From positions 1 to 64,000 of the IMG/VR virus record IMGVR_UViG_3300018891_000001: a DNA stretch of 64,000 bases; one strand, given 5' to 3'. Position 1 is the stretch's first letter; each line of letters starts with the position of its first letter. The notes beneath the pieces were generated by a model. It was given only the letters and a program-made list of their open reading frames with translations. It was not told where the DNA came from and made no database searches. This DNA is from a virus. Below are positions 1 through 64,000 of this stretch, piece by piece. A program made the position numbers and the translations under genes.

Positions 1-167
1 TCTTGTAAATCATAATCATCTAACTTATTATATCTTCTTCGCTGTTCCTTTTCTAAAACCCCCTTCAATTGCGGAATTAAAACATTAAGCACATTAAATA
101 CTGTTTCGTTCGATTCATCATCTGTAAAGTGTTTTCTAATTTCAATCTTGTTTCTCCATATCGCCAT
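1..167 (-). CDS. Partial small protein, unknown function
   Basis: Open frame that enters from the left edge of the window, so its C-terminus is missing; 55 codons are visible. The start ATG (167-165) is preceded by an AAGGAG Shine-Dalgarno at good spacing. The peptide begins MAIWRNKIEI and is charged, with a Lys/Glu/Arg-rich stretch ending near YNKLDDYDLQ. No family recognised. It is the most distal visible gene of the leftward accessory operon. Confidence 0.55.
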   Translation of the reverse strand, partial: MAIWRNKIEIRKHFTDDESNETVFNVLNVLIPQLKGVLEKEQRRRYNKLDDYDLQ

Positions 168-210
168 AAAATACCATCTCCTTCATTGTCATAAAATGGA
201 TATTTCATTC

Positions 211-246
211 TGTGTCGATTGCGTAATATCGTCGAAATGCGAATTA
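211..246. repeat. Intergenic repeat, copy 1
   Basis: A 36-nt intergenic sequence starting TGTGTC and containing TATCGTCG, repeated at 460-495 with about 28 of 36 positions identical. Each copy lies between two leftward genes, just before a ribosome binding site. A weaker fragment (TGTGTCTGATG) lies at 701-711. The function is unknown; its position suggests a leader or operator element. Confidence 0.5.
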
Positions 247-432
247 GTTATTTTTCAAATGCACATACTCAATAGTTGAGTCGGCATCTTTACCTTTTAA
301 TTGCTGTACGTTTCCGTTTGTTTCTTCCAGACGGTCAATCAATGATTTTAAATGGGATTTAATTAAATCTGCCTTTTCATCAAACTCCAGATCCTCATTT
401 TTGATTTTAATTTTTATTGTGATTACGTCCAT
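244..432 (-). CDS. Small charged protein, unknown function
   Basis: 62 aa, preceded by an AAGGAGG ribosome binding site. It is Lys/Glu-rich with predicted helix (residues about 15-45). It begins MDVITIKIKI, a short beta-like stretch. No recognised domain. It is part of the leftward string of small phage genes; such runs usually encode early host-modifying proteins, which is inference here. Confidence 0.65.
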   Translation of the reverse strand: MDVITIKIKIKNEDLEFDEKADLIKSHLKSLIDRLEETNGNVQQLKGKDADSTIEYVHLKNN

Positions 433-459
433 TTTTCACAACCTCCTTATTACGCTTTT

Positions 460-495
460 TGTGTCTACTACGCATTATCGTCGGAATGTGTATTA
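460..495. repeat. Intergenic repeat, copy 2
   Basis: Second copy of the 36-nt element at 211-246 (TGTGTC ... TATCGTCG ... TATTA). Its ends can form ACGCATT/AATGTGT around an 8-nt loop; the same positions pair less well in copy 1, so a conserved hairpin is possible but not proven. Confidence 0.5.
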
Positions 496-675
496 ACCTT
501 GATGCCAAGTAAGTACAATGCCTTTTTCTCTTTTTTCTTCGCATTCGATAACGTCTTGTTCTTTTACAGAATCGCCATCTACAATCAAATTTATCGCTTC
601 TGCCATTGTGTTAGCCAACACAACCGACTTTGCTAAATCGCCACAATGAAAATATTTTATTTTCCAAACTCTCAT
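493..675 (-). CDS. Small protein, unknown function
   Basis: 60 aa from the internal ATG at 675. An upstream in-frame ATG at 696 exists, but the AAGGGGG ribosome binding site lies between the two, so the shorter form (MRVWKIKYFH...) is chosen. The sequence alternates short beta-like and helical stretches. No recognised family. Confidence 0.6.
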   Translation of the reverse strand: MRVWKIKYFHCGDLAKSVVLANTMAEAINLIVDGDSVKEQDVIECEEKREKGIVLTWHQG

Positions 676-716
676 TTCAAATCCCCCTTCTTTCACATTT
701 TGTGTCTGATGCTCAT

Positions 717-923
717 TTAATCTTCAAGTAGCAATTCCTCAAAAATTTCAAAAGCCATTTGACCTTCATCATTTTCTGTTTCTCCCAACGGTTCACCATC
801 CAATAATGCATAAAAACCTGCTGGAACAAGGGTTAGACAATCTTTGTGATAATATTCGTCATTAACTATTACTACATCATCATTCCAAACAAATTCATCA
901 TTACATGCGTTACATTTAGGCAT
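717..923 (-). CDS. Small LIM/treble-clef-like zinc-binding protein
   Basis: 68 aa from the ATG at 923, which follows a GGAGG site. The N-terminus carries CNAC and HKDC pairs separated by about 18 residues, the spacing of half a LIM or treble-clef zinc finger. The C-terminal half is acidic (EIFEELLLED at the end). Probably a small metal-binding protein that contacts protein or nucleic acid; the target is unknown. The start overlaps the end of the upstream small frame (916-1089), suggesting translational coupling. Confidence 0.6.
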   Translation of the reverse strand: MPKCNACNDEFVWNDDVVIVNDEYYHKDCLTLVPAGFYALLDGEPLGETENDEGQMAFEIFEELLLED

Positions 924-1089
924 CCTTAATTTCCTCCATTTCCTTTTTTGTCCACAGATAACCTTGTTCAAAGAACAGATATGCCTGTTGTTTAAACGTT
1001 TCTAAATCATGAATCTTGTAACAAGCTTTAAATGCTGAATCTATTTTCCTGCCTGTACAGCGTATGTCAACCAAATAACAATGAGTGCG
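916..1089 (-). CDS. Small ORF in frame with the upstream gene across a UAG
   Basis: 57 codons ending in TAA at 916, overlapping the next start codon by 8 nt, so the frame fills the gap between neighbours exactly. It has no ATG and no good ribosome binding site; TTG at 1074 is the only plausible start. It is directly in frame with the preceding 64-aa gene and separated from it only by one TAG. It could be a separate TTG-started gene, a readthrough extension, or a gene cut in two by a stop mutation. The peptide is Lys/Glu/aromatic-rich (FKQQAYLFFEQGYLWTKKEM). Confidence 0.4.
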   Translation of the reverse strand, partial: RTHCYLVDIRCTGRKIDSAFKACYKIHDLETFKQQAYLFFEQGYLWTKKEMEEIKDA

Positions 1090-1284
1090 CTAATCGTATT
1101 GTGGGACTCGTTTCATCAATTCTAATTCTGAATACAACTTTCCTTTCTGAAAATATAAATCTCGGATTTCAATATCTGCTTCATCTTTATTGCGCTGAAG
1201 CAGTTCAATCCGTTGATCAATTTCTTGCAGTTTCTTTTCAAGATATTCAACTTGACTCAGTGCTGCTTTTTTTAATGGTTTCAT
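1090..1284 (-). CDS. Small coiled-coil protein
   Basis: 64 aa from the ATG at 1284, which follows AGAGGGAG. Almost the whole chain is a heptad-like helix rich in Leu, Glu, Lys and Gln (VEYLEKKLQEIDQRIELLQR). A longer upstream frame lacks a ribosome binding site and overlaps the neighbour. The gene ends in TAG, after which the same frame stays open for 57 codons. Confidence 0.6.
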   Translation of the reverse strand: MKPLKKAALSQVEYLEKKLQEIDQRIELLQRNKDEADIEIRDLYFQKGKLYSELELMKRVPQYD

Positions 1285-1297
1285 AAACTCCCTCTTT

Positions 1298-1606
1298 CTA
1301 CTCCTGAACGTAAATCTTCTCCAATTCCAAATGAATAATAAGTAAATCATCTTCTGGATCCATGCCCTCTCCTTTAACCCATATTTCAAGAGCATAGGAT
1401 TTTAGAGTTAAGTCATTATGCTCATTCTCTATTTCCATTATCGGCTCATCCAAATAAACACAATCCTCTTCTTCCGCTAAATCGTGATCTCTATGATACT
1501 GAAGTCGTTTCTCTAAATGTTGAAACGCTTGTTTTTCATCTAGAAAAAACTTCTCGTAATAAGTGCCTCCTAATGGATAAATTTCTTGAACACGATAAAT
1601 CATCAT
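1298..1606 (-). CDS. Hypothetical acidic protein
   Basis: 102 aa, starting with tandem ATG codons after a GGAG site. Acidic overall, with a mixed alpha/beta look; no motif recognised. It overlaps the end of the upstream membrane-protein gene by 4 nt, so the two are probably translationally coupled. Confidence 0.6.
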   Translation of the reverse strand: MMIYRVQEIYPLGGTYYEKFFLDEKQAFQHLEKRLQYHRDHDLAEEEDCVYLDEPIMEIENEHNDLTLKSYALEIWVKGEGMDPEDDLLIIHLELEKIYVQE

Positions 1607-1920
1607 AATACTGATACTCCTTTTTTCTTTTTAGGAAACCATGCTCGAATAAACATCAATAAACTAGTAAACCATCCTGCTATTGTGATATTGTCTAATT
1701 TTTGTTCCAATTTCGTAGCCGGCTCCAGGTTCCATCCAAAATAAGCGGTGTAACTCATATTAAAAATATTGAAAAACCAAAACGTAATAAGAAAATAACG
1801 AAAATGAAACAAATCCAATCGAGATTTATTCCAGTGATAAATCACATAACACCAAAAAGCATGGATCGCAAAAGATTTCACATAGATTAGAATACATTCC
1901 ATGATTGAGCTGCTAATCAT
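1603..1920 (-). CDS. Small integral membrane protein
   Basis: 105 aa from the ATG at 1920, which overlaps the TGA of the upstream gene (ATGA). Three hydrophobic helices are visible: residues about 5-25, 34-52, and 78-92. A basic tail (PKKKK) follows the last and is expected to stay in the cytoplasm. No enzymatic motif. Probably a phage membrane protein of unknown role. Confidence 0.6.
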   Translation of the reverse strand: MISSSIMECILIYVKSFAIHAFWCYVIYHWNKSRLDLFHFRYFLITFWFFNIFNMSYTAYFGWNLEPATKLEQKLDNITIAGWFTSLLMFIRAWFPKKKKGVSVL

Positions 1921-2102
1921 AACTGCCCTCCCATGTCTTCTACATACCAACGCAAAAAGCCTTGGGGGGTTTCTCCGTATTTTGCACCGGTATTCAAATA
2001 TGTCACCATATATGAAGTGATTTCCTCTATTTTTTCCTCTGACCATCCACTTTTCTGTACGGCTTCTTCCATCAATTTCGCAATGATTCCCTCTTTACTC
2101 AT
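1917..2102 (-). CDS. Small helical protein, unknown function
   Basis: 61 aa. The start ATG is preceded by AAAGGAGG. Helical and acidic (EEAVQKSGWSEEKIEEITSY). It ends in TGA overlapping the ATG of the membrane-protein gene at 1920. No recognised domain. Confidence 0.6.
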   Translation of the reverse strand: MSKEGIIAKLMEEAVQKSGWSEEKIEEITSYMVTYLNTGAKYGETPQGFLRWYVEDMGGQL

Positions 2103-2114
2103 GATGATCCTCCT

Positions 2115-2522
2115 TTAAAATAAGGTATATAGTTTTGCGGAATGATTGGCTCGAATAAAGCAAAATTTCCCCTGAAAGAATACTTCCTCAGCTTCTGTGA
2201 TCACTTGATCACCATGAATAAAATAAGAAGTCACGTAAGGATTGTAATACACAATATCCTGTAAATCCGGTGGCTGTGGTTCATTAAAACCTGCTAATAT
2301 CCCACTCACCCATGCATGAACTCGTCTTCGTTTTTCCTGAATGGTTTTCTCCCGACCAGATTGTGAGACTTTAAATACACCATGTTGCAATCGAACAGTT
2401 TCAAAATGGGCTAACACTCGTTTGGTCTTATTGCAACGAACAGAATAATTGCCTGTATTAAGATTCCGGTACACATCTACAGGAATACCTAATTGTACTT
2501 CTCGCCCCTTATACCCTTTCAT
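2115..2522 (-). CDS. Hypothetical protein
   Basis: 135 aa. The ATG at 2522 sits after an AGGAGG-type site. The N-terminal third looks beta-rich (REVQLGIPVDVYRNLNTGNY). Residues 60-68 are strongly basic (KRRRVHAW). A Pro-rich turn (NEPQPPD) follows. No family recognised. The basic patch could bind nucleic acid, but nothing confirms that. Confidence 0.6.
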   Translation of the reverse strand: MKGYKGREVQLGIPVDVYRNLNTGNYSVRCNKTKRVLAHFETVRLQHGVFKVSQSGREKTIQEKRRRVHAWVSGILAGFNEPQPPDLQDIVYYNPYVTSYFIHGDQVITEAEEVFFQGKFCFIRANHSAKLYTLF

Positions 2523-2531
2523 AAAAGCCTC

Positions 2532-2939
2532 CTATGGATCCATTGATTCATCCACTTGAATATATTCTTCCAACTCACGCAATTTGATTTCCCGACGAAG
2601 AAGCATATACAAACGCAATTCCTCCCAGAGAATCGAATATGTCAACATTCGACCATTCTTCTTTTTCTTCTTCAATAAAGGAGACTTCCCGTATAAAATC
2701 CATTCATCTGCTTGGCAGTCTTTATACATGTTCAAGTATTCAGGATATCTTCGATGAATCATACGAACAGTATAAATCAAATGGCGGTTGGTCATTTCCC
2801 ATGGATACACACATTCCCCCTGTTGAGTAATCCAAAAATCATTTTTGTAACGATTTTCAGGAAATAAGTATTGGGGGAATGGTAACGGATCCCGTTTACC
2901 TATATATCGATGAAACAAGTAATCCGTTACCAATTCCAT
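2532..2939 (-). CDS. Hypothetical protein
   Basis: 135 aa, rich in aromatic and basic residues, with a poly-Lys segment (KKKKKNGR) near residue 93 and a helical C-terminus (LRLYMLLRREIKLRELEEY). It ends 2 nt from the next start, so it is operonic with the DHH phosphoesterase gene. No recognised domain. Confidence 0.6.
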   Translation of the reverse strand: MELVTDYLFHRYIGKRDPLPFPQYLFPENRYKNDFWITQQGECVYPWEMTNRHLIYTVRMIHRRYPEYLNMYKDCQADEWILYGKSPLLKKKKKNGRMLTYSILWEELRLYMLLRREIKLRELEEYIQVDESMDP

Positions 2940-2941
2940 AA

Positions 2942-4006
2942 CTACACCACCTTTGTACTAAAAATCATTTCAAGAATCTGTTCCATTTGAGAATCAGAAA
3001 GCTGACTTCCAGCTGTTGCTTTTCGGCCACCGCCACCAAAATACTGAGCAAAACGAGACACATCTATATCATCTCGCTCTGTACGATAACTAATCTTTTG
3101 AGAATTCAAATTGATAACAGCTATTAAATCTAAGTCTGGATGCTTCTTATGAATTTCATGAGCAACCTCATTGATATGTTGTTCCGCAAAAACAACACCT
3201 ACTTTGTAGCGTCCTACTGGTTTAATCTTCAATTTTTTCTCACACGCTCGAACATATCGATCAATTTCTTCTTGTTTTAAATCTAACAACAGACGAGCCG
3301 TGTCATTAAATTGATAATGGTGATATGTTTCCATTTGTTGCAATACATTATCAATAAACCGCTCACGGCCTAAGATCCAAAACAAATCGTTAAGTTCTTT
3401 AGCTTCTCTGTCGTTATAAATATGAGCCCAGTCCCATGTATCATAACGGCGAACTTTTTCGATAAAGCCATTTTTCCATTTAACAAGGTCATCAAAATTC
3501 ATCATCCCTTGCTCTGCTAACCAAATTAACAACATACTAGCTCCTGATGTATTTTCTCCTGTTTCGTGTTGGAAATATACTTGTGCCCAGTCATATTGAT
3601 TAAGCCATTTAGCGGTTTCATGGTGATCTAGTAAACACACTCTCCCTTTTTTTGCATATGGATGTGAATCAATCAGTGTTGCTAGGCCTTCCTGCACAGA
3701 AATATCTGTAATCAACACCTTTTCATACTCGCCTTCTTTTACTCCAGAAAAGAAAGTATGAATCTTCTCATTGACATCATGATAATCACAATATGTAACA
3801 TCAACATTTTCTCTTCCAAAAGCAGCATATGCTAAAATCGCACAAGAAACGCCATCAAGATCTGTATGAGTAAATAGTTTCACTTTCGTGAAATGCGTTT
3901 CTCCAACATTCATTTGTATTGCATTACAACATTCGGCTGACTCTAAATTATCGGATTTATATTCCTTCTTTTCATCATTAATACCGTAAATAAACTTTTC
4001 TTTCAT
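2942..4006 (-). CDS. DHH-family phosphoesterase (NrnA/RecJ-like)
   Basis: 354 aa from the ATG at 4006, chosen because GGAGGAG lies just upstream. The DHH superfamily hydrolyses phosphodiesters (short RNA/DNA, cyclic dinucleotides or pAp) with two Mn ions. Visible motifs in order: THTDLDG (Asp49, Asp51), ITDIS near 100, LLDHHE with DHH at 127-129, GASMLLIWL near 155, and a C-terminal DHHA1-like GGGGRKATAG near 324. The canonical GG-H of DHHA1 is altered to GGGGRK. The length fits NrnA-type nanoRNases better than RecJ. A likely role is recycling of short oligonucleotides or signal-nucleotide removal; the exact substrate cannot be told. Confidence 0.85.
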   Translation of the reverse strand: MKEKFIYGINDEKKEYKSDNLESAECCNAIQMNVGETHFTKVKLFTHTDLDGVSCAILAYAAFGRENVDVTYCDYHDVNEKIHTFFSGVKEGEYEKVLITDISVQEGLATLIDSHPYAKKGRVCLLDHHETAKWLNQYDWAQVYFQHETGENTSGASMLLIWLAEQGMMNFDDLVKWKNGFIEKVRRYDTWDWAHIYNDREAKELNDLFWILGRERFIDNVLQQMETYHHYQFNDTARLLLDLKQEEIDRYVRACEKKLKIKPVGRYKVGVVFAEQHINEVAHEIHKKHPDLDLIAVINLNSQKISYRTERDDIDVSRFAQYFGGGGRKATAGSQLSDSQMEQILEMIFSTKVV

Positions 4007-4042
4007 CTTACACTCCTCCGTCAACAATAATAACTATTGAGT

Positions 4043-4074
4043 ATTATATATCATTTTGTAATACATTTCATCAA
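4043..4074 (-). promoter_or_regulatory. Promoter with AATGyATTAC operator-like element
   Basis: On the minus strand, TTGATG (4074-4069) and TATATA/TATAAT (ending 4043) are separated by 18-20 nt. The spacer carries AAATGTATTACAA, a variant of the TGTAATGCATTACA palindrome found at four other promoter-like sites in the window. It lies immediately upstream of the DHH phosphoesterase gene. Confidence 0.5.
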
Positions 4075-4080
4075 TATTCT

Positions 4081-4251
4081 TTAATATCCTTCATATTCCT
4101 CTAGAATCCTTGATAATTCTTCTACTTCTCCTTTATAGCGGTCCACTTGTTTTTCTAAATCCTCGATTACCTGTAAAGTTTTTTGAGCCATTTCAGATTG
4201 GGGGGATTGCTCCTCTAAAAATGTTTTAACCTGTTGGATAAGATGTTCCAT
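4081..4251 (-). CDS. Small acidic helical protein
   Basis: 56 aa. ATG at 4251, ribosome binding site GGAGTG inside the end of the upstream gene. The peptide starts MEHLIQQVKT and is almost wholly helical, with heptad spacing of Leu/Val/Ile from residue 20 on (VIEDLEKQVDRYKGEVEELS). Probably a small coiled-coil dimer. No family recognised. Confidence 0.5.
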   Translation of the reverse strand: MEHLIQQVKTFLEEQSPQSEMAQKTLQVIEDLEKQVDRYKGEVEELSRILEEYEGY

Positions 4252-4256
4252 CTTTA

Positions 4257-4502
4257 TCACTCCTTAATCAGAATAGCACCTGTAATATCCATTTCATGCA
4301 AACGACTTTTGTAATGCAATTTTCCTTCTTTTTCAACGATATATGATTCATAAGTTGTCATCACCGCTCCGCTAGGAAGTTGAATGGTAATACGATTTCC
4401 TAAATGTTCTGACTTATCAAAGGATAATTTTGGATAGGTCCATTGATAAGCCACATAACATAATACACACAGAAAAAAGAAAATAGTTCCCTTTTTCTTC
4501 AT
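4257..4502 (-). CDS. Small membrane-anchored or secreted protein
   Basis: 81 aa. ATG follows a strong AAAGGAG site. The N-terminus has MKKK followed by a hydrophobic segment (residues 5-20, GTIFFFLCVLCYVAY), reading as a signal anchor with the remaining 60 residues outside the cell. The outer part looks beta-rich. The leader upstream carries one copy of the UCC-loop hairpin (4526-4548). Confidence 0.6.
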   Translation of the reverse strand: MKKKGTIFFFLCVLCYVAYQWTYPKLSFDKSEHLGNRITIQLPSGAVMTTYESYIVEKEGKLHYKSRLHEMDITGAILIKE

Positions 4503-4517
4503 AGAAGTCTCCTTTCT

Positions 4518-4931
4518 TTACAAAGTCACCAAACACCCCGGAGGGGGGATTAATAACTTAATCCTAATAATTTTTTCATTTGTTGCTGCAATTCTAATTT
4601 CCCTTCTAGATAAGCCCTTTTTTTTCATTTCTTTAATCAAGAGTAATAAATGACGAGGGGGCATATGTTGTATCGCTAAAATATCTATATATTCAATAAT
4701 CGCATGAGCATCCATATTCAAATCAGATAAATATGATTGTAATGTTTGTCCTTCTTCTGAATTCTTCATAATTTTATACGAGTACTTAAAAGTATATGTA
4801 TGCACCCAAAATAACTCATGATTGTGAGAAATATGTTCCTGAATAATCGGTTCCTCCCGAAGATCGTACTTAGTAGCAACAATACAACTTGGTCGCTTTT
4901 CAACATATTATCCAATAATTAAATCTCTCAT
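4518..4931 (-). pseudogene. Gene with an in-frame UAA at codon 8
   Basis: An ATG at 4931 with a GGTGG-type ribosome binding site opens a frame MRDLIIG, then TAA, then 129 more codons in the same frame to 4518. Without the stop the product would be about 137 aa. The downstream part has a helical look (IIEYIDILAIQHMPPRHLLL) and a basic segment (KKKGLSRREIR). The only later start is a GTG at 4805 without a good site. The last codons run through the UCC-loop hairpin. It is a broken gene, a readthrough gene, or a shorter gene using the GTG. Confidence 0.4.
4526..4548 (-). repeat. UCC-loop intergenic hairpin, copy 1
   Basis: On the minus strand: CCCC-TCC-GGGG stem-loop followed by TGTTTGGTGA. One of eight copies in the leftward arm. 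The stem here is CCCC/GGGG instead of the commoner CGCC/GGCG, which is a compensatory double change. It ends 24 nt before the start codon at 4502. Confidence 0.65.
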
Positions 4932-4992
4932 ATATACATCCACCTTTCAAAAAAATATGTTATACATCTAGATAGAATGAAGCCGCAGGCTA

Positions 4993-6861
4993 TTATCCTG
5001 CGGCAATGGTTTTTTCCTTTTCTGATCTTTTTCGAAGCAATCTTTCAAATGCTAAAGTATTGACATCTTTTCCTCTATAAGAAGACTCAATGCCACCCGT
5101 TAAAATTTCTTTTGCCATTTCTGATTTCTTAAACAGTAACTGAATCATGTGTTCATCATATGATTCACTCATGATATAGTAGTAAACCGTAATATTGGCA
5201 TGTGGGTTTCCTGTTCGGTCAATTCGACCATTTCGCTGTTCAAGCTCAGTAGCGGTATATGGCAAATCAAAGTGGATCATATAATTAGCCACTTGCAGAT
5301 TTAACCCTGTAGAACCTGCTCGAGTAGAAATAAAAATTTTAGTGTACGGATCTTCTCGGAATTTTTGAACAGCATACTCTTTCTCTCGATCTGACATTTG
5401 ACCTGTATAGAGAACAGAATGAGTCAGCCGTTCATAAATCATGCGAGCCATACGTTCATATTCAGTAAAAATAACAATTTTAGAAGATGGCTCATCGTGA
5501 AAAACTTGTTTGACAAACTCCTGCAATTGATCCAACTTAGGCGACTTCCGAATATCTTTTTCGGATAATCCTAACTCTTGAATGATTGACTTAGACATTG
5601 GTGATGCTTCTGGATGCACTAAAAGTTCTGGGGAATCACTGTTTTCAATTAAGAAAGTTTGCAAACCCTGAATAATACCATCGTAATATTCTTTTACTTG
5701 TTCTGGACTCATAAGCTGTCCATTAATCACTTTTGATCCCGTAACATTACGGGTTTCTTCTTTCAATTCTTCCATCTTTCTCAAGATATATTCCTGAATT
5801 TTCTCTTGAGCATCCGTCATCTCTAAGAATACGTGAGAATGCTGTACTTTTGGTAATTGCTGCTGAATTTCCGGCATTTCTTTGGTTCTGCGAATAAAAT
5901 GAGGTGCAATTCGATAATACAATTCCCCTAAATTAAAAGAGCCCGTAATACCATATCTTTTACTGTATTTGCAGTATCGTTCTCTAAAAAATTCCCACGG
6001 CCCCAGTATATGAGGATCTACAAAATGAAATAAGCTCCAAACTTCTTCTGCTTTCGATTGAACGGGTGTTGCTGTAGCAATAAAGCGATACGGAATATGC
6101 ATCAAATTATAGCAAGCTTTGGCATTTTGAGAAGGTTCAATATTTAAATATGAATCTGTTACGCCCGATTTAATCTTTTGGGCTTCATCTAATGCAACAA
6201 TATCAAAAGAAATTTTCTTAATCTCATTCATGTACTGAGAATTTCTTAATGTTTCGTAATTAACAACTAGATAACGAATATCTTGACGAGAAGCAAATCC
6301 TTTAATCAGTTTCTTTCTTTTTGTGGTACTACCATAAACCGCAATAGCGGATTCTCCTGTAAATTTCTCGATTTCTCTTGCCCATTGTCTCTTGAGTGAA
6401 TTTAAAGTAACAATCAATGCACGCTTGGCTTTTCCTCGATTAAAAAGAATTTGACAAGCTCCAATAATCTGAACCGTTTTTCCTAATCCAACACCATCAA
6501 ATACCGCAGCACGACCACGATCCGCTAAAAAATGAGAACCTACTTTTTGGTAAGGATACGGTTTGAGCCTCCAATTCTTAAAATCATCATCATTTTCCCA
6601 TGAAAGGTGTTTCTTTACTAATTCGTCATCAACTGCACAACCCTTTAAAATTTCCTGCAAAGGTTGATTCCAGATAATTTGATTATCAAATAATCGAAGA
6701 AGATCTCCAATGGATTCTTTCCCAAACATCCACTCTCCCGTGAGACGATTAAATGAACGACCAGCAATATTTCTAATTTTCTCTAATGTATATTCAAATG
6801 TCTCATGTGTATCTAAAATCCGAACATATAAATTTCCATACTGCTCTCGAACCTGAATCAA
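4993..6861 (-). CDS. SNF2-type DEAD/H-box DNA translocase/helicase
   Basis: 622 aa. Start TTG at 6861 after AAAGGAG; an out-of-frame ATG lies just upstream. Helicase superfamily 2, SNF2 branch. Walker A is at 122-129 (DGVGLGKT), motif Ia near 150 (VTLNSLKRQW), motif II DEAQ at 225-228, motif III ATATPVQS near 262. The C-terminal lobe includes VIFTEYERMARMI, then STRAGSTGLNLQVANYMIHF (motif V) and QRNGRIDRTGN (motif VI). The first 100 residues resemble a HARP-like DNA-binding leader (FNRLTGEWMFGKES), an inference. Likely remodels phage or host DNA-protein complexes during replication or transcription. Confidence 0.88.
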   Translation of the reverse strand: MIQVREQYGNLYVRILDTHETFEYTLEKIRNIAGRSFNRLTGEWMFGKESIGDLLRLFDNQIIWNQPLQEILKGCAVDDELVKKHLSWENDDDFKNWRLKPYPYQKVGSHFLADRGRAAVFDGVGLGKTVQIIGACQILFNRGKAKRALIVTLNSLKRQWAREIEKFTGESAIAVYGSTTKRKKLIKGFASRQDIRYLVVNYETLRNSQYMNEIKKISFDIVALDEAQKIKSGVTDSYLNIEPSQNAKACYNLMHIPYRFIATATPVQSKAEEVWSLFHFVDPHILGPWEFFRERYCKYSKRYGITGSFNLGELYYRIAPHFIRRTKEMPEIQQQLPKVQHSHVFLEMTDAQEKIQEYILRKMEELKEETRNVTGSKVINGQLMSPEQVKEYYDGIIQGLQTFLIENSDSPELLVHPEASPMSKSIIQELGLSEKDIRKSPKLDQLQEFVKQVFHDEPSSKIVIFTEYERMARMIYERLTHSVLYTGQMSDREKEYAVQKFREDPYTKIFISTRAGSTGLNLQVANYMIHFDLPYTATELEQRNGRIDRTGNPHANITVYYYIMSESYDEHMIQLLFKKSEMAKEILTGGIESSYRGKDVNTLAFERLLRKRSEKEKTIAAG

Positions 6862-7164
6862 TTCATCTCACTCCTTTCTTTTCAAGTATGGAAAAACGAT
6901 AATTTAATTATACTACATTTTTTTGTATTTTCTCAATAAATGCTATGTTTTTCTTCTGTTTTCTTTTAAATTTTAAATATTTTTTAGAAGAAATTTCGTT
7001 GGGGGGGATATAAAAAAATGGATTTTTTTCTTATTTTCTTGGGGGGAGAAATATAAAAAATAGATTTTCTCCTATTTGTCGTGGGGGCATAAAAATAAAA
7101 AATGCATTTTTCTTTATTTAGTATGAAAAACAAAAAATATGAACAATCGTAGGGGGAATTAGTT
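6862..7164. other. AT-rich intergenic region with three G-run repeats
   Basis: About 300 nt without a gene. It holds three imperfect copies of a 41-42 nt unit (near 6996-7036, 7037-7076, 7077-7119). Each has a run of 5-7 G, then A-rich sequence, then ATGG/ATAG/ATGC flanked by A and T runs that can fold into a short hairpin. A fourth G run is near 7152. It lies upstream of the SNF2 gene, so it is its leader or promoter region. No clear promoter was found. Confidence 0.5.
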
Positions 7165-7200
7165 TAAAAAAAGAAAGACTACTCCCGAAGGAGTAGTCTT
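7165..7200 (-). terminator. Intrinsic terminator with UUCG loop
   Basis: On the minus strand, AAGACTACTCC-TTCG-GGAGTAGTCTT (11 bp) followed by a U-rich tract. It directly follows the stop codon of the 329-aa gene. Confidence 0.9.
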
Positions 7201-7208
7201 GAAATGTA

Positions 7209-8198
7209 TTAACTCATTGGCCATGGAAGTTCATCTGCTGAAATTTCTCCTGTATGAAAAGGAGGTTGTGTAGCTACCGGTGTTTGATCCGGCGTTTGAA
7301 CCGGTGTAGGAGTTGCTGCCGCCGGAACAGGATTTGGAGTTCCCACATTTGGAAGTGTAAATGCAGGAACGAAGTTTCCTGTTTGCACTGGTGATGCTGA
7401 CACCGCAGGTAATCCTTGAGCTAAAGCCATTTCAAATGCTACATTCATTAAAGTCTGTTCATAAATATATGCTAATGCTTTGTATTCACTTGTAATGACT
7501 TGAATATATTCTGGAGCTGCAGCATTCGCATCAATAGCAAATGAACCATCTGGATAGATTTGATATTGATTGTTAACAACTGCAATCTTAGCACGCAACG
7601 TAGCTGGCTGATTTTGTTGTTGATATACACGATAAAAACGTGCTTTACGTGGTGCTAAATTTGCATTAAACTCCTGGAACATATCTGTGTTTCGGTCCCA
7701 ATATTTATCGGTACCCACAACATAATAGGAACCATCTCCTGTATTCGATGCCACAACTGTAAATGGAACACTCATCATGTGGAATGGAGATTGTTCATCT
7801 GTAATAGTGGCTACCACTGAAACAGAATTTTGTTGCGAAGTGACTGTTAAACGAACTTTTCCATTTGGCTCATAAATAGCACGTTTTCTGTTATCAGAAA
7901 GTGTTTCCACACCATGACCTTGCAAGAAATAATAATTTGCTGTCAAAATCAAATTATGCAATTCTGAAAAACGTGCAATATGAAGCTCTGAAAACGATTC
8001 AGCACCATCATAAAGACGAGTACCATTATCTTGAGCAACCGGATTATACTGCACAAACCATCCAGAAGTAAAAGATGAACTCATATCTGTAACGATAACT
8101 GGATATTTTGCTTTTCCGTTGCGAGTAACAGGATTTTTCACCTCTACTTTAATAGAAGATTGAATAACCTCTTTGATTTGATTTAACATACTTAACAT
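7209..8198 (-). CDS. Hypothetical protein with Pro-rich tail and acidic tip (SSB-like tail)
   Basis: 329 aa. ATG at 8198 after AAAGGGG. The first roughly 270 residues look like mixed beta structure with a helical stretch (YIYEQTLMNVAFEMALAQ) before a long low-complexity tail of Pro, Thr, Val and Gln (PVPAAATPTPVQTPDQTP). The chain ends EISADELPWPMS. A disordered linker ending in an acidic, aromatic tip is the layout of bacterial and phage ssDNA-binding proteins (DDIPF-type tips). That role is only inferred; no OB-fold signature is clear. Its own terminator suggests high-level expression. The UCC-loop hairpin sits in its leader. Confidence 0.6.
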   Translation of the reverse strand: MLSMLNQIKEVIQSSIKVEVKNPVTRNGKAKYPVIVTDMSSSFTSGWFVQYNPVAQDNGTRLYDGAESFSELHIARFSELHNLILTANYYFLQGHGVETLSDNRKRAIYEPNGKVRLTVTSQQNSVSVVATITDEQSPFHMMSVPFTVVASNTGDGSYYVVGTDKYWDRNTDMFQEFNANLAPRKARFYRVYQQQNQPATLRAKIAVVNNQYQIYPDGSFAIDANAAAPEYIQVITSEYKALAYIYEQTLMNVAFEMALAQGLPAVSASPVQTGNFVPAFTLPNVGTPNPVPAAATPTPVQTPDQTPVATQPPFHTGEISADELPWPMS

Positions 8199-8240
8199 TG
8201 TTCATTTCCCCTTTCTTAAATTTGAATATGAATAAAATGT

Positions 8241-8264
8241 TCCACCAAATTCGCCGGAGGCGAT
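8241..8264 (-). repeat. UCC-loop intergenic hairpin, copy 2
   Basis: Minus strand CGCC-TCC-GGCG followed by AATTTGGTGG. It abuts the stop codon of the RadC-like gene and lies 43 nt before the start at 8198. Confidence 0.7.
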
Positions 8265-8719
8265 TAGATATATCCTTTTTCTTTAAAAGAAAAGTAACAA
8301 TTATCTCCTATGATTAAATGATCAAGGAGTTCAATTCCCATTATCTGTCCACACTCAGCTAAACGCTTTGTTGCCTCGATATCCGTCTTCGAAGGATTAC
8401 AGTGACCACTAGGATGATTATGAGCACATATAAACGTATAAGCATTGACAAGCAACAAACGCTGAAAAACATCTCGTGGATTTACGATTGACGCATTCAT
8501 AGTACCTGTTGTAACTTCAAACACACCAACACAATCATTTGCTGTATTTAGTGCTACAACAATGAATTTCTCCTGTGGTGAAGATTCCAAATTAGAAAAT
8601 ACAGAACGAATAAAATTGTATGCTACTTCAGGACAAGATAACTTTTTATCCATAATCTCATACTTCTTACTGGACTCTTTCACCAACTGAACTTGATACT
8701 TTGTGACGATTTTCTTCAT
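8264..8719 (-). CDS. RadC-like JAB/MPN metalloprotein
   Basis: 151 aa from the ATG at 8719 (GAGGTGA site). Contains the RadC family JAMM signature: Glu near 67 (GVFEVTTG), then HNHPSGHCNPSKTD with His100, His102 and Asp113. The C-terminus (LLDHLIIGDNCYFSF) matches the usual RadC end. The N-terminal helix-hairpin-helix part of chromosomal RadC is missing, so this is the short stand-alone form typical of phages and plasmids. Such proteins are linked to mobile elements and anti-restriction loci; the biochemical activity is unsettled. Confidence 0.88.
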   Translation of the reverse strand: MKKIVTKYQVQLVKESSKKYEIMDKKLSCPEVAYNFIRSVFSNLESSPQEKFIVVALNTANDCVGVFEVTTGTMNASIVNPRDVFQRLLLVNAYTFICAHNHPSGHCNPSKTDIEATKRLAECGQIMGIELLDHLIIGDNCYFSFKEKGYI

Positions 8720-8733
8720 TCTCATCACCTCAT

Positions 8734-8853
8734 TTAGAAAAATTTATAAAGAAAATCCCGCACTGCTAAAACAATAAACAGTAGCGGGATTAAATATAGC
8801 TGACCAGAAAGAACAAAGATGATAAACAAAAATACACAAATGCTATAAGTCAT
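8734..8853 (-). CDS. 39-aa single-pass membrane peptide
   Basis: ATG at 8853 overlaps the TGA of the upstream gene (ATGA), indicating translational coupling. The peptide is almost entirely hydrophobic (ICVFLFIIFVLSGQLYLIPL, then LFIVLAV) and ends in RDFLYKFF. It may cross the membrane once or as a hairpin. The role is unknown; small membrane peptides in phages include superinfection-exclusion and lysis-timing factors. Confidence 0.5.
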   Translation of the reverse strand: MTYSICVFLFIIFVLSGQLYLIPLLFIVLAVRDFLYKFF

Positions 8854-9104
8854 TTAGCAATCACTCTTTGTTTTAAAATCAGTCTTTCAACAATATGTAA
8901 TTCATCCTCTAGCATAACAACCTGCGACATCTTAAAAAGTGCAATATCAATATTTCCTTCTGTAATATCACATTCAATTTCCTTGTTTAATAACTCAATA
9001 GCATTTGTTAACATGATTTGACGAACTTCGATAGAAGAAGAAGATAAGGCCTCACGAAGTTCTTGTCTGGATGTTACGGATTTTATCTTTTGAATTAATG
9101 TCAT
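8850..9104 (-). CDS. Small helical protein, unknown function
   Basis: 84 aa. ATG follows GAGGAGG. Strongly helical throughout (LNKEIECDITEGNIDIALFK, then MLEDELHIVERLILKQ). Its TGA overlaps the start of the 39-aa membrane peptide. It is preceded by UCC-loop hairpin copy 3. No family recognised. Confidence 0.6.
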   Translation of the reverse strand: MTLIQKIKSVTSRQELREALSSSSIEVRQIMLTNAIELLNKEIECDITEGNIDIALFKMSQVVMLEDELHIVERLILKQRVIAK

Positions 9105-9130
9105 GTGCTAAATCCTCCTCTAATCATTAT

Positions 9131-9154
9131 TTCACCAAACGCCCCGGAGGGGCT
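9131..9154 (-). repeat. UCC-loop intergenic hairpin, copy 3
   Basis: Minus strand CCCC-TCC-GGGG followed by CGTTTGGTGA; a stem variant with compensatory change relative to CGCC/GGCG copies. It lies 27 nt before the start at 9104. Confidence 0.7.
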
Positions 9155-9228
9155 GCATACCAACACCGAAGGCGATGACCATAAAAAATATCTTTTCTAT
9201 TAATAAAAAATATTTTTTATGAAAATAA

Positions 9229-9254
9229 AAAATAAAAAAGACACCGAAGGTGTC
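9229..9254 (-). terminator. Intrinsic terminator
   Basis: Minus strand GACACC-TTC-GGTGTC followed by TTTTTTATTTTTTATTTTC. It lies 24 nt after the stop codon of the 73-aa gene. Confidence 0.85.
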
Positions 9255-9277
9255 TATATTGCTTCTCATCAAGCAAT

Positions 9278-9499
9278 TTAAAGCCTGCTTAGAGCACTAA
9301 AATTAGAACTCTTTTCATGAGTTGTTCCGGTTAACGATTGTAAACATGATTGAATATAAGTTGTGAGAACCTTTAAGTCTTTTGTTTTTACATTGGATAC
9401 TTCATATGAAATATCTTTTAAAGACACATTGATTTCTGGTGTATACTCATTTGAAGGAATACGTACTTCTACAGATCCTACATGAAATTTCATTTGCAT
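9278..9499 (-). CDS. Small protein, unknown function
   Basis: 73 aa from the ATG at 9499, preceded by AAGGGGG. The longer upstream frame runs through the repeated hairpin (copy 4) and is rejected. The sequence looks beta-rich at the start (MQMKFHVGSVEVRIPSNEY), helical later. No recognised motif. Confidence 0.6.
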   Translation of the reverse strand: MQMKFHVGSVEVRIPSNEYTPEINVSLKDISYEVSNVKTKDLKVLTTYIQSCLQSLTGTTHEKSSNFSALSRL

Positions 9500-9528
9500 T
9501 TTGATTTCCCCCTTAATGTAATTACTTT

Positions 9529-9550
9529 TCACCAAATCCGCCGGAGGCGG
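9529..9550 (-). repeat. UCC-loop intergenic hairpin, copy 4
   Basis: Minus strand CCGCC-TCC-GGCGG (5 bp) followed by ATTTGGTGAAAA. It lies 30 nt before the start at 9499. Confidence 0.7.
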
Positions 9551-9578
9551 CTCCACTAACCAAAAGTTAGACGATCAT

Positions 9579-9680
9579 TTACATAAAATAAAAAATCAGA
9601 AAGGTTAATATACCGGAAAAACAAATCATTCCTATAATTTCTTCCCCTGAATACAATAAACCAGAATCTATATCTTTCAT
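9579..9680 (-). CDS. 33-aa membrane peptide
   Basis: ATG at 9680 with a TTGAGGTG site 5-6 nt upstream. The N-terminus is acidic (MKDIDSGLLYSGEE) and is followed by one hydrophobic helix (IIGMICFSGILTFLIFYFM). Typical single-span phage peptide; no function assigned. Confidence 0.45.
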   Translation of the reverse strand: MKDIDSGLLYSGEEIIGMICFSGILTFLIFYFM

Positions 9681-9720
9681 AATCACACCTCAAATTATCA
9701 AATTATCCTCTTATCAAATT

Positions 9721-9767
9721 ATCGAGAAAACCCTAATTATCGTTGAAATAACAGGGGTTTTCTCGAT
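9721..9767. other. 13-bp inverted repeat
   Basis: ATCGAGAAAACCC (9721-9733) pairs perfectly with GGGTTTTCTCGAT (9755-9767). There is no U tract on either side, so it is not a classical terminator. It lies just downstream of the 102-aa gene and beside three short TCAAATTATC-type repeats (9689-9722). It could be an RNA-stabilising hairpin or a protein-binding site. Confidence 0.5.
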
Positions 9768-9772
9768 AATAA

Positions 9773-10081
9773 TTAGACTAATAATAATTCTAACTGTTTA
9801 AGTTCCTCATTAATTAAACGGTGAATAAGTCGTAAAGTTGTTACCCTTTCTTCATCACCATCCAAGTTGTTAATATCTATATCAGAATAATAAAATGAGA
9901 ATTCTTTAATATAACCGATTATGCGCTGAGACTTTTCGGTTTGAGCCCAGTTATTTAATACCGGATAATCAATTTTCTTTAGTAGGTATAAATACTGAAC
10001 AATATGAACAACCTCAAAATGATCGCCAGACTCCAATTCATCTGGCAAATGCCTCATAGCTTCGCAAACCGCTAATTTCAT
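9773..10081 (-). CDS. Hypothetical helical protein
   Basis: 102 aa. ATG follows AAGGAGGAG. Helical, acidic, Leu/Ile-rich (LINEELKQLELLLV at the end). No recognised domain. First of a compact run with 10096-10308 and 10314-10646. Confidence 0.6.
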   Translation of the reverse strand: MKLAVCEAMRHLPDELESGDHFEVVHIVQYLYLLKKIDYPVLNNWAQTEKSQRIIGYIKEFSFYYSDIDINNLDGDEERVTTLRLIHRLINEELKQLELLLV

Positions 10082-10095
10082 ATAAACTCCTCCTT

Positions 10096-10308
10096 CTACA
10101 CAGCATGTTGTTGCAGCTTCGCCATAATATCTGCTTCTAATGATTCACGATCATGAATGTAAGTAGTAAAAGCCTGTTGCAAATCTTTAGCAGATGGCTT
10201 CTGATGTAAAACAATCTCTCTCATTGTGCCATTGTTATATTTAACACGAGCGATAATTGCAAAAGTATTATCTGGTTGACGCTGAATATAAAAACGAACT
10301 ACTTTCAT
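10096..10308 (-). CDS. Small hypothetical protein
   Basis: 70 aa from the ATG at 10308 (AAAGGAG). The first 35 residues look like a beta hairpin (VVRFYIQRQPDNTFAIIARV), then helix. No known family. It sits between an LysM membrane protein gene and a helical protein gene in the same direction. Confidence 0.55.
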   Translation of the reverse strand: MKVVRFYIQRQPDNTFAIIARVKYNNGTMREIVLHQKPSAKDLQQAFTTYIHDRESLEADIMAKLQQHAV

Positions 10309-10313
10309 AGAAA

Positions 10314-10646
10314 TCACTCCTTTGGTTTAGCAATTGGAATTAAGAGAATTTGTCCCTCACGGATTTGAGAAGAATCTTCAATACGATTGACTTTTTTAGT
10401 CAGTGTCACAAAATGACGGGTATCCCATCCCCAAGGGACAAATGTATTCATATCTTGTACAACAGTAAAAAGAGTATCGCCCTTTTGCATGCGATACTCT
10501 ATATACTCAATCTGATAATCATTCATTTGTTCTATATGGAATACCAACATAAATACCATTAAAATCGATAAGAAAAAGAGACTGATGTTTTTCCATTTCA
10601 GTCTCTTACAAAATGATTTTTTTCTACGTATAGTGCTTAGATTCAT
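10314..10646 (-). CDS. YneA-like membrane protein with LysM domain
   Basis: 110 aa from the ATG at 10646 (GGAAGG site). Basic N-terminus, one membrane helix (residues 22-40, NISLFFLSILMVFMLVFHI), then a LysM-like peptidoglycan-binding domain from about residue 50 (YRMQKGDTLFTVVQDM ... IREGQILLIPI). This is the layout of YneA, the SOS-induced division suppressor of Bacillus. If the likeness is functional, the protein would sit at the outer face of the membrane and interfere with the division site. This is family-level inference. Confidence 0.6.
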   Translation of the reverse strand: MNLSTIRRKKSFCKRLKWKNISLFFLSILMVFMLVFHIEQMNDYQIEYIEYRMQKGDTLFTVVQDMNTFVPWGWDTRHFVTLTKKVNRIEDSSQIREGQILLIPIAKPKE

Positions 10647-10659
10647 GTTATCCTTCCTT

Positions 10660-10682
10660 TCCACGAAATTTGCCGGAGGCTA
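10660..10682 (-). repeat. UCC-loop intergenic hairpin, copy 5
   Basis: Minus strand GCC-TCC-GGC followed by AAATTTCGTGG, one of the weaker copies. It abuts the stop of the RNase H-like gene and lies 14 nt before the start at 10646. Confidence 0.6.
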
Positions 10683-11195
10683 TTACGTTAATGCAACTTC
10701 ATACAAATCTTTTTTACCTTTCAAGAGATATTCTGCTGAAGAATGAATAGCCACTAAACGATGTGGCTGATCACATGTAGTTTGGTTTTGCAGATGCACT
10801 TTATAAGACAAAACACGTTCACTGTCCGTAAGGACAGCATAAATTTGTTGCCATAAATCTACATGTTGTGGAGGCTCTCCTTTCGTAGTGAGCCATCCTT
10901 GACGAACCCAGTTGTACATATGTTTATTTAGACCGGTACTGACTTGTACAACAGATGTATAAATATGTACAAACACAGGTTTTTCTTTCTTCAATTGCAA
11001 GAGTCCATGTAAAATAGCCTGAAGCGTCATACGAGTTGGTGTCGTTCCTTTCGCATAACCACCAATGGTCTTTGTATAATGCTGACCTTGAATGCAGCAA
11101 TGAAGATGAGAACACCAGCCACCGTTTCCTTCTTGGTCTGTTGTGCCGGCTACCCAAAGATTCACTTTTAATTTATCAAACTGAGCTTTACTCAT
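10683..11195 (-). CDS. RNase HI-fold protein with altered catalytic residues
   Basis: 170 aa; start taken at the ATG near 11195 after GGAG. The overall pattern follows RNase HI: first strand (VNLWVAGTTDQEGNGGWC in place of the usual xxFTDGSxxxNPGxGG), then TTPTRMTLQAILHGL in place of TxNRxELxAxxxAL, then VHIYTSVVQVSTGL in place of VxIxTDSxYVxxG, then a WxxVxLWQQIY segment. At all three recognisable catalytic positions the acid is replaced (Asp to Ala, Glu to Thr, Asp to Ser). It is probably catalytically dead and may bind RNA/DNA hybrids or protect them. Alignment was by eye. Confidence 0.6.
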   Translation of the reverse strand: MSKAQFDKLKVNLWVAGTTDQEGNGGWCSHLHCCIQGQHYTKTIGGYAKGTTPTRMTLQAILHGLLQLKKEKPVFVHIYTSVVQVSTGLNKHMYNWVRQGWLTTKGEPPQHVDLWQQIYAVLTDSERVLSYKVHLQNQTTCDQPHRLVAIHSSAEYLLKGKKDLYEVALT

Positions 11196-11221
11196 AGATT
11201 TCACTCCTTCATTTGAATAAC

Positions 11222-11256
11222 AAAAAAAGCCCACACCAGAAGATGTGGACTTTATT
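11222..11256 (-). terminator. Intrinsic terminator
   Basis: Minus strand stem AGTCCACATC / GGTGTGGGCT with a TTCT loop, followed by a run of seven T. It follows the stop codon at 11263. Confidence 0.8.
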
Positions 11257-11262
11257 TATGAT

Positions 11263-11538
11263 TCAAATTTTTTCATCAATGAATTTATGAATATTGCGCA
11301 AACCGTTTTGACCATAAAGAATACGAATCTTCTTATAATCTACATGACGTGGAGCGGTTTTCTTGTTATGTATTGGAATCCCACGACGATGACAATTCTT
11401 TTCAATCACATTAAGAAGGATTTTTGTGCGCTCGTATTGACCTTGATTGTAAGTACATTGAGCTTGATGAAGAATATGAAGTAAATCATCTGGCAAGAAA
11501 GATACTCGCAAACGAAATAAACGATCAGATAAATTCAT
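11263..11538 (-). CDS. Hypothetical basic protein
   Basis: 91 aa. ATG follows AGGAGGAG. Helical first half (LLHILHQAQCTYNQGQYERT), basic and His-rich second half (CHRRGIPIHNKKTAPRHVDY). No known domain; the basic part could contact nucleic acid. It has its own downstream terminator. Confidence 0.6.
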   Translation of the reverse strand: MNLSDRLFRLRVSFLPDDLLHILHQAQCTYNQGQYERTKILLNVIEKNCHRRGIPIHNKKTAPRHVDYKKIRILYGQNGLRNIHKFIDEKI

Positions 11539-11560
11539 TTCTTACTCTCCTCCTTAGACA

Positions 11561-11591
11561 AAATAAAAAAAGCCATCCTAAAAAGGACGGC
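11561..11591 (-). terminator. Intrinsic terminator
   Basis: Minus strand GCCGTCCT-TTTT-AGGATGGC followed by a T-rich tract. It lies 12 nt after the SLOG-type gene. Confidence 0.85.
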
Positions 11592-11602
11592 TTTCTTAAT
11601 GC

Positions 11603-12148
11603 CTATATATAAAACGTATGAATATAACGATTAAAACGTTTGGCGTACTCAATACAGTTGGCAGTTCCGCCAGGTGTTCCATCCCAAAATGCGATCACAC
11701 CTTGAACAGAATCTACCATATATTCATTTCGAATTTGCAGTTTGTAATTGCTATGTACGCCAACAGGTGTATGGATATCTCGCATGTACAATGGTGTCTT
11801 ATCCACATACGTCACCAAGTCTGCTAACTCTAACATACGAGAATACCAATACAAAATTTCTGGATTTCTCCATATTTTTGGTTGCTCTTTATACGGTACA
11901 GCAACAATATTCTTAATATGAGGATAACGTTTCTTGAGTTGCTGTACCGTAAAAAAAGCAATTTGATCAAAGCCAATCGCTCCGCCAGACATAAATTTTG
12001 TTGCTCCCTGTTGAATTTTTTCTTCTAAAATAGGAAGCAACAAATTTCTCACAGTATACACTCCTTCATTCTTCCAGGGATCATTCCAATCAAACCCTGG
12101 AATTTTATTAGGGCGATGACCTGTGAAACACCAAGCATCTACAGACAT
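11603..12148 (-). CDS. SLOG-superfamily protein (YpsA/DUF1273-like)
   Basis: 181 aa from the ATG at 12148 (GGAGG); the longer upstream frame passes through the repeated hairpin. Rossmann-like SLOG motifs: CFTGHRPNKI near 7-16, SGGAIGFDQIA near 62, and WDGTPGGTANCIEY near 158. SLOG proteins bind nucleotide-derived ligands; Bacillus YpsA affects cell division, and other members sense NAD-derived signals in defence. Ligand-binding Gly and Asp residues are kept. Its presence in a phage suggests a role in host takeover or counter-defence, which is inference. Confidence 0.8.
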   Translation of the reverse strand: MSVDAWCFTGHRPNKIPGFDWNDPWKNEGVYTVRNLLLPILEEKIQQGATKFMSGGAIGFDQIAFFTVQQLKKRYPHIKNIVAVPYKEQPKIWRNPEILYWYSRMLELADLVTYVDKTPLYMRDIHTPVGVHSNYKLQIRNEYMVDSVQGVIAFWDGTPGGTANCIEYAKRFNRYIHTFYI

Positions 12149-12174
12149 GCAAAATCCTCCTTGAGAGAATATTT

Positions 12175-12196
12175 TCACCGAACCCGCCGGAGGCGG
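12175..12196 (-). repeat. UCC-loop intergenic hairpin, copy 6
   Basis: Minus strand CCGCC-TCC-GGCGG followed by GTTCGGTGAAAA, 27 nt before the start at 12148. Confidence 0.7.
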
Positions 12197-12205
12197 TCCC
12201 ACTGG

Positions 12206-12361
12206 CTAAAAGCTAGTGGGAATTTCAATAAATGATTGAAGATAATTATCACAGCCGGATTCGCAATACTTGCAATTTGGACATTCCACTGTAAAATCAT
12301 CATGTAAATCTACATTTATGTGGAATTCCGTTTCGCATTCAGGACATCTAAGATACAACAT
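12206..12361 (-). CDS. Small zinc-ribbon protein
   Basis: 51 aa from ATG at 12361 (a GGAGG lies 12 nt upstream; an upstream TTG at 12388 is the alternative). Contains CPEC and CPNC pairs 21 residues apart, the layout of a zinc ribbon, followed by CESGC. Probably a small zinc-stabilised nucleic-acid or protein binder. No closer family recognised. Confidence 0.55.
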   Translation of the reverse strand: MLYLRCPECETEFHINVDLHDDFTVECPNCKYCESGCDNYLQSFIEIPTSF

Positions 12362-12404
12362 ATTATTCAAAATCCTCCATATACTCAAGAATATAAACCA
12401 CTCC

Positions 12405-12626
12405 TTATTTCATCCTCAATAAAGCTGTATAAGCATCACTAAAACGCTTATATTTTTCTTTACTATAATCATCTTCATGGATAGCATACCAAGTTTGACT
12501 TTCTTGGTGATAACACAATCTGCCAATATAGTAATACCCACAACGAGAACGAAGAACCAATAACTCACTTATTTGACCATCAAGTAAACGATTCTCCATT
12601 GTTGGAACAGAAGGAATTAAACCCAT
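12405..12626 (-). CDS. Small hypothetical protein
   Basis: 73 aa from the ATG at 12626 (AAAGGGTGG). Aromatic, Tyr-rich centre (RCGYYYIGRLCYHQESQTWY), suggesting a small beta-sheet domain. No recognised family. It is preceded by hairpin copy 7 and a long non-coding stretch. Confidence 0.55.
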   Translation of the reverse strand: MGLIPSVPTMENRLLDGQISELLVLRSRCGYYYIGRLCYHQESQTWYAIHEDDYSKEKYKRFSDAYTALLRMK

Positions 12627-12669
12627 ACTATCCACCCTTTCTAATATAATAAATTACAAAAAAATTTTT

Positions 12670-12692
12670 TCACCAAATTCGCCGGAGGCGAT
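12670..12692 (-). repeat. UCC-loop intergenic hairpin, copy 7
   Basis: Minus strand CGCC-TCC-GGCG followed by AATTTGGTGAAAA, 44 nt before the start at 12626. Confidence 0.7.
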
Positions 12693-13170
12693 AGCCTTTT
12701 TTTACTTTCTAAATAAAGAACACCTTGTTCGATAAAAAATAAAAAAATACGAACACTTTGTGACAATTTTGTGAACTTTTTTGAACAAGGTAGAATTTCC
12801 CCAAGTTTTGGCGGTATATAAAGAAAGTGAACACCTTTCTTAGAAAGCAAGGGGTTGCTGTCAAAGTTATCTGACAACTGTCACAATTTTGGAATTCTAT
12901 ACCAGAAATTAAAATAAGGGTATTCCAAAATAGCACACTTTCAGATACATAGTACACATTCTTTTGGTGGCTTTGCGAAGCACACCAACAAGTACACCAA
13001 CCGATTTCTAGAAAGGCATACCCAAAACCAAGCTAATGGGGCTGGAAGACAGCGGGGACGTATGCCCTTTTCGAAAGGACCACCCTAACGGCAAATTTTT
13101 AGGAAACATTGGGGGATTGCTACGCATATCATCATGCATATCATATTCTCCGCCGCCCGCCGATAGGGGT

Positions 13171-13193
13171 TCCAACAAATCTGCCGGAGGCGA
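13171..13193 (-). repeat. UCC-loop intergenic hairpin, copy 8 (orphan)
   Basis: Minus strand GCC-TCC-GGC followed by AGATTTGTTGG. It is the only copy not directly before a recognised gene; it lies inside the structured non-coding region. Confidence 0.6.
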
Positions 13194-13236
13194 TTGGTCG
13201 GTGCTATGTAAACCACGATTAGTCGGTGCTACGTAA
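13191..13236. repeat. Two 21-bp direct repeats, 25-bp period
   Basis: CGATTGGTCGGTGCTATGTA at 13191 recurs as CGATTAGTCGGTGCTACGTA at 13216, with two differences. Function unknown; such spaced repeats can be protein-binding sites or duplicated loops of a structured RNA. Confidence 0.6.
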
Positions 13237-13578
13237 AAGAACCAAAACTCGCCCTCCATCTCTGTGGCTCGATAGAGCCAAGAGTGATCTTGCCGAAGGC
13301 TAACAATAAAACAAGATAAGATGAAGCGTACAAAGGTGTTATCCATCCTCATTCTCATTCCCTCCAGAAGTCAGTATTGTCAGGGTGTAACCTTATACTT
13401 CAAGCCTATAGATAGGACAAGTCACTATCCACTAGCTCCATCCACATAAGACACCCGACACCAAAGATGGTACGAGGGAAGAGCATTCAGATGGTCATGA
13501 TGAACGCTTCCATAGGGTGATTGTGCTCCACTGACACGCTCACCCCAAAAAGCGCATCAGTTTCATCGCACAAAAACA

Positions 13579-13770
13579 TTAGTCAGTAATAAATGCGACA
13601 GAAACTGCATCAGCATTCTGAATGTCCTCCCAAGATATATTTGGTCGGACTTCAGAACACAACACAATTTCAACTACAAATACTGACATGGCTCCTCGAT
13701 CCGACCAGTCCAAAATCAAATGAACTGGCCAAATCAAAGAAGCAAATGCCAGTTCACAAATTATTTTCAT
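13579..13770 (-). CDS. Small protein embedded in a non-coding region
   Basis: 63 aa from the ATG at 13770 with a GAGGTG site. Hydrophobic start (ICELAFASLIWPVHLILDW), then RGAMSVFVVEIVLCSEVRP and an acidic end (NADAVSVAFITD). No recognised family. The gene lies between two structured non-coding stretches, so its coding nature is moderately certain. Confidence 0.45.
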   Translation of the reverse strand: MKIICELAFASLIWPVHLILDWSDRGAMSVFVVEIVLCSEVRPNISWEDIQNADAVSVAFITD

Positions 13771-14149
13771 GATGAACACCTCAACTGATTAATTTGTGAA
13801 CCGTTATTTAACTAGAGTGGCCGTCCTCTAGTGGAGTGGTTCTTCTCCATTCCTATTCGCCTATCCCCAAATAGGAAATCCCCCTGTTAGGGCAGGTCGC
13901 ATACTATGCACAGCTTGTTTTTCTCGCTATCGTGCATATTTAGCCAGGGATATTTTCAGCCTGTTAAATAGCTACTAGGACACTCTTATGCCATTCCCTA
14001 AGAACCTTGCCTAAGCAATGAATACAGGGAATAGAGAGGAATCCGCTCGCAAAAATAAAACACATCACCTCCTTTCTGATGTGAACCACACCAATCAAAA
14101 CAAGAAACACCTCTTGCACTCATTGCTAGGGTTCAAGCCATTCTTAATA
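13771..14149. other. Structured non-coding region downstream of the RNA polymerase gene
   Basis: No ORF of substance. Multiple helices: CTAGAG/CTCTAG (13812-13831), GGAGTGG/CCATTCC (starting 13833; contains a G-U pair only if read on the plus strand), TATGCAC/GTGCATA (13905-13938), ATTCCCT/AGGGAAT (13993-14032), AGCAATGA/TCATTGCT (14014/14120). A hairpin CACATCA/TGATGTG (14061-14083) presents CCTCCTTTC in its loop, equal to the 16S anti-Shine-Dalgarno. A structured RNA is likely; orientation is open. Confidence 0.45.
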
Positions 14150-14185
14150 AAAAAAAGAAAAAAGAGGAGGGCAAAACGCCCTCCT
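14150..14185 (-). terminator. Intrinsic terminator of the RNA polymerase gene
   Basis: Minus strand AGGAGGGC-GTTTT-GCCCTCCT followed by CTTTTTTCTTTTTTTT. It lies directly after the stop codon at 14188. Confidence 0.9.
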
Positions 14186-14187
14186 AT

Positions 14188-17100
14188 TCATGAATAGCGA
14201 GTAACTGATTCCAAATAGAACGTCAATGACTTCTTATTGACTTGAAAATCCTTTACTTTTGCAACAAATCTAGTTGCACCAGTAAAGAAAGTAACATACT
14301 CTGGATAAATCGAAGCTACACGTTGCTTCTTGACATACACTTCATGACGAAGATTGCCAAGTTCATCAGCTTGAACCATAACTGCAATATGATTAGCCCA
14401 ATTTTGAATCATATTAGCAACCATCTCTGGCGTATAACCCGGAGTAAAGTTACCAATGTTCACTTTCGTAACCTCAAGTTGATCAAAACGAGTTACTTGA
14501 GGTTCTTTTAATTTTAAGTGTTCTGTTCCAGACACCTTACGTAAAGCTGCAACAAATTGATGTTTAGCTACAACCCAAGGGAAACTTAACCCACGAGCAG
14601 GCTCATCCACCGTTGCGCCACGCTTCGAAGCTGAAACAGAATAAGTCATCTGATAAGCAACCAAGCCAATATAAGCTGGATCAAATTGTTCTGAAAGAGC
14701 CATAAACTCTGCTTGACACTTTTCAGTAATAAAGTTGAGCGAATCATCTAGATCACGCTTCAACTGATTAATATATTGTTCTTTGGCATAATCACTTGCA
14801 AAAGAAATAAACTCAAGTTGAGACATTTCGGTATCAAACTTACGATACGCATTCGAAATAGCCGTATTGTACATAGATTTAATCATGCGTACATTACTTA
14901 AAACGGCCATTTGTTCCACATGAGACTGTGGCACTTCAACCACAGTGGAAATCGCACTGAGAAGATTATTCTCTGCATATTCACTTCTCAACTTCTTAAT
15001 ATCAGCAATAAATTCTTGTTCTTCCCATTTCAACATATATTCATGAACACGAGAAAGAACAGAATCATTCTGAATACCATTTGACTTCCCTTTTAAATGA
15101 GCGAACCAAGATGGACTTGCCCAAACATAACGACGTAATTTCTTATTGTACGTTGCAACTTCTGCTGGTGGATTTTCAATGAAAGAAAGTTCTTCTTTCA
15201 ATGCTTCTTCATATGCACCACCATGTTTTGCACGGTCAATTTCCCAAGACTGAACCCATGCAAGTAAATCAATAAGTTCTTGGAGTTCATTCACTCTCTT
15301 AATAATCGCTTTTGCTGCTGACATACTGCCAGCTTCATAATGAGAACGACCCTTATACCACAAAGCACGAACCGCATCAGCAAGTTTCGTAGCATAATCC
15401 GTTAACTCACCAATACGGTTTGGCTTTAACGTTTCTGCTACATACTCTAAAGATATTTCATACATCTTTAACTGTAACTCACGAGTATATTGACTCTTTG
15501 TAAAAGTAAATTTATACTTAGACATATCCACTGTACCCTTAAATGGGCAACCATTGTCGAAGAGAATCTGCCCATTCTCTTCCCAATAGTGGATATCTAA
15601 GAAAGCAGGAGCAGATTTGCATGCTTCTTCAACCGCTGTGACCAATTCTGGTTGAGTCATGCACAGTGATGTATCACCATCACAATCTGCTCCACCTTGA
15701 GAAATAGTATTAAAGTCATGGCACGACATAATAATCATGCCATCAAAAGCATCTTTCTTCATATAGCGTGAATAAGCACGTGCTTCAAGAACACGAGATT
15801 GCCCCATAGTCATCTGCGGATTACGAGCAACAGCTAGTTTGCCAACATACACCACATGACCATCTTTCTCTAACATAAAGCACGTACCAGGTTTAATTCC
15901 TTTATTCGGATTCACAAAAAGTTTTCCATTTTTACGAATCTCTTGATCCGTGCCACGCAACTTATACGCATCTAAAATCGCATACGGATCCATAATGATA
16001 AAACGATAATTCGCTTCAACCGGAATTAAACCCGATTTCCACTCTTTAATCAACTCTTGTAATAAAGAAAGAGCCTTTTCTTTCAAGAAAACATCTTGGT
16101 AAGAGTTCGGCGCATAATGTAAATAAAACGACAACAAAGAAACAAGAGTAGAATCTAACAATTCATCTTGTTCCTCTTCTGAATACTCTTCAAGTTGCAA
16201 CAAACGATCATGCCCTAAATACTCCTTCATCAATTCTACATCATGAAGTAACAATTTTGCACGATCCAAATGAGGTTTTAAAAGTTTAATCATAGTATCG
16301 GCACTCAATTTCATACCATGTATAAATTGATACGGTAAACTCACATATCTCTTTTTAAAGCGCATTGGTGCTCCAAAAAGAGCCACACGGAACTGCAATT
16401 GAATATCTTCAATTACATCTTCCAACGTATCTGTAGAAGCTTTGAATGAAGACATTGGAATCACAATATCTTCTTCAAAATACTTCTCTAAATCTGGAAT
16501 ATACACAGCATTGCCTTTTACAAAACCGTTAAACAAACGAACAACACCATTCTGAAAATGACGGCCAAACTCCGCTTCCGCTAAAGTCTTAATACGATTA
16601 TTGAAATACATTTGACCATCACCGGCTACTTGTTCAATAGGATGATCAGCCGCATCAAACACACGACTTTTCTTTGTATCTTTGCCAAAAGCTTTAAACT
16701 TACCTTGTGATACTTCTGAATAAACATCTTCGACAATACGAAGAGATACATTTCCGCCGAGAATAGAAATATCACCATTCTCGTGACGTACTACTTCTTT
16801 TCCAAAACGAATAAAGTTCGACTTAACACTATTCGAAAGCGTTAAGCCAAAACGTTTCATAGCTTTGACATAATCTAATTCATAAACAATCTCACCATTT
16901 TTATCTTGGCCCTTCACCTTCGCAAAGGCTAAAGGATTCATACCAAGAATATTCAATACATCCACAGGATGAATAATATGCTCTGCCACACCAACTACTT
17001 GGACTTGACGTTCTTGAGAAGGAGAACGCAAAGCATAACGAACCATACGTTCTACACCTTCATAATCAATATAACTCATTCCTAATCGAATAATATTCAT

Positions 17101-17667
17101 CGCCTTTGTAATATCCTCTTCTTTTAACGGTTTTAAATCAATGAAGAAAACGTGAGGCAATACATATGCATACACCTCACGTTCTATAACTTCACCATCA
17201 ACTATCTTTCTAACTGTCACCATACGTGGACCATCAAAAATAAATGGAGACAACATCTCTGCTGCATAAGAACCAGAAATCTCTTTATATCCTGATTTCT
17301 TATCTTCACCAACGAAGAAAGAATCAGAATAATTGCGAGTAGAAATATAACGACCATCAACAAATTCGATCGTATCTAAGTCTGCTTGTGCTACAATAAC
17401 ACGAATATTCTTGATACGACGAAGTTTCTTAGGAATTGGATGAGATTCCAAGAACTTCTTAAATACATGAGCTTGTTGTGGTGCAACACCTGCCAACTCT
17501 ACAGGATTCTCTAATACCTCCACTACATTTGCACCACTCGCAACCGCTTCCACAACTTTAGAAAAGTTTTTCGTACCAATTGCCGTTAAAGGCGAAAAAG
17601 AAGCCAAGCGTTCAACCACTTGGCTCACAGACTGAATAGGATTTAATACATTTTTCACATTGTTCAT
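14188..17667 (-). CDS. Single-chain RNA polymerase of YonO / cellular RdRP type
   Basis: 1159 aa; ATG after CAGGAGGAAA. The metal-binding loop DCDGD (Asp661, Asp663, Asp665, in GGADCDGDTS) is the DxDGD signature of two-barrel RNA polymerases. Upstream, LAVARNPQMTMGQSRVLEA aligns by eye with the xVxRNPCLHPGDxRVLEA block of eukaryotic RdRPs and of the SPbeta protein YonO, a single-subunit DNA-dependent RNA polymerase that transcribes late phage genes. The spacing between the two blocks also fits. The protein is longer than YonO as I recall it (about 800 aa), with added N- and C-terminal parts. Expected role: phage-specific transcription from DNA; an RNA template cannot be excluded. It has a strong ribosome site and its own terminator. 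Confidence 0.8.
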   Translation of the reverse strand: MNNVKNVLNPIQSVSQVVERLASFSPLTAIGTKNFSKVVEAVASGANVVEVLENPVELAGVAPQQAHVFKKFLESHPIPKKLRRIKNIRVIVAQADLDTIEFVDGRYISTRNYSDSFFVGEDKKSGYKEISGSYAAEMLSPFIFDGPRMVTVRKIVDGEVIEREVYAYVLPHVFFIDLKPLKEEDITKAMNIIRLGMSYIDYEGVERMVRYALRSPSQERQVQVVGVAEHIIHPVDVLNILGMNPLAFAKVKGQDKNGEIVYELDYVKAMKRFGLTLSNSVKSNFIRFGKEVVRHENGDISILGGNVSLRIVEDVYSEVSQGKFKAFGKDTKKSRVFDAADHPIEQVAGDGQMYFNNRIKTLAEAEFGRHFQNGVVRLFNGFVKGNAVYIPDLEKYFEEDIVIPMSSFKASTDTLEDVIEDIQLQFRVALFGAPMRFKKRYVSLPYQFIHGMKLSADTMIKLLKPHLDRAKLLLHDVELMKEYLGHDRLLQLEEYSEEEQDELLDSTLVSLLSFYLHYAPNSYQDVFLKEKALSLLQELIKEWKSGLIPVEANYRFIIMDPYAILDAYKLRGTDQEIRKNGKLFVNPNKGIKPGTCFMLEKDGHVVYVGKLAVARNPQMTMGQSRVLEARAYSRYMKKDAFDGMIIMSCHDFNTISQGGADCDGDTSLCMTQPELVTAVEEACKSAPAFLDIHYWEENGQILFDNGCPFKGTVDMSKYKFTFTKSQYTRELQLKMYEISLEYVAETLKPNRIGELTDYATKLADAVRALWYKGRSHYEAGSMSAAKAIIKRVNELQELIDLLAWVQSWEIDRAKHGGAYEEALKEELSFIENPPAEVATYNKKLRRYVWASPSWFAHLKGKSNGIQNDSVLSRVHEYMLKWEEQEFIADIKKLRSEYAENNLLSAISTVVEVPQSHVEQMAVLSNVRMIKSMYNTAISNAYRKFDTEMSQLEFISFASDYAKEQYINQLKRDLDDSLNFITEKCQAEFMALSEQFDPAYIGLVAYQMTYSVSASKRGATVDEPARGLSFPWVVAKHQFVAALRKVSGTEHLKLKEPQVTRFDQLEVTKVNIGNFTPGYTPEMVANMIQNWANHIAVMVQADELGNLRHEVYVKKQRVASIYPEYVTFFTGATRFVAKVKDFQVNKKSLTFYLESVTRYS

Positions 17668-17809
17668 AATGATTTCCTCCTGTTTTTATTTACTTATTAA
17701 AGAATCCTAAACCCACCCAACCACCCGCTTGCTGTCATAAGGCGCAAGTCAACCGGACATAAAAAATAAAAACTAAAAACATAAAAAATAAATAATAAAA
17801 AATAAAAGA
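17668..17809. other. Short intergenic spacer
   Basis: 142 nt upstream of the RNA polymerase gene. It contains its AGGAGG site, a GC-rich patch (17710-17760) and an A/T-rich low-complexity stretch (AAAAAATAAA repeats). No promoter could be fixed. Confidence 0.4.
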
Positions 17810-18313
17810 TTAAAAGATAAAAAACTGTTGAGAGACATAATTCGCTACATTAAACAATTCATAGCGAACAGGATACTTCGTTATGCATCTTCCCTTCTTC
17901 CAAGCTTCTAATTCTAAACGCATTCTCACTTCCTTTGTCATAGATTCGGCCGAAGAATAAGAACGAATCCCCTCTGTTAATGCATGACCAACCTCATGAG
18001 ACATAACAACATCCACAAACTGTAGAACCGTCATGTGATTTAAAGAGGCAGTTAGTTTTGTAGTTTCTAAGTCAGCCAACCAATAAATAATATGGTGGGC
18101 AGGAGCATAAACAGCTACAGCACCACTTGGCACTAAAACAGTACGTGGTGAGCCATATATAAACTTCACATCACTACCACTACGTCTAATTACATCAAAA
18201 CATAAAGATTTAATATCATCCTCTGTTACCTCCTTTACATAATTTAAGCAAGTATGAACACCAATAGATAACATATTCGCCACAAAAACACCCTTAAACA
18301 TTTTTCTGATCAT
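17810..18313 (-). CDS. Putative zinc metalloprotease (HExxH)
   Basis: 167 aa from the ATG at 18313, which follows GAGGAGGGG. The active-site helix SHEVGHALTEG gives HExxH at residues 106-110; a later Glu (ELEAWKKG, near 135) is placed to be the third zinc ligand or the gluzincin-like acid. The layout resembles small ImmA/IrrE-type or wss-type phage metallopeptidases. Substrate unknown; ImmA-like enzymes cut repressors, so a regulatory target is possible. The start overlaps the upstream gene by 20 nt. Confidence 0.7.
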   Translation of the reverse strand: MIRKMFKGVFVANMLSIGVHTCLNYVKEVTEDDIKSLCFDVIRRSGSDVKFIYGSPRTVLVPSGAVAVYAPAHHIIYWLADLETTKLTASLNHMTVLQFVDVVMSHEVGHALTEGIRSYSSAESMTKEVRMRLELEAWKKGRCITKYPVRYELFNVANYVSQQFFIF

Positions 18314-18593
18314 ATAACCCCTCCTCATACACACTAAAGATAAAACGGTTTAACACATTACCTACAAGAACAAATAGATTCCCTTTTGAAAGTTTGTAAG
18401 TTGATAAATCGTTAGAATAAAAAAGTATTTTATAACCTTTCTTTACTAAAGAAGAAATCAACTCATACTTTATTTCTTCTCCAACTTCATCTAATAAAAC
18501 CTGATCTAAACACAATCCTACAAAAAGCTCCATATCTAGTTCACCCATCGCTGCCTTATCCTTCGCTTCCTGTAATGTTACGGATATACACAT
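18294..18593 (-). CDS. Hypothetical acidic protein
   Basis: 99 aa. ATG at 18593 follows GAAAGG. Alternating helix and strand (ELFVGLCLDQVLLDEVGEEI, GYKILFYSND, NLFVLVGNVLNRFIF). No family recognised. It is translationally coupled to the metalloprotease gene, so the two may act together. A TAGGGAAA-type repeat lies 14 nt upstream of the start. Confidence 0.55.
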   Translation of the reverse strand: MCISVTLQEAKDKAAMGELDMELFVGLCLDQVLLDEVGEEIKYELISSLVKKGYKILFYSNDLSTYKLSKGNLFVLVGNVLNRFIFSVYEEGLYDQKNV

Positions 18594-18606
18594 ATTACCT
18601 TTCCCC

Positions 18607-18619
18607 TTTCCCTATGTTT
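18607..18619 (-). repeat. AAACATAGGGAAA motif
   Basis: Exact copy of a 13-nt motif also found at 21481-21493 (+), with one-base variants at 20330-20342 (-), 20391-20403 (-) and 23888-23900 (+). All lie in intergenic control regions; the last sits in the spacer of a good promoter. Probably a regulator or polymerase recognition site. Confidence 0.55.
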
Positions 18620-18727
18620 ATAAATATAAGAAAGCAAAGTGAGGGAGTGGGAACGTGCTAACTCCCCCTCTAGGCATCCACATCAGCGCAAAGTAAACTG
18701 AGCAAAATTACCCCAAGTTTACAGAAA

Positions 18728-18775
18728 AATAAAAAGGCTTCTTTGGCACAAGGTACACCGCCAAAGCATTCCTTT
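18728..18775 (-). terminator. Intrinsic terminator
   Basis: Minus strand GGAATGCTTTGGC pairs with GCCAAAGAAGCC (7 bp core CTTTGGC/GCCAAAG plus outer pairs), followed by TTTTTATTTTT. It follows the 57-aa gene. Confidence 0.75.
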
Positions 18776-18778
18776 TCT

Positions 18779-18952
18779 TTAGTGAGAAGCTGAGAAAGTA
18801 ATCAATATCATAGTTTGATTATCCTTAACAGCTACAACAGAATAGAGTTTACAACCTTTTTTATCGTGTCCTCTAAATACGCTATAAATATAACCTTTCA
18901 TTTCGCAGAACCCTAAGTATTCTCCTTGTTTTTTAATAGTCTCAAATGTCAT
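18779..18952 (-). CDS. Small protein, unknown function
   Basis: 57 aa. ATG at 18952 after a perfect TAGGAGG site. Peptide MTFETIKKQGEYLGFCEM, then YIYSVFRGHDKKGCKLY and a hydrophobic end (MILITFSASH); looks like a small beta sheet. No family recognised. It has its own terminator. Confidence 0.6.
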   Translation of the reverse strand: MTFETIKKQGEYLGFCEMKGYIYSVFRGHDKKGCKLYSVVAVKDNQTMILITFSASH

Positions 18953-19085
18953 ATCTAAATACCTCCTAAATTATTCGTTTTTTATTCGATAAGTGTTTGA
19001 TTCCCCTCTAGGGGGGAGAAGTATATATTCTAAATAAACACGGACGTTTTCATTAAAATAAAAAGGAAATGTTCGTCAATAGACA

Positions 19086-19496
19086 TACCTCCTTTGTTTT
19101 TCCTGTGTATATCCCCCACAGGCAGGGTTGGCTTTGATTGAAGCATTCCACCTGCTTCTGCGTGTTGTGCATCACGCCTACCGGTACGTGGGGTGTCCAC
19201 TAACCACATCCATGGCAATACCGGTAATTAAGATGATCTAGGTTTTCCTACGACCTTCGACCTTTATACACTTACCTGTGTATCGGCACTCCTAACGGTG
19301 CCTTTGCCTAACGGTAGGGTGAGCTAGGCTGCAACCCATTTGTGCCACGCCCACAAATGGCCCTGTCGGGTTGGGAAGTTGCCTTATCACCCTCCTGCAC
19401 CTCTTCCTGCGGTGCAGTCGGGCTTGTCACTCCACTTAGAGACCCCTTTGCATACCCCCTAAGCTTCGTGACAAGGGCTATCACAGCCTAGCTCAC
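19086..19496. ncRNA. Structured non-coding RNA candidate
   Basis: About 410 nt without a gene, more GC-rich than its surroundings, folding almost end to end: GAAGCA/TGCTTC (19140-19158), GCGTG/CACGC (19160-19177), TACCGGTA/TACCGGTA (19179-19226), then a domain closed by a perfect 13-bp helix (19319-19331 with 19484-19496). Inside it are CCATTTGTG/CACAAATGG (19336-19360), CTGCACC/GGTGCAG (19395-19417) and TTGTCAC/GTGACAA (19424-19474). It begins at the stop codon of the leftward membrane-protein gene, so it may be that transcript's 3' part. Known large phage RNAs (GOLLD, ROOL) have this ornate look; membership is untested. Confidence 0.5.
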
Positions 19497-20131
19497 TAGG
19501 CCACGATAATGGAATAAGGAAGCACAAATCCAAAAGCTGTAACAAAGATGCCAAGATAAGAAAGACCTAAAAGAACAAACGGAAAGATAGCGACTGTAAC
19601 AAGAGAAGTAGTAGCCGCTACAACAAGCTGCTTCACACTTGGTTTCTTCTTTTTCTTCTTTGCTAATAAGTAAGAAACGGCTAAAGCAGCCAGAGAAATA
19701 CCAGCACCTACTGCTACCGCAGAAACAGTAGAAGCTGTGACTGCACCGGCTACAAGAACAGAACCGGAAGCAAAAGCAATGGTATCACCCTGAGATACAA
19801 AGAAATCCTTCAATTTCTTAGCAGCACGTTTAATTAAAGACCAAAGACTAGTAGATGACTCCTTTACTGCTTGTTTAAAGCCCTTTTCCTTTGCCTTATT
19901 AAGAGCTTCTTTAGCTTTCTCCTTTGCAACCTTTGTTGCCTTACCTGCTTTCTCTTTCACATTTTTCATAACCATTTCCCCTTTCTTGCTAATTGTGTTT
20001 ACAGTAGATTGATGGTTTTGGTGTTTAGAACAATAAAAAGCACCAGGTATCAATACTGGTGTGTCACATAAAGCGCATGTCACCCCCTTATTCTCCTTCT
20101 CATTTCCTACTTGGATGATGTTGTTTTGCAT
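19496..20131 (-). CDS. Zinc-finger membrane protein with Lys-rich linker
   Basis: 211 aa from the ATG at 20131 (AAAGGAGG). Residues about 19-38 carry CALC and CSKH, a small zinc-binding site. A long Lys/Ala/Glu-rich helix follows (KEKAGKATKVAKEKAKEALN), then at least three hydrophobic segments (about 118-150 and 175-205) separated by KKKKKK. It probably lies at the inner membrane face. An in-frame ATG at 19979 has its own AAAGGGG site, so a shorter form lacking the zinc finger may also be made. No known family; the LEA-like helix and membrane part could tether DNA or RNA. Confidence 0.6.
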   Translation of the reverse strand: MQNNIIQVGNEKENKGVTCALCDTPVLIPGAFYCSKHQNHQSTVNTISKKGEMVMKNVKEKAGKATKVAKEKAKEALNKAKEKGFKQAVKESSTSLWSLIKRAAKKLKDFFVSQGDTIAFASGSVLVAGAVTASTVSAVAVGAGISLAALAVSYLLAKKKKKKPSVKQLVVAATTSLVTVAIFPFVLLGLSYLGIFVTAFGFVLPYSIIVA

Positions 20132-20162
20132 AATCCATTCCTCCTTTAGATTTTTAAAAATG

Positions 20163-20280
20163 TGTTGGTGGTGATGGTTGCTTGCGCCTCCGCTAATGCG
20201 GCAACCCCACGCCATTCAGCAGCCACGCCCTGCTCGGAGTGGGTGGGGCGACGAACGCCATCAGAGGCGCACAACCAACA
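20163..20280. promoter_or_regulatory. Branched RNA/DNA structure in the divergent control region
   Basis: Nested inverted repeats: TGTTGGT/ACCAACA (20163-20169 / 20274-20280), GCGCCTC/GAGGCGC (20184-20190 / 20264-20270), CCCCAC/GTGGGG (20205-20210 / 20243-20248), AGCAG/CTGCT (20218-20234). On the minus strand it would be the 5' leader of the 211-aa gene, ending 32 nt before its start codon. It may be a cis-regulatory leader; no known riboswitch recognised. Confidence 0.5.
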
Positions 20281-20401
20281 ACCACGTATCCCTCGCAATT
20301 TTTTTTTAAAATTTTTCCCTATATAGGCGTTTCCCTAAGTTTGTGGGCCTGCCTCAAAATTTTTTTATCCAATTTTCTGCCTATTTAGTGTTTCCCTATG
20401 T
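20281..20401. promoter_or_regulatory. Control region with three TAGGGAAA repeats
   Basis: AT-rich spacer between the left and right transcription arms. On the minus strand it carries TATAGGGAAAA (20314-20324), AAACTTAGGGAAA (20330-20342) and TAACATAGGGAAA (20391-20403). TATATA-like boxes follow the repeats on the minus strand. Likely bound by a regulator or by the phage RNA polymerase. Confidence 0.45.
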
Positions 20402-20428
20402 TATAATAGTTTCATGTAATGCATTACA
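20402..20428 (+). promoter_or_regulatory. Rightward promoter with 14-bp palindromic operator
   Basis: TATAAT at 20402-20407, then the perfect palindrome TGTAATGCATTACA at 20415-20428, which would cover the transcription start. No good -35 box is visible, suggesting an activator or weak basal promoter. The same palindrome is at 34020-34033, with variants at 22366, 59448 and 4057. Confidence 0.6.
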
Positions 20429-20446
20429 ATAAAGGGAGAGATGATT

Positions 20447-20710
20447 ATGGCGGCAGAAACTATGGTTCAACGAATACTCAGAATGATTAATGAGGAATTG
20501 AAGTTCCTGTATGAAGAGATGAGGGATCTTGATCGTAGGTATATTGAATGTCAGAAGAAAGTACGTGAACTCAAAAAGACAAAGGAATTAATCGAAAAAG
20601 AACTGATGGGACAGACAAACACCCAAGCAATCGACAAGCCAACACCTCCCCCGATCCGCAGTATTACAGAAGAAATCAACTTCACAACAACTTACCCAAG
20701 CAATGAATAG
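20447..20710 (+). CDS. Small coiled-coil protein
   Basis: 87 aa from the second ATG (20447); the first at 20441 is too close to the AAAGGGAG site. Residues 10-55 form a charged coiled coil (INEELKFLYEEMRDLDRRYI). The C-terminus is Pro/Thr-rich (KPTPPPIRS) and probably disordered. First gene of the rightward arm. No family recognised. Confidence 0.6.
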   Translation: MAAETMVQRILRMINEELKFLYEEMRDLDRRYIECQKKVRELKKTKELIEKELMGQTNTQAIDKPTPPPIRSITEEINFTTTYPSNE

Positions 20711-20729
20711 AAAAGGAGGATAACCTTTC

Positions 20730-21068
20730 ATGTCTGAAACAAAAAAGCATTTATTGTATGAAAAAGTACTTCCAATTGTAAACGAGTGTGAGTTTTTGCA
20801 ATTAAAGCCAGAAGATGTTGCGGTAGTTGCTGTCATTAGAGAGTTCGTGAAATCATATCAAAGCGAACAATACCTGCAGCGGGAGATTAAAAAGCTAAAT
20901 CAAAGAAAGCAAAAAATGGAGATAGAGGTTCTTGAAGAACTAGAAAACCAACAAGAACTATTAATGGTTTTAGAGAAAATCTCAAATCCTGAGCAACTAA
21001 AACGATTAAGGAAGCAGGCCGAGGAATTTCGGGTTATTAGTGAAAATAAAGAGGAAAAGGAGAAGTAG
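20730..21068 (+). CDS. Helical coiled-coil protein
   Basis: 112 aa; ATG after AAAGGAGG. Helical throughout, strongly charged, coiled coil from residue 45 (LQREIKKLNQRKQKMEIEVL). Starts 19 nt after the preceding gene and ends 2 nt before the next, so it is part of a tight three-gene operon. Function unknown. Confidence 0.6.
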   Translation: MSETKKHLLYEKVLPIVNECEFLQLKPEDVAVVAVIREFVKSYQSEQYLQREIKKLNQRKQKMEIEVLEELENQQELLMVLEKISNPEQLKRLRKQAEEFRVISENKEEKEK

Positions 21069-21070
21069 GT

Positions 21071-21442
21071 ATGAGTGCAGTATATGCAAATGAACAGATA
21101 GCAACACCACTAGATATGTGGAGTGCTATCTCTCATCGATATTCGGATTTTACAGAGGAAAAGGTAATTGAAGAATGTCGCATATGTTTAGATATTCAAG
21201 AAGGTCAAGAGTCGTTTGTAGAGTTATCTTACTACGAACTAACAAATCCAGAAGTGATTTATGACGAGGAGCCAAAAATCAAACGATTCCGCTTACAACC
21301 TCATGAGGTCCAGGAAATGTTTAGAGAAATAAAAGAAATTATAGAGTTGCCATCTTGTGTATATAAGTTGTATACGGAGTTAAATTCTCATCGAATACCT
21401 GTCTTCCGAATCGAAATGACTCCTATTCTCAAAAGTGTATAG
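21071..21442 (+). CDS. Hypothetical protein
   Basis: 123 aa. AAGGAGAAG site overlaps the previous stop. Acidic, mixed alpha/beta; residues 40-75 read as strands (ESFVELSYYELTNPEVIYDE). No family recognised. Last of the first rightward trio. Confidence 0.55.
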   Translation: MSAVYANEQIATPLDMWSAISHRYSDFTEEKVIEECRICLDIQEGQESFVELSYYELTNPEVIYDEEPKIKRFRLQPHEVQEMFREIKEIIELPSCVYKLYTELNSHRIPVFRIEMTPILKSV

Positions 21443-21480
21443 TTCATTGATTTAAACAAACTTGAGGAACAACCTTAGTA

Positions 21481-21493
21481 AAACATAGGGAAA
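21481..21493 (+). repeat. AAACATAGGGAAA motif
   Basis: Exact copy of the 13-nt motif at 18607-18619 (-). It lies in the gap between 21442 and 21564, upstream of the small ORF and the ATPase gene. Confidence 0.55.
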
Positions 21494-21563
21494 AACCTTA
21501 CGAAAAAATTTTCGGTCGGGCTTCGCCCAATTATTAGGGTTTGGGCATTAAGGGGGAGAATCA

Positions 21564-21713
21564 ATGACCTATTTTGCAATACACCGCAGAATGCTCATTG
21601 AACGGTTTATTCGAGCGGAATTGTACTCTCGTATCAATCGGGAAATCTTGATGAAATGCCAAAAGAAGGGGAGTAGACAAAGTGGAACTCATAGCACAGT
21701 ATATCGAAATTGA
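21564..21713 (+). CDS. Small basic protein
   Basis: 49 aa; ATG after AAGGGGGAG. Basic helix (MTYFAIHRRMLIERFIRAEL, YSRINREILMKCQKKGSRQS). It overlaps the next gene's GTG start by 32 nt in another frame. It may be a small DNA-binding helper of the ATPase; the function is not known. Confidence 0.5.
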   Translation: MTYFAIHRRMLIERFIRAELYSRINREILMKCQKKGSRQSGTHSTVYRN

Positions 21714-22344
21714 TGAACCCAGAAGAGTAGATTTGCGGTTTTTAGATGTTCCTCCGATGTGGAGAGCCTTTCATGAAAGTACAGAACATAAAATCAGTAT
21801 ATTTGCAGGAAGGCAAATGGGGAAAACATATAACTTAGCTTTACGGGCTGTTCGCTCTATGTATGATTGTGTCGTGTATGTGCGTGATCATTATATGGTA
21901 AAGAGTATGGCCAACTTGATTGCTGATCTCAGTCCAGAATCTCCTGTCATAAGGATGTGTTCGAATTATGCTAGTGTTATATTGGGTACCGGGAGACACA
22001 TTGACATTTATGCCTTTTCTGCACCTAACATCCGTGGAAAACGATTTATGATGAAAGAAGTTTTGATAGATGAGTTCGATTGCGAAAGGTTTGAAATATT
22101 GTTAGAAAGAGTAAAGTTTGAGCTCGATCGTGCGATACATGTAGTATGTGTAGGAACTCCAAGTATAAGTCCTGACACACCGGGAAAACGATGGTTTAAG
22201 GAATCAGGAACAAAATATTATATTGATATGATTCATGTTCCAGAAGATATGGAGCAATGGGCACATGTATATGAATATCGTCCGAGTGCTCTCCAGAATG
22301 TTATTGATCGTCTTCCACCATTAGAGTATGATTATTCTTTTTAA
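21682..22344 (+). CDS. Terminase-like P-loop ATPase without nuclease domain
   Basis: 220 aa; GTG start after GAAGGGGAG. Walker A GRQMGKT at 43-49, Walker B EVLIDEFD (DE at 130-131), coupling-type VCVGTPS near 157. These match the ATPase half of large terminases (FtsK/HerA-like fold seen also in the true terminase at 29143). The protein stops before any RNase H-fold nuclease. It may be a second packaging or DNA-translocating ATPase, or a degraded terminase copy. It lies 6.8 kb upstream of the real large terminase gene. Confidence 0.65.
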   Translation: MELIAQYIEIDEPRRVDLRFLDVPPMWRAFHESTEHKISIFAGRQMGKTYNLALRAVRSMYDCVVYVRDHYMVKSMANLIADLSPESPVIRMCSNYASVILGTGRHIDIYAFSAPNIRGKRFMMKEVLIDEFDCERFEILLERVKFELDRAIHVVCVGTPSISPDTPGKRWFKESGTKYYIDMIHVPEDMEQWAHVYEYRPSALQNVIDRLPPLEYDYSF

Positions 22345-22361
22345 TTTTTTCTATAAAACTA

Positions 22362-22390
22362 TTGAAATGCATTACAAGAAATAGTATATT
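22362..22390 (+). promoter_or_regulatory. Promoter of the structured RNA unit
   Basis: TTGAAA (22362-22367), 17-nt spacer, TATATT (22385-22390). The spacer carries AATGCATTACA (22366-22376), a half-matching copy of the TGTAATGCATTACA operator. Transcription would start near 22396, at the 5' end of the long non-coding unit. Confidence 0.7.
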
Positions 22391-22736
22391 ATAGATGGGT
22401 GGTTTATTCCGATTACGGCACATGGATATGTGCTTCTCCTCTCCCAATTGTCTGGCGGTTATCGCCGTTTCCGGAGGGCCCACTCATCAACCACATCCTC
22501 TTTAATTATATATTTTTGGAGTGGGCCTACTTAAATCTGATACATGGGTAGATCATGAATTGTAGCGGTAAGACACTCCTGCTTAGGAGACACCAGACAG
22601 GTGGCAAACATCATACATGAAAGGCTTTTCTTGTTTGAGCCTTATCAAGCAAGTGGTGAGCCATTTGAAATAACCCTTTCATATTTATAGCCATGAAGGA
22701 ACACACTCCAGTAACCCACGGGTCTGGAGTCCCCAT

Positions 22737-22811
22737 TGCCTAGTAGCTCAGTGGTAGAGCAATCGGCTGTTAACCGATCGGTCGCAGGTTCGAATCCTGC
22801 CTAGGCAGCCA
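22737..22811 (+). tRNA. tRNA-Asn (GUU)
   Basis: Complete cloverleaf: acceptor TGCCTAG/CTAGGCA, D arm with AGCTCAGTGGTAGAGC, anticodon stem CGGCT/ACCG-type with loop CTGTTAA (anticodon GTT), T arm GCAGG-TTCGAAT-CCTGC, discriminator G and an encoded CCA (22809-22811). Well-formed, so probably functional. It sits in the middle of the structured RNA unit, a layout reported for some ornate phage RNAs. Confidence 0.97.
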
Positions 22812-23756
22812 ACCTCTATTCTAAAAGATTGAAATAAATTATACAGTGGCTGAATAATGGATTGGCAGTCCATAAGGCAGTCATGATGCCTGGGATGAGA
22901 AACAGTTGTCTGAGATGGCAGAGATCATCCTTTGAGACTTGATGAAGTCGAATGGTATGTAGGTGTTCCATTTATATAAGAAGCTTAATGCACTCTAGCT
23001 GGCCGGCGTGATAGGGGAGGATAAAGAGTGGTTAATACGTAATCCCACGCCCCAACGGTAAAGCGTTATCGTGGTTGATGTGTTGAAAGGCACTATAAGG
23101 CACGCTAGAGGTGCTGTCGCATAAAACCACGAACTCGATGGACTAGTATACAGTATGTGACATTTGAATCTAATCCACGCCATGTGACAGTTATGGGTAA
23201 TCAATCCCATCCAAGATAACGAGGTAATGTGGAGTAGGAGTAGCTAACCTACAAGAGCATTATTCTCCTTGGTGGCAGAAAGAAGTGCTTATATAAATGG
23301 TTGGAGGTGGAATCCTCCTTGTATAATTTATTTGAGTCTTTTAGTAAGAGGCTCAAGTGTTTTGATACTATGGGTTGTAAAGCCCACCACCTTTCTTTTT
23401 TGTATATAAGTCAACAACTCCTTTCGACATGGCAGGATTTTTTCCTCATTATTAAGGTATTATGAGTGAGGTTTTTGCCTGCCACACCATATTAATAGTT
23501 ACACCAATTTAGGTGTTAACTATAGATTCATACCTTGTACGACGCATTAATAATACCTCCGGGGCATATAAGAGGGAGATTTTTACTGTTGGTCTGCACA
23601 GGTTTTTGCTCCCCGCCCTAAAGGGCATTCGAGGTTTTTATGACATCTCCTTTTTCCCTTGAGTGCCTTTTAGGGTGTGGGGTATATGCTCAATCCCAAC
23701 TGCCCACCTCTAGGTATTGTTGTGTCTTACGAGTAACTTGTGCCAATTTGAATGGG

Positions 23757-23802
23757 AAAAAGCACTAGAACGTGTATAGATTCTAGTGCTTTTTCTTTTT
23801 TT
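23757..23802 (+). terminator. Strong intrinsic terminator
   Basis: AAAAAGCACTAGAA (23757-23770) pairs with TTCTAGTGCTTTTT (23781-23794), 10-nt loop, then a T-rich tract. It closes the structured RNA unit; the A/T symmetry could let it work in both directions. Confidence 0.93.
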
Positions 23803-23883
23803 ATTTTTTAGATTTATTAATTTTATATTTTAATAATTTATTTTTTAAGTTTTTATTTTTTCTTGTAATGCTCGTCTATAGTA

Positions 23884-23912
23884 TTGAAAACCTAGGGAAA
23901 CTGTGGTAATAT
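23884..23912 (+). promoter_or_regulatory. Promoter of the partition cassette
   Basis: TTGAAA (23884-23889), 17-nt spacer, TAATAT (23907-23912). The spacer holds the AAACCTAGGGAAA motif (23888-23900). Four 9-bp repeats begin 9 nt after the -10 box, so the adaptor bound there would repress this promoter, as in parMRC loci. Confidence 0.75.
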
Positions 23913-23921
23913 TATCATCAG

Positions 23922-23957
23922 TTAGACATATTAGACAAATTAGACAGGATAGACAAA
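23922..23957 (+). repeat. Centromere-like tandem repeats (parC)
   Basis: Four tandem 9-bp units with TTAGACA at 23922, 23931 and 23940 and ATAGACA at 23949, exactly 9 nt apart. They lie between promoter and start codon of the actin-like gene. Iterons in this position are the usual ParR-binding centromere of type II partition systems. Confidence 0.75.
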
Positions 23958-23974
23958 AAATGGAGGTATGATAA

Positions 23975-25162
23975 ATGATGCAAACTGAATATCGTGCTAA
24001 GCCAGGAAAAGCTTCCAAGAAGCAAGTAGAATCGATGCCTTTGTTGGTATCTATTGATGTAGGTTTTGGTGAATTGAAACGGTTATCCAATATCTTTCCG
24101 CACCCAGTAGCGATTCCAAGTGCAGTGGTTCCTGGGGCAAAACCAGCATCTAGTCGTTTATTTGAGCTTCAAACGATTGATGATGATAGTTTGATTGTCA
24201 CAACAGAAGATGGAACATTCTTTGTTGGAAAGCAAGCCATGCATGTGCCAACAAGCGGAAGTAAGCGTACACAGGTGCGTGATCGTGCAAATGACATGAT
24301 GAGTCGTGTACTATTCCAAACAGGCATTGCGTTAAGTGTTCCACATGAAGATGGAGAGTACAAGGTATTTGTTGTAACAGGGCTACCAAATGATGATTAC
24401 GATTTATCCGTGAAAAAGAATCTAGAAGAATTCTTGCATCGCTCTTTTGTTGTGCAATTCCATCTTAGTGAAACACGCACGATTACAAAAACCATTCATG
24501 TGGTTGGAGTTGAAATTTTACGTCAGCCGGAAGGTTCGGTGACTTATAATCAGTTTGATTTTGATGTAGAACGCTTCCTAGTTCCAAGTCCAAATGCTCG
24601 TCGCACATTAGGTATTATTGATTTTGGTCATTTTACGACAGATTACGCTTTATTCCGTGATGGTATTTTGATTGAAGATGCAACCATCAATGGGTCTGCT
24701 GTAGGAGTGACGGAGGTTTATAATAAGCTGCGTCGTCGTCTTATTGTAAAATTTGATGAAATGGGATATGAATACCGTCCAACGGATGAAGATTTGGATA
24801 TGGCGGTGCGTACGCATAAGATTCATTATATGAATCAGGAGTTTGATGTATCTAAGGAAGTCCAAGAAAGTGCTAAAGAAGTGGCAGCCATTATTGCAAA
24901 AGAAGTATTGGATGCATGGGGGAACGAGACAAATCGATTGGAATCTATTATCGTTTCCGGTGGCGGCTCTCACGTCTTTTCGAATTACTTGTTAGAGGAG
25001 TTTAAGATTCGTAAAAAACAAGGTTTCCATGTGATTGATGCACCACAATTTAGTAATGTCATTGGATTCTATATGTACGGTTGCATTGCGTTATCTGATG
25101 AATATTCATCTGAAGCACTCTTTAGTGAATATATTAATCCAGTATTTGTGGAGGCTTTATAA
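23975..25162 (+). CDS. parM: ParM/Alp-family actin-like ATPase
   Basis: 395 aa; ATG after TGGAGG. Actin-fold nucleotide motifs: phosphate-1 LVSIDVGFGE (Asp28), phosphate-2 LGIIDFGHFTTDYALF (Asp216), adenosine motif IIVSGGGSHVF (Gly329-331). Length and motif spacing fit ParM/AlfA/Alp plasmid-segregation filaments rather than MreB or FtsA. It polymerises with ATP and pushes or pulls DNA copies apart. Upstream iterons and a downstream small basic adaptor complete the cassette. Alternatives: filament for positioning phage DNA in the cell. Fold assignment is strong; role is inferred from context. Confidence 0.85.
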   Translation: MMQTEYRAKPGKASKKQVESMPLLVSIDVGFGELKRLSNIFPHPVAIPSAVVPGAKPASSRLFELQTIDDDSLIVTTEDGTFFVGKQAMHVPTSGSKRTQVRDRANDMMSRVLFQTGIALSVPHEDGEYKVFVVTGLPNDDYDLSVKKNLEEFLHRSFVVQFHLSETRTITKTIHVVGVEILRQPEGSVTYNQFDFDVERFLVPSPNARRTLGIIDFGHFTTDYALFRDGILIEDATINGSAVGVTEVYNKLRRRLIVKFDEMGYEYRPTDEDLDMAVRTHKIHYMNQEFDVSKEVQESAKEVAAIIAKEVLDAWGNETNRLESIIVSGGGSHVFSNYLLEEFKIRKKQGFHVIDAPQFSNVIGFYMYGCIALSDEYSSEALFSEYINPVFVEAL

Positions 25163-25350
25163 TGGCAAAGGATAGATTATACGCTCGAATTCGGGAAGAC
25201 GACGTAATCATTCGAGAGCATTTTGCCAATATTAAGCCGAGTGACCATCCATATGAAATTAGAAGATTATTAGAAAAAGCGATACTGATTGAAAGAAAAG
25301 AGAAGGAAATACTTGAAAAAGTGGAAATTCGCATAGGGCAGGACTCATAA
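25162..25350 (+). CDS. parR: Putative ParR-like DNA-binding adaptor
   Basis: 62 aa; ATG overlaps the TAA of the actin-like gene (TAATG), so the two are translated together. RLYARIREDDVIIREHF reads as a beta strand plus helix of a ribbon-helix-helix fold, followed by YEIRRLLEKAILIERKEKE, a second helix with a charged tail. Shorter than most ParR proteins (about 90-120 aa). The call rests mainly on position and size. It would bind the 9-bp repeats at 23922 and cap the filament. Confidence 0.6.
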   Translation: MAKDRLYARIREDDVIIREHFANIKPSDHPYEIRRLLEKAILIERKEKEILEKVEIRIGQDS

Positions 25351-25367
25351 TCGGGTCCTGCCTTTTT
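25337..25367 (+). terminator. Intrinsic terminator of the partition cassette
   Basis: GGCAGGAC (25337-25344) pairs with GTCCTGCC (25355-25362), then TTTTT. The upstream stem overlaps the stop codon of the small adaptor gene. Confidence 0.92.
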
Positions 25368-25424
25368 GTATGAGCGGACACCCAATTACAGAAAAAATTC
25401 AAGACCTAGTAAAATAATGGTTAA

Positions 25425-25492
25425 GGAGATACTGCACCACCTCATATAGCACCGATGGGGATTAGGAGGATTGAGATGGGTATCTCCTTTTT
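25425..25492 (+). terminator. Terminator or attenuator before the packaging genes
   Basis: GGAGATAC (25425-25432) pairs with GTATCTCC (25480-25487), followed by TTTTT; an inner CCACCTCA/TGAGATGG helix extends it (one mismatch). It lies 27 nt upstream of the small-terminase-like start, inside what would be its leader, so it may control entry into the late genes. Confidence 0.6.
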
Positions 25493-25518
25493 GTGTACAC
25501 AAAAGGGAGGAACAAACG

Positions 25519-26268
25519 ATGAGTAAAACAGGACCAAAAACGGAGGCAGGATTGCAAGCTGTTTCAGAACACGCCCGTAATCTGGATCACTCTGCATGGA
25601 CTCAAAATCCAGAAGCCGTTCAAGCTATTGAGATAGCTAAACGATTACGCCAAACCAAACATGGCATGTATGCTGCGGTGCCGATTATTTGTAAAGCGGA
25701 AGCTTGCCCGTATGCAGAAGCATGTGAATTGCAGCAAATGGGGCTTGCTCCATACGGAGAAAAATGTCCAATGGAGATTGCGGCTATTGAGGATTTATTT
25801 CAGCGATATTGTCATGATATGAAAATTGATCCGACAGACCCCGCTCAACAAGTAGACGCTATTATGGTCAAAGAAGTCGTAGACTTAGATATTGCCATGC
25901 TTCGATGTGATAAAAAAATTGCCATTAGTGCAGATTATATTATTGAGAACGTAGTCGGAGTTAACGAGGATGGAGAGGCCATTACTCGTCAAGAATTGCA
26001 TCCGTTAACAGAGTATAAAGAAAAGCTACGAGCCCAAAAGTATAAAACATTGAGTTTATTGAACTCTACACGAAAAGATAAACAAGGTTCTAAAGTGCAT
26101 GTGGTTCTTGACCCATCCGAACGAGCAGCTCAATTGATTAAATTGAAAGAGGACATGAAGCTGATTGAACAACAAGAGGAAGATGCGGAAAAAGCGTATT
26201 ATGAAAAAATGCGTCGTTTACAAAAGACTGTGATTGATGTCGAACCGATTATCGAAGATGCGGAATAA
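25519..26268 (+). CDS. Putative small terminase subunit with Cys cluster
   Basis: 249 aa from the ATG at 25519 (GGGAGG). The N-terminus SKTGPKTEAGLQAVSEHA resembles starts of phage small terminases. Residues about 58-90 hold CKAEACPYAEACEL and EKCPME, four Cys that could bind zinc or an Fe-S cluster. The C-terminus is a long charged coiled coil (LIKLKEDMKLIEQQEEDAEK), fit for oligomerisation. Position at the head of the packaging module supports the call; sequence alone does not prove it. Confidence 0.5.
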   Translation: MSKTGPKTEAGLQAVSEHARNLDHSAWTQNPEAVQAIEIAKRLRQTKHGMYAAVPIICKAEACPYAEACELQQMGLAPYGEKCPMEIAAIEDLFQRYCHDMKIDPTDPAQQVDAIMVKEVVDLDIAMLRCDKKIAISADYIIENVVGVNEDGEAITRQELHPLTEYKEKLRAQKYKTLSLLNSTRKDKQGSKVHVVLDPSERAAQLIKLKEDMKLIEQQEEDAEKAYYEKMRRLQKTVIDVEPIIEDAE

Positions 26269-26282
26269 AAAGGAGGGATAGT

Positions 26283-26774
26283 ATGAGACAGGCATTTAGA
26301 AACGCCTTTTATCGTTCAGTCTTGAATCGGGCGACTCCCTATCAAAAAACCGACTTAAAAGAAAATGCGAAAGAGCTAAAAACGCACTTCAGAGAAATAG
26401 GAGAAACCGTCCGAAATCATGTCAGAGATAATTATAACCCCAAAGATCCTTTCTTTATGAAAGATCCTCAAGGACGCAACATTAATAACTTATGGACCGG
26501 ATACAAGCTCGGTGGAAAAGGAAATTTACTAGCTGCAGGAAGCATCTTAGGTGGAGGTACAATTATCGCCACCAATCCACGTCATTATCAATCTTTGTAT
26601 AATCAAGCATATTACATTCCAGCCATGAGCGAAGAATTGGATGTAGAATCATTGCCTTCTACACGAGCGGATGGAGTAGGATATCAAGCAGCAATAGGAA
26701 ACAATCCTATGTTAACTACATCAGGTGATTTGGTGTTTGCGATGCACAAAACTCGTCATACCGGTCAATTTTAA
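26283..26774 (+). CDS. Hypothetical Gly-rich protein of the pre-terminase cluster
   Basis: 163 aa; ATG after GGAGGG. Basic N-terminal helix (RNAFYRSVLNRATPYQKTDL), then a Gly-rich hydrophobic segment (LLAAGSILGGGTIIATN, about 81-97). It shares with the next five genes the combination of amphipathic helices and a Gly-rich membrane-like stretch. Possibly an internal head or ejection protein; unproven. Confidence 0.5.
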   Translation: MRQAFRNAFYRSVLNRATPYQKTDLKENAKELKTHFREIGETVRNHVRDNYNPKDPFFMKDPQGRNINNLWTGYKLGGKGNLLAAGSILGGGTIIATNPRHYQSLYNQAYYIPAMSEELDVESLPSTRADGVGYQAAIGNNPMLTTSGDLVFAMHKTRHTGQF

Positions 26775-26787
26775 AGGAGGTGTATAA

Positions 26788-27228
26788 ATGGCAGGAGTTC
26801 AGCAATCACCTAACAATGCCGAAGGCCGTATTCATGAATTAAATAAAAAGGGGATTCGATTAGGTGGCGGTCTATTAAACTACGGTTTTATTGGTTTGGA
26901 TACGGCTTTGCGAATGAAGGAAGGAGAATCCGCTCCTGTGGCAGTAGGGAAAGCTCTCTTAACCAATGCAGCTTTATCATTGCTTCCGGGTGGTTTACCG
27001 GCTGCACTAGGAGTTATGGCTGTTGCCTCTGCTCCGGAATTGATGAATCAACTGGACCAAGCTGCCGGAGCTATAAATGCAAAGAAACGTCAATTTGGTG
27101 GGAACTTTCAAGAATCGGAATCTCAATTACGGATGATGCAACAGGGGTTATCTCGCATGCAAAATGCTCGGATGCATGCCGTTCGAAAAATGGCCAATCA
27201 TGCAAGAGGAGCACAAAAGGTGTATTAG
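26788..27228 (+). CDS. Hypothetical Gly/Ala-rich protein
   Basis: 146 aa; ATG after AAAGGAGG. Two hydrophobic Gly/Ala/Leu stretches (about 28-40 and 55-85; LLPGGLPAALGVMAVASAPE) and a basic Gln/Met/Arg-rich helix at the end (QLRMMQQGLSRMQNARMHAV). The second of six consecutive small proteins with membrane-like segments before the terminase. Confidence 0.5.
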   Translation: MAGVQQSPNNAEGRIHELNKKGIRLGGGLLNYGFIGLDTALRMKEGESAPVAVGKALLTNAALSLLPGGLPAALGVMAVASAPELMNQLDQAAGAINAKKRQFGGNFQESESQLRMMQQGLSRMQNARMHAVRKMANHARGAQKVY

Positions 27229-27246
27229 AAGGAGAGGTGAAAAGAA

Positions 27247-27855
27247 ATGGCAGTTGCAAGCAATGAGCCTTATCAGCGAGTGTCACGAGATAATGGTGTC
27301 TTTGATGGAATGTTTATTGGCATGGCGGTTGCAGCAGGTGGAGCTAGTGCAGGTGTCTTTGGTGCTCGTATGAATTATAACGGCATTGATAAATCTGTGC
27401 AAGCAGCACAAGGCCGAATTAATGCAGGGCTAGAGGCACTTAGTAGTCGGGAGCAAAAGGCATTAGAACGATATGATAATAAGATTGATCGCATCATTAA
27501 CCGAGAGCGCACAGCAGGTGTGACCGGTAATGTAAATTCTCGTTTAGAGAGACGTAATCAAAAGAAATTAATGAACAATCCAAATATAGTAAATTTATAT
27601 AATAAGTATTTTGTAGAGAAGCCTCTTAATCGATTAGAAAGAAATCATCAAAAGACAATGGAACGAATTCGAACGGATTTTAATCGACTGGTTGAACAAA
27701 ATGCTCATTTTGAAGATCCTTCATATATCAATAATCAAAAAGCCAATCATATTTATCGCAAGCATATGGGCGGTTGGAAGAATGCCGCTATTATTGGAGC
27801 GAGTGCTGTGATTGGTGGTGGTATTGGCATGATTACAGACGCATTGATGGAATAA
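27247..27855 (+). CDS. SNxPxQR-family protein (largest member)
   Basis: 202 aa; ATG after AAGGAGAGG. N-terminal SNEPYQRV, then a Gly/Ala-rich hydrophobic segment (about 19-40), a long basic helical middle, and a C-terminal Gly-rich hydrophobic stretch (AAIIGASAVIGGGIGMITDA). Three following genes share the N-terminal SN-P-QR motif and the C-terminal Gly-rich segment, so they are paralogs. Unknown family; membrane-active virion protein is one reading. Confidence 0.55.
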   Translation: MAVASNEPYQRVSRDNGVFDGMFIGMAVAAGGASAGVFGARMNYNGIDKSVQAAQGRINAGLEALSSREQKALERYDNKIDRIINRERTAGVTGNVNSRLERRNQKKLMNNPNIVNLYNKYFVEKPLNRLERNHQKTMERIRTDFNRLVEQNAHFEDPSYINNQKANHIYRKHMGGWKNAAIIGASAVIGGGIGMITDALME

Positions 27856-27870
27856 TTTAAAGAGGGGTGA

Positions 27871-28278
27871 ATGACAGTGTTAGCAAGTAACCAACCATAT
27901 CAACGAGTAGATGATGGAGTTGGCGCAGGTCTTGTCACAGGAGCCATTCTTGGTAAGATGGCTCACGGAGCTGTAGGAATGGGACTTGGATATAAAGCTA
28001 TTCAAGCATCTGGAGGGATTGATGCGCTTACTGAAAGAACAACAAGGGATATGGAGCGTTTTCAAAGGATGACCAAAACTCCAAAACAACAAATGTTTGC
28101 AGGAATAAGGGTGGCAGATAGAGCAGCAAGAAAAGCTATTGATAGCATGGATGACGGGCTTCTTAAAAATGTTGCAAGAACCGGATATGGAAGTACGAAA
28201 CGTGCCATGATTTCCGGCGGTCTTAGTGTTTTAGCCGGAAGTATACTGGGAGCTAGTATTGATGCGATGAATGATTAA
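27871..28278 (+). CDS. SNxPxQR-family protein
   Basis: 135 aa; start ATG at 27871 or GTG at 27877 (GAGGGG site favours the latter spacing). N-terminal SNQPYQRV; Gly-rich segment at about 17-45; C-terminal RAMISGGLSVLAGSILGASI. Clear paralog of the flanking genes by both end motifs. Confidence 0.55.
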   Translation: MTVLASNQPYQRVDDGVGAGLVTGAILGKMAHGAVGMGLGYKAIQASGGIDALTERTTRDMERFQRMTKTPKQQMFAGIRVADRAARKAIDSMDDGLLKNVARTGYGSTKRAMISGGLSVLAGSILGASIDAMND

Positions 28279-28291
28279 GGAGGGATCATAT

Positions 28292-28714
28292 ATGCCATTA
28301 GATAGTAATCGTCCAGTGCAAAGAGTAAATAATGGTGGAGATGGTATTTGGGATGGTGCTGGATGGGGGATAGTTGCTGGCACAGGAGCAACAGCCCTTG
28401 CTTATGGTGCCTCTGTTCACGGAGCTAAGCATCTCCGAGATTTGAATACTACGTTAACAGGCGTGAGACAAGGCAAATTGTATGAGAAGAATGCTCGATG
28501 GGCGGCATTTGGAAAACGCCATTATTCAGAAGCAGCATTACAAACCAAAGCTCTCAAAATGGAGCAACGAGCGGCACGAATGAATTCTATGTTAGGAAAT
28601 GTACAAAAAGCTGGTGATTTTGCATTCGGTTCGTCCAAGCGAGCTATCATTTCAGGGGCTACAGGATTGCTAGGTGGTATGATAGCAGGAACTATTACAG
28701 ACTCCATGAATTAG
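28292..28714 (+). CDS. SNxPxQR-family protein
   Basis: 140 aa from the ATG at 28292 (AAGGAGGG). N-terminal SNRPVQRV; Gly/Ala-rich hydrophobic segment near 25-45; C-terminal SSKRAIISGATGLLGGMIAG, closely matching STKRAMISGGLSVLAGSILG of the preceding paralog. Basic helical centre. Confidence 0.55.
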   Translation: MPLDSNRPVQRVNNGGDGIWDGAGWGIVAGTGATALAYGASVHGAKHLRDLNTTLTGVRQGKLYEKNARWAAFGKRHYSEAALQTKALKMEQRAARMNSMLGNVQKAGDFAFGSSKRAIISGATGLLGGMIAGTITDSMN

Positions 28715-28726
28715 TGGGTGATTTGG

Positions 28727-29131
28727 ATGTTAGTTTCTAATCAACCAATTCAACGTATTCATGCCCAAGAGGATAGTAATAGTACCTTGTACCGGAATAT
28801 AGGGGTTCATGTAGGATTAGGTGTTGCTATGCAAGCTGGACAAGAAATGACTCTTCAAACCTTATATCGAAGCACCAAAAATCCCAAATTAAAAGAAAGT
28901 CTCCGAACGGCTTTATATGTGGATTCAAACATTCAAGAGTCAGGTATCGTGAATCCCATTACAGGTACGAATTATTACGCCAAAATGAAAGAGGGAAAAT
29001 TGAAAAATCTTATCGGGAAAATTCCTGTGTATGGTCAAAGTACATTCAAAGGCCGTGCATTAGGTTATGGAATGGCAGTTGGAGGAGGAATACTGTCAGG
29101 AATATTACAGACCCAAATTACTAAGCAATAA
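28727..29131 (+). CDS. SNxPxQR-family protein (divergent member)
   Basis: 134 aa from the ATG at 28727 (GGGTGA). N-terminal SNQPIQRI, then a less conserved centre; C-terminal Gly-rich segment (LGYGMAVGGGILSGILQTQI). Ends 11 nt before the terminase start. Confidence 0.55.
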   Translation: MLVSNQPIQRIHAQEDSNSTLYRNIGVHVGLGVAMQAGQEMTLQTLYRSTKNPKLKESLRTALYVDSNIQESGIVNPITGTNYYAKMKEGKLKNLIGKIPVYGQSTFKGRALGYGMAVGGGILSGILQTQITKQ

Positions 29132-29142
29132 CGGGTGACAGT

Positions 29143-30124
29143 ATGAGTGTACAAGCCATTGAACTAACAGAAAGACAAATGGACGAATTAGAATCGGAGA
29201 TTCGAACGGATCCGGTAAAATGGGCATACTGGAAACTCAAAGATCCAAAAGGAAGACCGTGGAAAGCCCGTTGGTACCAAAAGAAAATCATTGACGGTAT
29301 TATGAAAGGTGATCGTCGAATTGCCGCTCGTATGGGACGACGGGTAGGAAAAACAGAAACCATGGTTGTCTTTTGTTTATGGTATGCCTTTCATCATAAA
29401 AATGCTCGCTTGCTAATTGTTGCTCCGTATGAGCATCAAGTCCGATTAATATTCATGCGATTATCAGAATTGGTGCGAGATAGTGATGAACTGCATCATT
29501 CTGTAACCATTACCAAAAATCCGTTTATTGCTTCTTTTGGAAATGGTTCTAAGATTATGGGGTTTACAGCAGGGGCCAACTCTGGTACACAAGCGGGTGC
29601 GAGCTTGCGTGGTCAGCGTGCCGATTGGATTTTTATGGACGAAGTCGATTACATGAGCCGTGAAGCGATTGACGCTACCATTGCAATTTCTTATGAAGAC
29701 CCAAAACGAATTGGAATTTGGGTATCTTCTACACCTACCGGAAAGCGAGATTTCTTCTATGAAGTTTGTACAAATCCTGATACGGGATACAAGGCTTATC
29801 ATTTCCCATCTCATGTAAACCCGGATTTTGATGAACGCATGGAAGGCGAGCTTCGTGCAACGATGACCGTACAAGGTTATATTCACGAAGTTGAAGCGGA
29901 GTTTGGAGAAGAAACCATCGGAGTATTTAGCAAATCAGCGGTAGAGCGAGCAAAATCGCAATATCTTTACAGTTATCGAGAATTAAACGTGTGGGAGAAG
30001 GAACAGTACAAAAAACAGGGCTACAACATAGATGACATTATCTTCTTCCCGGAGTATACTAAAAGAAATCCAGCCCCTCCTGCGATTCGGGTTGTAGGGG
30101 TAGACTGGGATAAAAACGCAGCTT
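29143..30124 (+). CDS. terL: Large terminase, exon 1 (ATPase domain)
   Basis: First exon, 327 codons. Packaging motor ATPase: Walker A GRRVGKT at 65-71, Walker B WIFMDE at 162-167, motif III VSSTPTGKR near 200. The exon ends just inside the nuclease domain after GVDWDKNAA (first metal-binding Asp). The frame then meets TAA, but reading resumes in two later exons; joining 29143-30124, 30593-30765 and 31885-32502 gives one 590-aa frame. Splice sites are inferred from protein continuity and the usual group I rule (exon ends in T, intron ends in G); they could be off by a few nt. Confidence 0.85.
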
Positions 30125-30592
30125 GCTAAGTAAATGGGTGGTATGATGCTCATATGCTAAGATTCCACTCAAAAGAGAATCTCATTAAGCTATATGAGTA
30201 CATGTATGAAAATCAGACAGTATGCTTACCAAGAAAGTTAGAAAAATATCATGAAGCATTAGCAAGATGCAATTATTGTCCCCTTCAGGAGTAATCCTGT
30301 CGATATAAACCGGGTGAATTGCTGGAATCCCCTTAGAGCCAATTTGACCACAACGTAAGGATGAAATAAGCCTAAACGTGACGGTTTGAAAACAAATTGG
30401 ATTGGGTAATCAGCAGCCAAGCTCCGAACAGGAGAAGGTTCAACGACTATCTCGTAAGAGAGTAGGGTTCAAGTGAACTCGAAGTGCCCGGCCCCTTTTA
30501 CAAGAGGGTGATGATATAGTCTGAGCTTACATGAAAGTGTAAGAGGGTTGTCGGAAACGGGCAATCCGTAACACAACTGAAATATGCAGAAG
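30125..30592 (+). other. Group I intron 1 in the terminase gene
   Basis: 468 nt. Core elements of a group I ribozyme are visible in order: GAATTGCTGG (P, 30316), AATCAGCAGCC (Q, 30408), GTTCAACGACTA (R, 30438) and ATGATATAGTCTGA (S, 30510). These match phage group IA introns of Gram-positive bacteria. The 5' part holds only a remnant of an endonuclease gene. Boundaries inferred from exon continuity. Confidence 0.8.
30154..30294 (+). pseudogene. Remnant of a homing endonuclease C-terminus
   Basis: 46 codons (MLRFHSKENLIKLYEYMYEN, then QTVCLPRKLEKYHEALARCN). The pattern LxxYxY...xxxYLxRKxxKY resembles the C-terminal end of LAGLIDADG intron endonucleases, including LYVNANVYLERKYNLYKNYA of the enzyme in intron 2. 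The catalytic part is gone. No ribosome binding site. It suggests that intron 1 once was mobile by itself. Confidence 0.5.
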
Positions 30593-30765
30593 CTACTCAA
30601 ATTATTGTTACAGAATTTGATGAGTTATTAAAGAAATTCCGAGTAGCAAAGAGATATGAGATTCCTCGTGGAGATTTTACGTACGACAATGCCGTACAAA
30701 AATTAATTGAAATCAATGAAATTTGGAATCCAAAATTCTATTACATTGATGCGGGGCATGGTAAT
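30593..30765 (+). CDS. terL: Large terminase, exon 2 (nuclease domain, centre)
   Basis: 173 nt coding for TQIIVTEFDELLKKFRVAKR and onward to FYYIDAGHGN. The second metal-binding Asp of the RNase H-fold nuclease is in YIDAGHG. It has no start codon of its own; it is only meaningful when spliced. The end after GGTAAT is inferred: it keeps the frame into exon 3 and gives the expected GHGN-EYQIEML junction. Confidence 0.75.
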
Positions 30766-31884
30766 GTAGCATAATTTGTTTTCACCCTGTATAATCAAAT
30801 TATTAACAAAAAAGGGTGAGAGATTATGTTTCCTGAATGGTATCAAGAAGCAGAAAGATTATATGTAGATGAAAAGCTTTCTTATACAAAGATTGGACAA
30901 ATACTTGGTGTTGGAAGAAAAACAGTAAGCCACTATTTGCGAAAAGGTGGACATGAATCGAATTTAAAATTTTATCCTAATGTAGACCACAGCAAGTATA
31001 GAAAGTATCAAATTGACGAATCAGTTTTTGAAACCATAGATACAGAAGAAAAAGCATACTGGCTTGGAATGTTATATGCTGATGGCAATGTGTCTGATCG
31101 TTCAAATGATATAGAAGTCACTTTACAAGCAGAAGATTATAATCATCTGTTAAAGTTAAGGGATTTCTTTAAAACTGATAAACCCGTCTACAAAAAGGAT
31201 AAAAAGAAATACGATAAAACCTATGAAGGTTACAGGCTTATTATTTGTAGTAAGAAAATCAAACAAGATTTGATTCGATTAGGTTGTTTACCTAGAAAAT
31301 CACATATACTTCAATTTCCTACAACAGAACAAGTCCCAGAACATTTGATGTCTCACTTTGTGAGAGGATATTTCGATGGCGATGGTTGTATTACATTTGC
31401 TAATAAAGGAGTTACATTAGTCATTGAGTTATTAGGGACAGAAGATTTTCTTACTCAATATTTAATTTGGTCTGAAAGAAATCATCATCGCATTCATGAT
31501 TTTAAACATTCGAAGGAAACCAAAAGAGTCCAACACTTTGGTGAAGAAGCTAGATTTATATTAAATCGCTTATATGTAAATGCCAATGTGTATCTTGAAA
31601 GGAAATATAATCTTTATAAAAATTATGCATTGCCGTCTAATGGGGAAACTCATTAGAGTATCAGAGCGGAATGAAGCGGGAAAGCTGAGATGCTAACCCG
31701 AACCGAAGGCTAGGCAAATCCTAGTCAGGGGCAGAGCATAGGAGCTGACCGGTAACAGGAATAACGCTCCCACGAGGCCGCTCCACCCAAACCGTCAAGG
31801 TCGGTGGGTGAAAAGGTATGCCGAGCTTGCGGGAAATGAACCGTAAGAAGTAGAGGATAAAAAGCCTTTACGATAACAATACTG
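30766..31884 (+). other. Intron 2 in the terminase gene, with endonuclease gene
   Basis: 1119 nt. It begins at GTAGCATAA and contains a complete LAGLIDADG gene, then about 230 nt of structured RNA (31657-31884; e.g. CTAGG/CCTAG near 31711 and GGGGCAGAGCATAGGAG). By context and endonuclease type it is most likely a group I intron, but the standard P/Q/R/S blocks are less clear than in intron 1. Confidence 0.7.
30826..31656 (+). CDS. LAGLIDADG homing endonuclease
   Basis: 276 aa; ATG after AAAGGGTGAGAG. N-terminal helix-turn-helix (LSYTKIGQILGVGRKTVSHY, about 16-35), then two LAGLIDADG helices: AYWLGMLYADG (about 75-85) and VRGYFDGDGCI (about 179-189). The acidic ends (Asp in ADG and DGD) are the catalytic residues. 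It cuts intronless terminase alleles and so spreads intron 2. The ribosome site (AGGGTGA) can pair with TCACCCT 25 nt upstream, which would keep its translation low. Confidence 0.88.
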   Translation: MFPEWYQEAERLYVDEKLSYTKIGQILGVGRKTVSHYLRKGGHESNLKFYPNVDHSKYRKYQIDESVFETIDTEEKAYWLGMLYADGNVSDRSNDIEVTLQAEDYNHLLKLRDFFKTDKPVYKKDKKKYDKTYEGYRLIICSKKIKQDLIRLGCLPRKSHILQFPTTEQVPEHLMSHFVRGYFDGDGCITFANKGVTLVIELLGTEDFLTQYLIWSERNHHRIHDFKHSKETKRVQHFGEEARFILNRLYVNANVYLERKYNLYKNYALPSNGETH

Positions 31885-32502
31885 GAGTATCAAATTGAAA
31901 TGCTTCGAAAATATGGACGAGATAATCCAGAAAGCGGCATGCTTCAAAAGGTGAAACGAATCCATTTCTCTGAGAAAATTGAAATTCGTGATCCTGGTAC
32001 AAGAGAAATTGACAAAAAAGATGTCAAAAACTTTATGGTTAATCAAACTAGTATTCTTCTTGAACGGGATCAATTGGTGTTATCACCGTTTGACGATATG
32101 GTGTGGAAGCAAATGATGGATTATCAAGTTGTTCGAATTTCTCAAAATGGTAAGCCAATTTATACATCGGAAAATGAGCATGCATTAGATGCGCTCATGT
32201 TAACGATTTTAGGATTTACAATTGAGTTTCCGAACATCACAAAAATTCTTGAAGAAATCAAAGTAGCACGAAAGGTGTTACCATTTCAAAATAAAATTCA
32301 AGAATCTCTTCAGGAAAAAGTGTTTGGCGGAGAACGGGATGTTTATCAACCTATTAAATCAAAACCGGAAAGAGAAGAGAAAGATAATCCTCGTTGGCAC
32401 TGGCAAAAGGTTGCTTTAGGGTATTCAAAAAGAAAAGTTACCGCTAATCCGTGGGGACGGGGGCAAGCAAAAGGAATAGGTTTGTCACGGTCTAAGTTTT
32501 AA
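31885..32502 (+). CDS. terL: Large terminase, exon 3 (nuclease domain, C-terminus)
   Basis: 206 codons from EYQIEMLRKYG to the stop. It contains the last metal-binding acidic region (ENEHALDALMLTILGFTIEF, motif with HALDA typical of terminase nucleases). The C-terminus is basic (KRKVTANPWGRGQAKGIGLS). The internal ATG at 31900 could be read as a start, but the exon gives sense only as part of the split terminase. Confidence 0.8.
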   Translation, partial: EYQIEMLRKYGRDNPESGMLQKVKRIHFSEKIEIRDPGTREIDKKDVKNFMVNQTSILLERDQLVLSPFDDMVWKQMMDYQVVRISQNGKPIYTSENEHALDALMLTILGFTIEFPNITKILEEIKVARKVLPFQNKIQESLQEKVFGGERDVYQPIKSKPEREEKDNPRWHWQKVALGYSKRKVTANPWGRGQAKGIGLSRSKF

Positions 32503-32573
32503 AAATGGATAAAAATATTTTTTATTTTTTATGAAAATCGGAAAGAAAAAATAATTTCATAAAAACTTTGGGA

Positions 32574-32738
32574 ATGCCGGAAGTAATGCGTTGTCCCTGT
32601 TGCAACCTTTCACGTTGTAAACAGGTGGAAGGCATAAATACCCCCTGTATCCTTTTTTCTTTGGCTTGGCTCATCTTTCATCTCTTTCCCTTGCCCCTGC
32701 GGAAACGCAGGGGTTACATATTGTTTAGGGAGGTATAG
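32574..32738 (+). CDS. Small possible zinc-binding membrane peptide
   Basis: 54 aa (MPEVMRCPCCNLSRCKQVEG ...). CPCC and a following Cys could bind zinc; then a hydrophobic stretch (CILFSLAWLIFHLFPLPL) and a basic tail (RKRRGY). The ribosome binding site is weak, and the frame covers a perfect hairpin (32694-32713), so it may instead be untranslated leader. Confidence 0.3.
   Translation: MPEVMRCPCCNLSRCKQVEGINTPCILFSLAWLIFHLFPLPLRKRRGYILFREV
32694..32713 (+). other. GAAA-capped 8-bp hairpin
   Basis: CCCCTGCG-GAAA-CGCAGGGG, 8 perfect pairs with a GNRA tetraloop and no U tract. It lies 14 nt before the ribosome site of the next gene. Probably an mRNA-stabilising or processing hairpin. Confidence 0.7.
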
Positions 32739-32740
32739 TA

Positions 32741-34012
32741 ATGTCAGAATCATTTGATCAGTTATACGGAAAAAAAGGAATTGATACGTCGTATGAGCGT
32801 GAAACATTTACATATCGTCCAACATGGAAATATGAAAAGAAAGATCTAGACCAACTATTAAGAGAAGAAATCAAGCAATCCATTGAACGGGCACGCACGT
32901 TTACCATTGCCCAAAACCTTTTAGAATATGATGAGCTAATTGCTGATATCGGACAAATGTTACGAGATTTAGAATCTCGAAATCCAAAAGAAAAAATAGA
33001 GAAACTTAAAGAACACTTATCTCAAAAAGATTACCGAGCCCTTTTTGCATTTGAACGAGAACATAGTAGCTATCAGGATACGGGTGATTACGAATTATAT
33101 TCACTGCTTTTTCATATGAAAGAATCTCTTCAGGTTCGACGGGATTTTATAGATCGGCATTTTCGTACACAAATTACCCATGAAACTGAAATTAAAAAAA
33201 TTGAAGAAGCAGAAAGAAAATCCATTGAAGAGTGGGAATATCTTGAGGCAAAGGTAATGGAAGGATATGCCCTGTTAGCTCAACAAGATGAAGACGAAAT
33301 TCACCCAGCAGATGATACGTCTTTATTTATCAATACGCATGAGTTGAATTACGAAATATTAGAAGACTGGGAAAAACAAAAACGTAATCGAGAATTGTTG
33401 CACACATCTTTGGCAGATAGTTCCTATGTGCATCGAAATCGTTATTTTATGTTTTTAGAAATTGTAGAAAAAGCCAAAATCCTCGTTTATTACCCAACAC
33501 AGTTAATCGATAAAAATCTCAAAGAATTCATTTTAAGCTTAGGTGATTTGTCAGATTTTTCATCCCCAAAAACTCATTTGATTTTACAGTTTCGAAAAAT
33601 TCGAGAACGTCATGATTCCTTGAAAGGGAAAATGATGACGATTGATGATGAAAAAGAGACATTTGCTTCTGAGAAACATTATCTGTACCAACAAATTGAA
33701 ACAAAAACGATTGAGCCTTTAAAGCAATGGTTACATGAACAGCAAGAGAATATTAGTGGAGCTTTAGATTTATTCTCGCAATATATGGTATCTTCCATGA
33801 AGGAAACTCGCCAGTCTTATGAGCAAATCCTAGCAGATTTATTGAATTTTTATAAATCAGAAGCTCACTATTATGAACAACAAATTTACTTTTTAAGAAA
33901 AAAAGAAGAAATCCGCAAATTTTACAGAATTCTTGAGGATTTAGAAGATGTAGAGAAAATTCATAAGGAATGGGTGGAAGAGTACCTCAAGGTGAACGGA
34001 TATAGCGTGTGA
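32741..34012 (+). CDS. Long coiled-coil protein, unknown function
   Basis: 423 aa; ATG after AGGGAGG. Almost fully helical with long charged stretches (IEEAERKSIEEWEYLEAKVM, ILEDLEDVEKIHKEWVEEYL). No enzymatic motif or membrane segment. Its place between terminase and portal suggests a head- or packaging-related structural protein. Alternative: internal virion protein. Confidence 0.6.
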   Translation: MSESFDQLYGKKGIDTSYERETFTYRPTWKYEKKDLDQLLREEIKQSIERARTFTIAQNLLEYDELIADIGQMLRDLESRNPKEKIEKLKEHLSQKDYRALFAFEREHSSYQDTGDYELYSLLFHMKESLQVRRDFIDRHFRTQITHETEIKKIEEAERKSIEEWEYLEAKVMEGYALLAQQDEDEIHPADDTSLFINTHELNYEILEDWEKQKRNRELLHTSLADSSYVHRNRYFMFLEIVEKAKILVYYPTQLIDKNLKEFILSLGDLSDFSSPKTHLILQFRKIRERHDSLKGKMMTIDDEKETFASEKHYLYQQIETKTIEPLKQWLHEQQENISGALDLFSQYMVSSMKETRQSYEQILADLLNFYKSEAHYYEQQIYFLRKKEEIRKFYRILEDLEDVEKIHKEWVEEYLKVNGYSV

Positions 34013-34019
34013 GCGGGTG

Positions 34020-34048
34020 TGTAATGCATTACAAGAATCATGTATAAT
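34020..34048 (+). promoter_or_regulatory. Promoter/operator before the portal gene
   Basis: The perfect palindrome TGTAATGCATTACA (34020-34033) overlaps the expected -35 position of TATAAT (34043-34048, with TG just upstream, an extended -10). The same palindrome occurs at 20415. It marks the start of the head-gene operon. Confidence 0.6.
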
Positions 34049-34110
34049 AACTGTGAATTACATTATTTGACGAAAAACAGATAAACAAGAAGGAAAAGGG
34101 GGTTTCATTC

Positions 34111-36270
34111 TTGGCGAAACTCTGGAATCGGTTGATTAAGAATTTTACGCTCAAGAATGCTCCCTCTGGCGGTAAGTCTAGTGGTGGGGTAGGAGCAATT
34201 AATCGTGATCCTAAAGCCATGCAGGTAAAGCGAGTGGGTTATCAGTTATCCAATGGAGCTAGTGGTGGTGGTCGAGAGAACTTTGAAGGACCAGAAGCAG
34301 ATTTTAATCTGATCGATACCGCCATTAAAAGAGACTCCTATGTTATGCAAACGATGATGAAATATGGTGAGCTCATTTTTAAAAGTGGTTGGTATTTTAA
34401 AGGGAAGAATGAGCAAGCTTTGCAATATTTAAAGCTTCGTTTAGAAATGATGGCAGTAGCAACAGGAATACCAACGGAATCGTTATTCCAAGGTATTGCT
34501 GATGATATCGTACGTTATGCCAATGCATTTCTTGTGAAAGCTAGAGCTAAAGGAGGAAAAGGATTACCTCCTGGGCTTTCAGCTATACCGATTCCTCCCG
34601 CAAGAGAACCAATCGCCGGCTATTTTCGGCTTCCTCCGCATACGATTACGATTGCGAGAGATCAAAACGGCAATATTCTGAAATATAGACAAGAAGTGCA
34701 AGGTGCGGAAAAGCCGATTGATTTCCGACCGGAGGATATCATTCATATTACTGTTAACCAACCTGTAGGGCGACCATTTGGTGATCCGTGGATCGCTCCT
34801 GTGTTAGAAGATGTAAGGCTGCTGCGTAAAGTAGAAGAAAATGCAGCTCTCCTCTTGTATCGACATATCTTCCCACTTTTGGCTTACACAGTTGGTATTG
34901 ATAAGCCGGGTTATGAAGCAACCGATGACGAACTTGAAGAACTTCGTAGTGTTATTGAGAATATACCGACAGATGGGGCGATTGTTCTTCCTGAGCGTCA
35001 TAAAATCGAAGCAATCAAAATTGATACCATTGACGGAAAGCCATATTTAGAATATTTCGAACAGCGTGTATTTACGGGCTTAGGAATGAGTACGGTTGAC
35101 ATGGGTCGAGGTGATACGGCTAACCGAAATACTGCTGATGCAATGGGTGGTATCAAAGCTGATCGAGTAAAGGGATGGCAAAAGGCTCTCCAAATTCAAA
35201 TTGATAAATACATTGTAGATGAGATTCTGGTGGAAGGCGGATTTGATCCGCTAGTGAATCCTGAATTTGATGTTAATTTTGTGTTTGAGGAAATCGAACA
35301 AGAACGCAAAATCGCCAAAGAAAATCATGCCATATTGAAATGGAACTCTAACCTTGCAACATGGGAAGAAACCCGTGTGGAATTAGGTTATGATCCAGTT
35401 GCTGATGAAAGTCGATTACATTATCAAATGATTGCAATGGCAACAGCAGAACATGCAAATCAATTAGCAATGCAGGCAACAACAGCAAAGGAAGTTGGCA
35501 ATAAAAATGCACCAGAAAATCAAAATGGGAAGCGTTCAGGGCCTAAACGAAGTACAGAAGCTCTTGAAGAATCGGTTTTTAATCATTTGCCCGTTAAACA
35601 ATATCAGAAATTGCAAGAATCACTTGCTATGTTTTACCGGGAATTAGAAGAAGATGCGATTCAAATCGTGCAGGCCTATGTAGAAAAGAAAGTCTTTCCG
35701 ATGAAAGAGCCAAAAGAATGGCTATCTTCCTTTCATTTCAGCAAAGATAAAATGCTTCGAGTTATACAGCAAAGCACTCAATCCGCTTTGTCAGAGGGTG
35801 TTACAAAAGCACGAAGCGATATAGGACGTAACGATTATCCGGGAATAAATTCGAGAAAGGCATTGCAAGTTATTAGGCAATATGCTTCGGAGTCTTTAGA
35901 ACAATTAGAGGCATTTTTAAAACAATCTTTATCAAAAAAACTGGAAAACTCTCAAAATACAGAGGATGCGTTATTAGCGATTAAAGGTATTTTTACTACA
36001 ACTAAACATCGAATGACGTTCTTGAGTAAAACATTATTAGCCAAATCTTACAATTTCGGTTATGCCTTAGCATTGATGAAGTACGGGGAAGAGCAAGTGA
36101 AACCTGTATATGAGGGTACTTGTTTAACCTGTCAAGAAAAAGCGTCGCAACTCATTTCACTTCAACAATTTTCATCACTTGATGAAATTGCTATATTCTA
36201 TCGCATTCCACCATGGCATCCAAACTGTGAATGTCCTTTAGAAGTCGTTAAGGGAGGTGAAACAGAATGA
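34111..36270 (+). CDS. Portal protein fused to MuF-type head-morphogenesis domain
   Basis: 719 aa; TTG start after AAGGGGG. The first roughly 450 residues read as a phage portal (DIVRYANAFLVKARAKGGKG, PHTITIARDQNGNILKYRQE, DIIHITVNQPVGRPFGDPWI; a helical crown region thereafter). The last roughly 220 residues are helical and end in a Cys/His cluster (EGTCLTCQEKA ... PPWHPNCECPLE), the signature of MuF/SPP1 gp7 proteins. Portals and MuF proteins are usually separate genes, so this is a fusion. The portal forms the dodecameric DNA gate; the MuF part lies inside the head. Confidence 0.8.
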   Translation: MAKLWNRLIKNFTLKNAPSGGKSSGGVGAINRDPKAMQVKRVGYQLSNGASGGGRENFEGPEADFNLIDTAIKRDSYVMQTMMKYGELIFKSGWYFKGKNEQALQYLKLRLEMMAVATGIPTESLFQGIADDIVRYANAFLVKARAKGGKGLPPGLSAIPIPPAREPIAGYFRLPPHTITIARDQNGNILKYRQEVQGAEKPIDFRPEDIIHITVNQPVGRPFGDPWIAPVLEDVRLLRKVEENAALLLYRHIFPLLAYTVGIDKPGYEATDDELEELRSVIENIPTDGAIVLPERHKIEAIKIDTIDGKPYLEYFEQRVFTGLGMSTVDMGRGDTANRNTADAMGGIKADRVKGWQKALQIQIDKYIVDEILVEGGFDPLVNPEFDVNFVFEEIEQERKIAKENHAILKWNSNLATWEETRVELGYDPVADESRLHYQMIAMATAEHANQLAMQATTAKEVGNKNAPENQNGKRSGPKRSTEALEESVFNHLPVKQYQKLQESLAMFYRELEEDAIQIVQAYVEKKVFPMKEPKEWLSSFHFSKDKMLRVIQQSTQSALSEGVTKARSDIGRNDYPGINSRKALQVIRQYASESLEQLEAFLKQSLSKKLENSQNTEDALLAIKGIFTTTKHRMTFLSKTLLAKSYNFGYALALMKYGEEQVKPVYEGTCLTCQEKASQLISLQQFSSLDEIAIFYRIPPWHPNCECPLEVVKGGETE

Positions 36271-37607
36271 GGTATACATTGAAGGAACATCAAGAAAAAA
36301 AGTTGATTTCCGGTCAAGATTTAGTAGAAAGTATAGGGATTTTAGGAAAAATCAAACCGGATACAGTAACAAAGTTGACGGAATCTGCTAAAGGAAAGAA
36401 AAATCGAAAATTAATTGTTCAAATGGAAGCAATTCACGTAGGACGCACAGCTAACTATACGTTCTATACAGAAGAAGGATTGCGAGCGGGACTAGAATCC
36501 TGGACACACCCGTATAATAAGCCAGTTTTAACACATCACAATGCCTATAGTGGTGAGCCAATTGGTCGTATTCTCCGAGCAGAATTTGCGGAGTCTACCT
36601 TATCGGGTCGAAAAGGTTTGATTTTTACATGTGAAATCACAGACCCGGATGCGATTGAGAAAATTCTAGATGGTCGCTATCAAACAGTATCCATTGGTGC
36701 GACGACAGATAAAGTGACATGCAATATCTGTGGAACCGATCGCACAAAGGAATGGTGCGAGCATTGGCGTGGAGAAGAATACGAAGGTCAAACCTGTCAT
36801 TTTATTATTGGTACCACATATGGTCGAGAAGTATCGTATGTCAATGTTCCTGCTGACGAAAATGCAGGAAATATTTCGGTGACGATTGAGGATGAAGATG
36901 ATAATGGTACCAAAGAATCAGCCGTCCTTCAAATCTTCCAAATTGCCGAGGGCTTGATGCAAAACATCAACCTTCCGGATGTGAATTTGTATGAGAGTGC
37001 AAGTGATGATCTTAAAAAGTTAATTGATGGATTGCTAGATTTAGAAGAAGGGAGCGCACCAAAGATGGGTCAAGGAAATCAAACACCAGGTCAAACACCA
37101 ATCAATGAGTCTGAATTACAGACAAAATTAACAGAAGCTAATAATCGTATTTCTGCTTTAGAAACAGAGCTTCAAGAAACAAAAAATGCTTTGGCCAATA
37201 TAACAATTGAAAAGTCCAAAGTCGATACATTACTTACAGAATCTCAAGCAGAAGTAGAACGGTTAACAAACGAAAATGCTGAGCTTGCGGCAAAAGCGCA
37301 TCGAGCTTTGGCTGAAAAGGTAGTAGATATGAAACTATTCCTTCGTAAATCTGATGTCATTGGTATGACACGAGAGCAAGCTATTGAAGACCATATTCAG
37401 CGAACAGAAGAATCATTAAACGACGCTGTAAAAGATCTACAGGCAGAAATGCAAAATACAAATGCGATGCGTGGAGTTGTGGTAAATCCAGGCTACGCAG
37501 GCGATGATAATAATCCAAATCAACCACAAGAACAACAAGAGTCAAAAATGACAGTGGATGAAGCTGTCAACATGTTTAAAGGCATGTTTGGCCGCAAAAG
37601 ACGATAA
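36267..37607 (+). CDS. Prohead protease fused to scaffold
   Basis: 446 aa; ATG overlaps the previous stop (ATGA). The N-terminal half is a prohead serine protease: KPVLTHHNAYSGEPIGRI (His near 92) and YQTVSIGATTD (Ser near 148). An inserted Cys/His cluster (CNICGTDRTKEWCEHW ... TCHF) could bind zinc. From about 290 on there is an acidic coiled coil (LETELQETKNALANITIEKS) typical of scaffolds. An ATG at the MGQGNQTPGQ segment has a GGGAG 13 nt upstream and may give scaffold alone. It cleaves scaffold and capsid during maturation. Confidence 0.8.
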   Translation: MRYTLKEHQEKKLISGQDLVESIGILGKIKPDTVTKLTESAKGKKNRKLIVQMEAIHVGRTANYTFYTEEGLRAGLESWTHPYNKPVLTHHNAYSGEPIGRILRAEFAESTLSGRKGLIFTCEITDPDAIEKILDGRYQTVSIGATTDKVTCNICGTDRTKEWCEHWRGEEYEGQTCHFIIGTTYGREVSYVNVPADENAGNISVTIEDEDDNGTKESAVLQIFQIAEGLMQNINLPDVNLYESASDDLKKLIDGLLDLEEGSAPKMGQGNQTPGQTPINESELQTKLTEANNRISALETELQETKNALANITIEKSKVDTLLTESQAEVERLTNENAELAAKAHRALAEKVVDMKLFLRKSDVIGMTREQAIEDHIQRTEESLNDAVKDLQAEMQNTNAMRGVVVNPGYAGDDNNPNQPQEQQESKMTVDEAVNMFKGMFGRKRR

Positions 37608-37624
37608 GAAGGAGTGAAAATGAG

Positions 37625-38848
37625 ATGGCATTATTCAAAGGTATTACTGGCCCTTTAAGAGATACGCCAGACCAAAAATTTAGAACAAACACAAAACTAC
37701 AAGCAGGTACACACGACTCGCCAGGTGAGAAATTTTTAGTGGACCCACGTCTACCACGTTTATTCCGTTATCATTTTGGTGGCGATGGATGGGTAGTTAT
37801 TCCAAAAGGTCGTGTTGTTGCTCCAGCAACTAATGGTGGCAAAAATGACGATGGACGTTTTGAAGACTTTGATTTAGGCGTGCCATACAATGCACTTACT
37901 CTTGCTAACGGTGGCGTTGATGTCACAGAAGTGGGACGTGATGGAAACGAATATGTGCGAACAGCTAACAAACCAATTGGTGTGGCATACGCTAACTTAT
38001 ACGAGCAATTCTTGGATGGTTTTAATGGATTCCAGCCAACAGTTGAAAATGAAATCTATATTGAACTGCCTTACATTCCGAATAAATCAGATGCGTATGA
38101 AATTCACTGGGGTGCTTTCTATGATGTTGATCCAACACGCCCAGTTAAAGCTGGCGATTTTGTAATGCCAGATGAGTACGGATATGTAATTAAAGCAGAC
38201 TTTGAGAAAATCCGTGAGCAAATCGAGAGTGCGACCACATTAGAAGAATTAAAGGCAGCATTAAAAGAAGAATCTCGTATGCGTGAGCAAGTCATTGGAC
38301 AAGTATGGGCTGTTGAGACAAACCTTCCACCGCATGGTTGGTTAAAATGGGTTGGATGGTCGCAAGAAGATATGAAAGAGGATGAATGGAGACTCGCAAC
38401 GGGTGCTCGTACAGAAGATATTGGAGCTCAAGACGGATTCCCTGGATATCCATATGAAAGAACATATCGCAATTGGGATGTACGCTCTAATAAATATTAT
38501 CCACAAGGTATTCCGGGATTAACAAATGGCTCTAATATTGAAGTGCCTTTCACGAATGAAGTAATTGGTCAAATTCAGCCAGGCGCATCTGGTCGTCATG
38601 ACTTCTTCTTGCTGCATACTCCTGCAGTTGAAGGTACGGTAGAAATCTTTGTTGGTGGTCAAAAAATCACTCCAGACTATGTGGATGTCGTATCTGGTCG
38701 TGTGGTATTCAGTTATGACAACACGAACGGTACAACTCCGCTAGATGTTACAGCAACATACAAAGCAACTGGACAAATTCCGGGTGTACCAACTGGTTGG
38801 GACTTCAAAGGTTCTATCGGTGCTGTACGCATCCTGTTACAAAAGTAA
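37625..38848 (+). CDS. Head decoration-like structural protein
   Basis: 407 aa; ATG after AAGGAG. Lies between protease/scaffold and capsid genes, where decoration or auxiliary capsid proteins are normal. Beta-rich N-terminal half (FRYHFGGDGWVVIPKGRVVA), a helical insert near 195-220, and at 320-395 a beta module (VEIFVGGQKITPDYVDVVSG, RVVFSYDN ... VTATYK) shared with several baseplate proteins downstream. Role inferred from position. Confidence 0.6.
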   Translation: MALFKGITGPLRDTPDQKFRTNTKLQAGTHDSPGEKFLVDPRLPRLFRYHFGGDGWVVIPKGRVVAPATNGGKNDDGRFEDFDLGVPYNALTLANGGVDVTEVGRDGNEYVRTANKPIGVAYANLYEQFLDGFNGFQPTVENEIYIELPYIPNKSDAYEIHWGAFYDVDPTRPVKAGDFVMPDEYGYVIKADFEKIREQIESATTLEELKAALKEESRMREQVIGQVWAVETNLPPHGWLKWVGWSQEDMKEDEWRLATGARTEDIGAQDGFPGYPYERTYRNWDVRSNKYYPQGIPGLTNGSNIEVPFTNEVIGQIQPGASGRHDFFLLHTPAVEGTVEIFVGGQKITPDYVDVVSGRVVFSYDNTNGTTPLDVTATYKATGQIPGVPTGWDFKGSIGAVRILLQK

Positions 38849-38866
38849 GAAGGGAGACAAAACAAG

Positions 38867-39952
38867 ATGAGATATATTAATGAACATGAGCTTTCTGAAC
38901 AATCCCTTGACGTTCTAAGACGAATGAAACGTCAATTGGATTTAAGTGAAGACTGGACGCAGATTCCAAAATCTGAATTAGTAACAGTGAAAGAAGCATT
39001 AACTACACAAGATGCATCGATTTTAATTCCTCGTGTAATTACAGGGCTTATGCGTGAAGCAGCAGAGCCTTATTACATCGGTTCTGATTTATTACAAAAA
39101 GTTCGTTTAACAGAAGGTCGCTCTATTGAGTTTCCATCTATCGGTGCAATGCGTGCGCATGACATCGGGGAATCTCAAAGCTACTTAGAAGAAACTGTAG
39201 ACTTCCAACTTCACAGAACACAAGAAGTGAAGGTTGGTAAGTCAGGTATGGTTGTCCGTGTAACAGATGAGATGATCAATGACTCTCAATGGGATGTTAT
39301 TGGTATCTTAGTTCGCAAAGCGGGGGAAGCGATGGCTCGCTTAAAAGAAGAAAAAATCTTCAATAACTTCTCTAAACACGGCCATATTGTCTTTGATAAT
39401 GATATTCGCCAAAAGTATCCAGAAGCAGGCACAACAGGTATGGATATTGAAGGCAACCTTAATAACACAATGTCTACAGAAGACATGATTGACCTGTTTA
39501 TCGCTGTCATGGCAAATGGATACAATCCAACAGATGTGCTCATGCATCCATTAACATGGTCTGTTTTCTTTAAAAATGACATTATGCAATCTTTAACACA
39601 TGCTGCTTTAGGTGGTTCTCAAATCACAAACTTACAAATTACACCGGAGCAAGTGCAAGGACGTATTCCATTCTCTATTAATATTAACTTTACACCATTT
39701 GCGCCGTTTAACTACGAAACAAAGAAATTTGATATGTACGTAGTGGATCGCAATAATATCGGTATCTTACTAGAAAAAGAGCCACTCACAACAGAACAAT
39801 TTGACGATCCAATGCGTGATATCCAAACGATTAAAGTAAAAGAACGTTACGGTATCGGAATCTTAAATGAGGGTAAAGCGGTAGCAACTGCTCGCAACTT
39901 AGCGTTCGAGAAGTCTTACCCGGCTCCGGATCGCATCAAGATTGTATCTTAA
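38867..39952 (+). CDS. Major capsid protein (HK97 fold)
   Basis: 361 aa; ATG after AAGGGAG. Expected features are seen: helical N-arm (residues 1-40), E-loop-like region with charged strands (EETVDFQLHRTQEVKVGKSG), spine helix (WDVIGILVRKAGEAMARLKE), and P/A-domain pieces (MIDLFIAVMANGYNPTDVLM, YVVDRNNIGILLEKEPLTTE). It is followed by its own terminator, fitting very high expression. No covalent cross-link residues can be claimed. Confidence 0.85.
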   Translation: MRYINEHELSEQSLDVLRRMKRQLDLSEDWTQIPKSELVTVKEALTTQDASILIPRVITGLMREAAEPYYIGSDLLQKVRLTEGRSIEFPSIGAMRAHDIGESQSYLEETVDFQLHRTQEVKVGKSGMVVRVTDEMINDSQWDVIGILVRKAGEAMARLKEEKIFNNFSKHGHIVFDNDIRQKYPEAGTTGMDIEGNLNNTMSTEDMIDLFIAVMANGYNPTDVLMHPLTWSVFFKNDIMQSLTHAALGGSQITNLQITPEQVQGRIPFSININFTPFAPFNYETKKFDMYVVDRNNIGILLEKEPLTTEQFDDPMRDIQTIKVKERYGIGILNEGKAVATARNLAFEKSYPAPDRIKIVS

Positions 39953-39970
39953 TAGTTTATTAGAAACGCT

Positions 39971-40006
39971 AAAAGCGGGGGAATGAAGTTTCGTTCGCCC
40001 GCTTTT
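39971..40006 (+). terminator. Intrinsic terminator after the capsid gene
   Basis: AAAAGCGGG (39971-39979) pairs with CCCGCTTTT (39998-40006), with a GAA/TTC inner extension; the TTTT is part of the stem's 3' end. Confidence 0.8.
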
Positions 40007-40032
40007 GTATTAAATCATAAGGAGGAAATAGT

Positions 40033-40578
40033 ATGCCTGAATTAACATTAGGTTTGGCACCAGGAAAGGTAAGTTATTACGATAAGCATACAAATTTGTA
40101 TTTGACGTTAGAAAAGCCAGTACAAAAATTTGTATATCAAGATTATCGTCAATTAGAAGGAATTGCTCATGCATTATTAGCTTCAGTTCCCGCTCTTGTG
40201 CTGTATGAAGGAACATTGCCACAAGAAGCTATTGATACATGGAAGGCTAAATATAATAAAATTTTCTATTCTCCGAAAACACGCAATATTGTTGAAAACG
40301 GTAAAGTGATTGGTACAGTTCCATATGCGGATCCGGTTCGTAATAGTATGGATTACATAGGTCGTCCAATTACATCTAATCGTGCTTTTGACCGTGCTGA
40401 TGAAGCTTCTAATAATGTATCAACAATGGCTGCAGAAGAAGCAGAAGAAGTAAAGGTGCTATCAGACGTTGTTGAGGAAGTGAAGGAAACAGAGCAACTA
40501 GAAAATGAGGAAACAATAGCAGAAGAAAAGAAAACGACTTCACGCAAAAGAGGCGCAAGCAGCAAATCTGAAAAGTAA
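40033..40578 (+). CDS. Structural protein with acidic/basic tail
   Basis: 181 aa; ATG after AAGGAGG. The first 120 residues form a compact domain (LYLTLEKPV, FVYQDYRQLEGIAHALLASV, KAKYNKIFYSPKTRNIV), then an acidic stretch (residues 135-165) and a basic end (KKTTSRKRGASSKSEK). Located right after the capsid gene: head completion or capsid-associated protein is likely. Not a recognised family. Confidence 0.5.
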   Translation: MPELTLGLAPGKVSYYDKHTNLYLTLEKPVQKFVYQDYRQLEGIAHALLASVPALVLYEGTLPQEAIDTWKAKYNKIFYSPKTRNIVENGKVIGTVPYADPVRNSMDYIGRPITSNRAFDRADEASNNVSTMAAEEAEEVKVLSDVVEEVKETEQLENEETIAEEKKTTSRKRGASSKSEK

Positions 40579-40601
40579 ATTAGGGAAAGGCGGTAGGGGT
40601 C

Positions 40602-42716
40602 ATGCCACTGGAATCGCAGTTTTCTGTGCAAGTCACACAGCCTTACCTAAATAATACATTCCCAATTAGATCTAAAGAGCCACATGATGATCGAATTTTT
40701 AAACACATCACATTTCCCGATAACCATGATTCTCTTACACTTCGTTTACGCACCATTAATCGAAACTATATCACAGAATCTAGTGTGTTACAAAAACAAA
40801 TTCGCACCAATATTTCATCTAGTGATTTAGAGAAGGATATTTTTCGAGTTAAAGCCGTGCTGTCTCAATCAGACCACGGCATCCTTGAATCACATTGGGT
40901 GACACAAAAAGAGATAAACGCCCTTTCCGTGTCTACACATAATCAATATCGAATTCGAGGAATTTCCCGTGAAAATTGGAAAAGTGATTGGGTTTATTCA
41001 GAATTAAGAGATGCTGAGAACGATTTAATTATTTATAACATGCTCTATGATATTCTCGATCTCCTGATGAGTGTTCATGATGATCAAATCGATTATGTAA
41101 TGGATTATATTGTTCGTGACACATTCTTGCAGATCATCAAAGAGAATATCCCTCAATTTTCCACTAGTCTAGAGCAGGAGGAATTATTAGAGGCAAATAT
41201 AGAGGAAATCGTTTCTTTCTTGGCTTCACATTTGCAAAATCATCCTAAAGAACAGATGGTTACTGAACTAGGAGAAGCATTTCTTATTTTATCACGAGAG
41301 TTAAAAAAAGAGTTCCAAGAAAGTGTAATGGCATCACCCCTAGAGTTTTCTGATCTATATCGCTCATACCGATTACTCGAGCAATATCAGCACAAGAAGA
41401 ATGATGCCCTGTACCTTCTTGTAGACATCTTTCTTGAAGACCGGTTAGAAAAAATTCTTCAAAATGCCGATATTGAAGTATTATTGCAAAACCAAGAAGA
41501 AATGGGCATTTATTTGAATGGCAAGTATGATTTTAATATTAAAAACGAGTTAATCACATCTATGTACCATGCATCGCCTAACGAGAACTTTGTAACAAGT
41601 CTGAATGATGCAGTACAATTGTTATCAGAACCTATCGTGTACGAACATCTAGTGTATCAAAAGGATGAGTCAGTAGAGAAATTCATGCGTTTAGCACTTC
41701 GAGAGCTTTATGCACCTTTTGCCGCTATCGATATTCGATTGGCTGAACTTGAGCACGCTTTGGAAGACGCATATGGCTTGGATATAATTGGCAATGTCAT
41801 TGAATATGCAACTAAGATAGATGACTATGAGCTTCGAAATTTGCTCTTAAACGATATAATCAGTTCTGTTATCCAAGGAGACTTGGATATGAAGAAAGAT
41901 TATGAAATATGGATTTTGGACCATATGTTGAATTTATTCAAAGATTCAAGAAAAGCTTTATTAATAGAATATCGTTTTCCAGAATTTTTTGAAGTCATCA
42001 TGGATATTGGTGAATCATTTCGGCATACTTATCGAACCACACTAGAACAAACGCATGAATCCATGACAAACGAGATAACGGAATCATCTCGAATACATGC
42101 GACTGCTTGGGGTTCTTTATTAAAGGAATCTTATACAATAGCCTTGCAATCTACACATCAACTTGCAAAAGTAAAAGACATCAAAGATTATCATGAAAAT
42201 ACTCATATAGGACTTCTTGACTATGCTGAAATGTATTGCAAGTGGTTAAAAAAGCAGATAGACGAAAGCTTTATAGCCATGATACGAAATCATGTCAAAC
42301 ATCATCTTACGGATATTGAACAAGATATTCAGGAAGATCTGTTGTCGAATCCGTTGGATATAGCATGGTTGCACGTTATTCAAACGCATTTTTCTATCCA
42401 CGATGAGTCTTTAATATCGCTGAGGGGTTCTGTTGATCAAGAAGTAATCATCTCCAATTGGGAGCAAGATGAGTATAAGTCCATTCTTCCGAAAGAAGTG
42501 TATCACAACTTGTTTAAACACCATCTTCGAGATCCAAATAAATACCGAATCTTAGAGAAAAAACAAACAGAATTATCTCATGAATTGCGTGATGTGTTTA
42601 AAATGGATGGAACAGATATTGTGCAATATGCATTAGGAGATATAACAAAAGATTGGCCTTTAGGAGTCTTTAGACTGGGTACGAATACATTAAAAGGTGA
42701 GGTGTCAAATTTATGA
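40602..42716 (+). CDS. Large helical virion-module protein
   Basis: 704 aa; ATG after AGGGAAAGG. The first 130 residues look beta-like (VQVTQPYLNNTFPIRSKEPH); the rest is mostly helical with acidic repeats (EQEELLEANIEEIVSFLASH). No enzyme motif seen. Stop overlaps the next start (ATGA). Probably a head-tail junction or baseplate component; no family recognised. Confidence 0.5.
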   Translation: MPLESQFSVQVTQPYLNNTFPIRSKEPHDDRIFKHITFPDNHDSLTLRLRTINRNYITESSVLQKQIRTNISSSDLEKDIFRVKAVLSQSDHGILESHWVTQKEINALSVSTHNQYRIRGISRENWKSDWVYSELRDAENDLIIYNMLYDILDLLMSVHDDQIDYVMDYIVRDTFLQIIKENIPQFSTSLEQEELLEANIEEIVSFLASHLQNHPKEQMVTELGEAFLILSRELKKEFQESVMASPLEFSDLYRSYRLLEQYQHKKNDALYLLVDIFLEDRLEKILQNADIEVLLQNQEEMGIYLNGKYDFNIKNELITSMYHASPNENFVTSLNDAVQLLSEPIVYEHLVYQKDESVEKFMRLALRELYAPFAAIDIRLAELEHALEDAYGLDIIGNVIEYATKIDDYELRNLLLNDIISSVIQGDLDMKKDYEIWILDHMLNLFKDSRKALLIEYRFPEFFEVIMDIGESFRHTYRTTLEQTHESMTNEITESSRIHATAWGSLLKESYTIALQSTHQLAKVKDIKDYHENTHIGLLDYAEMYCKWLKKQIDESFIAMIRNHVKHHLTDIEQDIQEDLLSNPLDIAWLHVIQTHFSIHDESLISLRGSVDQEVIISNWEQDEYKSILPKEVYHNLFKHHLRDPNKYRILEKKQTELSHELRDVFKMDGTDIVQYALGDITKDWPLGVFRLGTNTLKGEVSNL

Positions 42717-44854
42717 ATTTAAATGTTATTAATAAGCTTTTATCTGTTTTCCCAGAAGGAGAAAAGAAAGAATCCCTACGTCAAAAACTTCATGCGTTGA
42801 CCATGAAATCTAAGAAGCGAGGTGGAGATGGATTGCAAGATACATTTGAACTTCAACCAAAAGGTCACATTAAAATCGAAGCGATTGATGAACACGGAAA
42901 TGTTGTTGGCGTTTTAGCTGATCAATCCAATCTAGTTGTTCATGGAGCAGAAGAAATTCTCTTACGTGCATTCTCAGGTGATCCTAGCCGTATTCTTTAC
43001 AAAAATCGTGTGGTGAAAGCTGCAAATGGTATAACACCAAAAATCTATATTTCCGAAAGCAAATTGAGTGGATCTCCAATTGTAAGTAATGGAAAAGTGA
43101 TTCATTCGCCAAACGTTCTATGGGAAGTAGTTGATGATAGTTTATTTGATGTGTCTTACGGATATATTCCGAATACCGTTTATATTAAAGAAGAAGCATC
43201 TACAGAACCTGGAAAACGAGCATTTACGATTTCAAATGCACCTGATGTTAATCGTGTTCCTATGAGTGCAGAAATTTATTCAACTTATACAAATTTATTC
43301 ATTGGAATCGGAGAAGGAAAGAATTATTCTGTTCCATTAACGGATTCACGCTTACAGTTTTCGGAAGAATTCACTGTAACAGAGAATCGAGCAGAAGCTA
43401 CTCAAGAAGGAGCAAGTTTAGAAGTAACGGCAAAAATAAGTAATTTTAAAGTGGAGTTAGAAAAATCTAATACAGGTGCACAAGTCGATGTCTACGTGAA
43501 TGGACTTCTCCGTGAAACGATTGAAACATTTGATAGTGAATTATCTGAGCCAGATGTATTCGTGTATGAATTAGAAGGACTCGACCATGAAACGGAGACA
43601 ACCATCCGTTTGGTTCATTCGGGTTCTGATTCTGCTGTTACAACTCCGGTCATGGCAATTACGGGATTTTACTTTGATGCATTGGATAAAAAGATGAATG
43701 GCCTTATTAAAGAGTTTAAAAACTTTGAAACAGAATTTCATACACCAACATCTTTTAATACAACCCCAATGGCTCCGTATACCATCCAACTGCCATATTT
43801 CCCATTAAAACAAGGGACTATTCAAGTGCAGTATGAGGGGACACAATTTACAGAGGTATCCGATGCGACTCAATTAACTGATACATCATTTGCTGTAGAT
43901 TATTTACATGGAACATTAATATTTAATCGTGCGTTAACAGGGGTTATGGTCACATATGCCATTACCGGTGAAATTTATGACGCTGAATTAGTTTCTACGA
44001 TGACTGCAGGGACAGTGGCAGTGCCGACTCAGCAGGAAAAAACAGTAACGGGTGGAGCTGTAAATGGAGTTAAGGATGGGAGTAACCGAGTATTTACACT
44101 AGGACGCACCAATATCAAATCGAATACGGTTGTTGTATATAAGAATAACAATCCTTTACAAGTAGGACCAACAGGAGATATCGAATCTATTGATTATCAA
44201 ACAGGAACCATTGTATTCCATAATGGTAAACAACCTATTTCAAGTGACGCACTAAAAGCAGACTACGTGTACTTTGAAACTGTCACCGTCAATGTGGCTG
44301 TTAATAAGTATCAAACCGCTCATGTAATTAAAGAAGGCACTGTTCGCATCCTTGATCAAAACGGCAATGAGTTACAAAGTGTGAATAATGCTGCTGACTT
44401 TGGAAATGGAAAGTTTATGGTAGATGCCACTAATAAAAAATTGATTCATATTGCCGCAAAAAACGCCCAAGGAGAAAACATTACGAAAGTAGAAGTCATC
44501 TATAAGTCAGATGAAAAACCAGGTGTTCCAACCCATTATACTCGTGCAGTTATTGAAAAACCAAAAACAGCTAACGAATACCCATGGTTTGAGTTAGATA
44601 AGGGTGCTGTTAAATTTGTAGCAGAATTTCCAGAATTAAAGCCGGTTCATAATATTACAATCCGAGAAATGGGATTATTTGATGGACCACGTGTAGAAGA
44701 CAATATTGAAGGGTTCCGCAATTATCCTGTTAAAGCCTTTTCACTTGTTCGAGTGGGTGAAGCTCGTAAAGAATCCAGTACGGGAATTCGTGTAACGTGG
44801 ACTATTACACTCTTAAACTCAGATGGTCAACCATTCCAAGGCGGTAGAAACTAA
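42713..44854 (+). CDS. Baseplate/appendage protein, paralog 1
   Basis: 713 aa. N-terminal KGHIKIEAIDEHGNVV ... SNLVVHGAEEILLRAF, repeated in the next gene as KGHVKLELYNDEGVFY ... KNLVVQSANEIVAHMM. Middle regions carry repeats of a roughly 45-residue beta module (for example VVYKNNNPLQVGPTGDIESI, DYQTGTIVFHNGKQPI). C-terminal REMGLFDGPRV ... STGIRVTWTITLL is also shared with the paralog. Likely a peripheral baseplate or fibre-network protein. Confidence 0.65.
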   Translation: MNLNVINKLLSVFPEGEKKESLRQKLHALTMKSKKRGGDGLQDTFELQPKGHIKIEAIDEHGNVVGVLADQSNLVVHGAEEILLRAFSGDPSRILYKNRVVKAANGITPKIYISESKLSGSPIVSNGKVIHSPNVLWEVVDDSLFDVSYGYIPNTVYIKEEASTEPGKRAFTISNAPDVNRVPMSAEIYSTYTNLFIGIGEGKNYSVPLTDSRLQFSEEFTVTENRAEATQEGASLEVTAKISNFKVELEKSNTGAQVDVYVNGLLRETIETFDSELSEPDVFVYELEGLDHETETTIRLVHSGSDSAVTTPVMAITGFYFDALDKKMNGLIKEFKNFETEFHTPTSFNTTPMAPYTIQLPYFPLKQGTIQVQYEGTQFTEVSDATQLTDTSFAVDYLHGTLIFNRALTGVMVTYAITGEIYDAELVSTMTAGTVAVPTQQEKTVTGGAVNGVKDGSNRVFTLGRTNIKSNTVVVYKNNNPLQVGPTGDIESIDYQTGTIVFHNGKQPISSDALKADYVYFETVTVNVAVNKYQTAHVIKEGTVRILDQNGNELQSVNNAADFGNGKFMVDATNKKLIHIAAKNAQGENITKVEVIYKSDEKPGVPTHYTRAVIEKPKTANEYPWFELDKGAVKFVAEFPELKPVHNITIREMGLFDGPRVEDNIEGFRNYPVKAFSLVRVGEARKESSTGIRVTWTITLLNSDGQPFQGGRN

Positions 44855-44874
44855 TTTAAAGAGGTGAAAGAGGT

Positions 44875-46671
44875 ATGTTGAAAGATGTTTCATCAATGAA
44901 TCCGAAAGGTCATGTGAAATTAGAATTATACAATGATGAAGGCGTGTTTTATACAAAAGAAAAGAAAAACTTAGTTGTTCAATCTGCTAATGAGATTGTA
45001 GCTCATATGATGGCTGATCCAGCGAAAGTACTTCGGATTAATCAAGTGGATAAGGGCGATTCTGCCCTTACCGCTAATTCCAATTCCCTTTATCCGTTTT
45101 CTTTAACGGTGCAACACGAGGTAAAAGGGCGATTAGAGAACAACTGGGGAACAACCAATACCAAAACAGAATTTCAGTTAGAAGAATTGAAAGGTATTAC
45201 AAGCTTAGATGCTGTCACAGTAGGAGACACTCAACTGGTGATTAATGAAGATGTTTTTGTAGTAGATGCAGAGGCTGGAAAAATTCAATTTGCACAAGCA
45301 CCGACGGATAATGTGGTGATTCGATTTCACAAAGTTAAAAATCCGTATATGAAAATGATTGTGGGAACAGAAACGGTTACAGTAAATGGTGTTCCTTGGA
45401 AGCGTGCAACTGTTGCTAATAATGCCCAGAAAAAATACCAAGTGGACTATCGAACAGGAGAAATTTTATTCCAATCTCCGGTAAGTAATGTAGAAGTAAA
45501 ATATGATTACCATATGAATTATTGCTTAGGATTTATGGCTTTAGGTGGAAAGCCAAATAGTTCCCACCCAAATTATCAGCCGGTAGAGTTTGGTCATTCC
45601 AACCGTTTGGATACATTTATGAAAAACGAACTGCCAGGTTCTCGTATGCCGATTATGTATCCAGCTTCTGTGTCTAATGGAGCAACCGAATTAGAACCGG
45701 CAATTCCGACTCAGCCAATTGCGTCTGTACAGAAAACAGCAACCGTTACTATTATAGACACTGGTGACGGTACAACGAAGCAATTGGTTTATGATCTGCC
45801 AAATATACATGATAGTGGTTCGGGTGCAGCTGGACGTACGCTTCTAGAATTAGTGACAGTGAAAAACGTGACATTAAATAATGCAGATATTTTAGCTGGA
45901 ACTAAAATCAAAACCAATACCTTCTCTTCCGTTAAAATTGAGTTTGCTTCCTCTGATGTCAATATCGGTGATAGTGTACAAGTAATTTATCGACTCAAAC
46001 TAGATAATCGTCATTTGACATATCAATTAGGTCAATCACCAGTAGTAAAGCTTATTAGTGTACGCCATATTGATGCCGTTGATAATACAAAGATTCGGGA
46101 ATATAACATCGTTGATAGTGGATTACGTCCAAATCAAGGGGATGTATGGATTTCTAATCCGAATACAGGGCATATCACGTTCAGTGAAAATCCAACGGGT
46201 GGACCACAAGTGCACACACCAGGTCAATTGCAAGTGGAATATATGGTGAATTCGGGTACGGTAGTGAAATTTGTAGCAGACTTCCCTAAAGGAGTACCTG
46301 CACCGGTGCTTGAAGATACGACGAAAGTTGTCAATGTTGTATCTGGACAAACAACGATTACATTGGATTATCCGATTGCTAAGAATGAACAAGGTGTATT
46401 TATCGAACCAGAAGTGATTATTAATGGAACTAAGCTATCGTCTAGTGATTACACAATTTCAGTGGATGGAAAGTCTATTACTCCAAATAGCTTGAGCGCA
46501 GGGCAAACTGTAACCGTGAAACACAAATATGAGAAAACAACTCATGACATTTATCAGGTTGCCATGTTTGATGATAAAGTGGGCGGAAAAATGTTCAATA
46601 TTTCCGGCATTGGGCCTGTAACCAAAGATAAGAATACAGGAATGCGTGTAACATGGTCCGTCACGTTCTAA
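44875..46671 (+). CDS. Baseplate/appendage protein, paralog 2
   Basis: 598 aa; start ATG after AAAGAGGTG. Shares N-terminal (KGHVKLELYNDEG), beta-module (KYQVDYRTGEILFQSPVSNV) and C-terminal (YQVAMFDDKVGG ... TGMRVTWSVTF) blocks with the preceding gene; a tandem duplication. Beta-rich, no enzymatic motif. The conserved C-terminal block is probably where it docks to the baseplate. Confidence 0.65.
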   Translation: MLKDVSSMNPKGHVKLELYNDEGVFYTKEKKNLVVQSANEIVAHMMADPAKVLRINQVDKGDSALTANSNSLYPFSLTVQHEVKGRLENNWGTTNTKTEFQLEELKGITSLDAVTVGDTQLVINEDVFVVDAEAGKIQFAQAPTDNVVIRFHKVKNPYMKMIVGTETVTVNGVPWKRATVANNAQKKYQVDYRTGEILFQSPVSNVEVKYDYHMNYCLGFMALGGKPNSSHPNYQPVEFGHSNRLDTFMKNELPGSRMPIMYPASVSNGATELEPAIPTQPIASVQKTATVTIIDTGDGTTKQLVYDLPNIHDSGSGAAGRTLLELVTVKNVTLNNADILAGTKIKTNTFSSVKIEFASSDVNIGDSVQVIYRLKLDNRHLTYQLGQSPVVKLISVRHIDAVDNTKIREYNIVDSGLRPNQGDVWISNPNTGHITFSENPTGGPQVHTPGQLQVEYMVNSGTVVKFVADFPKGVPAPVLEDTTKVVNVVSGQTTITLDYPIAKNEQGVFIEPEVIINGTKLSSSDYTISVDGKSITPNSLSAGQTVTVKHKYEKTTHDIYQVAMFDDKVGGKMFNISGIGPVTKDKNTGMRVTWSVTF

Positions 46672-46687
46672 TAAGGAGGTCATGTTT

Positions 46688-47212
46688 ATGACAACTCCCC
46701 TTTATTCTGCAGACTATATGAAACGAATTGCCTTTTTAGATGGACAAATTCTTCATGATTTCCATTTAAATATTATGCAAAAAAACATCGCCGAGGCGAT
46801 TAAAGCAAAAACGACACGAGAAAAATATGATTTTTATCTTCTCGTGTCCCCTTACAATATGTACTTTCATGAACCGTTTATCAATACAAGTGAACGTGAT
46901 CCGGCTAGTACTGCACAGTTAAATTCATTAAGTTTTTCTATTAATTCCGGATCATGGGAAACAACACTACTAGAGCTTCCTAAGGCAACAAATGAAATTT
47001 ACTTAATTTCTAACTTTGAAGATTATCCATCAAAAGGGGCAACAGTGCATTTTTACTACAGAACTGCTATCGGGAATCAATGGATTCCCATCCAGCCAGA
47101 TCGCCCAATTTATTTATCGGTTCCTAGCCGATATTTTCAAATCAAAGTAGAGTGTTTATATACAGGTACTATTCGTCCGGTCGTTTATGATTTTGCTTTT
47201 ATGTGGAAATAG
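46688..47212 (+). CDS. Tail/baseplate protein with helical N-terminus
   Basis: 174 aa from the second ATG at 46688 (TAAGGAGG). The start YMKRIAFLDGQILHDFHLNI resembles the opening of phage fibre-anchoring proteins with an LxDGQxLxDxxxN pattern; then a beta domain (TVHFYYRTAIGNQWIPIQPD). Function assigned from context only. Confidence 0.5.
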   Translation: MTTPLYSADYMKRIAFLDGQILHDFHLNIMQKNIAEAIKAKTTREKYDFYLLVSPYNMYFHEPFINTSERDPASTAQLNSLSFSINSGSWETTLLELPKATNEIYLISNFEDYPSKGATVHFYYRTAIGNQWIPIQPDRPIYLSVPSRYFQIKVECLYTGTIRPVVYDFAFMWK

Positions 47213-47224
47213 GAGGGATAATCA

Positions 47225-47551
47225 ATGGCATATGTGCGCCAACATCCTGATTATCCAAGATTCCGGATGAAAGTCGGGTCGATGCCTGACTTCTCCGGTT
47301 CTAGATATGCAGATCAGGAGATTCCAATGGGTACAATGAATGGGGTGAATCGGGTTTTTAGGCTTGCTCACCTGCCTATTCGATTGAGTGAACGCATTTA
47401 TAAAGATGGAATGATGATGGCCCGTGCTTCGAATCAAGCCATCACAGATGGAGATTATTATATAGACTATGAAACTGGTGAGATTATCTTTTCCGTAAAT
47501 CAAACACCTCAGCCTAAATCAGTGATTCGAGTAAGTTACAAATATATGTGA
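47225..47551 (+). CDS. Small beta-module structural protein
   Basis: 108 aa; ATG after AGGAGGG. One full copy of the shared module: RIYKDGMMMARAS ... DYYIDYETGEIIFSVNQTPQ, ending VIRVSYKYM. An N-terminal strap (YVRQHPDYPRFRMKVGSMPD) may link to neighbours. Stand-alone module between larger baseplate genes. Confidence 0.55.
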   Translation: MAYVRQHPDYPRFRMKVGSMPDFSGSRYADQEIPMGTMNGVNRVFRLAHLPIRLSERIYKDGMMMARASNQAITDGDYYIDYETGEIIFSVNQTPQPKSVIRVSYKYM

Positions 47552-47567
47552 AAGTGATGTGGAGTCG

Positions 47568-48530
47568 ATGAATGTAATTTATAAAACTATTCCACGACAC
47601 ACAGAGGAAAATATACCTCTTGATCAGATTATTGAAATTTATTTCATGATTGATATTCATAAACATTCTTTGCGACAAGAGAATATTATTTTGTTTAATA
47701 TCACAGAGCAAATTGTAGAGCCCATTTCATTTGAATATCAAAGACGAATTTTAAAGATTCGGCCTACACAAAAATTAAAACCGAACAATCACTATCAGCT
47801 TCAGATTGTAGGAGGAGAATCAGGGATTAAAGATATTACAGGGCGTATAATGGCTCAAACCTATGAAGTTGAGTTTTATACCAAGGATATAGAGAATATT
47901 AAGCCGCCAATACTCTTTTCTCCTACCGATGTCTCAGTGATTCGTGAGCCAGCAACCTTCCGATTTCAACCTATTGAAAAAGCGCATTATTACGAATTAC
48001 AAATCTCTAAGAGTAATACATTTCATAATTTAGTGTGGCCAACGAACGGGGAAAAAATCTATCAGGCTTCTGAATTGTCTGTAACGCCTAATATGTCTTA
48101 CGAGACGGGAACCTACTATGCTCGAATCCGGTCTGTTGATGAAAATGGAATAGCTAGTTCATGGTCTTCGGTTATTCAATTTTATTATGATGGTGCTCCG
48201 ATTATTCAAGAGCCAGAAGATATTGTTATAGCATCTAAAGAGGAAGATATTCCTTCCAAAGATACTGGCGTTTCCCAGCGTCAAGTTATTTTAAAACCTA
48301 TGACTCAATTACAATCCAAGCCAAGTCAATTATCTGCACTGCAAAAGGTGTTTTCAGCTGAAATGACAAACACATTTGCAAATCTCTATGTAAAATCTGT
48401 AACCCCAAAAGATAAATCCGTAAATAATGCTTTAGCAAATGCTAAACAAATTGTCATTGAGTTTACAGAGAATATCGATCCACAAACGATAAATCATACT
48501 ACATGTTACGTTTTAGCAGAACGCAATTAA
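47568..48530 (+). CDS. Ig-like/FnIII tail protein
   Basis: 320 aa from the ATG at 47568 (GTG at 47559 is the alternative). Domain 1 (about 10-105) reads as an SbsA-like Ig domain (IIEIYFMIDIHKHSLRQENI ... YEVEFYTKD). Domain 2 (about 112-205) looks fibronectin-III-like (FRFQPIEKAHYYELQISKSN, YYARIRSVDENGIASSWSS). The C-terminal 50 residues begin another SbsA-like domain (VKSVTPKDKSVNNAL, IVIEFTENIDPQTIN) that stops short. Such domains are common in exposed phage tail proteins that contact sugars or walls. Confidence 0.65.
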   Translation: MNVIYKTIPRHTEENIPLDQIIEIYFMIDIHKHSLRQENIILFNITEQIVEPISFEYQRRILKIRPTQKLKPNNHYQLQIVGGESGIKDITGRIMAQTYEVEFYTKDIENIKPPILFSPTDVSVIREPATFRFQPIEKAHYYELQISKSNTFHNLVWPTNGEKIYQASELSVTPNMSYETGTYYARIRSVDENGIASSWSSVIQFYYDGAPIIQEPEDIVIASKEEDIPSKDTGVSQRQVILKPMTQLQSKPSQLSALQKVFSAEMTNTFANLYVKSVTPKDKSVNNALANAKQIVIEFTENIDPQTINHTTCYVLAERN

Positions 48531-48552
48531 CTGGGAAAGGGTAGTGAGAAGG

Positions 48553-48858
48553 ATGGCTGAGATCATTAAACCAAAGACAACAGGGGAAGAAGTATTGGTC
48601 AAAATTGTAAACCAAATGGTCTTTGTTCGTAATGAGACACCTATCCTCGACCCAAATGGTGATGGTAGAACGTTTACGACCAATTACGAATATGTTCCCC
48701 ATACGCTATGTGTAACTCTCAATGGATTAAGACAGCGAGAAGGTATTGATTATGATTATGAAGAATTGGGCGGAAACCGGTTTCGATTCACTCATAGCAT
48801 CGAGGAAGAGGATAGTGTGATCGTTGATTATATCCGAGTCATGAGTATTCTAGGGTAA
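48553..48858 (+). CDS. Small beta-module structural protein
   Basis: 101 aa from the ATG at 48553 (AAAGGGTAG site). One module copy: LCVTLNGLRQREGIDYDYEE ... NRFRFTHSIEEEDSVIVDYI. Similar build to the 108-aa protein; N-terminal helix differs. Position implies baseplate or fibre linkage. Confidence 0.55.
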   Translation: MAEIIKPKTTGEEVLVKIVNQMVFVRNETPILDPNGDGRTFTTNYEYVPHTLCVTLNGLRQREGIDYDYEELGGNRFRFTHSIEEEDSVIVDYIRVMSILG

Positions 48859-48914
48859 CTCCCTATAATGCTCACCACACTATTCGAAACATCATAAGGA
48901 GAGTGACTTCATTT

Positions 48915-50681
48915 ATGGCAATTTCACGTATTAGAGGAGAACAAATACGTCCGGGTGTGTTAGTGAATCAACACATCGCAGACAATGCAGGTATTCATGA
49001 GAGCAAGTTGGATATCAATTGGTTATCTCACTATGCTCAAGCCCTTGAAACAAAGAAAGTAATTGACTTTGTTCAAGTAGGCAATAAAGTGGTAGGCGGT
49101 TTATCGTCTTATAACCTTTCTACGCAAGGGATTCTTGCTGGAAATGCACCAAAGGCAACATCTGTCAGTACAGATGAAGGGGTTATTATTGATGCTCCTT
49201 ATAACAAAGTCATTATTCGTGACTCTGTAACGGGAGATTCGATTCTTGATGTATCAGGTAATGAAGTATATGGTCGCATGGTGCATGATGGTGTAGATTT
49301 TATTGTCATGTTCTATACGAGCAATGATGAAACTGAAACACCTTTCACAATGCCAGAAAACCAAGAAATCGATTTCCAATACATGGAGCGTTTTAATCTA
49401 CGCACAGTATCGGAATTGTTTGCTGCTAATGAAAAATTTGTAGCAGGGGCTGCAGATATTACAGCATTCCAAAACATCCATCAATTAGCAAAAGATATTT
49501 ATGGTGCTGGCTACACATTAGATCGTGATGGTCAGGGCAATTTATCAGTGTCTCTTGTAGATCAAATCGCTAATGAAGTGCAAGAGCGTCAACAAGCAAT
49601 TCAAGATTTCCGCAATGATTTGCTTGCACAAGCAACAGCCGGAAAGGGAGCCAACCTCATTGGTATTGAAGATGCAGGAAATCGCTTCCTTGGAGGGACA
49701 GTGGAAGCTGTTTTAGCAGAAATTAAAGATGCATTAGATGAATTAAAAAATGACCTTGCTTCTACAGCATTAGGAAAAGGCGCAAGCATGATTGGTCTTC
49801 ATGATGCAGCTGGCAAGTTTAACGCTTCCGATGTAGAAGGGGCATTAGCAGAATTAGCGGATCGTGCTTCTAGCTTAGAGCAGGGTTCTAACTTAGAAGT
49901 AGATAATGCGAAATCTCGTGATGCGGCATCTGCCAATGGCTATTTTGCTCAAAAAACATTTGCTAGTTTAGAAAATCGCCTAGTAGAAATCGAAACCGTA
50001 GTCGATAGCGAAGTGAAAGGTCATGGAGACCGTTTAGACGCAATTGAGGCAGAAATTCAAGCAGCTCGTAATGGGCAAGTATCTTTAGATGCTCGTTTGG
50101 ATGCTATGCAAGCAGAAATTGATGCAGAAGAAGATGCACGAGCACAAGGCGACCAAGAGATTCGAGATGACTTTGCATCTACAGACGCTGGAAAAGGTGC
50201 AAGCCTTATTGGGGTGCATGATGCTAACGGCAAGCTCACAGCCATAAATGTAGAAGGTGCATTAATTGAACTTGCAGACCGTTCGACTGCTGTTGAAGGT
50301 CGTGCGACAAATCTTGAAAATGAAGTGCAAGCAGCTCGTGGTTCAGCATCTTCTTTAGATGTTCGTTTAGATCGTGCATTAAATGAAGATGGTACGTTAA
50401 AAGCAGGTCGTGATATTCATAAGCATTACCGTGCCCGTTATCAAGCAACAGGCGGCGAATCCCAAGTTACATTGGATCAATTTAATAAAACTGACTTGCC
50501 AAATTTCCAAGTGGGCGATGATAGCTTAGAAGTTTACATTAATGGTCAATTGCAAGAAGTAGGTTTGAACTATCTTGAAGGAGCTGACGGACGTACAATC
50601 ATTTTTGATATCGGTGATGGCACAGTCTTGCAATCAACAGATATTGTTCAAATCAAATACTATGTCAATAACCCTGAGTAA
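48915..50681 (+). CDS. Tail fibre protein with internal repeats
   Basis: 588 aa from the ATG at 48915 (AAGGAGAG). Three copies of a repeat GKGAxLIGxxDAxGxF ... VEGALAELADR at about 235, 285 and 425 are separated by coiled-coil (RLDAIEAEIQAARNGQVSLD). The C-terminus has the shared beta module (LEVYINGQLQEVGLNYLEGA ... VQIKYYV). Coiled-coil plus repeated knobs is the layout of a trimeric fibre; the N-terminus (RIRGEQIRPGVLVNQHIADN) likely attaches to the baseplate. Confidence 0.7.
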   Translation: MAISRIRGEQIRPGVLVNQHIADNAGIHESKLDINWLSHYAQALETKKVIDFVQVGNKVVGGLSSYNLSTQGILAGNAPKATSVSTDEGVIIDAPYNKVIIRDSVTGDSILDVSGNEVYGRMVHDGVDFIVMFYTSNDETETPFTMPENQEIDFQYMERFNLRTVSELFAANEKFVAGAADITAFQNIHQLAKDIYGAGYTLDRDGQGNLSVSLVDQIANEVQERQQAIQDFRNDLLAQATAGKGANLIGIEDAGNRFLGGTVEAVLAEIKDALDELKNDLASTALGKGASMIGLHDAAGKFNASDVEGALAELADRASSLEQGSNLEVDNAKSRDAASANGYFAQKTFASLENRLVEIETVVDSEVKGHGDRLDAIEAEIQAARNGQVSLDARLDAMQAEIDAEEDARAQGDQEIRDDFASTDAGKGASLIGVHDANGKLTAINVEGALIELADRSTAVEGRATNLENEVQAARGSASSLDVRLDRALNEDGTLKAGRDIHKHYRARYQATGGESQVTLDQFNKTDLPNFQVGDDSLEVYINGQLQEVGLNYLEGADGRTIIFDIGDGTVLQSTDIVQIKYYVNNPE

Positions 50682-50689
50682 TCAATTCA

Positions 50690-50727
50690 ATATCCTCCTT
50701 CCATTACCGGAGGAGGATATGTTTTTT
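50690..50727 (+). terminator. Intrinsic terminator
   Basis: ATATCCTCC (50690-50698) pairs with GGAGGATAT (50712-50720), extended by TCC/GGA, then TTTTTT. It lies between the fibre gene and the next baseplate gene, whose ribosome site starts just after. Confidence 0.88.
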
Positions 50728-50743
50728 GAAAGAGGGTGTCACG

Positions 50744-51898
50744 ATGAATTATATTGGAGAATTTCAAAAAGATTCAACGATTTTACTAGAATTATTAACT
50801 AAAGATGAAAAAAATCAACCAATTGTTACGGATTTTCCACCTACAGCATTGATTGAGCATTATGACCGAAATGGATTACAGGAGGTAGATAATGTTACAC
50901 TGGAAACAATGGGAGATGGTTCTAGGCATATCAAGCTATATCACATCCCTATCGACTGGAAATATGGTGATTATTTAATCACGTATAAAGCTCAAATTGA
51001 GGGAGTTGAATATACTACTCAAGAACGTTTTTATATTTCTAAAACAGAGAAGTTAGTAGAAGAAAATAACCAAATCGGTTATGAAATTATGAATCTTATG
51101 ACCTCTCATAGTTTTCCGGTCGATACAAAACCCGAAGAAGAGCCTGTTACAAGTGCGGATGGTTATATTATGCCACCGGATTTTCAAATCCCAAGCAATA
51201 TTCAAGTGGTAGATAATCGAATTATTATCACGATTAATGAAAATATTAAGTTTAACCACACATATCGGGTGGTTTTAGATAAAGAGATTCGTTCTACAAG
51301 TGGGGCTCGATTAGGGGAAACCAAAACGATTACATTTACCTCAGCATATAAGCCTTTGTTGGCAACACCATTAGAAGTGCAATCCGTATTAAGAAGTCTT
51401 TACAAATATTTTACTCCGCATGATATTTACTCAGCCATTCGTGATGCAGGACAAAAAGCCATGCAATTATTAGGCCAAATTCCTGATCCTAATAATAGCC
51501 GTTATCGAGATATGCGAGAACGTGATGAAGCCTATTTTGCTACTACCAAGTATGTGCTGCATGAAGCGGCTCGAATCCTTATGACAGGCCTTATGGTTCG
51601 CATTTTAAATGGAACGGCGAGTGATGAAGAAGGATTAGGATTAATGACAGAAACAGGCGGTTCCATTACATTAGGGGATTTCTCTATTTCTAATAAATCA
51701 TCCTCTTCCAGTGGTATGGGAAATGGAGAAAATGAAGAAACTCCTTTGCAAAAATTGCAGGCTATGATAGTTGAAAACGATAGGGATTTGAAATTCTGGC
51801 AAGATGCTATGATGGGTCGTAATCGAAGAGGATATGCTAGACCATTGTCAGGATCCTATAGAAGCGGAGCGGGATCGCCGGAAGGACGTGACTTCTAA
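50744..51898 (+). CDS. Baseplate/tail protein with Ig-like domain
   Basis: 384 aa from the ATG at 50744 (AGAGGGTG). N-terminal beta domain (about 1-100, MNYIGEFQKDSTILLELLTK). An SbsA-like Ig domain at about 135-205 (RIIITINENIKFNHTYRVVL, IRSTSGARLGETKTITFTS). A helical C-terminal half, then a Gly/Ser/Arg-rich end (SSSSSGMGNGENEE, YRSGAGSPEGRD). Stop overlaps the next start (TAATG). Structural, no enzyme motif. Confidence 0.55.
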   Translation: MNYIGEFQKDSTILLELLTKDEKNQPIVTDFPPTALIEHYDRNGLQEVDNVTLETMGDGSRHIKLYHIPIDWKYGDYLITYKAQIEGVEYTTQERFYISKTEKLVEENNQIGYEIMNLMTSHSFPVDTKPEEEPVTSADGYIMPPDFQIPSNIQVVDNRIIITINENIKFNHTYRVVLDKEIRSTSGARLGETKTITFTSAYKPLLATPLEVQSVLRSLYKYFTPHDIYSAIRDAGQKAMQLLGQIPDPNNSRYRDMRERDEAYFATTKYVLHEAARILMTGLMVRILNGTASDEEGLGLMTETGGSITLGDFSISNKSSSSSGMGNGENEETPLQKLQAMIVENDRDLKFWQDAMMGRNRRGYARPLSGSYRSGAGSPEGRDF

Positions 51899-52383
51899 TG
51901 ATTGATATTCGCAAAGAAATCGCCAAACTGTTTGACCAATATGCTCACAATATTGTTTATATCCGTCGAGATGAGCGATTTCGATGTGAGTGCTATGTGG
52001 AGCGAAGTGGCGAGCCACTCCCTCATTGTTTTAAATGCTTTGGAACGGGGCATATTGTTCAAATTGAGCGAGTGCGAGCCCGAAGAAAAATTGCCACAGT
52101 TCCTGAAACTTTGATTGGTGTTAATCAAATGCATCCAGCAGGAACCTTAGCTCCCAAATCCTATATATATTACTTTGAACACAATATTCACCCCAAAGTC
52201 AATGACTTGATCCTTGAGGTAATATGGGATGTTAAAGGTATACCACGATATATTAAAGAAAAGCACTTAATTAGCACCATTGAACCTAAACTTGGATATA
52301 AAGGTCGAGTGGAGTTTTATCAAGTATACTGTCGCTACGACCAGAAGGGAGTTAATGATGACAAAGCCCTCACCAAGTATTGA
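51898..52383 (+). CDS. Structural protein with CxxC zinc motif
   Basis: 161 aa; ATG overlaps the previous stop. RCECYVER and HCFKCFGTGH form a DnaJ-like zinc pair early in the chain (residues 30-52), followed by a beta-rich domain (ILEVIWDVKGIPRYIKEKHL, VEFYQVYCRY). Position among baseplate and sheath-like genes suggests a small baseplate hub or tail-completion protein; this is not proven. Confidence 0.55.
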   Translation: MIDIRKEIAKLFDQYAHNIVYIRRDERFRCECYVERSGEPLPHCFKCFGTGHIVQIERVRARRKIATVPETLIGVNQMHPAGTLAPKSYIYYFEHNIHPKVNDLILEVIWDVKGIPRYIKEKHLISTIEPKLGYKGRVEFYQVYCRYDQKGVNDDKALTKY

Positions 52384-53407
52384 ATATTTACAACATCCCC
52401 ATATGTATTTAGAGCGTGAAGTAGCAATTGGAAAACGGTTGTTGATTCTCGCTGAGTCAGAAAATGGAGATTACTATAACCCTACATTGGTTTATAGCAA
52501 GGAAATGGCCATCGACTTTTTTGGAGGCGGTGCATTAGTACAAGCCTACGAGGATGCAAGTACTTATCAAAAAGGATTACACGCTTATTTAATGCGTATT
52601 GAACCATATGGATATGAAACGGCGTTTGCTGTTTTAGAATCATTTGATTTTGACCTTTTATTCTTAAAAGATGTGCATTTCAACAAAAACAATGAAGTTA
52701 TTCATCAATTTCTGGAGTTTGCTAGAGTAAAAGAAGAAAAAGGGAATTTAGTTCATGGAATTACCACATTATCTTCTGGTTTGCGCTATCAGGATCTTAC
52801 TTCCTTGTTTCCGCTGATTCAATCTTTAACAGAGGAAAGAGGAGATGAAACAATTGAAAGAGGAAAGTATCTTTCTTTAGTTGTTCATCAGATGGAATTT
52901 CAAGATGCCGGGGCAGTCTACGCTGGACTATTGACCTCTATTGAACCAGAAGTAAGTCCTATTAATAAAACCATTCCTAATGTATCGCTTTCTTTTGAAT
53001 TTAGCAAGCCAGAAATCCATCAACTTCGTTCTGTAGGAATTGTATGTTTTCATCAAACATTCAAGAAAGGTATTACATGTACATCTTCGAGTTGTGCTGT
53101 AAGTACAGAAGGAAGTGTACATAAGCATATATCAAATTTTCGTATTGCTCAGCATTTGATTAATCAAGTATCTAATGAGCTTCATCCTTTAATCGGAATG
53201 CCAAATGTGCTCCATCAATCTCACAATGTTGAAGGTATTGTAGAGTCAATCTGCATGGAACACATTGAGTTAAAGCGAATTAGAGACTTCGGTTATTCCG
53301 TAGGAGTGGATGAGTTATATGGCTTGATTGATGTACAAATTGAATTGGTGCCGATTTTCTCGGTGCACAGTATGACTACACATAGTCGTGTGAGAATCTT
53401 TAAATAG
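52355..53407 (+). CDS. Tail-sheath-like paralog (sheath initiator candidate)
   Basis: 350 aa from the ATG at 52355 (AAGGGAG), overlapping the previous gene by 29 nt. The fold reads like a trimmed sheath protein: N-terminal AIGKRLLILAESENGDYYNP and EMAIDFFGGGALVQAYEDAS (compare ILIIGTAIDGPVGE and VAEQMFGG in the full sheath at 54181), and a C-terminal IAQHLINQVSNELHPLIGMP ... IELVPIFSVHSMTTHSRVRI (compare the sheath end). It lacks the large inserted domains. Possibly sits at a tail end to start or cap the sheath. Confidence 0.6.
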   Translation: MMTKPSPSIEYLQHPHMYLEREVAIGKRLLILAESENGDYYNPTLVYSKEMAIDFFGGGALVQAYEDASTYQKGLHAYLMRIEPYGYETAFAVLESFDFDLLFLKDVHFNKNNEVIHQFLEFARVKEEKGNLVHGITTLSSGLRYQDLTSLFPLIQSLTEERGDETIERGKYLSLVVHQMEFQDAGAVYAGLLTSIEPEVSPINKTIPNVSLSFEFSKPEIHQLRSVGIVCFHQTFKKGITCTSSSCAVSTEGSVHKHISNFRIAQHLINQVSNELHPLIGMPNVLHQSHNVEGIVESICMEHIELKRIRDFGYSVGVDELYGLIDVQIELVPIFSVHSMTTHSRVRIFK

Positions 53408-53427
53408 CAAAGGGAGAAGTAAGCGTA

Positions 53428-54162
53428 ATGAGTCGAGTCCATAGAGGTTTTAATCACACCATGAATCCAAATCCTTATTTTTATATTAAACACTCACAAG
53501 AAATGCCTTCTGAATTGAAGCAAGAGTTAGAGGGAACTGTACATCCAAGTTTAGATGCTCGACCTATCAGAGATAATCGAGCTCCTTTGTTGGATGCCTA
53601 TATCGACAATCGCTTACGTTCTGATAAACCCATCACCTTTTTAGATTTCATCGATGATTTGCGACGCTTGTGGGAAGCGGCCGGAAAAGCAGGAAAGTTT
53701 GTTCGTCAATCACCTCTTAAAGAAGATGCAGAATTTCCGACTATTACGTATCGCATTTTGCGAAGAGAAATCAATAAAGAGTTTAAAGATATTAAACCTC
53801 GTTATCGTACGACCATTCGTCATCCTTATTTAGAAGAGGAATACATCGAATTGTATGGTCAAATTTTTGACGTATGGGTGGAATTCTGTATTTATACCCT
53901 TAGTGCAGAAGAAGCTGACGAGCTAGTGATGGAATTAGAAGAATTTTTGCAAACTTATGCAGGATTTTTCAAGCAAAAGGGTGTGCAAGAGATTCTTTTC
54001 CACGCACAAGGAGAAGATGAGGTACTTGAGGAGCAAAGAATCCATATATCCAAACGCAAGCTTCTTTACACAATGCGATTCGAAAAAATCATCGTCAGAT
54101 TTCTTAATGAAATTGAACAAATTGCTGTTCAAGCCAACCTTCGACATGAAGGAGAAATTTAA
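53428..54162 (+). CDS. Tail-terminator/neck-like protein
   Basis: 244 aa; ATG after AAAGGGAG. Central alpha/beta domain with FPTITYRILRREIN ... YGQIFDVWVEFCIYTLSAEE ... ADELVMELEEFLQTYAGFF, the usual order of tail-terminator (gpU-like) proteins: strand, loop, strand, then a helix. N-terminal extension is basic and probably disordered. It lies directly before the sheath gene, as expected. Confidence 0.55.
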   Translation: MSRVHRGFNHTMNPNPYFYIKHSQEMPSELKQELEGTVHPSLDARPIRDNRAPLLDAYIDNRLRSDKPITFLDFIDDLRRLWEAAGKAGKFVRQSPLKEDAEFPTITYRILRREINKEFKDIKPRYRTTIRHPYLEEEYIELYGQIFDVWVEFCIYTLSAEEADELVMELEEFLQTYAGFFKQKGVQEILFHAQGEDEVLEEQRIHISKRKLLYTMRFEKIIVRFLNEIEQIAVQANLRHEGEI

Positions 54163-54180
54163 CAAGAGGAGGATTCCTAG

Positions 54181-57105
54181 ATGGTACAGTTTGAACAATA
54201 TGAAAACCTGCCAGGTGTTAAAGTTTCTTATGAAGATGGCAACCTCCACACAGGAAATCAAGTAGAACAAGCATCTACTCAATCGATTCTGATTATTGGA
54301 ACTGCTATCGATGGTCCTGTTGGAGAACCGGTGTCTGTAAACGCTATTGGTGGTCCAAAAGTCGCTGAGCAAATGTTTGGCGGTTTATTGGAACGCAGAA
54401 AAGTTGTAGAGAATGGAGAAGAAAAAACAATTAAAGTGCCACATCAGGGAACATTAATCCGTGCAATGTGGGAGGCCATTCGTGCTGGAAATGAAGATGT
54501 ACGTTTATTGCGTGTATCTGGTCGAGCAGCCAAAACAGAATTACCTGCAAAAGATCCAAATAGTGAAGTTGTACAACCATTAGCAGATGCAATGGGCAAT
54601 AACTTAATTCCGGGAAATATCCCATTTCAAAAAGCATTGGGATTAACTTCGACTTTGCGCTTAGTAAAGATCGAAAAAATTGAAGAATTTGCAGGCACAG
54701 ATACAACTGTTGCACCACTTCGCACATTCCCGGATTCAACAGGTTATGAGTCTGTGGATCCAACACCGGGTTCTGAAACTGTTTATTTCCGTAAGGATAC
54801 ATTCCGCCCGAAAAACACCATTAAAATTACGTATAAAGCAAAACAGCGTAATTACACAGAAGTGACCCGAAATGAAGATGGAGTAAATAATTCATCTACT
54901 AAAGGGGTATTAACACAAGATCCAACGATGACAAACTATTTCGCTGCAGAAGTTGGAAACTGGTCAGATGATCCAATGCACCAAGTAAACGTGTATGTAG
55001 TGGATTCTCAAGGAAACGTTCATACAATTCCAATGGTTAATTCATCTGGCGAACGCTTGTGGCGTATCGGTAAGGGAGATCCGACAGTAACCGATGAATT
55101 ACGTGATGTCATTACAGCTGAAGAATTCAAGCAAGGTGGCATTCGTTTTACATCAGCTTATCAGGCAGAAGTAGCTAATGGCTTATATCCTGCATTAAAT
55201 TCTGGTATTCGGGTTCTTGCAGATTACTTCTATTACAACGATGTAGAAGTGGTTGGTTCCGTGACACAACTTGTGCCAGGCGCAGAGAAAGTGACTTTCT
55301 TGAAATTTATGCCTGATTCTGGAACCCTTGAAGTGTATTACGAGAGAAATGGATTTAAGAGTGTACTTGTAGAAGGGACAGACTATACACTCGTATTTCC
55401 AAATGATTCACAAGGAAAAGTAGAAGTTCGCATTCAGGCAGGTGCAGGCCCTGTTGGTGCCAAACTATTCGCTCACTATAAAACAGGTGAAAATAACACA
55501 CAAGGAGCTAAATTGATTGTTAATGCTCTATATGCGGGTAAATTGTACGGTGGTATTGAAGATGTAAAAGATCCGTCTACTCTATACGGGGTTAAAGTGG
55601 TCGTTGAGTATGAGGTAAATGAAAACGGCACATTAGATATGGAGAACCGTGTAATCCGCTTTATTAAGCCAGTCGATAAAAAGACAACATCTAATGATAA
55701 TGAATTACGGTTCCGTACAAAAGAATTGAAAGGCATTCGAACACTTCGTGAGTTTGCTAACTATGTAAACGGTCTTCCTCAAAATAATATTGTTCACTTA
55801 GAAGTTCCATTAAATGCAGGGGATGTTCCGCTTACAGGATTGCTTGTTACGGATTATACAGTAAGCCCAATTGATGGTAGATATGATTATCGACCAATTA
55901 ATCTTGGTGAAAAGTATGATGAGGAAACTATGTCATTCCGCTTGTTTGTAGATGACAGTAAACAAGACAATGACCCAGATCGCTTTCCGTGGTTAGGTAC
56001 AGATGGTTTCTTTGATCCTAGCAACTTGTTAGATATGAAGAAGCTGTATGAAGCTCTCGGCGGTAAATATCAATTAGTAGAAGGAACGCTAGATGAATAT
56101 GAGTTAGTTGAGCAAGGTATTTACTCTAAACTTGAAAACTATGCCGTTGACATCATTGTTCTTGAAGGCGTATATGCCAATACTGCGATTGGAGATATTG
56201 CCGAAGATGGGTCAATCGTAGTTTCTCAAAATAAAAACTTTGCTACACAGCTTGCTCAGCACTGTGCCATGGTCACAGCAAAAACATGGGAAACTATCGG
56301 TGTCATTGGAACTGCTCCAGCTCCATTTACGGGACTTCGTGAAGTTCAAGAATACATTGATTTACTGACAAAAGGTGTAGGATTGAACGAAGAAGCTGAA
56401 CAATTCTACCTCAGTCGTGGAATCAATCCTAAGTATCAGAACTTCCATTACATGTACAACCTTGCAACACATGAGCAAATTTTCAATGATGAAGGCGATC
56501 CTATTGATATTGGCCGTTACATTAACGTTGTATATGGTCCGGAGGCTGGATTAGCTCATGAGAAGCTTGGAACTTATGTCGTAACTGGTTCTATGATTTA
56601 TGCAACTCTTATCTCCCAATTAAATGCTGAAGTTTCAACAACGAATAAACCAGTGCCAGTACTTGGTTTGCGTTATCACTTGTCTGAGGCACAGCACAAT
56701 CAATTAGCAGGTGGACGGTATGTAACTTTTGAGGGCAAATTAAATCTCAATGGTACTCGAACAGTAGTTGTGAAAGACGGTGTAACAGCTGCTGCTCCAA
56801 ATAGTGATTATCAGCGTCTATCTACGGTTCGTATTGTTCATGCAACTGTTCAATTAATCCGTAAGAAAGCCGACCGTTTCATTGGTCTACCAAACGGTAT
56901 TGCTCAACGAAATGCATTAGCTACTGAGATTCAAGCAGGACTCGATCGATTAAAAGAATTGGGTGTTCTCCAAAACTTTAAATTCTCTATTTTCTCTTCT
57001 TCACGTGACCGTGTACTTGGTAACGCCTTTATTACATTAGAGCTAGTACCTGCCTTTGAAACTCGCAAAATTTACACAAGCGTTGCACTGAGAGCAAGTT
57101 TATAA
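54181..57105 (+). CDS. Tail sheath protein (contractile tail)
   Basis: 974 aa; ATG after AAGAGGAGG. N-terminal LPGVKVSYEDG ... QSILIIGTAIDGPVGEPVSV with KVAEQMFGG is the classical sheath start; C-terminal VRIVHATVQLIRKKADRFIG ... DRVLGNAFITLELVPAFETR is the sheath end. Between them lie large insertions (about 190-490) with beta-module pieces (LEVYYERNGFKSVLVEGTDY). It is longer than common sheaths (400-700 aa), so extra exposed domains decorate the tail. The sheath surrounds the tube and contracts at injection. Confidence 0.9.
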   Translation: MVQFEQYENLPGVKVSYEDGNLHTGNQVEQASTQSILIIGTAIDGPVGEPVSVNAIGGPKVAEQMFGGLLERRKVVENGEEKTIKVPHQGTLIRAMWEAIRAGNEDVRLLRVSGRAAKTELPAKDPNSEVVQPLADAMGNNLIPGNIPFQKALGLTSTLRLVKIEKIEEFAGTDTTVAPLRTFPDSTGYESVDPTPGSETVYFRKDTFRPKNTIKITYKAKQRNYTEVTRNEDGVNNSSTKGVLTQDPTMTNYFAAEVGNWSDDPMHQVNVYVVDSQGNVHTIPMVNSSGERLWRIGKGDPTVTDELRDVITAEEFKQGGIRFTSAYQAEVANGLYPALNSGIRVLADYFYYNDVEVVGSVTQLVPGAEKVTFLKFMPDSGTLEVYYERNGFKSVLVEGTDYTLVFPNDSQGKVEVRIQAGAGPVGAKLFAHYKTGENNTQGAKLIVNALYAGKLYGGIEDVKDPSTLYGVKVVVEYEVNENGTLDMENRVIRFIKPVDKKTTSNDNELRFRTKELKGIRTLREFANYVNGLPQNNIVHLEVPLNAGDVPLTGLLVTDYTVSPIDGRYDYRPINLGEKYDEETMSFRLFVDDSKQDNDPDRFPWLGTDGFFDPSNLLDMKKLYEALGGKYQLVEGTLDEYELVEQGIYSKLENYAVDIIVLEGVYANTAIGDIAEDGSIVVSQNKNFATQLAQHCAMVTAKTWETIGVIGTAPAPFTGLREVQEYIDLLTKGVGLNEEAEQFYLSRGINPKYQNFHYMYNLATHEQIFNDEGDPIDIGRYINVVYGPEAGLAHEKLGTYVVTGSMIYATLISQLNAEVSTTNKPVPVLGLRYHLSEAQHNQLAGGRYVTFEGKLNLNGTRTVVVKDGVTAAAPNSDYQRLSTVRIVHATVQLIRKKADRFIGLPNGIAQRNALATEIQAGLDRLKELGVLQNFKFSIFSSSRDRVLGNAFITLELVPAFETRKIYTSVALRASL

Positions 57106-57178
57106 GAATTGATTCGTGGGGAAGGCCTTCCTTCCTCACTTAATTAGAAATAATTTTATAAAGAGGTGAACAAGCACT

Positions 57179-57949
57179 ATGTTCAACGTTGAAGAATATA
57201 CTCGCACATTTACGAGCTTCTCTGGTGCTGATATTGTAGCAACATTCAATGGTCGTGTGATTGGTGAACTCCAAGCAATTTCCTATTCTGTTGCTCGTGA
57301 AGTTGCTCCAGTATACACAATGGGTAGCCCAGATCCACGTTCATTCTCTCGAGGTAAGCGTGGTATTTCCGGTTCTCTTGTTTTTGTTCAATTTGACCGT
57401 GATGCCTTGCTGGAAGAAATGAAAAAACAATATGAAGGAGCTCCAGGGGCATTGCGTTTCCAACAATATATTACCAATGTTAGTGGTACTAATATTGGCA
57501 GCCGAACAGGAAGAGCAGGATTAGAGGATCAAATCCTAAGTGGATTAAAAGCTGTTTCAGCTACAGGCGGAAATTCCTACGGAATTAGTACATGGGACGA
57601 GCAAATGACACGTTTAGGATATGCTCGTACAGCAGGAAACGCACAACAAGGATTTAATGAGGACAATCTAGTGGATTTCTTCGTTCCAGAATATGCTGAT
57701 CAGTTAATGCCTTTCAATATTTCTATCAGTATGGCCAATGAATATGGTCAGCGAGCAGGTATGGAAATTTACGGGGTTCAATTGCTAAATGAAGCATCCG
57801 GATTTTCTGTTGACGATGTGGTAACAGCTAAAGCTTATACATTTGTGGCTCGTAAAATTAAAGGAATCCAGCCAAAAGCAAACCTTCGTCAAGAAGGTGG
57901 CGCATCAGCCAATACCGCTATTGGCGATACATGGAATCCAGTCTTATAA
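57179..57949 (+). CDS. Tail tube protein, paralog 1
   Basis: 256 aa; ATG after AGAGGTG. FTSFSGADIVATFNGRVIGE ... ISYSVAREVAPVYTMGSPDP RSFSRGKRGISGSLVFVQFD pattern is repeated in the next two genes. C-terminal part: LMPFNISISMANEYGQRAGM ... YTFVARKIKGIQP. This is a tube-type beta-sandwich. As the longest conserved copy directly after the sheath with its own terminator, it is the best candidate for the major tube protein. Confidence 0.75.
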   Translation: MFNVEEYTRTFTSFSGADIVATFNGRVIGELQAISYSVAREVAPVYTMGSPDPRSFSRGKRGISGSLVFVQFDRDALLEEMKKQYEGAPGALRFQQYITNVSGTNIGSRTGRAGLEDQILSGLKAVSATGGNSYGISTWDEQMTRLGYARTAGNAQQGFNEDNLVDFFVPEYADQLMPFNISISMANEYGQRAGMEIYGVQLLNEASGFSVDDVVTAKAYTFVARKIKGIQPKANLRQEGGASANTAIGDTWNPVL

Positions 57950-57968
57950 GGATATTAATATATTCCAT

Positions 57969-58000
57969 AATAGGACAGCACTTGTGGCTGTCCTATTTTT
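57969..58000 (+). terminator. Intrinsic terminator
   Basis: AATAGGACAGC (57969-57979) pairs with GCTGTCCTATT (57987-57997), 7-nt loop, then TTT. It lies between the first and second tube-like genes. Confidence 0.93.
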
Positions 58001-58018
58001 CAATAAGGAGGAAAAGAG

Positions 58019-58537
58019 ATGTTCGAGCGTTATCAAAAAACGATTACTTCTTATTCCGGTACAGATATGGTCTGCAGCATTAATGTTCCTGGTAAGGGTC
58101 CTATTATCTTTGGAGAGTTATCTCAAATTTCATATTCCGTGTATCGAGAAAAAGTACCGGTGCGAGCATTAGGAAGGGTATCAATGAAAGGATACACAAG
58201 GGGGATGCGCACTATTACAGGGATTTTATCTTTTACAGTATTTGATGAATCCATTGTTTATCGCTGTATGGAAGAAATTCGTCAAGCAGGATATCGCATG
58301 TTAATGGATGAAATGCCTTTGTTTGATGTCACGATTTCCATGGCCAATGAATTTGGTGCTCGTTCCAAAATGAGTATTTACGGTATTTCTACCTATACCG
58401 AGGGAATGGTTATGAGTGTCGATGACATTGTTACGCATAATGCGTATGAATTTTATGCTTTAGATATTGACCCTATTCAACGAACCAATGAAGAAAAACC
58501 ACCACATTATCCAAGAGGGGGAGGAATCGTTATATGA
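58019..58537 (+). CDS. Tail tube-like protein, paralog 2
   Basis: 172 aa; ATG after AAGGAGG. ITSYSGTDMVCSINVPGKGP ... ELSQISYSVYREKVPVRALG ... RGMRTITGILSFTVFD ... FDVTISMANEFGARSKMSIY mirrors paralog 1 block by block. It lacks the middle insertion of paralog 1. Minor tube or tube-initiator protein is likely. Overlaps the next gene by 4 nt. Confidence 0.7.
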   Translation: MFERYQKTITSYSGTDMVCSINVPGKGPIIFGELSQISYSVYREKVPVRALGRVSMKGYTRGMRTITGILSFTVFDESIVYRCMEEIRQAGYRMLMDEMPLFDVTISMANEFGARSKMSIYGISTYTEGMVMSVDDIVTHNAYEFYALDIDPIQRTNEEKPPHYPRGGGIVI

Positions 58538-59406
58538 CAACAAATCGAGTAATTTTAACCAAGAAAAACTTCTTTCAAGGAAATAAAATTCCGTCTATGC
58601 GAGATGCTTATCCAAGGAAAGATAATCGAGTGGAATACCAAATTTATCACTCGGATTATTTCTCAAGTGCCGATGTGAAATTGTATTTTGGAGATATCTG
58701 GGTAGATGATGCAGTAAGTATTAGTTTTCAAGTATCTGAAGAAGTCATGCCGATTTATGGTTATCATTCTTATACGTATGATGCGATTGCCCGAGGACGA
58801 AGACTGGTGCAAGGTCAATTTGCTATTAACTTTACTTCTGCGGGTTATCTTCATCAAGTTATTGAAAATGCTCATGCGATTTTCTATGCTTTGGAAGAAG
58901 GAAAGAAAAAAGGCTTGATTCAACCCCAGTATTATCAAAATATGAAGCTAAATGAAATTCTGATGAAGTTAGGGAAAGAGTCATTTGATCAAATTGCAGA
59001 TGAATATGAAAAAGCCATTTGGGGTGTTCAGGAAGATAATGACCAATATTTAAGTTATGCAGACCGTCCTTTCTTCCGTCAAAATCAACTTGGTTTTGAT
59101 ATTCGTATCCAATACGGGGCTATAGCGGAATCCACTGGTTATGTGAATGGTCGATTCTATCAATCAACCAAAGCGGAAAAGCCTAATTCTACAGTTGATG
59201 TCATTAATGGAGTGCAGCTGAATGGCATGAGTAAACAAATTGCTACATCTGATCAAGGAGCTCCGATTTTGGAGTATTATTCGTTTATTGCTCGTGATAT
59301 TAATGGGGTTTCCTTTGCCCATCTAAATCGAAAGCGAAGTCAAATTCAGCAAGTGAATGACATTCCTACCGTATATCGTAAGATGCAATATGGACCGATC
59401 GTATAA
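58534..59406 (+). CDS. Tail tube-like protein, paralog 3
   Basis: 290 aa; ATG overlaps the stop of paralog 2, with GAGGGGGAGG upstream. VKLYFGDIWVDDAVSISFQV, EEVMPIYGYHSYTYDAIARG RRLVQGQFAINF and FDIRIQYG ... ILEYYSFIARDINGVSF match the same fold with a helical insertion at about 115-175. More divergent than the other two. Perhaps forms a special ring at baseplate or neck. Confidence 0.65.
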   Translation: MTTNRVILTKKNFFQGNKIPSMRDAYPRKDNRVEYQIYHSDYFSSADVKLYFGDIWVDDAVSISFQVSEEVMPIYGYHSYTYDAIARGRRLVQGQFAINFTSAGYLHQVIENAHAIFYALEEGKKKGLIQPQYYQNMKLNEILMKLGKESFDQIADEYEKAIWGVQEDNDQYLSYADRPFFRQNQLGFDIRIQYGAIAESTGYVNGRFYQSTKAEKPNSTVDVINGVQLNGMSKQIATSDQGAPILEYYSFIARDINGVSFAHLNRKRSQIQQVNDIPTVYRKMQYGPIV

Positions 59407-59436
59407 AAATGGCTTTCTCTTATTTGAAAAAGAGAT

Positions 59437-59461
59437 TATAATATTATTGTAAAGCATTACA
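59437..59461 (+). promoter_or_regulatory. Promoter with palindrome variant
   Basis: TATAAT at 59437-59442, then TGTAAAGCATTACA (59448-59461), a one-base variant of the TGTAATGCATTACA palindrome, covering the likely start site as at 20402-20428. It precedes the chaperone-like genes. Confidence 0.5.
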
Positions 59462-59477
59462 AGAAAGGGGAAAGAAA

Positions 59478-60026
59478 ATGAGCAAAAGGTCAAAGCAAAA
59501 GCCACAAAATCAGGATGAAATCCTTCAGGCATTTGAAAATGCCAAAGAAGAACAATTAGATTTGCTTGAAGGTTTTTATAATCATGAAGATACTGAGATA
59601 CAGGGCCATCATGAGGAAGTCATAGAAGAAACACAAGAAGAACAAGAGGAAACTTATTATATTGGAGCCGATGGAACTCGTTATACAGAAGAAGAATGGA
59701 ATGCTCCGGTTGTTCGAAATGGTCCTACCCGACGAGAAGTAGAGGGTTGGAAAGAACGTTACGGACACGTATATTTCACTCCATTTGAAGGGGAAGTGTT
59801 TGTATGGCGTACACTTCAACGACCAGAATATCGTGAAATTATCCGTGATACTACACTAACAGCCCTCGATCGAGAAGAATTGTTTACAGAAAAATGCGTT
59901 CTTTATCCGTATGATTTTTCACTAGAAAAAATCAAAAAATCTAGAGCTGGAATTGCTAGCTTATTATCAGAAATGATTATGGATAAATCGGGATTCGTAG
60001 CACAAAGTGCTCCGATCAAACTCTAG
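59478..60026 (+). CDS. Tail-assembly chaperone-like protein, paralog 1
   Basis: 182 aa; ATG after AAAGGGG. Acidic N-terminal part (residues 10-75), then a domain WKERYGHVYFTPFEGEVFVW RTLQRPEYREII ... EELFTEKCVLYPYDFSLEKI ... AGIASLLSEMIMDKSGF. The next gene repeats this domain. Placement between tube and the giant gene is where tail-assembly chaperones sit. No slippery heptamer was found near its end, so expression by frameshift is not supported. Confidence 0.6.
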   Translation: MSKRSKQKPQNQDEILQAFENAKEEQLDLLEGFYNHEDTEIQGHHEEVIEETQEEQEETYYIGADGTRYTEEEWNAPVVRNGPTRREVEGWKERYGHVYFTPFEGEVFVWRTLQRPEYREIIRDTTLTALDREELFTEKCVLYPYDFSLEKIKKSRAGIASLLSEMIMDKSGFVAQSAPIKL

Positions 60027-60069
60027 CAGGACACTTCGTTCTGCTTCATTTTTTATAGGGGCGATTATC

Positions 60070-60798
60070 ATGATAGGAATTGATGATATTCTGAAGTGGA
60101 AGCATATGTATGGTGAAATTTATCAAATGCAAATTCTAGATCAGCATTTCATTTTTCGTCCAGTCGGCCGAGAAGAATATAAACAGATTATTTTATATGA
60201 TCTCGAGTTAGGAGAATTTCAAGAGGCGATTTGCCAGAAAGCAACCATTTATCCAGAAGACTATGACTACAGTAAAGGAATTGCTGGGATTGCCGAAGTT
60301 CTTTGTGACGCAATTTTAGATGCATCAGGTCTACACATAGGACAAGCCAAAGAACTTCTCGAACAATTTCGATTAGAAATGATGAATTATGATTATCAGG
60401 TTGATTGCCTAATCCATGAAGCGTTTCCGGAATACACTTTAGAAGAAATCTCAACATGGCCTGTGCGGAAAACCATGTATTATTTATCACGAGCAGAATG
60501 GATATTAACTCATCTAAAAGGAGTCCGACTTCAAACCATTGATGAAACAATGCTACAAGAACAACAAATTCATCCGTCACCAGATTCGCCACCTGTCCAA
60601 CCGCCAATATCGAAAACTGTACCGTCTGCCTCACCACAAGAAGCTTCTTCTCATCAGATCCAAAGTGAAGAAGAAGTTTTGGCTATGTTAGCCCAAACAG
60701 GTGCGAAAATCGCCCGTCCTTCCACAAATATGGATGATGTAAAGCCGGAACTTACTTGGTTTAGTTATATTGATGAGCTTAAAGGGGAATTTGATTAA
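60070..60798 (+). CDS. Tail-assembly chaperone-like protein, paralog 2
   Basis: 242 aa from the ATG at 60070 (AGGGGCG). First 90 residues repeat the chaperone domain of the previous gene (KWKHMYGEIYQMQILDQHFI FRPVGREEYKQII ... ATIYPEDYDYSKGIAGIAEV). The C-terminal half adds a helical part and a Pro/Ser/Gln-rich linker (SPDSPPVQPPISKTVPSASP). It looks like the 'long' chaperone provided as a separate gene instead of by frameshift. Confidence 0.6.
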   Translation: MIGIDDILKWKHMYGEIYQMQILDQHFIFRPVGREEYKQIILYDLELGEFQEAICQKATIYPEDYDYSKGIAGIAEVLCDAILDASGLHIGQAKELLEQFRLEMMNYDYQVDCLIHEAFPEYTLEEISTWPVRKTMYYLSRAEWILTHLKGVRLQTIDETMLQEQQIHPSPDSPPVQPPISKTVPSASPQEASSHQIQSEEEVLAMLAQTGAKIARPSTNMDDVKPELTWFSYIDELKGEFD

Positions 60799-60971
60799 TG
60801 TTTCCATTTTGGCAATGTATTCAGACCATTCGATTCGACCCACGAGTGAATCGGTCTTACGGAGATGGACAATGGTGCATTCAAGAATGTTGGGCTATTT
60901 ATTTTCGTAGACGTATCGAATTGTTAGAGTTAGACAAGGAGGAGTTCTCTCATGGAAGAAGTACGATTTGA
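60798..60971 (+). CDS. Small protein between chaperone and giant gene
   Basis: 57 aa; ATG overlaps the previous stop (TAATG). Aromatic and Cys/Trp-rich (MFPFWQCIQTIRFDPRVNRS, QWCIQECWAIYFRRRIELLE). It overlaps the next start by 20 nt, and its frame contains that gene's AAGGAGGAG site. Resembles small phage proteins (DUF-type) next to tape measures; no family recognised. Confidence 0.55.
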   Translation: MFPFWQCIQTIRFDPRVNRSYGDGQWCIQECWAIYFRRRIELLELDKEEFSHGRSTI

Positions 60972-63900
60972 AGAATATATGGGACGAGAAAGGCAAACCA
61001 CTCGCTTTTTCCATGATGAGAAGGAGCGGGAACAATTGCCTTTAATTGCAGAAGTGGGAATAGGTCTTGCAGCAGTTGCCGGACTCCTTGCAGCTGGGCA
61101 TCGAACTGGTGTCATTCGTCGTATTGCTCAGTTTCTCGATATAGAAGCCAAAGCTACCGTTCGAGCGGTTCGGGAAACAATGGATCAGCAGGGAAGTTGG
61201 TTTCGGGGAACTGATAAACTAACCGCTAGACGGATGAAAATATTAAAAGAAAGTTTTATCAATCGGAGAAAAGAAATCCTTCAGGATCTTAAAAAAGGCT
61301 CCAAAGATATCCTCTTAAAAAGAGAAATGGATATGGAGCGGTATTTGAATCAACGCAGACAACTCATTGGAAAAATTCGAAATATGGGACAATACGAAGG
61401 GGAAGTACCTTATCATATTCAAGAAGGATTTCGTTTCGCAGCAGTAATGGATGATATTCGTCAGAACTCTCAATTGCCTACCGAGGCGATTCAAGAATTA
61501 GAAAAAGCATTAGCAAAAGGGCGTAATGGAATCCTTGATTATGGGTCAGATGATCAATTGCGTTTACTGTTGCAAAAACATGGAAAAGGCCTCAATACAG
61601 ATGAGGTTTGGAAAGCATTAAAGACAGCTAGAGAGAAATACCGGGGCAAAGATTTTATTGCTGAAAATCCAGATGCTCGCCGACTCGTAGAAGGAATGCA
61701 AGAAAAATTAAGAGAGTTTACAGCCCTTCAAATGCAAAATATTACGAAAAAAGATCATCTACTTAAACAAATGCGAATTGGACATAAGCAAGCTACTGTC
61801 GGCGATATTTTGCGTTTAGAAGAAGCTGGTAAAATTCGAATGAATGCCGATTTAAAAGCACAAATTCAAGAAGTCTTGCGTTATAACAAGGATTTCAAAA
61901 AAGCAATTTTTGATGAGAATCTCTATATTTCTACTAAAAATGATGAACTAATAGATTATAAGGTATTTAGTGATATCCGAAGGAGAACAGCAGAATGGTG
62001 GGCTAATACAATCCCTGGTGGTCTGTTGCACTTGCGGGATATCTTAAATGTAAAAACCGCCCGAGAACAAGCAAGTTTTCGTATTTTTGAAAGAGGAACC
62101 ATTCAAGCTTCTTTGAATGCCCATCGAGGATTTGAAATTACTGAACCTCTAAATGAAGAAGTTATCTTTGTGAATGGTAAATTTGTAAAGCTCTTTGACT
62201 ATGATGCAATTAATAATAATGCTCCCTTAGAAATCTTGAATCCAAAGCGAGACATGTTCCTAACATCTTCTCAGTTTGGTTCAATGGGAAAAATGCATCG
62301 TCATATGTCAGGACTTATGACAGATAACGAATCTCCTCGGAATATTATATCTTCTTTCTTTGATATCGGACGACAAGATAAAGATAGTGTCTTTATCCAA
62401 GGTGTGAGTGTCTTTACGAAGTTTTTTAAAGACGATTGGGAACGAAATAAAATGAAATCATTCATTAAATACGGGATTAATACCCCAGAGGATTTTTTTG
62501 AATTGAACACATATTTCCGATTGAATACAAAAGGGTTTAGTGCACGGTTATTAAATAATTTAAGAGGACACTTGCCTCGATCTATAGAGGAATTTATTGA
62601 AAGGGAAAACGTTAATTTTTCAAGACAGGAAGATATCTTAAAACTATTTAGTCATATCGGTGAGAAGGAAATCAAGCGAAAGGGTAGCCCTTATACGGAG
62701 CTTGTCACATTGTATCGACAATATCGTCGCAATCCAGATGCCGTATTAAATCGAAAAACGCCTGTTGGAGAAAGTAATCCGATTTTAGGGCACCATACTC
62801 ATATTCAGACTGGATATGATGTGATTCATCAGCAAACCAGCTTATATCTCTTGCAAGAAATGTTGATGGCTCGGCCGGGAAAAGGGATTTATATAGACCT
62901 TGCCAATCAGTTTCGAAGAGAACTGCAAGGATTGTATTACGACGGTAAAATTTTTAAAGATGAGTTACAAAAAGCAGAAGAACTATTAAATTACAGTATG
63001 TTTCGTTCTCAAGGGTTTGATTTTTTCGAGAATCGAAATGCAGCTTTAAATCGTGTTAGTTACTTATTCCAACATAATGAAGAATTCCAGGATGCAATGA
63101 GAAAAATGGTTCGGCGCACTAACCCAATGTGGGAACGCTTCTCGGAAATTCGTCCAATTAACCAAGTGGAAGATGAATATGTAGCTATTAGTAAATCAAA
63201 TATAGGAGGCATTTTTAATCGTATTATCGGATTAAATTCAAGTCTTAAAGAGCGAGCACAAGCAGCAGGAGAATTGTTCCGTCAATGGAGTCCATTTACA
63301 GGACGACGCAATATGGAAGATGTCACTCCATTTACCCTGTTTGGTGTGTATTATCCAGTATATCGCTTACAAGATGCACTCGGTAATGCAGGATTAGGAT
63401 TTTCCGATCAATCAATGGGAAATACCTTCCAAATGTTTTCTGCTCTTATGTGGAAGCGAATTTTCCCGGTGTATGGTACCGTAGAAGGCATAAAGTATAT
63501 GGATTGGAAAATGGATCAATGGACAGGAGAAGGTCTTGATGAGCGATGGGAAAACTATAAAGCACAATATCGTTTAGAGAAAGCATTGGAGCGAACACCG
63601 GAAGAAATCTATCAACTTAAACGGGAGCGAATGCTTCGACCAGGTATTGAACATTGGGAAGCTATGCCGGATGTTCACATTCCGGGAATCGGCCCTGTTG
63701 GAGCAGGAGATTTCTTAAATTTATTGTTTGCTCCGTTGATGGGTTATGCTCCTCTTCGAGAAGAAGATATGATGACTTACGATGAAACTCTCCATGATTT
63801 GTATTACGGAACGGAAGAAATCCGAAAATCCCGTTGGTGGCTCTTTGGTTCCAAGTCAGCATATCGTGGAGATCGGATTATTGAATTTGCTCCAAATTCG

Positions 63901-64000
63901 TTCCGTTTAGCACATAGCGATTATGAATGGACAAATACAAATGCAACCGGAGAAGAATACTGGAGTCATCATTTATTACCGACACTCGAAAATCCATTAG
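60952..64000 (+). CDS. Very large virion protein, partial (tape measure or internal protein)
   Basis: Open frame of at least 1016 codons running off the window end. ATG at 60952 after AAGGAGGAG. N-terminal EEVRFEEYMGRERQTTRFFH, then an Ala/Gly-rich hydrophobic segment (residues 27-47, LIAEVGIGLAAVAGLLAAGH), then long basic helical regions. Later stretches look globular (IPGIGPVGAGDFLNLLFAPL near 905, SRWWLFGSKSAYRG near 960). Position after the chaperone pair points to the tape measure; the low coiled-coil content and Trp/Gly-rich parts would also suit an internal or ejected virion protein. Confidence 0.6.
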   Translation, partial: MEEVRFEEYMGRERQTTRFFHDEKEREQLPLIAEVGIGLAAVAGLLAAGHRTGVIRRIAQFLDIEAKATVRAVRETMDQQGSWFRGTDKLTARRMKILKESFINRRKEILQDLKKGSKDILLKREMDMERYLNQRRQLIGKIRNMGQYEGEVPYHIQEGFRFAAVMDDIRQNSQLPTEAIQELEKALAKGRNGILDYGSDDQLRLLLQKHGKGLNTDEVWKALKTAREKYRGKDFIAENPDARRLVEGMQEKLREFTALQMQNITKKDHLLKQMRIGHKQATVGDILRLEEAGKIRMNADLKAQIQEVLRYNKDFKKAIFDENLYISTKNDELIDYKVFSDIRRRTAEWWANTIPGGLLHLRDILNVKTAREQASFRIFERGTIQASLNAHRGFEITEPLNEEVIFVNGKFVKLFDYDAINNNAPLEILNPKRDMFLTSSQFGSMGKMHRHMSGLMTDNESPRNIISSFFDIGRQDKDSVFIQGVSVFTKFFKDDWERNKMKSFIKYGINTPEDFFELNTYFRLNTKGFSARLLNNLRGHLPRSIEEFIERENVNFSRQEDILKLFSHIGEKEIKRKGSPYTELVTLYRQYRRNPDAVLNRKTPVGESNPILGHHTHIQTGYDVIHQQTSLYLLQEMLMARPGKGIYIDLANQFRRELQGLYYDGKIFKDELQKAEELLNYSMFRSQGFDFFENRNAALNRVSYLFQHNEEFQDAMRKMVRRTNPMWERFSEIRPINQVEDEYVAISKSNIGGIFNRIIGLNSSLKERAQAAGELFRQWSPFTGRRNMEDVTPFTLFGVYYPVYRLQDALGNAGLGFSDQSMGNTFQMFSALMWKRIFPVYGTVEGIKYMDWKMDQWTGEGLDERWENYKAQYRLEKALERTPEEIYQLKRERMLRPGIEHWEAMPDVHIPGIGPVGAGDFLNLLFAPLMGYAPLREEDMMTYDETLHDLYYGTEEIRKSRWWLFGSKSAYRGDRIIEFAPNSFRLAHSDYEWTNTNATGEEYWSHHLLPTLENPL

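Follow-up and report, generated by a model that had tools for sequence, protein, structure and literature searches.

A phage non-coding RNA operon holding a tRNA-Asn and a divergent member of the ROOL family

Introduction

What does a phage transcribe from a 1.4-kb interval that shows a promoter, a tRNA and a terminator and no gene? The original prediction for this DNA answered that it is one giant ornate RNA, either a member of the GOLLD/ROOL kind or a new class. We followed up this prediction in the window, the whole 64,000-nt stretch of DNA analysed, which covers part of a virus record of 215,870 nt. We report here that 22362-23797 is an operon of phage non-coding RNAs, among them a tRNA-Asn and a divergent ROOL, an RNA of a known family.

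ROOLs are non-coding RNAs of phages, prophages and plasmids, and tRNAs are often encoded close by. Among published ROOLs, ROOL env-120 forms a homo-octameric hollow cage through kissing loops and A-minor contacts, with the variable linker disordered inside the cage (PMC12286853). The cage structure of ROOL is solved and its function not established (PMC12286853, PMC5643018). The long non-coding RNA of the Ligilactobacillus salivarius megaplasmid, a ROOL, is very abundant in growing cells and has its own promoter (PMC5643018).

Results

The locus is a run of separate modules

Among the proteins encoded by the phage record are a terminase, a major head protein and ParM, an actin-like partition protein. 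Judged by the ParM locus, its nearest relatives are terminase-bearing plasmids of about 200 kb from Bacillus licheniformis, B. paralicheniformis and B. halotolerans (about 67% ParM identity), followed by Paenibacillus plasmids of 215-229 kb (ParM 41-43% identical), and these relatives look like phage-plasmids; a ParM search of genome contigs gave no match. Elsewhere in the window, a group I intron (30259-30543, 86.9 bits) lies between ORFs 29143-30129 and 30826-31656, directly after the ORF for the terminase large-subunit N-terminus, and the ORF following the intron weakly matches LAGLIDADG, so an intron appears to split the terminase gene. A 1159-aa protein encoded at 14188-17667 on the minus strand has an RdRP-family domain (PF05183), and we take it to resemble the YonO-type single-subunit phage RNA polymerases.

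The interval 22362-23797 forms a predicted transcription unit without protein genes, in which promoter, leader, tRNA-Asn(GUU), ROOL, structured 3′ region and terminator follow one another with the features below.

22362-22390, plus strand: promoter TTGAAA-17-TATATT, from a consensus scan, conserved ahead of the homologous locus in other records
22363-22376, plus strand: probable phage operator TGAAATGCATTACA, overlapping the promoter -35 and recurring through the phage genome
22395-22736, plus strand: leader RNA of 342 nt, its first ~20 nt common to sister phage-plasmids and the remainder weakly structured
22737-22811, plus strand: tRNA-Asn(GUU) with encoded CCA, 75.5 bits, with cloverleaf, anticodon and CCA all present
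22826-23336, plus strand: ROOL RNA of a divergent Bacillaceae subfamily at full model length, from the RF03087 match, homology to L001, compensatory changes and a profile match
23123-23181, plus strand: position of the ROOL variable linker, 47% identical to L001 against 75-81% in the flanking cores
23329-23359, plus strand: weak terminator-like hairpin directly after ROOL, from a consensus scan
23430-23484, plus strand: hairpin with a U-rich internal loop, from folding
23614-23677, plus strand: 21-bp hairpin of the conserved 3′ element with loop UUUUUAUGACAUCUCCUUUUU, from folding; the loop has homologues on long hairpins of L002 and L080
23644-23651, plus strand: C-rich anti-Shine-Dalgarno-like motif CATCTCCT, present in every syntenic locus
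about 23757-23797, plus strand: intrinsic terminator (AAAAAGCACUAGAA...UUCUAGUGCUUUUUC), read directly as a hairpin with A-tract and U-tail

The claim that the interval holds no gene held up, as the one ORF of 60 aa or more that lies wholly inside it (22995-23210, minus strand) is disrupted in the homologue L001 described below and no ORF is conserved. The claim of one 1.4-kb RNA did not: ROOL makes up 36% of the interval and does not include the tRNA, and both ends are those of a phage ncRNA/tRNA locus that sister elements possess without any ROOL. The interval is a run of separate modules, namely leader, tRNA, ROOL and 3′ element.

The central module is a divergent ROOL

Under the curated Rfam thresholds the tRNA is the sole match in the interval. 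When the Rfam covariance models were run with E-value thresholds, RF03087 matched 22826-23336 over the entire model (1-574 of 574, E 1.5e-17) at 86.5 bits, against a gathering score of 99.1, with an uncertain mapping in the 5′ third and a mean posterior of 0.70 over the whole match. GOLLD gave no covariance-model match on the interval up to E 10. GOLLD is likewise a giant phage RNA, often located by tRNAs and cage-forming, but the sequence and fold found here are those of ROOL. Of the two options left by the original prediction, membership is supported, 511 nt being a divergent member of a known family, and a new class is not. Weak matches to miRNA and YrlA families were rejected as hairpin noise or tRNA overlap. 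Since the Rfam cut-off decides on inclusion and does not describe a biological feature, we read the sub-threshold score as marking divergence and file the RNA as a divergent member on homology.

A profile HMM built from 30 other ROOLs, with the window and L001 left out, matched 23061-23280 (E 1.1e-8), its only significant match in the 64 kb, and 22826-23336 folds at z -3.8 against shuffles. Ninety-five of the 118 ROOL pairs projected from Rfam are standard in the window and 23 are nonstandard. Column-pair covariation in a MAFFT alignment of 32 ROOLs recovered stacked helices, with 13 of 20 checked pairs standard in the window and the rest perhaps misaligned. Fifteen other ROOLs, found by a motif pattern in viral and genome contigs, scored 170-338 bits (two are cut by a contig end), the full-length viral and MAG ROOLs among those fetched reaching 265-338 bits; six further ROOLs in Lactobacillales genomes scored 207-240 bits. 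One Mogibacterium MAG (L029, 3842-5047) carries two ROOL-like RNAs in tandem. BLASTN of the window ROOL over 400 genomes of the class, run without a positive control, gave no match, and an Rfam ROOL search over genomes overlooked L001, which cmscan detects, so that its negatives were left unused.

The homologue L001, 76% identical to the window ROOL, resides on a 312-kb plasmid of Virgibacillus halodenitrificans and likewise matches ROOL at full length below the threshold (82.3 bits). The scores far under those of other ROOLs, taken with this homology, place the window RNA as a divergent ROOL in one subfamily with that of Virgibacillus. When the two were aligned by sequence only and the Rfam structure was imposed on the alignment, double compensatory changes appeared in 12 of the 118 pairs, compared with 0-3 when partners were slid by 1-3 bases, and 12 pairs were broken in one of the two RNAs. 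Their divergence is greatest in the known variable linker of ROOL. The double compensatory changes, together with the contrast between cores and linker, indicate that the fold stayed under selection after the split between the two RNAs. A decayed, non-functional remnant might score below the curated cut-off and miss model helices, as this RNA does, but decay is very improbable given the 12 double compensatory changes (set against 12 pairs broken in one RNA or the other) and cores so much better conserved than the linker.

The window RNA thus resembles RF03087 in its full-length consensus match, helices with compensatory changes, linker in the expected place, phage-encoded position beside a tRNA and non-coding nature. 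It differs in being ~60-80 nt shorter and in lacking some model helices, including the 11-bp hairpin, and the GGAUAC loop of most other ROOLs.

Promoter, operator and terminator

The sigma-A-like promoter proposed for the left end was recovered just upstream of the leader. Its pattern count by itself is at chance level (7 vs 4.9), and five other phage-plasmid records (L002, L003, L080, L081 and L082) keep the element ahead of their homologous locus. The palindrome TGTAATGCATTACA overlaps its -35 with one mismatch. Allowing up to two mismatches, the window holds 7 such sites against 0.4 expected; perfect or near-perfect sites lie at 3915, 20415, 22363, 34020 and 59448 of the window, with about 20 more in the phage record. 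The palindrome is spread through related Bacillus and Paenibacillus phage-plasmid records, was never found in the reversed control, and at several sites overlaps promoter elements. Judged from this distribution it is probably the shared operator of a phage regulator, which would place the RNA operon likely within the phage's own regulon. Like the L. salivarius RNA, this ROOL belongs to a large extrachromosomal element of Bacillota; unlike that RNA, it lies under a probable phage operator and beside a tRNA.

A second operator-type promoter, before ParM in L082 (~4690-4810), is followed by a hairpin with GGAGCACCUCCUGAUC and a terminator and may make a short RNA; the complement could alternatively be read as a ribosome-binding site with a 21-codon ORF.

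The leader folds weakly (z -2.2 against shuffles). At the right end, the strong terminator that had been predicted was confirmed by direct reading; it is absent from the consensus-scan listing, and a comparable terminator stands at the equivalent place in L002 and L080. The weak hairpin at 23329-23359 is a possible 3′ boundary of ROOL.

Sister loci lack the ROOL

In three sister phage-plasmids (L002, L003 and L080), the upstream gene (39% identical in L002 and L003) and ParM flank an interval of ~720-750 nt in which Rfam finds no ROOL. It contains, in order, the same promoter with operator as the window locus, the shared first transcribed bases (81% identity with the window over 62 nt), a tRNA-like element, tRNA-Asn, tRNA-Met, a long hairpin and a terminator. 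In the B. licheniformis and B. halotolerans sisters tRNA-Met occupies the ROOL position, and the long 3′ hairpin keeps the loop CAUCUCCU. The B. licheniformis, B. paralicheniformis and B. halotolerans loci thus match the window in flanking genes, operator promoter, tRNA-Asn, terminator and a long 3′ hairpin that bears the same loop, and differ in lacking ROOL and having tRNA-Met and the tRNA-like element without a normal D-arm. Since flanks, promoter, tRNA-Asn and 3′ hairpin persist without it, ROOL looks like a cassette next to the tRNA-Asn of a pre-existing phage tRNA/ncRNA operon.

The tRNA-like element itself (L002, 6123-6188; L080, 3355-3426) has a T-arm, an acceptor stem and an encoded CCA, with a missing or tiny D-arm, and stands ahead of the phage tRNAs.

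A tRNA is an ordinary neighbour of ROOL

The complete tRNA-Asn foreseen inside the interval is present 15 nt upstream of ROOL and is the only tRNA detected in the 215,870-nt record. A tRNA in this place is an ordinary setting for a ROOL: by manual count, 13 of ~19 viral ROOL loci have a tRNA within ~350 nt upstream or downstream, and in L061, L074 and L071 the tRNA ends 7-31 nt before ROOL, comparable to the 15 nt here. The first eight tRNA-bearing loci had suggested tRNA-Asn as a special partner of ROOL; this idea was dropped, as the nearest tRNA is Asn in only 5 of ~15, the others being Leu, Met, Ile, Gln, Trp and Pro.

In L001 no tRNA is called by the ROOL. An apparent acceptor-stem and T-arm remnant, UCCACA-AUAGGUC-AUAGAUUCAAAUCUUAU-CUGUGGA-GCA, lies 13 nt upstream of it (a single case; ~0.03 expected per 200-nt window at the shuffled rate), suggesting that a processing signal outlives the tRNA. 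The acceptor/T-arm minihelix is what RNase P needs. In view of this need and the remnant, we infer that directing the cut at the ROOL 5′ end is one of the roles of the tRNA.

A structured element at the 3′ end

The many helices and the long helix reported in the original prediction are real, the long helix being that of 21 bp at 23614-23677, and both ROOL and the 3′ region fold beyond shuffles. The latter (23337-23745) reaches z -7.6 on the plus strand and -3.5 on the minus strand, and the corresponding regions reach -3.8 in L002 and -5.0 in L080. No Rfam family matches the element, and a search of viral contigs with the exact loop pattern returned only the phage of the window and coding matches. 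Between the window and L002 the hairpin stem is wholly different and the loop GGUUUUU[AU/C]GACAUCUCCU is retained; L080 retains UUUUUCAUCUCCU. The motif CA[U/C]CUCCU, noticed post hoc, occurs on the transcribed strand in the interval of all syntenic loci, two from Paenibacillus included, and is rare elsewhere on that strand. It resembles an anti-Shine-Dalgarno sequence, so pairing with ribosome-binding sites would be a possible function.

These observations bear on another explanation, in which the 3′ element is the functional core, a phage regulatory RNA whose loop CAUCUCCU binds phage or host mRNAs by pairing at their ribosome-binding sites, and the tRNAs and ROOL are passengers. The near-identical loop on a wholly different stem, the recurrence of the motif and the strong folding in all three loci fit it, as do the Paenibacillus loci, which carry CACCUCCU, though without hairpin homology. 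Against these stand the post hoc discovery of the motif, the few independent sequences, and a long hairpin in which, between L002 and L080, two pairs have double compensatory changes and four are broken, and we consider this explanation unlikely. We are also doubtful, if somewhat less so, of a combined scheme in which the hairpin with the GGUUUUU(N)GACAUCUCCU loop would be the constant part of a modular operon under a phage-wide operator, with tRNAs and ROOL as swapped cassettes, and ROOL and the element would jointly control translation in infection.

Two structural candidates in the element were rejected. A pseudoknot between GGAGAU and loop AUCUCC was dropped since L080 does not keep the pairing. 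The hairpins at 23430-23484 and 23574-23613 of the window have U5-U6 runs flanking an internal loop, recalling triple-helix-forming elements; an ENE-type U-rich double internal loop is not conserved in L002 and L080.

Discussion

We consider it probable that a phage-regulated precursor is cut at the tRNA to yield a cage-forming ROOL that was inserted as a cassette into a pre-existing operon. The homology to ROOL, the compensatory pairs, the conserved promoter and operator and the absence of the cassette from sisters are established at the level of sequence; a single precursor transcript, its cleavage at the tRNA, cage assembly and any role in infection are our extension of them. Transcription would start just past the operator-overlapped promoter and end at ~23797, giving one transcript with leader, tRNA-Asn, divergent ROOL and 3′ structured element. 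Host tRNA-processing enzymes would cut both ends of the tRNA, releasing free tRNA-Asn and forming the 5′ end of ROOL. By analogy with published ROOL structures (PMC12286853), which make multimer formation plausible here, the RNA would fold into a pseudoknotted core and assemble with its own copies into a hollow cage with the linker inside. Our best guess at its role is that it would shelter or sequester RNA or protein during infection. The cassette itself would have been inserted beside the tRNA of the older phage locus.

The whole 1.4 kb might instead stay a single uncut ornate RNA whose modules, from the leader to the 3′ element, fold together and act as one, with the tRNA in the particle; one promoter and one strong terminator do bracket all modules on the same strand, and ROOL and the 3′ region both fold strongly. 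However, an intact tRNA with CCA should be cut by host tRNA enzymes, leader and 3′ element exist without ROOL in sisters, the L001 ROOL exists without either, and a terminator-like hairpin closes ROOL, so this reading is distinctly unlikely.

The window offers a divergent Bacillaceae ROOL for work on structure and covariation, and an uncatalogued conserved RNA in its 3′ element. A natural comparison comes from related phage-plasmids, which differ in whether this site holds a ROOL. The defined promoter and predicted operator tie ROOL expression to a phage regulator, and when and why a phage makes ROOL becomes testable in Bacillus-type hosts.
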